A DNA stretch of 28,720 bases, taken from IMG/VR virus record IMGVR_UViG_3300030380_002596, positions 1-28,720 of that record. One strand, 5' to 3'. The position numbers and the translations under genes are program-made. Source of the stretch: a virus. Under the pieces are notes generated by a model. The model saw only the letters and a program-made list of their open reading frames with translations. It searched no databases and had not been told where the DNA came from. Shown here one piece after another: positions 1 through 28,720 of this stretch. The number at the start of each line of letters is the position of its first letter. The first letter of the stretch is position 1.

Positions 1-1503
1 CCTCACCGAAGCAATCGCTCCAGCGGCACCTATCATTATAAGTGTGGTAAGAATCTGTCCCAAGATGGGCTGTAGTGCATTAACTATTTTGTTCCCTGAC
101 TCGATAACAGCAGTAAGAGTTGCCTCCTGCTTGTGAAACGTCTTCTCTAGTGAGACCTGTATCTTACTTGTCATGGTGGTGAATTTTGCTATATTTTGAC
201 TATCTGTTTTTTCTTCCCCTGGTTTTTGGAACTGTTCTAGCCCAATCGTATCACCAAGAAGTCGTCTTGCTGACTCTACGTCTGTTCCGAGAATTGACGC
301 AATCATCTGTTGCTGACGGCGCCCCATTGTATCGATGTTTTTGCCCTGCATAGCAAACTCTTGACGAAGAAGTTGGATCCTCTCCTCTGAACTCGCTTTC
401 ATTAGTTCGACTGAGTTTAACTGTAGCCCTAGCTGCGCATTAAGGCGTCCAGCGACGTTTGCAGAACTCTCGAATGTGTCAAAAAGCTCGGTCATGTCAA
501 AAGCTTGCTTAACGGTCATACCAAGCTGCCTAGCTTGAACAGCTAATTTCTCGAATACTTGGATACCCCTAGAGCCAAAGCGAGATAGTTCTGGCGCAAG
601 CTCAATAAGGTCTTTCTGAATTTCAGCTATAGGTCTAGCAATGCTGTCTGACAAATTTAGCAAGCCATCGCCTGCGCTCAGCGCCTGCTCAGTAGTCAAA
701 TTAAAGGCATAACCAAGTTTATCAAACATTGTAGCAGTTGAGCCAGCATCAGCCCCAAGTCTAAAGTATAACTTACTAAGACTCTGCACTGAAGATTGCT
801 GTTTATCTGATAAAGCAAGGAATTTAGTCATACCAGTACTTAAACTGGAAAGGACCTGAGTGTTTTCTTCTAAACTTAGATAAAGTCCATCATTGGCATT
901 CATCATATCGTTTAAATTATCAGTTAAAGAGTTTACCTGCCCAGTTGCCTTCCTGAGAGATACTCTTTGTGAGTCTAGTTGGTGCATGTATGCTGCACCT
1001 GCACTCATCAAACCCTTGAGGGAAAATAGATTAGATACCTGTGTGCCAGCAAGTGTATCCATGCCCGCAGCGACTTCGCCAAGGATTTTCTTTCTCTTTT
1101 TATAGATCTCGTTTGACTTTTCTAGAGCTTCCTTTTCAGCCTTAAGTTTCTTTTCGTGCTCTTCGATTACTTTATTGTTTTTCTCAACAGCTTTTGCTTG
1201 TTCCTCAAGCTTCTTAGTATGCTCAAAAATTGCTTTATCATTATCGTCAAGCGCATCTTTCGCCTTCTCGACCGCATCTGTATATTTTGTGAGATCCTTA
1301 ATCCCCGCCTTTCGAGCTAAATCCAGCTTCTTTTCTGCTTGTATAACTTCTTTAATTTTATTCGCTTCATCACCCATCGCCTCGATGAGCTTCTCAGTTT
1401 CTCTCCGACTCTCTTGAACTTTATCTGCGTTCTCCTTGTGGAGTTTATTCAGGCGCTCATACTCGTCAGCAAGCTGTTTTACTTTTTGCTCGTTATCAGC
1501 CAT
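1..1503 (-). CDS. Tail tape measure protein, N-terminal part (cut by window edge)
   Basis: An open frame runs from an ATG at 1503 to the left edge without a stop, giving 501 residues of a longer protein. Roughly the first 140 residues are charged and heptad-rich, predicting a long coiled coil. The rest is helical, with many small residues, and the visible end (about residues 480-500) turns hydrophobic with Gly and Ala. Tape measure proteins set tail length and fill the tail tube before DNA ejection, and they usually follow the tube gene and its chaperone genes, as here. No family motif is diagnostic in this part, so the call rests on position, composition and size. A large internal tail or baseplate protein is the alternative. 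Confidence 0.6.
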   Translation of the reverse strand, partial: MADNEQKVKQLADEYERLNKLHKENADKVQESRRETEKLIEAMGDEANKIKEVIQAEKKLDLARKAGIKDLTKYTDAVEKAKDALDDNDKAIFEHTKKLEEQAKAVEKNNKVIEEHEKKLKAEKEALEKSNEIYKKRKKILGEVAAGMDTLAGTQVSNLFSLKGLMSAGAAYMHQLDSQRVSLRKATGQVNSLTDNLNDMMNANDGLYLSLEENTQVLSSLSTGMTKFLALSDKQQSSVQSLSKLYFRLGADAGSTATMFDKLGYAFNLTTEQALSAGDGLLNLSDSIARPIAEIQKDLIELAPELSRFGSRGIQVFEKLAVQARQLGMTVKQAFDMTELFDTFESSANVAGRLNAQLGLQLNSVELMKASSEERIQLLRQEFAMQGKNIDTMGRRQQQMIASILGTDVESARRLLGDTIGLEQFQKPGEEKTDSQNIAKFTTMTSKIQVSLEKTFHKQEATLTAVIESGNKIVNALQPILGQILTTLIMIGAAGAIASVR

Positions 1504-1512
1504 CTATAGACC

Positions 1513-1845
1513 TCAATTACGAATGGGCCAGTTAATACCAGCTTCCCTTTCAAATCTTTTAATTGCAACATCAAGCTTAGATTTTTGCTTATAAGTCATA
1601 GGATCATCAAGTCCATATTTCTTGATGTAATCCATGTATCTTTTTTCATTAACGAGAGTGTCTGTAAATCTCTCTACTTCTATTCTGTTCCCTCGAACAC
1701 GAACAGGGATTCTGCGACCCTTATACATCTTAGATAAGAGGTACTGAATCCAGGCAGCAAAGACATTTAGAATATTCTCATTGAGTTGCTGCTCCTCACG
1801 GAGAGCAGTCAAATCTAGAACCTCATTTTCAAAATCAATATTCAT
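1513..1845 (-). CDS. Unknown 110-aa protein upstream of the tape measure gene
   Basis: A compact mixed-charge protein with no signal peptide, membrane segment or cysteine pair. The N-terminus is acidic and followed by a hydrophobic helix with the stretch VFAAWIQYLLSKMY; the C-terminal half is basic with a likely helix ending in NWPIRN. I do not recognise the family. It is the first gene after one of the repeated ACTATTTAT promoter-like motifs, and its stop lies 9 bases before the tape measure start, so the two are probably co-expressed late. A tail assembly role is inferred from position only. Confidence 0.75.
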   Translation of the reverse strand: MNIDFENEVLDLTALREEQQLNENILNVFAAWIQYLLSKMYKGRRIPVRVRGNRIEVERFTDTLVNEKRYMDYIKKYGLDDPMTYKQKSKLDVAIKRFEREAGINWPIRN

Positions 1846-1873
1846 ATAGACAAACCTCGCATACGTCTGCCTA

Positions 1874-1882
1874 ATAAATAGT
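1874..1882 (-). promoter_or_regulatory. Putative late promoter motif ACTATTTAT, copy 1
   Basis: The minus strand reads AACTATTTATTA in the gap before the 110-aa gene, with the motif edge 29 bases from its start codon. It matches four other intergenic copies exactly over nine bases. An AT-rich T4-type late promoter function is inferred. Confidence 0.6.
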
Positions 1883-1897
1883 TGTTAAATATATTTA

Positions 1898-2170
1898 TCA
1901 CGGTGTATAAGTCCTACCTCGACCTGATGGACTCGCACTCTTATTTGCTTCTTCGATTTCTGACTTCTTTTGTTCTGCTAGTCTATTTAAAAACCAACCT
2001 CTTACACTAACTGGTAAATTATAGCTCTCAAAGAAGCTCCAGCCGCCGTGATATTTTAAACTAAATATTTGTTCGTATACTGATTCGATGTAGTCATCAC
2101 TTAGGCCAAAAAAAGTCCACGCCGAGCGGGACCTCCATATCCGCTTCATAGCCACAATTAGAACAGTCAA
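1898..2170 (-). CDS. Downstream frame of hub assembly gene, probably expressed by frameshift (gpT-like segment)
   Basis: This open frame overlaps the end of the preceding gene by 74 bases. Its possible starts are a TTG at 2170 and an ATG at 2149; neither has a convincing Shine-Dalgarno sequence, and both lie inside the zinc-ribbon coding region of the other gene. Protein-like sequence begins at the overlap, with GLSDDYIESVYEQIFSLKYH followed by GGWSFFESYNLPVSVRGWFL. The frame is +1 (equivalently -2) relative to the upstream gene, and the two frames meet at a run of seven T. I infer that it is translated as an extension of about 69 residues on the upstream protein, giving a product of about 353 residues, as in G/GT tail chaperones. 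An independent short protein is the alternative. Confidence 0.6.
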   Translation of the reverse strand: MTVLIVAMKRIWRSRSAWTFFGLSDDYIESVYEQIFSLKYHGGWSFFESYNLPVSVRGWFLNRLAEQKKSEIEEANKSASPSGRGRTYTP

Positions 2171-2960
2171 AGTTTTGCGTAAGGTCTATATTTGGAACTA
2201 CTTTTGAGTAAATTGTTCTTAAATGCCTAGCATCACGAGCCGGCATAGCTTGTATAAAAGACTCAATTGTAAAGGGGTTAGTATCTCCATTAACTGAGAC
2301 AATATAGCTCCTGAAAGAGTCTGTTGCTGTAGCAGACTGCATCTTTTTCTTTGATTTTCTTTCTGCCTCTTTCATAACAGCTAGTTCATCAGCGCCTGTC
2401 ATAAGGCGGCATACAACATCCACATTTGACATGGGTAGATTAATATGGATCCTACCACTATCATCAACCACAACCTGGTAATCCTGTGCTTCTTCTGCAT
2501 AATTGTTTATTGGTGGTTCAGAAATGTCAAAAGAGTATTCTACTGTCTCTCCGCAATTTGGGCATGCAACAGTTGTGTCATATTCTGGTCCGTATCCTGT
2601 TCTTCTGGCTGCTACAAGAAGTGCGTTTTTATCTCCAATTAACAGGTCATTAACCCTAATAGTTTTATCAACAATAATGTTCTGAAGCATCCTATCTAAG
2701 GCTACGCCTTGCTTAAGGAGAGATTTAGAGGTTAAAATGTCCTCTTCTTTGGCTGTCATAAACCTTATTTCTACGTTAACTCTACCATGAACTGGGTGTC
2801 CAGGTGGATAAAACTTTCCTTCACTTGGCAACTCCACAAATTCTGTGGGGACTGACCAACTAAACCCTGGGGATGTTGTCTGTGTAGCAGCCTGGGCTGT
2901 CACATCATCATCAATAACTAGATCATCCTCTAGCCCAAGGCGGTTTTGGTTTCTACTCAT
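2097..2960 (-). CDS. T4 gp26/gp51-like baseplate hub assembly (tail chaperone-like) protein
   Basis: A 287-residue protein resembling the T4-type baseplate hub assembly family found next to tube genes in T4-like phages. After an acidic linker comes SVPTEFVELPSEGKFYPPGH, then a helical segment around residues 70-110 (TAKEEDILTSKSLLKQG). Two CxxC knuckles, ACPNCGE in the middle and DCSNCGY near the C-terminus, probably bind one zinc ion. It lies between the tube gene and the tape measure gene, the position of tail assembly chaperones in other contractile and long-tailed phages. A GAAAGG ribosome site precedes the ATG. The frame ends at FFWPK, just after a T7 run where a shift would add another segment. 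Confidence 0.75.
   Translation of the reverse strand: MSRNQNRLGLEDDLVIDDDVTAQAATQTTSPGFSWSVPTEFVELPSEGKFYPPGHPVHGRVNVEIRFMTAKEEDILTSKSLLKQGVALDRMLQNIIVDKTIRVNDLLIGDKNALLVAARRTGYGPEYDTTVACPNCGETVEYSFDISEPPINNYAEEAQDYQVVVDDSGRIHINLPMSNVDVVCRLMTGADELAVMKEAERKSKKKMQSATATDSFRSYIVSVNGDTNPFTIESFIQAMPARDARHLRTIYSKVVPNIDLTQNFDCSNCGYEADMEVPLGVDFFWPK
2108..2114 (-). other. Candidate programmed frameshift site (T7 run)
   Basis: On the coding strand the codons GAC TTT TTT TGG CCT AAG TGA end the hub assembly gene. A +1 or -2 slip on the seven T gives TTT GGC CTA AGT GAT and enters the downstream open frame with no intervening stop. A -1 slip would meet TAA almost at once. The site lies nine bases before the zero-frame stop codon, a usual arrangement for tail-gene frameshifts. 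Confidence 0.5.
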
Positions 2961-3014
2961 ATTTTATAACCTTTCTTTCTGTATTTTACTACAGGAAAAC
3001 ACTATTGTTAAAGA

Positions 3015-3605
3015 CTAGAGTCCTCGTACAGATGCTGGGGAGTTGTTACTGCCACCCTCACCGTTAGGACCGCCGCTACGCTTCAATATAGCCCAGTCAT
3101 AAGTGATTGTACAAGAAACTTCTACCATATCATCCGAATCATATGATAGTGTGCCACCAAAATCAATGTTTGTGATTATTGGATTTACTAGTTCCCATTT
3201 CTCAATTTCAAGACCGTCAGCGTCGATTTGCCTGAGGACTACATTTCCAATTGTGTTTGTGAAATCCTTCTTGCTTAAACTTGCTCTGGCAATAGAATCG
3301 GTATCAGGATACTTATAGCCCGCATTACCAAGAATATCAAGGAAAGCAAAAGACAAGTCTGGGTTAACAGGATCCACCAAGGTGACTGTAATAGGTTGCC
3401 AAGTTACACGACCTGGGAAATTGAATGTGTGATCAATATACTGGTGAGGAATAGTAGAAACCTCTACTACAGGCTTGGTAGCTGTCTTGACAGCCCAGAC
3501 TGGAATATCACCAGGATTGTTACCGTTTCTAGAAGTAAAACTTAACTCAAACCGAAATTGACGTTTTGGCTCTGCGTTTGCTTGACCCCAAAATAGACTT
3601 GCCAT
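3015..3605 (-). CDS. 19: Tail tube protein gp19
   Basis: A 196-residue protein matching T4-type tail tube subunits in length (T4 gp19 is about 163 aa) and in features: an aromatic N-terminus with RQFRFELSF, the segment VWAVKTATKPVVEVS, and a later stretch FPGRVTWQPITVTLVDP typical of the beta-sandwich that stacks into tube hexamers. The C-terminus is a Gly/Ser/Asn-rich tail. It sits directly after the sheath gene, as in T4. A GAGGAG ribosome site precedes the ATG, and an ACTATTTAT motif lies 21 bases upstream of the start. Tube subunits form the inner channel of the contractile tail and serve as substrate for sheath assembly. Confidence 0.9.
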   Translation of the reverse strand: MASLFWGQANAEPKRQFRFELSFTSRNGNNPGDIPVWAVKTATKPVVEVSTIPHQYIDHTFNFPGRVTWQPITVTLVDPVNPDLSFAFLDILGNAGYKYPDTDSIARASLSKKDFTNTIGNVVLRQIDADGLEIEKWELVNPIITNIDFGGTLSYDSDDMVEVSCTITYDWAILKRSGGPNGEGGSNNSPASVRGL

Positions 3606-3625
3606 TGTTTATTTAGCTCCTCGTA

Positions 3626-3634
3626 ATAAATAGT
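3626..3634 (-). promoter_or_regulatory. Putative late promoter motif ACTATTTAT, copy 2
   Basis: The minus strand reads AACTATTTATTA between sheath and tube genes, 21 bases before the tube start. It is identical in its core to the other four copies. Confidence 0.6.
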
Positions 3635-3645
3635 TACTCAGCGAA

Positions 3646-6600
3646 TTAATCCTCAAAGGATGCTCCACTGTTTGTAATTATGAAGTCGATTGCGAAGAAT
3701 TCTACAGCACGGGTAGGCTTCACAAACAACTTAGCATAAATGATGTTGCGATCAATAAGATCTGGTGTTGTTGTTGACTCGTCCAAAATCAATCTGAAGT
3801 CATCAATACCGAACTGAGCCTTAACGTCCCTCAAGACTGGCTCGGCTTGACCCAAGAAACGATCCCATGTTGCCTGCGCATTTGGGGCGAAGAGCAACCT
3901 TGATGCGATGAAAGAAATTTCACGCTTCAGGAAGATCATCAAGCGGCGAACATTGATCCTATCAAGAGCACTTGCTGTCTGCTGTAGTGTCTTTTGACCG
4001 AAGATTACAATGCCCTCTGCTGGGAATTTAGCAATTGGGTTAATATTTGTCTCATACAACCTGTCACGATCGTCAGAAGTCAATTTACGAGACACGTCTA
4101 CGACTGGTACGCCAGCAGCACCCTCACTCAATCCACCACGGGTGAATCCTGCTGGGGCAAACCATGGCGCTTGAAGCCTGTCGGTGTTAGAAAGGACACC
4201 CAAGGCAGCAACTGATGGTGGTACCCATAAACTTTGGTTAGTATTATCATCCAAAATTCTTACCCATGGATAGTATGTCGCACCATAGCTGTTATTAATA
4301 CTACGGCGCTCTAGAGCACGAGCAGCAAGGTCTGGTTTGCTACTTTCGTTTCTTGCTTCTGAAGAACCTTTCGCTTCTGTATCTGGTACATACGCATTTG
4401 GAATATCAATAATTGCCAATGTGTCTGCACGGTCTTCGGCGGCCTCTAGTATAGAGTTTGTTACTGCCTCAACATGAATACCAGGCATGGTTATTGCATT
4501 CATTTGTACATCATCAGGGTCAGATACAATATTGATTGCTTTTCTTAGGGAGAAGAGTTCGTAAGATTTCTTCTCAGTGATGCCAGAAATTGCGTTCATC
4601 TTGCTATTTCTAAAAGGCTCTCTCTCTGTAATGTCTAATCCGTCAAAACCACCGTGCATAACAGTAGTAAATCTGTCAAGACCAGCGTTTAGAGAAGACG
4701 TGAAAGAACCTAAAGCACTAACACTTGTACCGCTTGCTCTATAGCCATCGTTTCCACCTTTGTATTGGTATCCAGCAGCATCAGATCCCGATACATTATC
4801 CAGGGAGAATGCCCAAGCAATCTCGTAAGGCTGAGTAGCTACATATGTAGTGGTTTCGCCAGCAACGTCTACCAGAGTATTAGAGGGATCATCATTAATA
4901 TCAGAAAGATCAAAAGACCTTGGTCTTAAACAGTCTGCAATCTGAGGATTGTAGAAAGTGTCTGTTGCGCTTCTGCCTGTCCAGGCTCCCCAGAAAGTAT
5001 TTCTTGTATTCTTTGGGCTGCCCCAGGTGTTTTTAGTTCTTAATGGAACGCTTGGGAACTGAATAGACCCACTGAAACTATTGGGATTATCGAGGCCGCT
5101 AAAGCCAAGGATGGCATCGCCAGATGTGCTATGCCCAGCGATACCATATTCAGTTTGGTCATCACCATCTAGCATTGTTTTTGTGGCACCACGGGCGGCT
5201 GCGACGGGTGTGGTTAGGTTCGAACTAAAACCTGAAGAGCCGCTGATAAGGGCTACATCACGATACTTAAGAGGACCAAAAACACCGAATGGTAGCCAGC
5301 GAGTCTCACCAGAGCCAGCCGCAACGTCCTCATTCACTACAACACGAATATAGTTAGACTGGTTTTCATACTCACCATATTCAACATTGCGTTGATCATT
5401 GGTATCATATACTTCATATTTATCGCCGATGCGTTTAGCAATATAATTTTCTGATGCTGGGTTGAGATTTAGATTATCATATCTTTCAATAATCTGCTGC
5501 CTGTTGTCAGTATCAGATATACTGCGCACTAAGACTGAGAAAGTACCATATGATTGATAGTCGCCTTCGGCGGCCTTAATATTAGAGATAGATATTTTTA
5601 CTTCTCTCTGCGCCCATTCGCCGGCGGTAAGAGCCTCTAGACGGAACAACTTCTGTTGGTTACGAGCACGATAACTCGCTGTGTTGGTGCTTAGATCTTG
5701 AGAAATAAACCAACCAGTTGTAGCCTTCTTGGCAGCACCGTTGAAATCGTTTTGCTGGGTGTTCTTATTGGCATCATTCTGAACCATTGGTAAGATCGCA
5801 GCATGGAATTTTGTTGCGTCTGTGCCCTGCAACAAGCCAATACTATCATCACCCTTAGTTTCTAAAGAGTATTCATATGTCTCACCTAACCAATATGTAC
5901 CACTTTGATAGAAGTTTCGTGTACTATCAGATGTGATATCTGGGTTTGTGATGGTTGGGTTTGTGTTCAAGACCTTTCGAATGAAGTTTCTTGAATTAGG
6001 ATTAAGGCTTACCTGGACTTTTTCGCTTGTTGATCCACTAAAGATAAGAGTAAACGTATCTTTTGATCCAACAACGTGCATCGTTGACCCGAAAGAGTTT
6101 GTTAGACCACGAGATGCAGCGGTAGAAGTACCAGATAAAAGAACTCGTCCAGATTCCATATAAATTTGTGCAGCAACAGCGCCGCTGACAATGACGCCCT
6201 CGTTGGCTAATGAGGATGATGGCCAAACGACCAAAGAGTAGACACCACCGCTATTATTAGCAGCGCCTGCGGCTCCCACATTAAACCCTGCCTTGCCACT
6301 GTCAAGAGTGGCTGTACTATCTTGGTCACCAAGAACACGAAGGAAAGTACAAGGAGAATTATTTCTCAACCAAGCCTTAGCAGCATATGCAGCGTAAGTT
6401 GGCGCAGTATTATTACCCTCACGCCAGACATCACCACCCTCGTTACCCGCTACAGGGTTTCCAAAAGTCTGAACGAAGTCGGAAAAAGACTCCAATCTTA
6501 CAGGTTTATTGGCGGGTCCCTTTCGAGAGCGACCAATAACAACTGGACCTACATCGGTTGGTGTTGCTGGAAGCTGTGAGCGGTCAATCTCATCAATGAA

Positions 6601-6648
6601 CACTCCAGGGGAAATGAACTTAAACTTTTTGGTGGAGTTGTCAGCCAT
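3646..6648 (-). CDS. 18: Tail sheath protein gp18 (long form)
   Basis: A 1000-residue tail sheath subunit. The N-terminus SPGVFIDEIDRSQLPATPTD is the usual sheath start, and the last 150 residues carry the conserved sheath C-terminal fold, with NVRRLMIFLKREISFIASRL and RDVKAQFGIDDFRLILDES. Sheath subunits polymerise around the tube and contract on infection. T4 gp18 has 659 residues, so about 340 extra residues lie in the middle, a region rich in Ser, Thr, Gly and Asn. Such insertions usually form surface-exposed domains on the sheath. A GAGGAG ribosome site precedes the ATG, and a promoter-like ACTATTTAT lies 68 bases upstream. The next gene is the tube gene, as expected. Confidence 0.93.
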   Translation of the reverse strand: MADNSTKKFKFISPGVFIDEIDRSQLPATPTDVGPVVIGRSRKGPANKPVRLESFSDFVQTFGNPVAGNEGGDVWREGNNTAPTYAAYAAKAWLRNNSPCTFLRVLGDQDSTATLDSGKAGFNVGAAGAANNSGGVYSLVVWPSSSLANEGVIVSGAVAAQIYMESGRVLLSGTSTAASRGLTNSFGSTMHVVGSKDTFTLIFSGSTSEKVQVSLNPNSRNFIRKVLNTNPTITNPDITSDSTRNFYQSGTYWLGETYEYSLETKGDDSIGLLQGTDATKFHAAILPMVQNDANKNTQQNDFNGAAKKATTGWFISQDLSTNTASYRARNQQKLFRLEALTAGEWAQREVKISISNIKAAEGDYQSYGTFSVLVRSISDTDNRQQIIERYDNLNLNPASENYIAKRIGDKYEVYDTNDQRNVEYGEYENQSNYIRVVVNEDVAAGSGETRWLPFGVFGPLKYRDVALISGSSGFSSNLTTPVAAARGATKTMLDGDDQTEYGIAGHSTSGDAILGFSGLDNPNSFSGSIQFPSVPLRTKNTWGSPKNTRNTFWGAWTGRSATDTFYNPQIADCLRPRSFDLSDINDDPSNTLVDVAGETTTYVATQPYEIAWAFSLDNVSGSDAAGYQYKGGNDGYRASGTSVSALGSFTSSLNAGLDRFTTVMHGGFDGLDITEREPFRNSKMNAISGITEKKSYELFSLRKAINIVSDPDDVQMNAITMPGIHVEAVTNSILEAAEDRADTLAIIDIPNAYVPDTEAKGSSEARNESSKPDLAARALERRSINNSYGATYYPWVRILDDNTNQSLWVPPSVAALGVLSNTDRLQAPWFAPAGFTRGGLSEGAAGVPVVDVSRKLTSDDRDRLYETNINPIAKFPAEGIVIFGQKTLQQTASALDRINVRRLMIFLKREISFIASRLLFAPNAQATWDRFLGQAEPVLRDVKAQFGIDDFRLILDESTTTPDLIDRNIIYAKLFVKPTRAVEFFAIDFIITNSGASFED

Positions 6649-6715
6649 CGAAATGTATTCTCCTCGGTTTTATGCGTATAGTATGGTATCTAACAATTTA
6701 CACTAAATACCAATA

Positions 6716-6724
6716 ATAAATAGT
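6716..6724 (-). promoter_or_regulatory. Putative late promoter motif ACTATTTAT, copy 3
   Basis: The minus strand reads TACTATTTATTA in the 103-base gap between gp15 and gp18, 68 bases before the sheath start codon. The core is identical to the other copies. Confidence 0.6.
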
Positions 6725-6751
6725 AGGGCACTGTTCCAAACGCCAGGTTGA

Positions 6752-7615
6752 TTATCTTCTGTATTTATCTTTTCTGCCCGCACGGAACTCAGGCTCGTCG
6801 TCAAGGACTACCCTTTCTCTGCCAATTGTAACCTCGGCGGCAGATTCACGCCTAATAACAGCAGGAACATCTTCATTTTTATCTGCTCCCAGAATGTACC
6901 CCAAAACAGTAATTGTCGTAGTAGACTTAAACATTCTCTCATCAGTATTCAGTCCTGCGTTATTGCTTTCATTTGCAAATGTTTCATCTCCAAAAGCCTC
7001 ATATACATTACCCTCATGCTCAATCTTGAAGGCTACTGGGGTTGAGAACCTGCCCATCATTGCAGCGATGATTTGGTTCATTTGCTGCTGAAACTCTGTA
7101 GCCATTTTGATTTCATAAGTAACCTCAACAAAGGTAGGCATTGGAACATACAACGTATCATACACTGTTTTTTCGTTATCAAAAGGAAATGTACTTTGTC
7201 CGTATTTTCTTTTTGCCGTTGCATTAGCACGATCTCTTGATTTTTCCTGATTAATCTGGCGAGCGATCGGAATAGCACCACCACGTTTATAAAAATCAAA
7301 GTATGGAGGAATATAAACGCCGTATTTACCCTTATTAGCAGGGTTGTTGAGCATTTGACCACGAACAATAGAGATAAGTGGGTATTCTAGTGTTCTACCA
7401 TTTTTGCGCAACCTAGGGTCATCTTTAAGCGAGTAAGCACGCTCAGGAGAAGCAAAGATAACTGGTACTTTGTGAAAGCCCTCATTAGTGTCGCAAAAGA
7501 TATTTAGATCATCATTTACAAAGTTAAAAAGCGCACGGTCGATGTCCTCTAGGGTAGAGGGTCGGAAGCCGTACCTTGCATCTAAATCTTGATTTAACTT
7601 CGTTCTTTTAGGCAT
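6752..7615 (-). CDS. 15: Tail completion and sheath stabiliser protein gp15
   Basis: A 287-residue protein close in length to T4 gp15 (272 aa), which caps the tail and binds the neck. Matching features are HKVPVIFASPERAY near residue 50 (T4 has a similar VPITYAS segment), the central PTFVEVTYEIKMATEFQQQM followed by NQIIAAMMGRF, and a C-terminal beta region with STTTITVLGYILG. The tail end is charged and probably disordered. It follows the gp14 gene after 11 bases and is followed by the sheath gene, the same relative order as in T4 except that gp16 and gp17 are missing between them. Confidence 0.8.
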   Translation of the reverse strand: MPKRTKLNQDLDARYGFRPSTLEDIDRALFNFVNDDLNIFCDTNEGFHKVPVIFASPERAYSLKDDPRLRKNGRTLEYPLISIVRGQMLNNPANKGKYGVYIPPYFDFYKRGGAIPIARQINQEKSRDRANATAKRKYGQSTFPFDNEKTVYDTLYVPMPTFVEVTYEIKMATEFQQQMNQIIAAMMGRFSTPVAFKIEHEGNVYEAFGDETFANESNNAGLNTDERMFKSTTTITVLGYILGADKNEDVPAVIRRESAAEVTIGRERVVLDDEPEFRAGRKDKYRR

Positions 7616-7626
7616 AGTCTGATTTC

Positions 7627-8142
7627 CTATAATTTCTTACCTGGGTTAAAGAGACCTTTTCGGGCTTGACGGCAAGTAGCCTGAACGCCCAAAGCTTGAC
7701 CATCAGCGAAGTCTGCATCTTGCCCGAACAAATATCTAGAGTCCTCAAAGACGTCTACTATCTCAAAATATTGGGCGTCATATTGAACGAAGTCACCTGG
7801 GCGTACAAATAAGTCTTGATCTTCGACTAAGCGTCGTTTGTGGAAATTTACAGTAATATTAAAAAGACTGTCAAAGCCATACTCATCCTGTGTCCTTGTT
7901 GACCCCTCATAACTTACTAAAGAATACACACGAATTGGAGGAAGGAATGTTTTTTCTATTGCCTCTCCATAAAGATCATTGTAGTTTGTAGTTTTTATAT
8001 CGAGCGGAAAATAAAGAACTTGTTGACCAACAACGTGCTCAATAACCTCATCATTGATCTGTTTTACAAAGTCTCTCTCTGCTTTGCCAACAAATAGCGG
8101 CGGTGGCGGAGTTACTGGTTGAGTCCATCTGTTTTGTGCCAT
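7627..8142 (-). CDS. 14: Neck protein gp14 (short form)
   Basis: A 171-residue head completion (neck) protein. The line-up with T4 gp14 is good: a hydrophobic segment VLYFPLDI, then DLYGEAIEKTF, VSYEGSTRTQDEYGFDSLFN, a beta strand, RPGDFVQYDAQYFEIVDVF and RYLFGQD. T4 gp14 has 256 residues; the part missing here is the C-terminal extension. With gp13 it closes the filled head and makes the attachment site for the tail. It lies four bases downstream of the gp13 gene, so the two are translated together. Confidence 0.83.
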   Translation of the reverse strand: MAQNRWTQPVTPPPPLFVGKAERDFVKQINDEVIEHVVGQQVLYFPLDIKTTNYNDLYGEAIEKTFLPPIRVYSLVSYEGSTRTQDEYGFDSLFNITVNFHKRRLVEDQDLFVRPGDFVQYDAQYFEIVDVFEDSRYLFGQDADFADGQALGVQATCRQARKGLFNPGKKL

Positions 8143-8146
8143 TTAT

Positions 8147-9403
8147 CTAACCCACGTAAATGCCCATTGGGATCTTCCCAACGACTTCCTGAAGATTGTT
8201 CATCATTTGAGCATCACCCTCTGCAAGAGAACCATAAGCCATCTCATCAAGGACAGTTTTAAGCTCATCTCTAAGAGCGTTTTGTTCTTCTTTTGCCTCA
8301 GAAACTAAAGCTGGTCCATTAAGAGTCACTTCATTTCCTGGGATTGGTATAGAGGCGAGTTTAGATCTGACTTGTCCGAGAGTTTCTTTTGCTAAAGACA
8401 AAGCAAAACGACGGATCCACTGCTTTCCAATACTATTAATATTTTTATAAGGCACATTTGGAAATGGCAACGTGTTCATGTTGCTAACACCATCTGCACC
8501 ATATTTTCTAGTTGGATCTTCGGTAAAGGCATCTTCAGCTATTCTAAAATCTACCCAAAACTTTTGTGGACGGATTCCAGTCGGCGTGGGGAAAATTCTA
8601 AGTTTGTTATTATTAATTCTAAATGAGTAGTGTGAAGCACGAACGTTCATGTCTTCCTCAAATGCATATGCCTGGAGAACGTTCTGCCAAGCAGGAACCA
8701 ACTGAAACTGACTGTCATCAGCATACATGCCGTAAGTGGAAAGATTTCCTACAGCGCCAATTGCATAGCCACCGAAGAAATTCCAAGTGCTCTGCGGCGT
8801 TCTATAATAAACACGTTGGATTGTAATTGCATTAGACCCAACACTGTTACTAAATGGAGTACCAGCTACTAAAGAGGCACTATAAATAATATCTTGCAAG
8901 TCATAATCTTGTTTATCAGTTATAGCATCAAAAGAGGCAGAATAAATTGTCTGAGAGGCACCAACGCCTGCGTGCAAACTTACACCACGACCAACATGTG
9001 TAGCATACCCTAACTGAAAGCGTGGGAATTTTAGATTAGGCTTAGTAGTAATTCCACCCGATCCTGAATATTCTGTAAATTCACCATCCTCGTCGAAAGA
9101 ACCCGTAGTATTCCCCAGCATGTCTGAAAGAACATTCTTGGCTTGATGTGTGTTTATCAAGTAAGAATATTCTAAACAAGCCTCTTCATAGGCGTTGTAT
9201 ACAATAGCTGGTGTTATCTCTAGATCTAATACTCTTCCGCCGAGCTTATTATAAGTGTACGCCACTTGGTCGGCTGCGCCACTAATAAAAGCACTAGTAT
9301 TGTAAATACTGTATGATAAAGAACTTAAAACATCATCAGTATTCCCTGTTGCTGGTAGAACAACAGCGCTCACTGTGCTTGCTGGTTGTAGGTTTGTAGG
9401 CAT
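8147..9403 (-). CDS. 13: Neck protein gp13 (long form)
   Basis: A 418-residue head completion protein. The signature is in the C-terminal third: KNINSIGKQWIRRFALSLAK, then LGQVRSKLASIPIPGNEVTL with NGPALVSEAKEEQNALRDEL, matching T4-type gp13. The N-terminal part carries EACLEYSYLINTHQAKN and a Ser/Gly-rich insertion, making it longer than T4 gp13 (309 aa). The role is sealing the packaged head together with gp14. It is the first gene after a rho-independent terminator and an ACTATTTAT motif 21 bases upstream, so it opens the neck-tail operon. A GAGGG ribosome site precedes the ATG. Confidence 0.85.
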   Translation of the reverse strand: MPTNLQPASTVSAVVLPATGNTDDVLSSLSYSIYNTSAFISGAADQVAYTYNKLGGRVLDLEITPAIVYNAYEEACLEYSYLINTHQAKNVLSDMLGNTTGSFDEDGEFTEYSGSGGITTKPNLKFPRFQLGYATHVGRGVSLHAGVGASQTIYSASFDAITDKQDYDLQDIIYSASLVAGTPFSNSVGSNAITIQRVYYRTPQSTWNFFGGYAIGAVGNLSTYGMYADDSQFQLVPAWQNVLQAYAFEEDMNVRASHYSFRINNNKLRIFPTPTGIRPQKFWVDFRIAEDAFTEDPTRKYGADGVSNMNTLPFPNVPYKNINSIGKQWIRRFALSLAKETLGQVRSKLASIPIPGNEVTLNGPALVSEAKEEQNALRDELKTVLDEMAYGSLAEGDAQMMNNLQEVVGKIPMGIYVG

Positions 9404-9423
9404 TATTGACCCTCGCTTATTGT

Positions 9424-9432
9424 ATAAATAGT
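9424..9432 (-). promoter_or_regulatory. Putative late promoter motif ACTATTTAT, copy 4
   Basis: The minus strand reads AACTATTTATAC, 21 bases before the gp13 start and just downstream of the terminator that follows gp23. It would restart transcription for the neck and tail genes. Confidence 0.65.
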
Positions 9433-9450
9433 TTTTTGGTTTCCTATTTT

Positions 9451-9490
9451 ATCCCTAAATAAGAAAACCCCGCCACTAGGACGGGGTTCT
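9451..9490 (-). terminator. Rho-independent terminator after gp23
   Basis: On the minus strand AACCCCG, a nine-base spacer and CGGGGTT form a seven-pair GC-rich stem, followed at once by TTCTTATTT. It lies about 30 bases beyond the gp23 stop codon and before the gp13 promoter motif. It would insulate the strongly expressed capsid gene from the tail operon; T4 also has a terminator after gene 23. Confidence 0.85.
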
Positions 9491-9520
9491 CTCAGGTTTA
9501 TTCACTCCTGTGGGAGTTTA

Positions 9521-11227
9521 TTAGCCGACGTCAGATACTAGATCTGTGCAGACAACCAAACCATACATGTCAGGGCGTACCATCTTCTTGGCGTAGCGAG
9601 TCATGACTCCCTTACGAGGTACAAAGTCCTCGGTACCAAAGATGGTAGGTGTGACCTGTAGTGGGACATAAGGAGCATATACATAGCCGCTCTCTAGGAA
9701 GCTGCTGCCCTTACGACCTACTAGAAGTAGGTTACGTGGGAAGTAAGGATCGACATGAATGTCCATCTTACGACTAATAGAACCAACCTGCTTAACGCCC
9801 CAAGAGCCAGCAGCATCATCTACAGCAGCAGCGGCACGGAAGCCAGCAGTGAATTCGAGGATGTTAGCTACTTCTGGAGAAGTTACGAGGAAGTTGGCAC
9901 CACCACGTAGTGTCTTACGGTGAATACGAGCACTTACTTCATTGACAGTCTCAAGAAGAGTTTCGTACCACTCAGAAACAGTACCTGTGAAGTCTGGGTA
10001 ATCTGTACCAGAAATGATAGAGCCAGTTTCACGATTTAAGAACTTACCTGGGCTACGTGACCAGTACAATGTACCAGCAGTTGCACCCTTAACAAGGTCT
10101 TCAAGAATTTCTTGATCAATTTCAAGAGCAACCTGCTCGGACAAGATGCTTGTCAACTCGACTTCAGCGTCGAGGTTATGATAAGCATTCAAATCTTGAG
10201 CTAGTTCTGGTGACCACTTAGCCTTGAGCTTCTTGGTCAAAGCTGTGACGGCCACAGAATCAACCTTAATGTCGATCTCTGGGATGCTTGCTTCTGCTTC
10301 GAGTCCCCAGCTTGCCTTACCAGCAATAGCGCCGAGAGGACCAGCATTTTCAAAACCGTCAACCATTGGATAAGTAAACCCAGCGGTTTGGTTAACAGAA
10401 GAACTTAGCTGGACGGAGGTGCCGCTTGTGCCTGCGAAGACAATGTTCATCAAAGATGAGCTAGAGCCAGAGAAGCTGGTCAAACGACGGACTTGGAAAC
10501 CAGTCTTAACTAGACCACCACCAGCAGTACCACTGAGTACGGAAACTGCTACGAAGTCGTCTAGGTTCTGATCAGTCTGAACGCCCAATGTAGCAATAAG
10601 GTACTTGGTAGAGCCAGAAACGAAAACTGGGTCGGCACGTAGAACTGTGAAGTGCTCACCGCCAGGGGAGGTTGCAGCATCACCGTAAGTACCTGAGGCA
10701 ATAATTACTGGACTCTGAAGCACTGAGGCTGTTGGACTAGCATAACCATTGTTCAATGTGTAAGCAGAAAGCTGACCATTGTTGTTAGATAGATCGACAC
10801 CACCAGTGATTTGAGAACCAATCTTGCCACCACCATATACAGATGTGTCACCTTGTTGTGCAAGACGATTGTTGTTTACCATGCCACCATCTGGGGAGAA
10901 GGTGAAATCTAGGAAGAAAATGAGACCACTTGGTAGACTCATTGGTTGAACGGATACGAGATCCTGTGCCAATAGTTGACCGAATACACGGCGAACGATT
11001 GGGAATGCAACAGCGGCAAAACCTTGGACATCGCCGGCAGCCATTGTAGATTGTTCCTTAAGAAGCTGAGCAGCTTGGTTTTCCAAAAGGCGTGACATAT
11101 TAGAACGACCGTTCTCGTCAAGACCTTCTAGAAGACCAGTCTTTTCCCACTTCTCAAGAAGAGCTTCACCTTCATTGGCAAGAGAGCGTGCTCTAATACC
11201 TTCGGTGAGTGTGTTTAATACAGACAT
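9521..11227 (-). CDS. 23: Major capsid protein gp23
   Basis: A 568-residue HK97-fold capsid protein of the T4 type (T4 gp23 is 521 aa). Recognisable parts are FPIVRRVFGQLLAQDLVSVQ followed by PMSLPSGLIFFLDF near residues 75-107, DLNAYHNLDAEVELTSILSE in the middle and the C-terminal APYVPLQVTPTIFGTEDFVP. A likely protease site is LLKE|Q at residues 55-59, matching the T4 gp21 preference for a hydrophobic residue two before Glu, so the first 58 residues are probably removed on maturation. An AAAGGAGA ribosome site lies before the ATG. It follows the scaffold gp22 gene after 17 bases and is followed by a terminator. Confidence 0.95.
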   Translation of the reverse strand: MSVLNTLTEGIRARSLANEGEALLEKWEKTGLLEGLDENGRSNMSRLLENQAAQLLKEQSTMAAGDVQGFAAVAFPIVRRVFGQLLAQDLVSVQPMSLPSGLIFFLDFTFSPDGGMVNNNRLAQQGDTSVYGGGKIGSQITGGVDLSNNNGQLSAYTLNNGYASPTASVLQSPVIIASGTYGDAATSPGGEHFTVLRADPVFVSGSTKYLIATLGVQTDQNLDDFVAVSVLSGTAGGGLVKTGFQVRRLTSFSGSSSSLMNIVFAGTSGTSVQLSSSVNQTAGFTYPMVDGFENAGPLGAIAGKASWGLEAEASIPEIDIKVDSVAVTALTKKLKAKWSPELAQDLNAYHNLDAEVELTSILSEQVALEIDQEILEDLVKGATAGTLYWSRSPGKFLNRETGSIISGTDYPDFTGTVSEWYETLLETVNEVSARIHRKTLRGGANFLVTSPEVANILEFTAGFRAAAAVDDAAGSWGVKQVGSISRKMDIHVDPYFPRNLLLVGRKGSSFLESGYVYAPYVPLQVTPTIFGTEDFVPRKGVMTRYAKKMVRPDMYGLVVCTDLVSDVG

Positions 11228-11244
11228 TTTTAATCTCCTTTAAA

Positions 11245-12219
11245 TTATTTTGTCTTTGTTCCTGCGAGCGTCGCCCAACGATTGTATGTTGGACTCTTTT
11301 CAGCAGTGCGTTCTTCTTTACGATTCCCGCTAAGAATTACAGATGATCTTTTTGTTACTGCTTCAGACAATGATTGTGGAGCAGCCGCTTTGGTTGTCGC
11401 CATTGTCTTTTGAAGGGTCTCATAAACCATCTTCGCTTCTTCTACCGAACGTGCTGCGGAAACTAGCTCAGCAACTTTAGCTTTTTGCTGCTCATTCAAG
11501 GAGGAATCTCCAAGCACACGATTCGCATATAATAACCTTGCATTTTGCAAGTTTACTTCTTCTAATTTTTCTTTTACTTGCCCTAGGAGTTGCTTAAGAT
11601 TAGCATTTTCCTTCTGAAGGGCTTCATTTTGTTCTTCGGAACGAATAAGATCCTCTGCGTCTTGTTTATCCATTCCATCAGTGTCAACAGCTTCTACTTG
11701 TTCATCCTGTTCGACCTGATCTTGTGTAAGGCTTTCCTGTGCACGATCAAGCTCAACTTGCGGGACGTCTACTCTGAGCATTTCCTTAAACATATCTACA
11801 AGTTCGCTTTCGTTGATCTCGACCTCTTCATCGTCACGATTAGCAGGCATTTCATCATCTAGGGGAAGACCAACCTCATCGGCAACTTCTTCACGGTCAA
11901 GCTCAACTGCCTCTTCTTCGCCTTCTTCAGATTCGGCAGCAGCAATGATATCATCAAGGTCAACAACAACAATATCTTCATCGTCATCAGAAAGGTGGGC
12001 CATTGGTACTTGTTCCATAGCAGTGCTATCTACAGCAACGTCTGCCTCTGGCTCCATGTCCATCCCAAGATCCATTTCATCATCTTGTTCCAAAAGTTTA
12101 CTTACAGCATCTTTTACTTCATCATTGTACTTCTCGACGATAGCTGCTTCAGCACTTTTAACAGCGGCTTCACGAAGAGCCTTTGCGTCAACGATTGCTT
12201 GTTCTAACATATTAGACAT
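11245..12219 (-). CDS. 22: Prohead core scaffold protein gp22
   Basis: A 324-residue, strongly acidic protein with two Glu/Asp-rich blocks between about residues 45 and 200. These are flanked by an N-terminal helix with ALREAAVKSAEAAIVEKYND and a C-terminal coiled-coil with NLKQLLGQVKEKLEEVNLQN. This matches T4 gp22 (269 aa), the main scaffold of the prohead, which is chopped by the gp21 protease after assembly. The gene sits immediately before the capsid gene, as in T4. An ACTATTTAT motif lies 36 bases upstream, so scaffold and capsid are probably transcribed from the same late promoter. Confidence 0.85.
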   Translation of the reverse strand: MSNMLEQAIVDAKALREAAVKSAEAAIVEKYNDEVKDAVSKLLEQDDEMDLGMDMEPEADVAVDSTAMEQVPMAHLSDDDEDIVVVDLDDIIAAAESEEGEEEAVELDREEVADEVGLPLDDEMPANRDDEEVEINESELVDMFKEMLRVDVPQVELDRAQESLTQDQVEQDEQVEAVDTDGMDKQDAEDLIRSEEQNEALQKENANLKQLLGQVKEKLEEVNLQNARLLYANRVLGDSSLNEQQKAKVAELVSAARSVEEAKMVYETLQKTMATTKAAAPQSLSEAVTKRSSVILSGNRKEERTAEKSPTYNRWATLAGTKTK

Positions 12220-12254
12220 AGATAATCCCCTTTAGTTGATGATATTACATCAAA

Positions 12255-12263
12255 ATAAATAGT
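12255..12263 (-). promoter_or_regulatory. Putative late promoter motif ACTATTTAT, copy 5
   Basis: The minus strand reads TACTATTTATTT, 36 bases before the gp22 start codon, in the gap after the fibre-like gene. It would drive gp22 and gp23. Confidence 0.65.
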
Positions 12264-12307
12264 AGATTAAAAATGTAAACGACTAGAAATGTTAAATAGA
12301 GACGCTA

Positions 12308-14074
12308 CTAGATGAAGGATCGGCCTGTATTATTAATATTAAAATTAAAATTGCCGACAGGCAACCATTTCGTGCCATTCCAAACCAAAGTACACCCTGC
12401 TCTGTTAAACACTGGTCCCTTGCCTGGAAGATTACCAGAAAGAACAATCTGACCAGCAGGAGACGGCGGCATCGAATCTATATTAGCTCCACCGATTGCT
12501 ACTCCAGTAGATAACTGCGAAGTTGACCCTGAAATAATCATGGCTCTAATTTTCTTTTCTTGTCCTGCAAATGTCCCGTCTGCTATTGTAAAGCTTAGAG
12601 TGCTATCTACAGCAAGCGAAGAGGATGCATCAATAATTGTTAACCCTGTAGTGGCTGATATAGCACCGGCAGAGGTAAGCGTCTCTATGGTTGTAGACCC
12701 AAAAGTTCCTGAAACCTTTGTTGATCCTGTTATTTCAACTCCCGCTTGATAACGAGCTTTGAGAACGGCTTCGCCGCCAGGTTGTAGCTCAACATTTGGA
12801 CGTCCAAATGGGTTTACACGATCAGTGGATATCTCTAGCCTTGGCGTTGTGCTGTCATTTTTAAGTTTAAAGTCTGCGCTACCAATATTTCTTTTTACCC
12901 TGAGTCCAGCATATCCGGTACCGGACCCGTCGCCACGAACCTGTATAAAGACGTCTTCGTTGTCCACGTCTTCACGTACCTCAAATCTTGCTTCAGGATC
13001 AGCACATCCAATACCGACAAGTGATGTAGCACCCGCAACAAATAAAGCTGGGTTGTCAGTGGTGTCAGTGGTGTCTATTCTAAATGCGTCCGTGGAGTCA
13101 GATGACGAAATATGCAAAATGGTGCTTGGTGCGGCTGTCCCAACACCAACTCGTCCTGAGCCTGTTACGAACAAAGATGGGGCTGCGCCGGGTTGATCAG
13201 CGTGGTCAACCCTAAGCAAGACTGGTCCGCCCTCGTCAGTGCCGCCAGTAGAAGACGATATGTGAAGGGATGCCTTGTTGGTTATCATATGACCACTATC
13301 AATTTGTCCAAGGTTTACACTGTCTCCACCAGCAAGCATGGTCATAACCCTAGAGTCACCATAACCAACTGGTCCACCAGCGTGACGACCTTCCCATGTG
13401 TACCTATTATTATCAGAGGCATAATAATGGGTTGCTTTTCTACTATCAAGGTTAGTGCCCCAAGTAAGCTGTCCTGCTCTTCCATTTGGGAACATAAATT
13501 GAATGCCCACATGATTATTATTCTCTAGCATTAGCGCAGTATTTACAACAGGGTCTTGTCCTTGATCGGCACCGTCTTCGGCTAAAATATGAAGTCGGTT
13601 AGTAGGGACACCATCTTCTCGTGGAGAATCTGTACCGATACCCACTAAGCCACTGCCAGTCACAAAAATGATGGGTTTGGCACCTGCCTGTGTAGAATGG
13701 TCTACTCGGAAAAGAGCCCCCTCTGCTGAAGAAGATACCTCAAGAGTGGCGGCTTTCATGGAGACAGAAGCTGTCACCTGCGGAGATGTTAGAGATGTCC
13801 CGTCAAAAGTAAGACTAGCTTCGCCATTAATTGTGTTAGAGTTAACAGAGGTTAATACTCTGTCGTCACCAGCGTTGGTATAATTGGAGACTGCTCCGCC
13901 TCCTCCTCCGCCTCCGCCGGTAACAGAGGAACCATTAAGGGTAAGAGATCCAGTAATGTCTACTGAGCCGGTAAACTGATGTAAATCAGTATCTTTATCT
14001 GTACCTGTCTGGGTACTCCCAGGAACATTATTTGGTGAGGGTGTGAAGCCTCCTCCGCCGCTACCGAATCCCAT
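12308..14074 (-). CDS. Fibre-like structural protein with repeated GIGT segments
   Basis: A 588-residue protein with the build of a trimeric phage fibre. A Gly-rich N-terminus and linker (GGGGGGGG near residue 55) are followed by three imperfect repeats. Each has an xRVDH/RID segment, then LFVTGSG or similar, then VGIGTDSP, VGVGTAAPS or VGIGCADP, a pattern common in phage tail fibres. Ser, Thr and Gly are abundant throughout, and the C-terminus LVWNGTKWLPVGNFNFNINN resembles a fibre tip end. The gene lies between head genes (gp22 and gp21), not with tail fibres, so it may be a head fibre or a host-binding appendage. An AGGAGG ribosome site precedes the ATG. Confidence 0.7.
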   Translation of the reverse strand: MGFGSGGGGFTPSPNNVPGSTQTGTDKDTDLHQFTGSVDITGSLTLNGSSVTGGGGGGGGAVSNYTNAGDDRVLTSVNSNTINGEASLTFDGTSLTSPQVTASVSMKAATLEVSSSAEGALFRVDHSTQAGAKPIIFVTGSGLVGIGTDSPREDGVPTNRLHILAEDGADQGQDPVVNTALMLENNNHVGIQFMFPNGRAGQLTWGTNLDSRKATHYYASDNNRYTWEGRHAGGPVGYGDSRVMTMLAGGDSVNLGQIDSGHMITNKASLHISSSTGGTDEGGPVLLRVDHADQPGAAPSLFVTGSGRVGVGTAAPSTILHISSSDSTDAFRIDTTDTTDNPALFVAGATSLVGIGCADPEARFEVREDVDNEDVFIQVRGDGSGTGYAGLRVKRNIGSADFKLKNDSTTPRLEISTDRVNPFGRPNVELQPGGEAVLKARYQAGVEITGSTKVSGTFGSTTIETLTSAGAISATTGLTIIDASSSLAVDSTLSFTIADGTFAGQEKKIRAMIISGSTSQLSTGVAIGGANIDSMPPSPAGQIVLSGNLPGKGPVFNRAGCTLVWNGTKWLPVGNFNFNINNTGRSFI

Positions 14075-14091
14075 TAGATCGTCCTCCTATT

Positions 14092-14508
14092 TTATTCGTC
14101 GATACCAGAACCAGTTAGTGGAAACATGTTCTGAGGATTGATTCCCGTCAATTCAGCAAACATTTCAAATGTTGCAGCGCTACCTGGGGCTGAAAGGTAC
14201 ACGGAATTACACTTAATATTCATTGTCAAAGAAGAGTTTTGATCAGCGAGAGTAATATAATGAACACCGGCAATAGTTCTGGCAGCATCTTTAGATTGGA
14301 AGTGCACACGGATGTCGTCATTAGCCGCATCCTTATTAATAATAGTAATAGACCTTGTGACAGTGGGAAATTTAATTTCTACTTCTTCTCCAGCAGTTAT
14401 AGTGCTCCCTGTCATAAAAGGAGTTCCCGCAACCTGATAAGAGCCAACGCTCCCCAACCCTGAGCGTTGGTGTTGGTAATATAGTGTACCGTCGGGTGAT
14501 GTAGTCAT
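14092..14508 (-). CDS. Unknown 138-aa beta-rich protein next to the fibre gene
   Basis: A small soluble protein with alternating hydrophobic and polar residues, suggesting a beta-sandwich. The N-terminus has RSGLGSVGSYQVAGTPFMTG, followed by VEIKFPTVTRSITIINKDA and a C-terminal Gly/Ser/Pro end. Proteins of this kind occur near head or fibre genes in marine T4-like phages, where they may be decoration proteins or adaptors. I cannot assign a specific family. It lies between the bS21 gene and the fibre gene, starting three bases after the bS21 stop, and ends 17 bases before the fibre start. An 8-bp perfect hairpin is present in its early coding region. Confidence 0.75.
   Translation of the reverse strand: MTTSPDGTLYYQHQRSGLGSVGSYQVAGTPFMTGSTITAGEEVEIKFPTVTRSITIINKDAANDDIRVHFQSKDAARTIAGVHYITLADQNSSLTMNIKCNSVYLSAPGSAATFEMFAELTGINPQNMFPLTGSGIDE
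14444..14470 (-). other. Perfect 8-bp hairpin in the start region of the 138-aa gene
   Basis: CCAACGCT and AGCGTTGG pair across an 11-base spacer. The structure begins about 38 bases after the start codon in the mRNA and has no T-tract, so it is not a terminator. It could affect translation or be chance. Confidence 0.4.
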
Positions 14509-14511
14509 TGT

Positions 14512-14793
14512 TTATGACCTCCTCTTTTTATATCGATCTCTAGGCTTAAGTAGTTCTGTCCTACGTCTATTCACCTTGTTGATCAATCTTTGTCTTTCTT
14601 CTTTTTGTTCCCTGCGTTTCTCGCTATCAGGCTTAAAGTAGCGCCTATTGCGCACTTCTTCAATGATGCCCTCTGTTTTTACCATCTTACGAAAGCGTCG
14701 GATCATTCGCTCAGGATCGTTATTATTATCTTCTGCACGAATAGTAATACAAGGCTCAAGTGGTTTTGTATGATTTCTACGATTATTTCTCAT
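14512..14793 (-). CDS. rpsU: Ribosomal protein bS21 homologue
   Basis: A 93-residue, very basic protein. The central part, MIRRFRKMVKTEGIIEEVRN followed by RRYFKPDSEKRREQ, matches the bS21 signature (E. coli bS21 has [20 protein letters not shown] and then a REFYEKP-type stretch). The C-terminal half is Lys/Arg-rich, as in bS21, and an N-terminal extension with HTKPLEPCITIRAED precedes it. bS21 sits on the small subunit near the anti-Shine-Dalgarno region and helps initiation; phage copies are known in aquatic phages and are thought to join host ribosomes. The gene overlaps neither neighbour and lies within the head gene cluster, so it is probably expressed late. Confidence 0.88.
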   Translation of the reverse strand: MRNNRRNHTKPLEPCITIRAEDNNNDPERMIRRFRKMVKTEGIIEEVRNRRYFKPDSEKRREQKEERQRLINKVNRRRTELLKPRDRYKKRRS

Positions 14794-14796
14794 TTT

Positions 14797-15195
14797 TTAC
14801 TTTCTTGTCGCTGCGGCGACATTTGACCAGCTTCCAAAGCCGGGAATGTTTGATATATCTACACCTGGATCATTAGGCGCTACACCTGAAAGTGCTCCGC
14901 CTTTGCCCCCTTTTGATTCTACAATTGGTTGAGTCCCCTCAAAGAGTTCCGGGTTGGAAAACTTCTTTTTTACGTCTTCGTAAGATTTTGCTGCTACAGC
15001 TTTTAGGACTTGCTGCTTGGTCTCTGCAATACGCTGAGTTACTTGTCGAGGGGGTTGTTCTTTTACTTCTTGCATTAAAGACGCAGTACCTATACCTTGC
15101 ACAACCTCTGAAACAATCCCAGACAACATGCCTTCCTCTAGGATCACCTCACGAACACATTCTTTAATAATATTCTTGAGTTCCGATTTCTTCAT
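14797..15195 (-). CDS. Unknown 132-aa protein between protease and bS21 genes
   Basis: The N-terminus MKKSELKNIIKECVREVILE is an amphipathic helix, followed by a second helix and a Gly/Pro-rich C-terminal half with SNIPGFGSWSNVAAATRK. Similar KSELKxIIxE-type starts occur in several marine T4-like phage structural or core proteins, as I recall, but I cannot name a family. The position between the gp21 protease and capsid genes suggests a prohead core or internal protein, perhaps standing in for T4 gp67 or gp68, which are not otherwise seen here. That role is inference. Confidence 0.7.
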   Translation of the reverse strand: MKKSELKNIIKECVREVILEEGMLSGIVSEVVQGIGTASLMQEVKEQPPRQVTQRIAETKQQVLKAVAAKSYEDVKKKFSNPELFEGTQPIVESKGGKGGALSGVAPNDPGVDISNIPGFGSWSNVAAATRK

Positions 15196-15208
15196 TACAA
15201 CTTCTTTC

Positions 15209-15805
15209 TTATTTGTCGCCTAGAATATCGTTCAAGGCACGGTTAATTCGATCAGCTTTAGTTAAATGTGTGTTTATTTTATTTTCTGCCACCAAAAATG
15301 CACCTGTTGTGCTTGGTTCAGATACCAAATCAAAACAAAGTAATTGAAAGTCGTCTTCGACCATTGTCACGCCACCTTGCTGACGTGTGGAGCCAAGGCC
15401 ACGACTAGATATGCCAAGTTGGACACCGCCCTCTACGAGTTGACGAGCGATCTGCCCGGCTGGGGTGTTAAGGATCTTCATCTTGCCCATCACGTCGTCA
15501 CCCTTCCACCACACCTCTGTAATGACGTGACTAGCATTTTTAAGCTCTACAACTGATGTGTCTGGGTGATCCAATTCTCCAATAGCTCGCCCTTCTCGAA
15601 CAAGCTTAGAGTAGTTCTTCATCTCTCGCTCAAGTATAGGGCGAGGATAAACACGACCATTGCCGTTCTTTGCATCAGCAGCCTGAATCTTACCCGCAAC
15701 AATAAGGTGTGCACCGCTACGATTGCCTTCCCTCTCTTCTTCTGTGAGAAGATCATCACTGTAATCTAGATTCATAAACTCTTGTAAGACATATTTCTTA
15801 GTCAT
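15209..15805 (-). CDS. 21: Prohead core protease gp21
   Basis: A 198-residue serine protease of the T4 gp21 (peptidase family U9/S80) type; T4 gp21 has 212 residues. The likely catalytic His80 is in GELDHPD and the likely Ser133 or Ser134 in LGISSRGLGS, both typical of the fold. The segment NGNGRVYPRPILEREMKNY is also characteristic. It cleaves scaffold and capsid precursors at hydrophobic-X-Glu sites during head maturation and then itself. An AAGGAG ribosome site precedes the ATG, and a small GC-rich hairpin lies just upstream. It is separated from the capsid gene by the fibre and bS21 genes, unlike T4. Confidence 0.92.
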   Translation of the reverse strand: MTKKYVLQEFMNLDYSDDLLTEEEREGNRSGAHLIVAGKIQAADAKNGNGRVYPRPILEREMKNYSKLVREGRAIGELDHPDTSVVELKNASHVITEVWWKGDDVMGKMKILNTPAGQIARQLVEGGVQLGISSRGLGSTRQQGGVTMVEDDFQLLCFDLVSEPSTTGAFLVAENKINTHLTKADRINRALNDILGDK

Positions 15806-15821
15806 TTTTTTCTCCTTAGAA

Positions 15822-15838
15822 TGCGGGCGCTACCCGCA
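15822..15838 (-). other. GC-rich hairpin before the gp21 ribosome site
   Basis: TGCGGG and CCCGCA form a perfect six-pair stem with a five-base loop, immediately before TTCTAAGGAG. It lacks a T-tract, so full termination is unlikely; mRNA processing or stabilisation is possible. Confidence 0.5.
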
Positions 15839-15846
15839 CGATACAA

Positions 15847-16191
15847 CTACCACGACAGCATCTGGCTACGGGTCTTAGTCTCCACTTTTGCGTCCACATC
15901 CCCTTTAAATCGGTGTTCATGTTGGAATCCTCCATCTGAAATTACCATACACAACGCATATGATGTAGCCGATGAAAGCGATCCTAATAATAAAGCATTC
16001 ACCAAACTGACACTAAAAGTAAATAGTTCGGTGTAGGGATTAAGTATCATTAAGAAAACACCAACCCAGAAGCCAATACACATCGGACAGCTAAAAAAGT
16101 GATATCTAGGTCTGATAGGGTCAAATATTTTAGCAAACGCCAAGATCTGTGTGAGTCCATAGGAGCACAGAATAAAATAAATAAACGACAT
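15847..16191 (-). CDS. Small membrane protein, DUF1360-like
   Basis: A 114-residue protein with about two or three hydrophobic segments (residues 1-18, 42-52 and 60-85) and a conserved-looking FSCPMCIGFWVGVFL motif. A CPxCxGFWV-type motif beside a membrane segment resembles DUF1360 proteins found in phages and bacteria, whose role is unknown. The C-terminus is charged and probably cytoplasmic. The start codon overlaps the stop of the previous gene (TAATG), showing translational coupling. The function in the head gene cluster is unclear. Confidence 0.7.
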   Translation of the reverse strand: MSFIYFILCSYGLTQILAFAKIFDPIRPRYHFFSCPMCIGFWVGVFLMILNPYTELFTFSVSLVNALLLGSLSSATSYALCMVISDGGFQHEHRFKGDVDAKVETKTRSQMLSW

Positions 16192-16739
16192 TAGTAGTAG
16201 TAGCCGTATCCCGCATATGTATAAGTTGGGTCTGCTGCGTTTGCCCGTCCTTCTGGAGTATCTTGATATGGCGGTACTTCGCCATATGCTGTGGAATCCT
16301 TTGCATTTGGATCTGTAAAGCGGTCTTCGATATTCTCATCGTACTCCTCTGCGACAGCTTCTGAGTCCTGAATTTTCTTTAGGTAATCACTAAGGCGATA
16401 CATTACTGCCTGTAGTGTATCAATGTCGCCTTCTTTTGGATAACTTGTTTCTACCATCCCGAAGACAGGACCGCCACGAGGCGCAGCAGCCATAGTGACA
16501 CCACCCTTAAAAAGGTCATACATCAAGTCTTTTTGGTAATCATAGACATCCTTCTCGACGTTTGGTTTCGGCATCGTTGTAATTGTACCCTCTGCTGGAT
16601 TAATAACAATATCCAGGTACTCATGATCATTTATTAGAAGATTACCGTCAAGGGTCTTCTTGACCTGAAGGGCTATGGAAGCCTGGACTGGTTTTGATTC
16701 TTCTTTAACGGCATCGCCGATCTTAATCGTTATTGGCAT
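16191..16739 (-). CDS. Unknown 182-aa protein with a Tyr-rich C-terminus
   Basis: Starts with a beta-strand region (KKTLDGNLLINDHEYLDIVI), then a helical stretch near residues 65-80 and a central Gly/Pro block with MAAAPRGGPVFGMVETSYPK. A second helix, LQAVMYRLSDYLKKIQDSEA, precedes an acidic linker and a Tyr-rich end, YTYAGYGYYY. I do not recognise the family. It overlaps the preceding gene by 17 bases and the next by one base, so it is expressed in the portal-protease operon and may be a head or core component. Confidence 0.75.
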   Translation of the reverse strand: MPITIKIGDAVKEESKPVQASIALQVKKTLDGNLLINDHEYLDIVINPAEGTITTMPKPNVEKDVYDYQKDLMYDLFKGGVTMAAAPRGGPVFGMVETSYPKEGDIDTLQAVMYRLSDYLKKIQDSEAVAEEYDENIEDRFTDPNAKDSTAYGEVPPYQDTPEGRANAADPTYTYAGYGYYY

Positions 16740-17553
16740 CGTCTTCGTATTCTCTTACTAGTTTTTGGAGTTTCAAGATTTTTAATATTTCTTGTTCCCG
16801 TAGGTTTGCAACATTAAATTCAGAGAGTTGTTGTAGGACCTGTTTAGTATTTTCAATCATTTCCTCATCTTCTTTTACTTCGTCAAAATCCAATGAACCT
16901 TGAACACTCTCTTGTATTCTTTTAAGTTCAGTTCCCGCAAAAAGTTTAAAGTCTGCTTCGTTCTCGTTAAATGAAATAATATAACGATTAAGCAAATCCT
17001 TTTGTTCTGGCAACAAATCGGTATATTCCTCGTTAAATCTATCTGTAAATGATTTAACAACAAGATTATCCACTGGTTGCAAATCTTCTTTTACAGATGG
17101 CGATGAGGTAAGAGTTTCAATAACTTTTTGTTCCATCAAGACTCTGTTTTTAACTGGAAGCTTGTCACCAAAAATTTGAGCAACGGTTGCATATGATTTG
17201 TAATTGGGAACAAAATTGTTAAATACATCTTTCCCAAGATTGGTGTGAACCTTTTTAATTACGGCTGATTGCTCTTTGAAAATATCTTGCTGGTCAAGTT
17301 GATCATATTCTTTCTTCGCACGAAAAACCATCTTCTCGGCTGTATATTGGTCGAGACTAGACTTATCGGCTAAAGCATTAAAGCACCCCAACTCACTGAA
17401 CAATACCATACCACTGCGGAAATGTTCCTTAAGAATGGTCTTGACCTTTTGGGTGCGAACCGAGTCTTTATCAACAACTGCTTTTGTTAACTCTCTCACA
17501 AGAGTTTCGTACAAAAATGCTGTGTTTCTTTTTTTATTATGTTTGACCTTCAT
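16723..17553 (-). CDS. Unknown 276-aa helical protein after the portal gene
   Basis: A highly charged, mostly helical protein with a basic N-terminus (MKVKHNKKRNTAFLYETLVR) and a Glu-rich C-terminal coiled-coil region with NTKQVLQQLSEFNVANLREQ. No cysteine pairs or membrane segments. The gene overlaps the portal gene by 17 bases, so it is translationally coupled to it. In T4-like phages the position after gene 20 holds prohead core genes (67, 68); a core or scaffold role fits the composition but is inferred. I cannot assign a family. Confidence 0.78.
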   Translation of the reverse strand: MKVKHNKKRNTAFLYETLVRELTKAVVDKDSVRTQKVKTILKEHFRSGMVLFSELGCFNALADKSSLDQYTAEKMVFRAKKEYDQLDQQDIFKEQSAVIKKVHTNLGKDVFNNFVPNYKSYATVAQIFGDKLPVKNRVLMEQKVIETLTSSPSVKEDLQPVDNLVVKSFTDRFNEEYTDLLPEQKDLLNRYIISFNENEADFKLFAGTELKRIQESVQGSLDFDEVKEDEEMIENTKQVLQQLSEFNVANLREQEILKILKLQKLVREYEDDANND

Positions 17554-19456
17554 CTTTATTTTCCAATTGTTGTATTAATTGCTTAATATCATATTGAGTT
17601 TCAAATATTAAATCCTCTTCTGATTGTTTGTTTTCGCCCAAAGCGCCATTAGCCAAGGCTCTCATTTCACCATACCCTGTAAATAGGCCATCCCGAGTTG
17701 AACTGTGCCCTTTATTTATTGCTCGGTTCGACGAGCCGGCTGATTCTCTGTTATAAGAGCCGTTCATGCTTCGACGTCGGGCACCCTGTTTCCACTTGGG
17801 ACTTTTTACTCTCATATAGCCATTGTCGTCCCTTTGTCCAGGAGATGCATCCGGTTCTGCAAGAAGTGGGTCATCGTTGCCTGCGTCATCAGCGGCTTCA
17901 GGTTCAGCAGCAGCGTCGCCACCAGCGTCACCACCAAGATCACCAAGCGGGTCGCCGCCACCAAGATCTCCACCTTCCCCGCCTTCAGGTGCGGTACCGG
18001 CTTGTTCTATTGCTGCCGTCGATAGTGCGTCTGTGTATTGTTCAACTTGAATTCTGTCCATCTCTTCTTCAGATATCTTAAAGATATTTCTATACACCCA
18101 CTGTTTTGAAAAATACCCGTCAGTTGCAGAACCAGCAACATCAAACTTGGTTCGCATATGTTCAAGTTCTTGCAGTTCAGCGATCTTGGATGGATTGTTC
18201 AAAGTCAATTTAAAAGACAAGAGATCGTTGTTTCTATAACCCAACGTGTAAAGATGAATGATACAAATTTTTTCTAGTTCTGCAACGATGACCCGCTGAA
18301 GTCTTTGAATAGTTCTAGCAAAGCGTATGTCCTTCTGAGATAATGTTGTTTTATCTTCTTGAGCATCGGATTGTGCAAGATAAGCCTTTGGCACTTTAAG
18401 CGCTGAAAAAAGTTTATCACGTAGATAATTTACGTCATCAATATCGCCAGTAAACTGTCCACCGGCCAGGGTTTCAATTCTTGTATTACTTGCAGCACCT
18501 CGAATTGGGATGTAAAAATCCTCATCTACACTCATAGCATTGTAACGTAAATCAACTCGACCCGATTCTTCATCAACAATCTGATTTCGTTTCATTTGGG
18601 TTTTTACTTGCTCAATGTATTGTTCTACATCTTCTGCTGCCATATTGCCAACATCAATATAAAATACTCGACGCTCAGGAGAGCGGACGATGCGGTAAGC
18701 CATCATTGCATCTTCTAGCAATGTAAGCTGACGCCATATTCTTCGTGATGGTTCTAGAACCGAAGTTCCATAGGGCACGTATTTATCATTACCCAAAACA
18801 CGGAAATGAGATACTTGCCAGTTTTCGAAAGTTACCCCCGTTTGTCCCTCGGCGTTTTGCCAGTAAAATTGAATATAGTTTGGATTCGTAGGGTCAGTAC
18901 CTTCTATTCTTTCAATCTCACGAACCGGGAGTGGTATGACGTTTGTAACACCCAACTTATCGTCGATATCTAAATACAAATAATAGTCGCCGTACTTACA
19001 AGTGCTACGAGCCCAGCCAAATAAGTTCGCCTCAGAGTTTAAAACATTATATAAAAGTGTTTGTAATATATCTTTTATTTCTCTATTTTGGCAATCAATA
19101 TTGATCAGGGGATTAAAAGCCGTGGAAGTAGTAATCTCATCAGCATAAATATCTAACGCTGATGCAATCTCTGGCATATATTCCATCTGTTCAAAATCTG
19201 TATAACGCATCTGCTTGTTGCGCTGATACAAAACCTTGTTGGTTAAACCGCTAAATGGATTATGATACTCTTTTTTCTTAAACTCTTTACCAGTACTACT
19301 TGTAAAGGTGTATTTTGTAATGTCTCTTCTATTGGATCTGATAACAGCAGGTCGATCGTAATCAACCATCGGACCACTGAAGAGGCGTGTTAATCTTTTA
19401 AATAGAGGAGATTGAACATTCCTTGGGTTATTTGAGTTATTATTATTGTCTGCCAT
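17537..19456 (-). CDS. 20: Portal vertex protein gp20
   Basis: A 639-residue portal protein (T4 gp20 is 524 aa). Characteristic segments include FEQMEYMPEIASALDIYADE near residue 90, the GWARSTCKYGDYYLYLDID region, RRIWRQLTLLEDAMMAYRIV with RSPERRVFYIDVGN, and KVPKAYLAQSDAQEDKTTLS followed by QKDIRFARTIQRLQ. The portal dodecamer starts prohead assembly, docks the terminase and threads DNA. A Gly/Asp/Ala-rich low-complexity stretch lies near residues 490-540 and is followed by a Ser/Arg/Gly-rich tail, which explains the extra length. It starts two bases after the terminase stop. Confidence 0.95.
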   Translation of the reverse strand: MADNNNNSNNPRNVQSPLFKRLTRLFSGPMVDYDRPAVIRSNRRDITKYTFTSSTGKEFKKKEYHNPFSGLTNKVLYQRNKQMRYTDFEQMEYMPEIASALDIYADEITTSTAFNPLINIDCQNREIKDILQTLLYNVLNSEANLFGWARSTCKYGDYYLYLDIDDKLGVTNVIPLPVREIERIEGTDPTNPNYIQFYWQNAEGQTGVTFENWQVSHFRVLGNDKYVPYGTSVLEPSRRIWRQLTLLEDAMMAYRIVRSPERRVFYIDVGNMAAEDVEQYIEQVKTQMKRNQIVDEESGRVDLRYNAMSVDEDFYIPIRGAASNTRIETLAGGQFTGDIDDVNYLRDKLFSALKVPKAYLAQSDAQEDKTTLSQKDIRFARTIQRLQRVIVAELEKICIIHLYTLGYRNNDLLSFKLTLNNPSKIAELQELEHMRTKFDVAGSATDGYFSKQWVYRNIFKISEEEMDRIQVEQYTDALSTAAIEQAGTAPEGGEGGDLGGGDPLGDLGGDAGGDAAAEPEAADDAGNDDPLLAEPDASPGQRDDNGYMRVKSPKWKQGARRRSMNGSYNRESAGSSNRAINKGHSSTRDGLFTGYGEMRALANGALGENKQSEEDLIFETQYDIKQLIQQLENKDEGQT

Positions 19457-19458
19457 TT

Positions 19459-21030
19459 TTATCCTTTAATGATCCAATTTAGGTCGTGAGTCTTTCCGTC
19501 TGTGCCTTTAAAAGTTGTTGGATTACCTTTAAAGCCGTGCTGTCCTTGTATCTTAGTATTAAGTTTAGTAGACGATACGGATATACTAGTTAATAGTGCC
19601 TTCTTGTAATCTGCCTCCCGTTGATTCGCCGTCAGGGCTGTCCCTCTTACCCAGCAACCGATACAAGCGGCAATCACTAGGTCGTCGTTGTAACTCCTCA
19701 TAGCTTGCGGTCTTCCATTGTGCCATACAAATGTTTTGATTTCATTAGCAAGACGAATAGAATTAATAGTAATTAGTTTATTTCTCACGAATTCCTCAAA
19801 CTTCGCAATAACAAGTGGTCGAGTTTTCATAGACATAGTAAAACCTGCAACGCCACCAAGAGCCTGAGCAGACACTTCATCTACATACTCGTGAGTTGAT
19901 TTTATACTATAATACAAATTTTTATAGTCTAAATCTTGCATTCGAGTTAAGACACCGATACCTAACGAATTGTTTTCTATTATTAACAAAGCATCATTAT
20001 ACTCTGATGCCATAGAATATAATTGAGGTGCAAACATATCTGGTGTTATTTTGCCCTGATATTCTGCCACCTGTTCCATTGTTTGGGTATCAAAAATATG
20101 AGCAACACTAAAGTCTGAACCGTCACCTCTAGCAACATCGGCAACCAGAATGTATTCATTATGTGGTTCTGGTTCTTTCCATATCCAATAGTTTCTATCA
20201 AACCCTGTCTTGTGTTTTGGTTCGACAACTTTTTCTAGAATTAATTTTAAATCATCGCCGTGGATTACTGTATCACCGGAAGCATTGAAGTTACACTCAA
20301 GCTCCTGTGCGATTTCACGCCGAGACATATTTCTTGTCTCCTTTTCAAACCAAGCCTGATCTCGCTCGGGATGAACTTGCCACGGAAGACGAATTGTATG
20401 GAAGTCGTTTTTGTTTTCTTCTGCTTCTGTGTAGGTTTTGTGAAACCAATTCCCAACACCGTTAGGCGTGGATAGAGCAATACACCGACCACCAGTTGAT
20501 AGAGTCGGATAAAGACCAGCCCATAACTCGTCAATACCCTCAACAAAAGCAGCCTCATCAATAACAAGAAGAGACAATGCCTCTGAACGACCAGCGTCTC
20601 CAGAAGTTGAAGAAGCTTTTACCTGGGATCCGTTAGATAACTCAAAGGAGTTCCTGTTGTCAATAGATATGTCAGAAATTTTTAACCAAGAAGGCAAGTT
20701 CTTGTGTATAGCCTTAATTTTTTTAACCAAGTTTGCTGCTGTACCAAGCTTAGTCGCCACTACTAAAACATTTTTATCTTTATGAAAAAGCATCATCCAA
20801 GCAACATAGGCTGCCACTGTGGTCGAAATACCTAGCTGTCGAGCTTTCAGAATGACACTGAATCGGTTGTCCTTGAAATCTTTTAGTGCTTCCTCTTGGA
20901 AGTCGTACAGGTCAAAGGGAATCGAACCTCTCATAGGGTGAGAGATTTTAGCATATTTTTTACAAAAGAAGGCCGGATCTTTACCACAGCGGACAATCTC
21001 CGCCATCATCTCCTTCTTATTAAGAGACAT
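19459..21030 (-). CDS. 17: Large terminase subunit gp17
   Basis: A 523-residue packaging motor ATPase-nuclease (T4 gp17 is 610 aa). ATPase parts: a variant Walker A, KARQLGISTT at about residues 62-71, with the Lys at its start instead of after Gly; Walker B LSLLVIDEAAF near 153-162; and the coupling motif LSTPNGVGNWF near 186-196. The RNase H-like nuclease domain shows VADVARGDGSDF near 296, LIIENNSLG near 350 and YNDDLVIAA near 456. It binds the portal, cuts concatemeric DNA and pumps it into the head. No gp16-like small subunit is recognisable beside it. The two upstream unknown genes are close enough for co-expression. Confidence 0.95.
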   Translation of the reverse strand: MSLNKKEMMAEIVRCGKDPAFFCKKYAKISHPMRGSIPFDLYDFQEEALKDFKDNRFSVILKARQLGISTTVAAYVAWMMLFHKDKNVLVVATKLGTAANLVKKIKAIHKNLPSWLKISDISIDNRNSFELSNGSQVKASSTSGDAGRSEALSLLVIDEAAFVEGIDELWAGLYPTLSTGGRCIALSTPNGVGNWFHKTYTEAEENKNDFHTIRLPWQVHPERDQAWFEKETRNMSRREIAQELECNFNASGDTVIHGDDLKLILEKVVEPKHKTGFDRNYWIWKEPEPHNEYILVADVARGDGSDFSVAHIFDTQTMEQVAEYQGKITPDMFAPQLYSMASEYNDALLIIENNSLGIGVLTRMQDLDYKNLYYSIKSTHEYVDEVSAQALGGVAGFTMSMKTRPLVIAKFEEFVRNKLITINSIRLANEIKTFVWHNGRPQAMRSYNDDLVIAACIGCWVRGTALTANQREADYKKALLTSISVSSTKLNTKIQGQHGFKGNPTTFKGTDGKTHDLNWIIKG

Positions 21031-21603
21031 TTATCCCTCTGGAGTTTCTGGATTATTGGGCGCTTTGTCGTTGGATGGGCGTTTATCGGAAGCTTTATCC
21101 AGATAATCTAAAAATCTTTTGTGGTAATCTTTGTTACGGCGATCGATAGATCTTTGGGATCCCATACGAATTGATTCGACATCATCAAATCCACCAACTG
21201 CATATTGTTTATGAGCCTGTACCCAAGTGTGTACTCGTGAGGTTGTTTGTACCATTATCTCAGCATCAGAGTCCTCTGTCAAAGTAACACTGTCCTTGGT
21301 AATGTTTTTATATTCTTTTTTAAGGAATTTTACAATGTCAGCAAATTTAGCATTGATCTCGTTTTCAAACTGGTTGCGAGGGTGAAGTTCATTAAGACGC
21401 ATTTCACTCTGATAAGTTACAATCATTTTTGGACCAGCAAATCGAACCTTAAAACCATCGATAAGGCGACTATCAATAATTGGATCTCCCTCTTCACGTT
21501 TAAGTCCAATCTTCAAAGCATCGCCGTTTTCATCTAAAGCGCCATCATATGCATTTGCAGCAGCTTGGTTCAAACCTTTAATTACGTCTAGGACAGTAGC
21601 CAT
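21031..21603 (-). CDS. Unknown 190-aa protein upstream of terminase
   Basis: A soluble protein with a beta-rich middle (GFKVRFAGPKMIVTYQSEMR) and helices such as EINAKFADIVKFLKKEYKNI, ending in a Pro/Asp/Asn-rich tail after DYHKRFLDYLDKASD. No known motif is visible. Its stop adjoins the terminase start, and its start meets the end of the zinc-protein gene, so it is part of the packaging operon. A small terminase role is possible from position, but the sequence lacks the obvious helix-turn-helix plus coiled-coil design, so it is not claimed. Confidence 0.8.
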   Translation of the reverse strand: MATVLDVIKGLNQAAANAYDGALDENGDALKIGLKREEGDPIIDSRLIDGFKVRFAGPKMIVTYQSEMRLNELHPRNQFENEINAKFADIVKFLKKEYKNITKDSVTLTEDSDAEIMVQTTSRVHTWVQAHKQYAVGGFDDVESIRMGSQRSIDRRNKDYHKRFLDYLDKASDKRPSNDKAPNNPETPEG

Positions 21604-22019
21604 TATTTTCTTCTCCTTAAGGCATATTCAATATGCTCGTCTGTAGGTCGCTCGCCGTTCTTCCATGCTTCCTCTCGTCCTATAACAAAATCTAGATAGC
21701 AGTCGTGACAGCATTTAAACCTATTCATATATAGGTCGTCTCTTCTGGAAAATGAATATGTTTTACAGACGGGACAAGTACGATCCTGTTTTTGCTTGGA
21801 TCGTCGTTTGGTGATCTTAACATCACCAACAACAAACTCCTCCTTTGTGGAAGAGAGGTTGTCATTTTTCTTGGTTAACCTTTTAAGTTGTTTTAAATAA
21901 TCTTTTTCTTTATCTTCTTGCCATTGATTACGAAAATCTTGAACTGTGTCTTTGCCATACTTTTCGGTTATAGCTTTTTCGACTGCGGCTAAATAATTTG
22001 GGTCCTTCTTGGTTTTCAT
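21603..22019 (-). CDS. Zinc-binding protein with paired CxxC motifs
   Basis: A 138-residue basic protein. The N-terminal half is a charged helix region, including DFRNQWQEDKEKDYLKQLKR. The C-terminal half holds TCPVCKTYSFSRRDDLYMNR followed by FKCCHDCYLDFVIGREE, four or five cysteines that should bind one zinc ion. The DDLYMNR-K/Y-CC arrangement recurs in marine T4-like phages near terminase, as I recall. The function is unknown; nucleic-acid binding is plausible. It overlaps the signal-peptide gene by four bases (ATGA), so the two are coupled. Confidence 0.8.
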   Translation of the reverse strand: MKTKKDPNYLAAVEKAITEKYGKDTVQDFRNQWQEDKEKDYLKQLKRLTKKNDNLSSTKEEFVVGDVKITKRRSKQKQDRTCPVCKTYSFSRRDDLYMNRFKCCHDCYLDFVIGREEAWKNGERPTDEHIEYALRRRK

Positions 22020-22399
22020 TGACTAGGCTGTACCGCCCTTACAATAGCGATAGAAGTCCCTACTCCAATAATAACACCAGTCAAGAGACCAAGGGAGCCC
22101 TTGTTTCTTTTAAACCAGGTGTTGTCTTTTTGAATTGCTTCCTGAAGACTTTTAATGGATAGTTTGTACTGCTCTTGGAGTTTAGTGCAAACCTTTTTGT
22201 CCACATCACACTCTGCAATTTTTGCAATATTATCGATCTTATCTTGCAAGAGTTTGCGAAAATCTTCTTCGCTCAGTAGAATACCGACATAGATGTCGCT
22301 ACCTTCCTCAACTGCTGCTGGTCGAGGTTTAAACTCAGTAACCTCACCAGCAGTAGCACTGAGGGAAAATAATAATGATGTTGTAACTAATAATCTCAT
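22016..22399 (-). CDS. Exported 127-aa protein with C-terminal membrane anchor (spanin-like topology)
   Basis: An N-terminal signal peptide, RLLVTTSLLFSLSATAG, is visible, with likely signal peptidase I cleavage near residues 16-18. A periplasmic helical region follows, with two cysteines in ECDVDKKVCTK that could form a disulfide. A C-terminal membrane segment, LGLLTGVIIGVGTSIAIVRA, ends the protein. This topology recalls unimolecular spanins, but the lipobox cysteine they need is absent, so that call is not secure. It starts one base after the tubulin-like gene stop with an AAGAAG ribosome site. Confidence 0.75.
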   Translation of the reverse strand: MRLLVTTSLLFSLSATAGEVTEFKPRPAAVEEGSDIYVGILLSEEDFRKLLQDKIDNIAKIAECDVDKKVCTKLQEQYKLSIKSLQEAIQKDNTWFKRNKGSLGLLTGVIIGVGTSIAIVRAVQPSQ

Positions 22400-22400
22400 T

Positions 22401-23537
22401 TTACTTCTTTAAGAACTTCTTTAATCCTTCGATCCGCTTGGATGGTCGTTTAAGTCCGCTGACCAAGGTATAAGTTACAAGCTTGTCTTTCTTGTCGTCC
22501 TCGTAGATACCACGGTGAACCATAGCACCGCCAGTCAAAGCAGCCAAAGTGTCAAAGCCAAACTCAATGTTGTCCATCAAACCGACAGTCTCTTCAAAGA
22601 TCTCTTCGCTGCCAACAACAATACAAGCAGCACCTGTAGCAGTTGTCAAGTCAAAACCTTCGGCAAGAAGTGTTTTCTCTAAGTTCTTCTTAAGGGCACT
22701 TGACACGGCAGTTTCGTTCTCAAGGTTCTTAACACTGGTTACACCCATAATCATACAGCCTGGCTGCTTCATGATACTGTCGTAGTCTGTAGCATCAAAG
22801 GTTGTGTACTCTGAGTCTTGGTTTGCCAGTACGTTGAAGACGTGGAACAATCCAGCAACTGTGTTATTGATTGTGGTCCAGAACTTCTTAACTGTGAGTT
22901 TTGGATATAGTTTTTTAATCTTCTCGTTGTCTACCATAATAAGGGGAGCAATCTTTCCTTTTTCTGCTAGCCCGCAAAGCTGGGTGATGCGAGCGTGGGC
23001 ATTCTTAGCAACCTTTGGGGAAGCTGATTCGCCGGCAGTTGGAAGAGAAGCAATGACGCCGACACGTTCGTCCACGTTCTCAACACCAATATAAGTAAAG
23101 TACTTCTTGGCTACCTTGATAAGAGTGTTAACTGTGCCACCACCTGAGCCACCAGATACTCCAAGACAGATTAAGATACGATCAACGTTGCTTCCGAACA
23201 CTTCTCGAAACTTGTTAAATACTTCTTGTTCTTTGCGTTCAATGGCAGCCTCGGCTTTTGCTTGGTCTTTGCCGGCACCTTGGTCACCATGTTCATCCAC
23301 CAAAAACTTTTGCTCGGCTGGGATATCCAGACCATTCAAATCTGAGCGAGCGGTATTGACAGCTATCGTCTTAGTATAGCCTAGATCATAGAACGCCTTA
23401 GCAATGCGTCCGCCGCCTTGTCCGGCACCTACAATAGCATATGTCAGAGCACCGCCTGACTTATCTTCAATTGTTTCCTGATCCTCATTAAGGTCTGGGT
23501 CATAATCTTCGATGTCTAGTGTGGGAATATCTACCAT
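22401..23537 (-). CDS. Phage tubulin/FtsZ-like GTPase
   Basis: A 378-residue protein of the tubulin/FtsZ superfamily. Seen in order: an acidic N-terminus of about 30 residues; the first nucleotide loop, AIVGAGQGGGRIAKAFYDLG, at 34-53; the second loop, AVNTARSDLNGL, at 59-70; the tubulin signature region LGVSGGSGGGTVNTL at 125-139, with Gly/Ser order different from the usual GGGTGTG; and a T7-like loop, FDATDYDSIMKQPG, at 247-260, keeping two Asp at the catalytic spacing. The C-terminus is basic (KRPSKRIEGLKKFLKK). Phage relatives (PhuZ, TubZ) form filaments that position DNA or the phage nucleus. A TAAGGAG ribosome site precedes the ATG. A role in genome positioning or division interference is inference. 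Confidence 0.85.
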   Translation of the reverse strand: MVDIPTLDIEDYDPDLNEDQETIEDKSGGALTYAIVGAGQGGGRIAKAFYDLGYTKTIAVNTARSDLNGLDIPAEQKFLVDEHGDQGAGKDQAKAEAAIERKEQEVFNKFREVFGSNVDRILICLGVSGGSGGGTVNTLIKVAKKYFTYIGVENVDERVGVIASLPTAGESASPKVAKNAHARITQLCGLAEKGKIAPLIMVDNEKIKKLYPKLTVKKFWTTINNTVAGLFHVFNVLANQDSEYTTFDATDYDSIMKQPGCMIMGVTSVKNLENETAVSSALKKNLEKTLLAEGFDLTTATGAACIVVGSEEIFEETVGLMDNIEFGFDTLAALTGGAMVHRGIYEDDKKDKLVTYTLVSGLKRPSKRIEGLKKFLKK

Positions 23538-23550
23538 TTTACTAGTCTCC

Positions 23551-23865
23551 TTATAAATCTAGTTCTTCATGTAATCTAATTAGAGCTTTCAGTCTTTCTT
23601 CACGATCTTCAATCTTTTTTGTTTCTTTAAGTTTGCGATCGTAAATCTTTTTGATTGCTCCAATTTTATCCTTTTCCAGTGTAGCACGGATTTCATTTTC
23701 TTTTATAGCAGAATTTATTTTTCCTTGAACATTTTCCAAAAACTCAGTTTTATCTTTCGTTGGACGAACAATGTTATAAATAAACCAGATTAAGCCAAGA
23801 GCCATAGCTGCTAGAAATACAAGTGACCAAGCACTACTCTTTGCCTTGTACCAAAGTGCTTTCAC
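23551..23865 (-). CDS. One-TM coiled-coil protein, possible inner-membrane spanin
   Basis: A 104-residue protein with one membrane segment near the N-terminus (AWSLVFLAAMALGLIWFIYN) preceded by Lys residues, so the N-terminus should be inside. About 70 highly charged residues follow, predicting a coiled coil (EFLENVQGKINSAIKENEIR and on). This is the build of inner-membrane spanins (Rz type), which join an outer-membrane lipoprotein to destroy the outer membrane at lysis. It starts within the end of the holin-like gene, supporting a lysis role. No Rzl-like lipoprotein is seen, so the call is provisional. Confidence 0.7.
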   Translation of the reverse strand: MKALWYKAKSSAWSLVFLAAMALGLIWFIYNIVRPTKDKTEFLENVQGKINSAIKENEIRATLEKDKIGAIKKIYDRKLKETKKIEDREERLKALIRLHEELDL

Positions 23866-24047
23866 TTACCATGCCTCCAAGTTGAAGCAATGTCAGCAGC
23901 GCCTTGCAGCCCAATATATGCCAACGAAACAGCAACCCAGTCGCTACTAGTTAAAGAACCGACTGCTAAAAAAACCGTGGCTGTACCCCAAACAATAAGT
24001 TTGCGAGATGCCCATTTACCAAGTATATTATCAATCTTTTCTTGCAT
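23862..24047 (-). CDS. Probable holin
   Basis: A 61-residue protein with a basic start, two hydrophobic segments (KLIVWGTATVFLAVGSL at about 17-33 and WVAVSLAYIGLQGAADIA at about 38-55) and a short charged end. Size and hairpin topology fit small phage holins, which open the inner membrane at the set lysis time. The ATG has a strong GGAGGTG ribosome site. It overlaps the one-TM coiled-coil gene by four bases, which would make a lysis pair. No endolysin gene is in the window, so the evidence is topological. Confidence 0.6.
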   Translation of the reverse strand: MQEKIDNILGKWASRKLIVWGTATVFLAVGSLTSSDWVAVSLAYIGLQGAADIASTWRHGK

Positions 24048-24087
24048 GATATTAACACCTCCTTTATAGTTCTAATTAGTTCTGAGC

Positions 24088-24279
24088 TTATCTTTTGGCT
24101 CGTTTATGGATTTGTGTATCGGAAGCTCGGACTCGAACAATCTGACCCTCATAGATTATCTTTGCTATTTTTTCCCAGGTGTGATATTCAATCAATAAAC
24201 CAACTTTCCACTCTGAATATACCTTTGGTGAGCCGTGGAATACACACTGTCGAAACCTGACTAAATCACCTACTCTCAC
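24088..24279 (-). CDS. Small GDLV-type protein, copy B
   Basis: A 63-residue protein beginning MRVGDLVRF with several short beta strands (WKVGLLIEYHTWEKIAKIIY) and a basic tail. It shares the Met-x-x-Gly-Asp-Leu-Val start and general design with the neighbouring upstream gene, so the pair may be diverged duplicates with an SH3-like barrel. It starts at a GTG overlapping the TGA of that gene (GTGA). Function unknown. Confidence 0.65.
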   Translation of the reverse strand: MRVGDLVRFRQCVFHGSPKVYSEWKVGLLIEYHTWEKIAKIIYEGQIVRVRASDTQIHKRAKR

Positions 24280-24473
24280 GCTTCTGAAACCACAGTGAGA
24301 TCACTTTCGTGAATCTCATATGCTCCAACTAGGCCGTAGTTAAGTTCCCATTCTTCTGAACACCAACGGACAATCCAGTGTCCCTCAAGTGGATGTTTTG
24401 CTACGACAAGACCATAGCCGCCTGAACCCTTATCCTCAAATATGTTAGTTTGTACTAAATCACCGGGCTTCAT
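24276..24473 (-). CDS. Small GDLV-type protein, copy A
   Basis: A 65-residue acidic protein beginning MKPGDLVQTN, with GYGLVVAKHPLEGHWIVRWC suggesting a small beta barrel. Such proteins are common in marine T4-like phages and have no known role. The gene overlaps the end of the TudS-like gene by 14 bases and is followed by a similar gene overlapping by four bases, so all are translated from one message. Confidence 0.7.
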   Translation of the reverse strand: MKPGDLVQTNIFEDKGSGGYGLVVAKHPLEGHWIVRWCSEEWELNYGLVGAYEIHESDLTVVSEA

Positions 24474-24918
24474 ATTTTTTCACTCTTCGTAAAAATATTT
24501 CTTGATTTTTTTCTGACTTCATAGAACTAATCTCAGTTGTTGGGCAGTCTAACATTTGGTGCATTGGAGCTTTCATCGTAGAGCCTCGGCTCTTTACACC
24601 AACAGATAAACCACAAGAAGGAGAGTTAGAAATCCCTATAAACCCCACCACATCATCAAATCTTTCTGATATCTCTTTGCACTTTTCACTTAATTTTGAA
24701 TAAACGTTCTGATTTCCCATAATTGCCAAAACTTCGTCATCTTTTTGACGTAGCCTAATTGACGCTCTAGGTGTTCCAAAAAGCTCATGTTCTGGGCACA
24801 CCGGAACAAGTTCAAAGTTATTATTGGCAGCCCATTCTTTTATTTCTTTACTTGTTCTACTTGTTCCGTTCCATCTGACATTCTTTCCAAATACACAAGC
24901 GCTTATTAATATTTTCAC
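24460..24918 (-). CDS. DUF523/TudS-like desulfidase
   Basis: A 152-residue protein of the DUF523 family, whose characterised member TudS removes sulfur from 2-thiouracil with a [4Fe-4S] cluster. The family landmarks are present: ISACVFGKNVRWNG at residues 5-18 (Cys8), PVCPEHELFGTPR at 39-51 (Cys41 and Glu43) and NSPSCGLSVG at 98-107 (Cys102). These three cysteines should hold the cluster, and the Glu in CPE is usually catalytic. Differences from typical members are RWNG in place of RYDG and HELF before TPR. Substrates could be thiolated uracil or thiolated tRNA bases. The start is GTG, overlapping the previous TGA (GTGA). It lies in the operon led by the recombination nuclease. Confidence 0.85.
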   Translation of the reverse strand: MKILISACVFGKNVRWNGTSRTSKEIKEWAANNNFELVPVCPEHELFGTPRASIRLRQKDDEVLAIMGNQNVYSKLSEKCKEISERFDDVVGFIGISNSPSCGLSVGVKSRGSTMKAPMHQMLDCPTTEISSMKSEKNQEIFLRRVKKYEAR

Positions 24919-25418
24919 TTTAAACCTAGAAAAGTCTTATATGCTTTTGGCATTTTATTATAATAGTCTGTTCTAAGAAGTGAGCGGCGAGCCTTTTCAA
25001 GATCATCAAAATAAGCAAAATTAATCATAAAAAAAGGCATGGATGTATATGGTGAGTATCCCTCAATATTTATATCGCTATTAGGATTAAAACACAATGC
25101 TCCAATTTCACCATACCCTGCCTCTTCTAAGACTAAATTTATAAATTCTTTATAACCCTTAGTCTCTGAGGCTTTTATATTTATATTTGGCTGTCCAATA
25201 ATTGCGCTCCTTTTTCCAGAACGCACAAACCGGAGAACCACATCCACGAGAGTGTCTTTGGGTACTTCAAAAATATCTAAGTAAAGTTGATCTTTTATCC
25301 TATCAGCCTTCACAAATGGACAAACTGCGAACCCTGAGAACTCGGGTCGTTTTTCTTCTAGGACATTGATGACATAATCAGTCATCTGTTTTATTAATTG
25401 TTCCCTATTGGGAGACAT
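24915..25418 (-). CDS. Unknown CPF-motif protein (DUF1415-like possibility)
   Basis: A 167-residue protein (an earlier in-frame start at 25448 would add 10 residues). The start at 25418 is chosen because it overlaps only the last codons of the preceding gene. Features are GFAVCPFVKADR near residue 30 and a second cysteine in IGALCFNPNSDI. The rest is alpha/beta with a C-terminal basic helix (DLEKARRSLLRTDYYNK). CPFxK motifs occur in DUF1415 proteins, whose role is unknown, and in marine phage proteins of unknown function. It is translationally coupled with the nuclease fusion before it and the TudS-like gene after it. A thiol or metal role is speculation. Confidence 0.72.
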   Translation of the reverse strand: MSPNREQLIKQMTDYVINVLEEKRPEFSGFAVCPFVKADRIKDQLYLDIFEVPKDTLVDVVLRFVRSGKRSAIIGQPNINIKASETKGYKEFINLVLEEAGYGEIGALCFNPNSDINIEGYSPYTSMPFFMINFAYFDDLEKARRSLLRTDYYNKMPKAYKTFLGLK

Positions 25419-28400
25419 AAGCATACCCATCTTGACGTTCAATGTCAATAGTCATATCGGCAATATCTTTGAGACTATCCAAGTGAGTAATCAAAAGCAC
25501 AGTCTTGTAGTAGCCCTTAATCATTTCCATCACTCGCATAAAGCCTTCAAGGTTTTCGGCGTCCAAGGCTGTGCCTGGCTCATCCATAATCATAATGTCT
25601 GATTTTGGTAGGGTTGACACATTGGTTAGGGCAATGCGAATGGCAATTGCAGCCAGCGTTTTCTCTGCCCCAGAAGCCATCTCTAAAGGTCGTGCTTCGT
25701 ACTTTGGATGCTTGATGAAGATGTCTAACTTATTCTTTTCTGCCTCAAAGAAAATATCAAAGTCGGTGACGTTGGCAAGCACCGTGCTGACCTCTTCATT
25801 GATGAGAGGGAGCATCCGCTTCACAACATCGTAGCTAATTCCGTTACTGTGAGTACAGCGCATAAACAAATCATAGGCGGCGTATTCTGTACGCAGATCG
25901 TCAAGCTCTTGCTTTTTAGCCTGGAGATTGATGATCTGTTGCTCAATACCGCCGTGCTGTTTGATAAAGTCCATGATCTTAGCTTCGCAGATAGACAACT
26001 CGTTCTCGGATAGTACCTTCTGGTCGGCTAGATCGGACTGTTCTTGAATAAGCTCCTCACGGTTCTCAATAGCTTCTTTGTTGTCTTCGTAAGTTTGGAT
26101 CCGTTCGGAAGCAGTCTTGATATCATTAGTAAGCGTATTGATTTCATTGTTTGTTTTTTCTACCAGCAAATCTAGGCTGGTTGCTTCAGTTGACAGATTG
26201 CGCTGTTTCTCTAGAAGTTTCTCGTACTTTTGCTTTTGAGAACGCAGACTATCAACGTTCATCTCTGACAGCGTTTCGTTCCTTAATCTAAGGTCAGTCT
26301 GAAGATTGTAGATTGTAATCCGAGTCTCTGACAATAACTGCTTTGCTTCGTAAGCATCTTTGATATACTTGCGCAGACCACAGTCAGGACCGCAGGGTAC
26401 TTCGTCCAGTACGCTTAGCTTTTTCTCATAAGTTTCTTTATTACGAGTTTCGATCTTAAGACTTGTCTCTAGCTCTCTAATTTCTTCCTTGATAGTTAGA
26501 ACTTCAGCGATCTTAGACTCTAGAGCATCACTATCATACTCAGACAAAAACTCCTTGATATTAGCTAGTTTGTCTAGAATCCGCTCTTTCTTTGTTTGTG
26601 CGGCGGCGATGCGCAGTTCGCAGTCTTCCAGTTTCTTAGTTGCTTTTGTGAGTAGCTTGTTTTCCTTCTTGATATTAATAATCTCAACAGGAGCAGCAGC
26701 AAAGAGACTTTCTATTTCATCGACACGAGCAGTAATTTTGTTTAGTTTATTCTTAAACTTTTTACAAGCCTTCTCTTGTTTTGTCTTTTCAGTCTCGTTG
26801 TTCTCTAGTTGAGTCTCAAGATTAACAATGTCCTCATCAAATGTGTTGTCTTCGAGCTTCTTGAGCAACGCACGAGTCTCTATACTATCACTTTTAGCAA
26901 GCTTAAACTTCTTATCAAACTGATCAAGGTCTAAGAACTTGGCTAGGATTTCTTTACGCTTGGTCGAGCCCTCGTTGATAAATGTCATCGCACCCATTTG
27001 GCTGGACATACTGGTCAGTAAAAAATCATCAAGACTACCAAAGATCTTACGGATGGCTTTATCTGTGCCATTGCGATCAAGCGAGTTCATACTGACTTCT
27101 TCATCAGTAGCTGGATCAATCATCGTAAACTCTACGTCGGTCTTAGCCTCTTCTGTTTCTTCGCCGTGAAGCTTTTTAGTATATTTTTCAGACTTACGCT
27201 CAATGATATATGTTTTGCCCGCAACATCAATCTCAACTCGACCACAACCTGATGACTTATTCTGATTGATGATATTAAGATTCTTGCGATTGTTCTTACT
27301 GATAGAGTTATAAATCGTATATAGCGCACTATCAATAATAGAGCTTTTGCCTGAATAGTTCTTTCCAAAGATCCCAACGACGCCGTTAAGCTTTTCGAAG
27401 TTTACAGTATTACTCTCTCCATAATTAAAGAGATTGTCAAACTGCATGTTCTTTAGCGACCACTTCACATTACGATGACTTGCGTCTTCGCCATTAACTC
27501 GGGCATCATATCTGGAGTTAAGCTGGAAAACCTTTTCCAAGGTCTTGGTGTCAGGTTCATACTCTTTTAAGTATTCCCGAATAAGTCGTTCTTGTACTTG
27601 CGGATCACGAAGGTTCTCCGTGCTGCCTAGGTCGTCAACATCTACACTAGAGCGCTTGAGCCCAGCCTTGTTAACAAAAGATAAACTCTCAGGCTTAAAC
27701 CTGCTCTTAGCAGTGTCCATCACTCGGCGAATCTTATCTAGCGATACTTTGTGATGAGTAACGATACGCAGGCGGCAACCCTCTTGAATATCCAAGTTGC
27801 GTGGCATATTACCTTTGGGAGTAAGCTCAATTGTAGTGAATGGCTTAGGGTTCTCTAGGACGTGGTGATTAACCTCGTAGTTAGTTTTGTCCTCAATGTC
27901 CCAGACCAAAAAGCCCTTGTCGTTTGTCTCGCCGTGATTCTGCTGGATAGTGGAACCACAGTAGCGGATTGTACCCGTATCATTGAGACACTGATTAGTC
28001 TTGTGAATATCCCCAAGGAACGCATAATCAAACTTATCAAAGACAGCTACGTCGTGATCGCCGTGGTCCATGATCCAACCAAGGTCGGTTCGACTGTTGT
28101 TAACTGCTCCGTGGTATAGGGCGATGTTAATGCGATCAGTGTCTGTTGGATCTGTCCAGTTGGTCTCATCGAAGACTGACAACACGTTTAGCGTGACGTT
28201 ATGATCTAATTTTACTTCCCCTGAAAACTTGTGTAGGTGAAGGTCAGGGTGCTCCAAAGCATCCACGATTGGAGTGATGGCGTCTTGACGAGTACTGTTT
28301 CGCAGGTTGCCGTCGTGATTCCCAAGGATAATGTGAGTTGGAGCGATGTCTGCTAGGTTCTTTAGGAACTCTGTAGCCAACTCAAAGTACTCTGGTGAAA

Positions 28401-28557
28401 GCTGTGTCTTTGTGTGGGCTAGATCACCGCAGTGGATAATGTAATCCACCTTCTGTTCTCGTAGCATTTCATAAGCTTGTTCAAAGACCTTACGATATTC
28501 GTAATGATATTTGAGGTTCTTGATATGTGTATCACCAAAGTGTGCGAGCCGTACCAT
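25405..28557 (-). CDS. Fused Mre11-Rad50 recombination nuclease/ATPase (gp47-gp46 fusion)
   Basis: One 1050-residue polypeptide. Residues 1-340 are Mre11/SbcD/gp47-like: FGDTHIK (7-13), HCGDLAH (42-48), LGNHDG (78-83), LYHGA (147-151) and GDIHK (182-186) are the metal and phosphate ligands. From about 365 to the end it is Rad50/SbcC/gp46-like: Walker A GKNYSGKSS near 400, two long coiled-coil arms meeting at CGPDC near 722-726 (the hook), signature ASGAEKTL near 960, Walker B IMIMDEPGTALD near 990 and the switch LLITHLD near 1020. In T4 these are two genes (gp47, 339 aa; gp46, 560 aa) that resect ends for recombination. The ATG at 28557 is chosen over an upstream GTG because CAGGAGA lies before it; a sigma70-like promoter is upstream. 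Confidence 0.93.
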   Translation of the reverse strand: MVRLAHFGDTHIKNLKYHYEYRKVFEQAYEMLREQKVDYIIHCGDLAHTKTQLSPEYFELATEFLKNLADIAPTHIILGNHDGNLRNSTRQDAITPIVDALEHPDLHLHKFSGEVKLDHNVTLNVLSVFDETNWTDPTDTDRINIALYHGAVNNSRTDLGWIMDHGDHDVAVFDKFDYAFLGDIHKTNQCLNDTGTIRYCGSTIQQNHGETNDKGFLVWDIEDKTNYEVNHHVLENPKPFTTIELTPKGNMPRNLDIQEGCRLRIVTHHKVSLDKIRRVMDTAKSRFKPESLSFVNKAGLKRSSVDVDDLGSTENLRDPQVQERLIREYLKEYEPDTKTLEKVFQLNSRYDARVNGEDASHRNVKWSLKNMQFDNLFNYGESNTVNFEKLNGVVGIFGKNYSGKSSIIDSALYTIYNSISKNNRKNLNIINQNKSSGCGRVEIDVAGKTYIIERKSEKYTKKLHGEETEEAKTDVEFTMIDPATDEEVSMNSLDRNGTDKAIRKIFGSLDDFLLTSMSSQMGAMTFINEGSTKRKEILAKFLDLDQFDKKFKLAKSDSIETRALLKKLEDNTFDEDIVNLETQLENNETEKTKQEKACKKFKNKLNKITARVDEIESLFAAAPVEIINIKKENKLLTKATKKLEDCELRIAAAQTKKERILDKLANIKEFLSEYDSDALESKIAEVLTIKEEIRELETSLKIETRNKETYEKKLSVLDEVPCGPDCGLRKYIKDAYEAKQLLSETRITIYNLQTDLRLRNETLSEMNVDSLRSQKQKYEKLLEKQRNLSTEATSLDLLVEKTNNEINTLTNDIKTASERIQTYEDNKEAIENREELIQEQSDLADQKVLSENELSICEAKIMDFIKQHGGIEQQIINLQAKKQELDDLRTEYAAYDLFMRCTHSNGISYDVVKRMLPLINEEVSTVLANVTDFDIFFEAEKNKLDIFIKHPKYEARPLEMASGAEKTLAAIAIRIALTNVSTLPKSDIMIMDEPGTALDAENLEGFMRVMEMIKGYYKTVLLITHLDSLKDIADMTIDIERQDGYAYVSQ

Positions 28558-28588
28558 AGACGAGCTTCTCCTGTAGTTTTCCAACACT

Positions 28589-28616
28589 ATTGTATCAGGT
28601 ATATTTCAGTTGTAAA
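28589..28616 (-). promoter_or_regulatory. Sigma70-like promoter with extended -10 for the nuclease operon
   Basis: On the minus strand TTTACA at 28616-28611 (five of six to TTGACA) is followed after 16 bases by TACAAT at 28594-28589 (five of six to TATAAT), with TGA directly before it giving an extended -10. It lies 32 bases before the nuclease ATG and has no ACTATTTAT motif, suggesting early host-polymerase expression. Confidence 0.6.
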
Positions 28617-28631
28617 GTAATTTTAGATTAT

Positions 28632-28720
28632 CTAGCGGCGGGTCATGCGACCGGTCATTTTATTAAATCGTGGCTTGCGGTCAGCACGGCGACCGTTGAT
28701 ATACTTCTTAACGATTGGTT
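28632..28720 (-). CDS. C-terminal end of an unidentified basic protein (partial)
   Basis: An open frame enters from the right edge and ends at TAG. The visible 28 residues are strongly basic (KKYINGRRADRKPRFNKMTG then RMTRR). It belongs to the gene upstream of the nuclease operon. No family can be assigned from this length; the composition suggests nucleic-acid binding. Confidence 0.6.
   Translation of the reverse strand, partial: PIVKKYINGRRADRKPRFNKMTGRMTRR

Follow-up and report, generated by a model that had tools for sequence, protein, structure and literature searches.

A distinct, slowly evolving tubulin encoded in a putative packaging operon of T4-like phages with no detected nucleus

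The stretch of viral DNA analyzed here (28,720 nucleotides, IMG/VR record IMGVR_UViG_3300030380_002596; hereafter the window) encodes a member of a distinct tubulin subfamily, which evolves more slowly than the terminase and capsid proteins and lies within the putative packaging operon of a group of T4-like phages in which no nucleus was detected. Most of what is known of phage tubulins comes from nucleus-forming jumbo phages, in which PhuZ can be dispensed with, and from plasmid-like partition systems. In the literature searched, which lacked most subscription papers, no T4-like phage outside the jumbo class is described as carrying a tubulin, which does not prove absence. New features of the system are the fixed position of the gene in every relative checked, its top conservation among the 30 window genes, a clean empty site in related phages and, at the head of the putative operon, a motif that also precedes sheath, tube, neck and scaffold genes, as well as the absence of TubR and of a C-terminal tail in combination with an invariant N-terminal peptide, and a 68% identical branch in a distant T4-like lineage. 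As to function, we infer, at about even chances, a late GTP-driven filament that organizes virion assembly or DNA packaging.

The open reading frame at 22401..23537 on the minus strand has an ATG start and an AAGGAG ribosome-binding site, and its 378-aa product belongs to the tubulin/FtsZ superfamily, with a core at about residues 28-378 that includes a short last helix (residues 366-375). The assignment, already made in the original prediction, is borne out by two Pfam profiles that pass their cut-offs (Tubulin PF00091, E 5e-9, 37.1 bits against a cut-off of 33; TubZ-like_C PF22453, E 4e-7, 30.5 bits against 26) and by the fold of an AlphaFold2 model built from 24 sequences (pTM 0.82, mean pLDDT 75). 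By sequence the nearest solved structure is TubZ/RepX 4ei7 (E 7e-12), with CetZ and FtsZ next; in the fold search the model matches TubZ 4ei7 with a Z score of 35.3 over 332 residues at 2.7 Å, followed by CetZ2 (Z 32.8), the c-st phage TubZ (about 30) and FtsZ (about 27-30). A Rossmann fold outside the tubulin superfamily, the alternative raised together with the original prediction, was checked on the model and is ruled out by the fold search, in which TubZ, CetZ and FtsZ structures all score Z values between about 27 and 35.

The GTP site is equally well preserved. The nucleotide loops, the Gly-rich loop and both T7-loop aspartates that had been read from the sequence are present in the frame and near-invariant among its relatives: the T4 signature loop GVSGGSGGGT occupies residues 126-135 (23133..23162, minus strand) and the T7 loop TTFDATDY residues 246-253 (22779..22802, minus strand), where D248 and D251 correspond to the catalytic position by alignment to FtsZ and TubZ, and in 71 members G39-G43, G129-T135, D203-N204, N224, D248 and D251 are invariant or nearly so. 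The signature had been singled out as divergent, a description that proves too strong: VSGGSGGGT is only mildly unusual next to the GGGSGGG, GGGSGSG and GGGTGNG of plasmid TubZs and CetZ, and a loop within that range gives no sign of lost function. On sequence grounds, GTP hydrolysis and polymerization by the protein are predicted.

In the protein tree the phage family forms a clade of its own (support 100/99). The best tree sets it beside FtsZ and CetZ with support of only 30/26 and long branches, and topology tests return AU p values of 0.30 for a grouping with TubZ and phage G and 0.26 for one with PhuZ. The protein is a separate subfamily, closest to TubZ in sequence and fold. Its closest relatives, among solved structures and among plasmid proteins alike, are partition filaments of the TubZ type (22-27% identity in the plasmid matches with the best coverage), which, together with the TubZ-like_C domain, would suit a TubZ/TubR-type segregation of phage DNA in a plasmid-like or pseudolysogenic state. 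The locus speaks against such a role: in the plasmid TubZ loci examined, a gene of TubR size immediately precedes that for TubZ, whereas no TubR is found beside the phage tubulin, the upstream gene of which encodes a membrane protein; the locus has no tubC-like iteron array and the protein no C-terminal tail; and the gene is located in the structural-gene operon of a T4-like phage. We consider segregation distinctly unlikely.

A first scan of IMG/VR yielded at least 88 relatives of the tubulin, 84-100% identical among the matches listed; because relatives were collected with exact short-peptide scans, in which divergent members are missed, such counts are lower bounds. The gene is present in every clade member checked, always at one fixed position. 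In a comparison with four phages, no other gene among the 30 window genes is as conserved as the tubulin gene, whose product is 90-97% identical, with the terminase at 78-92%, the portal at 67-80% and the capsid protein at 63-73% in the same four, and 254 of its 378 residues, including most of the T1, T3, T4 and T7 loops, are invariant in the 71 members. Its fourfold-site difference of 0.46-0.67 is comparable to that of other genes, with synonymous sites near saturation, and dN/dS is about 0.02-0.03 where measurable; together these values point to extreme purifying selection, and with synonymous sites so close to saturation the high identity is not explained by a recent sweep or by recombination. 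Such conservation is compatible with any task that requires a polymer. One relative carries an in-frame stop codon within its tubulin gene (L023 1555-1557), which may be a sequencing error. No close cellular homologue was detected by a peptide-pattern scan of 84,980 genomes.

The tubulin gene lies in a putative minus-strand operon whose order is the same in every locus long enough. The first gene encodes a holin-like small hydrophobic membrane protein of 61 aa (23862..24047, minus strand) and the second, directly upstream of the tubulin, a 104-aa protein with an N-terminal transmembrane segment and a charged coil, a spanin-like shape (23551..23865, minus strand). The tubulin is followed, 1 nt past its stop codon, by the gene for a 127-aa protein with a signal-peptide-like N-terminus and a C-terminal transmembrane segment (22016..22399, minus strand), then by those for a 138-aa protein with Cys pairs that may form a zinc site (21603..22019, minus strand), a 190-aa protein just before terL that by its position could be the small terminase (21031..21603, minus strand), the gp17-like large terminase (19459..21030, minus strand) and the gp20-like portal protein (17537..19456, minus strand). 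The predicted location beside packaging genes stands, with terL and the portal gene in the same putative operon. Of the 'lysis-like' neighbors, the part that holds is that they are small membrane proteins; none gives a significant lysis-family match in profile searches, and the lysis label is a fair guess only. Elsewhere in the window, positions 24460-24918 hold a gene of the DUF523/2-thiouracil desulfurase family (PF04463, E 6e-19) that occurs in part of the clade only, and positions 25405-28587 encode a fusion protein of 1060 aa that combines an Mre11/SbcD half with a Rad50/SbcC half.

Sister phages with terminases 50-65% identical retain the same gene block, the 61-aa holin-like gene included, without the tubulin; at the empty site the flanking genes overlap by 4 nt in one record (L187, 4785-4788) and by 8 nt in another (L235, 3104-3111). 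These phages bear directly on the idea of a lysis- or membrane-linked cytoskeleton, a filament that would position or time the operon's holin- and spanin-like proteins. Such a link would fit the placement of the tubulin, which in the window lineage is fixed between two membrane-protein genes and in the 68% identical branch again precedes a gene whose small product has a hydrophobic segment at its N-terminus. However, the membrane genes keep the same order in the sister phages and hence do not need the tubulin, and the lysis role of these neighbors is itself putative, lacking a lysis-family match, so that we judge this link distinctly unlikely.

Beyond the empty site, an alignment-based search found no tubulin in five long records (two sister phages and three from the immuto clade), and none was present near terL in 80 immuto-clade loci. 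Those phages of the window lineage that carry the tubulin group together as a single clade in the terminase tree (100/99); over the whole tree at least two changes of tubulin state are needed, a count that bears on the choice between a single gain and an older gain followed by losses. The 68% identical second branch belongs to a distant T4-like lineage with a terminase only about 35% identical, in which the tubulin is again found a few genes upstream of terL; the disparity between the two proteins suits either transfer or slow evolution. A third tubulin, 29% identical (L398 2936-4147, on G020 contig C25), is carried by a phage-like contig in a Halobacteriovorax MAG, has a long acidic N-terminus and no C-tail, and is found beside PhoH, a second phage-type tmRNA and PrkA.

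Expression of the operon can be approached through a putative late-promoter motif, ACTAATTA, located 33 nt before the first operon gene (24073..24080, minus strand). On the coding strand of the window, ACTA[ACT]TTA occurs 9 times, where 2.1 copies are expected (0 of 200 shuffles); the other strand has none. Seven of the nine copies are placed 29-76 nt ahead of a gene, and the genes so preceded include those for the sheath, tube, neck and gp22 as well as the one that opens the tubulin operon. In a 178.6-kb relative, ACTA[CT]TTA is found 23 times on the coding strand, with 4.9 expected. Among relatives, 49 of the 53 different sequences upstream of the first operon gene contain the motif (43 of them exactly at -33), and it precedes none of the inner genes, tubulin, terL and portal included; by eye, a variant, GCTAATTAG, occupies the corresponding place in some sister phages. 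We infer that ACTA[ACT]TTA is a putative late promoter and, as the motif is shared with the upstream regions of structural genes, that the tubulin is probably transcribed late and as one unit with the terminase, the portal and the pair of small membrane proteins. The T4 late promoter TATAAATA was also considered as the operon promoter and was not seen in sense orientation before the operon; over both strands of the whole window, TATAAATA-like octamers with one mismatch allowed number 69 against 37.5 expected. In several relatives (L030, L040, L045, L055 and others) the leader before the holin-like gene forms a perfect hairpin, ATATCTACAG-AGGAGGTG-CTGTAGATAT, with the Shine-Dalgarno sequence in its loop; the hairpin is weaker in the window itself, and translational control of the operon through it is possible.

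The termini of the protein set it further apart. Codons 1-25 (23463..23537, minus strand) encode a peptide with the invariant motif IPxLxIEDYDPxLxE, which the 68% branch retains as IPxLPLE(D/N)(F/Y)xP. Residues 1-24 of the model have pLDDT below 50, so that the peptide is probably disordered, and the near-invariance of the motif, next to residues that vary after it, points to a partner-binding peptide. At the other end, no tail was found after the last helix, the model ending with helix 366-375. The first residues of the motif, [DNE]IPxL, loosely recall the LDIPAFL tail of E. coli FtsZ, and, with the protein's place in the FtsZ superfamily, lend something to the second role originally envisaged, interference with host division, in which co-assembly with host FtsZ or competition for its partners would block septation and give elongated cells and more phage. 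Yet the likeness is limited to IPx(L/F), the catalytic site and the whole surface are preserved, which would be needless in a simple poison, and the neighbors of the gene are late structural genes, while the takeover of a host usually falls early in infection. We regard interference with FtsZ as unlikely.

The genomic setting is that of a T4-type phage, in agreement with the original prediction: the window holds homologues of gp17, gp20, a gp21-like protease, a gp23-like capsid protein, sheath, tube and the Mre11-Rad50-like fusion. The longest records with the same tubulin measure 172-190 kb. The 178.6-kb relative encodes DNA polymerase III alpha, RecA, a GroEL-family chaperonin, an FtsH-like protease, IMPDH, PrkA, SpoVR and DUF444 proteins, five tRNAs and one tmRNA; the latter, with the tag ANDDFQLALAA (L094 4108-4430, minus strand), adjoins a PhoH-related gene. 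PrkA, DUF444 and SpoVR families are found in one part of that genome, with a PrkA-DUF444-third gene cassette at about 6446-10898 of L095; in a phage-like contig of a Halobacteriovorax MAG the corresponding PrkA and DUF444 proteins are 65% and 54% identical. PrkA, used as bait for the host, had a single match, which lies on a phage-like contig in the bin of a Halobacteriovorax MAG and gives no more than a hint of a link to that host. A search of three records of 172-190 kb, with positive controls, detected no RNA polymerase beta subunit, and the phiKZ nuclear shell protein (gp54, chimallin) had no match in one genome by a single-sequence search, which is a weak probe. The tubulin-bearing T4-like phages are widespread and, going by the records, mostly marine.

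Taken together, the conservation of the whole surface, the intact catalytic residues and the probable co-transcription with late genes lead us to favor a filament for assembly or packaging and, of the two roles first suggested, to lean toward positioning of DNA or capsids over interference with FtsZ. We propose that the tubulin would be made late, together with the terminase and portal, and would polymerize into a GTP-driven filament that gathers or moves procapsids, or holds phage DNA and the packaging motor together, with the N-terminal peptide acting as a partner-binding handle in place of the TubZ C-terminal tail. The capsid role is suggested by analogy with PhuZ in phiKZ; against the analogy, cargo transport by PhuZ is tied to a phage nucleus, and no match to a nuclear shell protein turned up in the one genome searched. 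The fuller version, in which T4-like phages of ordinary size (about 180 kb) that are abundant in the sea would possess a nucleus-free cytoskeleton, an essential tubulin filament produced with terminase and portal and using its N-terminal peptide as a cargo handle to gather or transport procapsids or DNA for packaging, is put forward tentatively, as a possibility we would not yet bet on. If true, tubulin-based virion logistics would extend well beyond nucleus-forming jumbo phages. As relatives with and without the gene differ at a clean empty site, the role of a tubulin in a phage with no detected nucleus is directly testable.

Of the isolated phages, the T4-like Flavobacterium phage immuto and Microcystis phage Mel-JY01 come nearest (terminase 44-46%, capsid 46-48% identical); they differ in having no tubulin near the terminase. 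The FtsZ-like gp138 of Bacillus phage G, the sole INPHARED match (21% identity), is likewise a phage tubulin outside the nucleus-forming group, but has another gene neighborhood, a C-terminal extension and no supported grouping with the present family. The best viral structural match, A0A6J5RW92 of an uncultured Caudovirales phage in BFVD ('FtsZ Cell division GTPase'; 27% identity, query TM 0.84), differs in its length of 452 aa. FtsZ itself is set apart by its C-terminal domain, FtsZ_C PF12327 giving no match in the phage protein and 3e-37 in E. coli FtsZ, and by its C-terminal conserved peptide, for which the model has no C-tail. TubZ, of the TubZRC systems of Bacillota plasmids and c-st-type phage, is nearest in sequence and fold, with similar GTP loops and T7 loop; unlike it, the phage tubulin comes without TubR, iterons and C-terminal tail and has an acidic N-terminal peptide, and the canonical TubZ_C PF21493 has no match up to E 10, while plasmid TubZ scores in the same library. 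PhuZ of phiKZ-like nucleus-forming phages is likewise the tubulin of a large tailed phage. Its C-terminal domain is different (PF22334 has no match in our protein and scores 2e-37 in phiKZ PhuZ; PHROG 4733, PhuZ, reaches only E 0.16), and its chimallin and msRNAP context has no match here in the one genome and three records searched, respectively. PhuZ is the precedent for a phage tubulin that transports capsids (PMC8314001, PMC10299810, PMC13282480), which move along its filaments as these treadmill (PMC8314001, PMC10299810). PhuZ is nonetheless non-essential and absent from about one-third of Chimalliviridae (PMC10299810), and is among the early phiKZ transcripts (PMC13282480), whereas the tubulin described here is present in all members of its clade that were checked and has the position of a late gene, with a role in late capsid movement plausible for it as for PhuZ.
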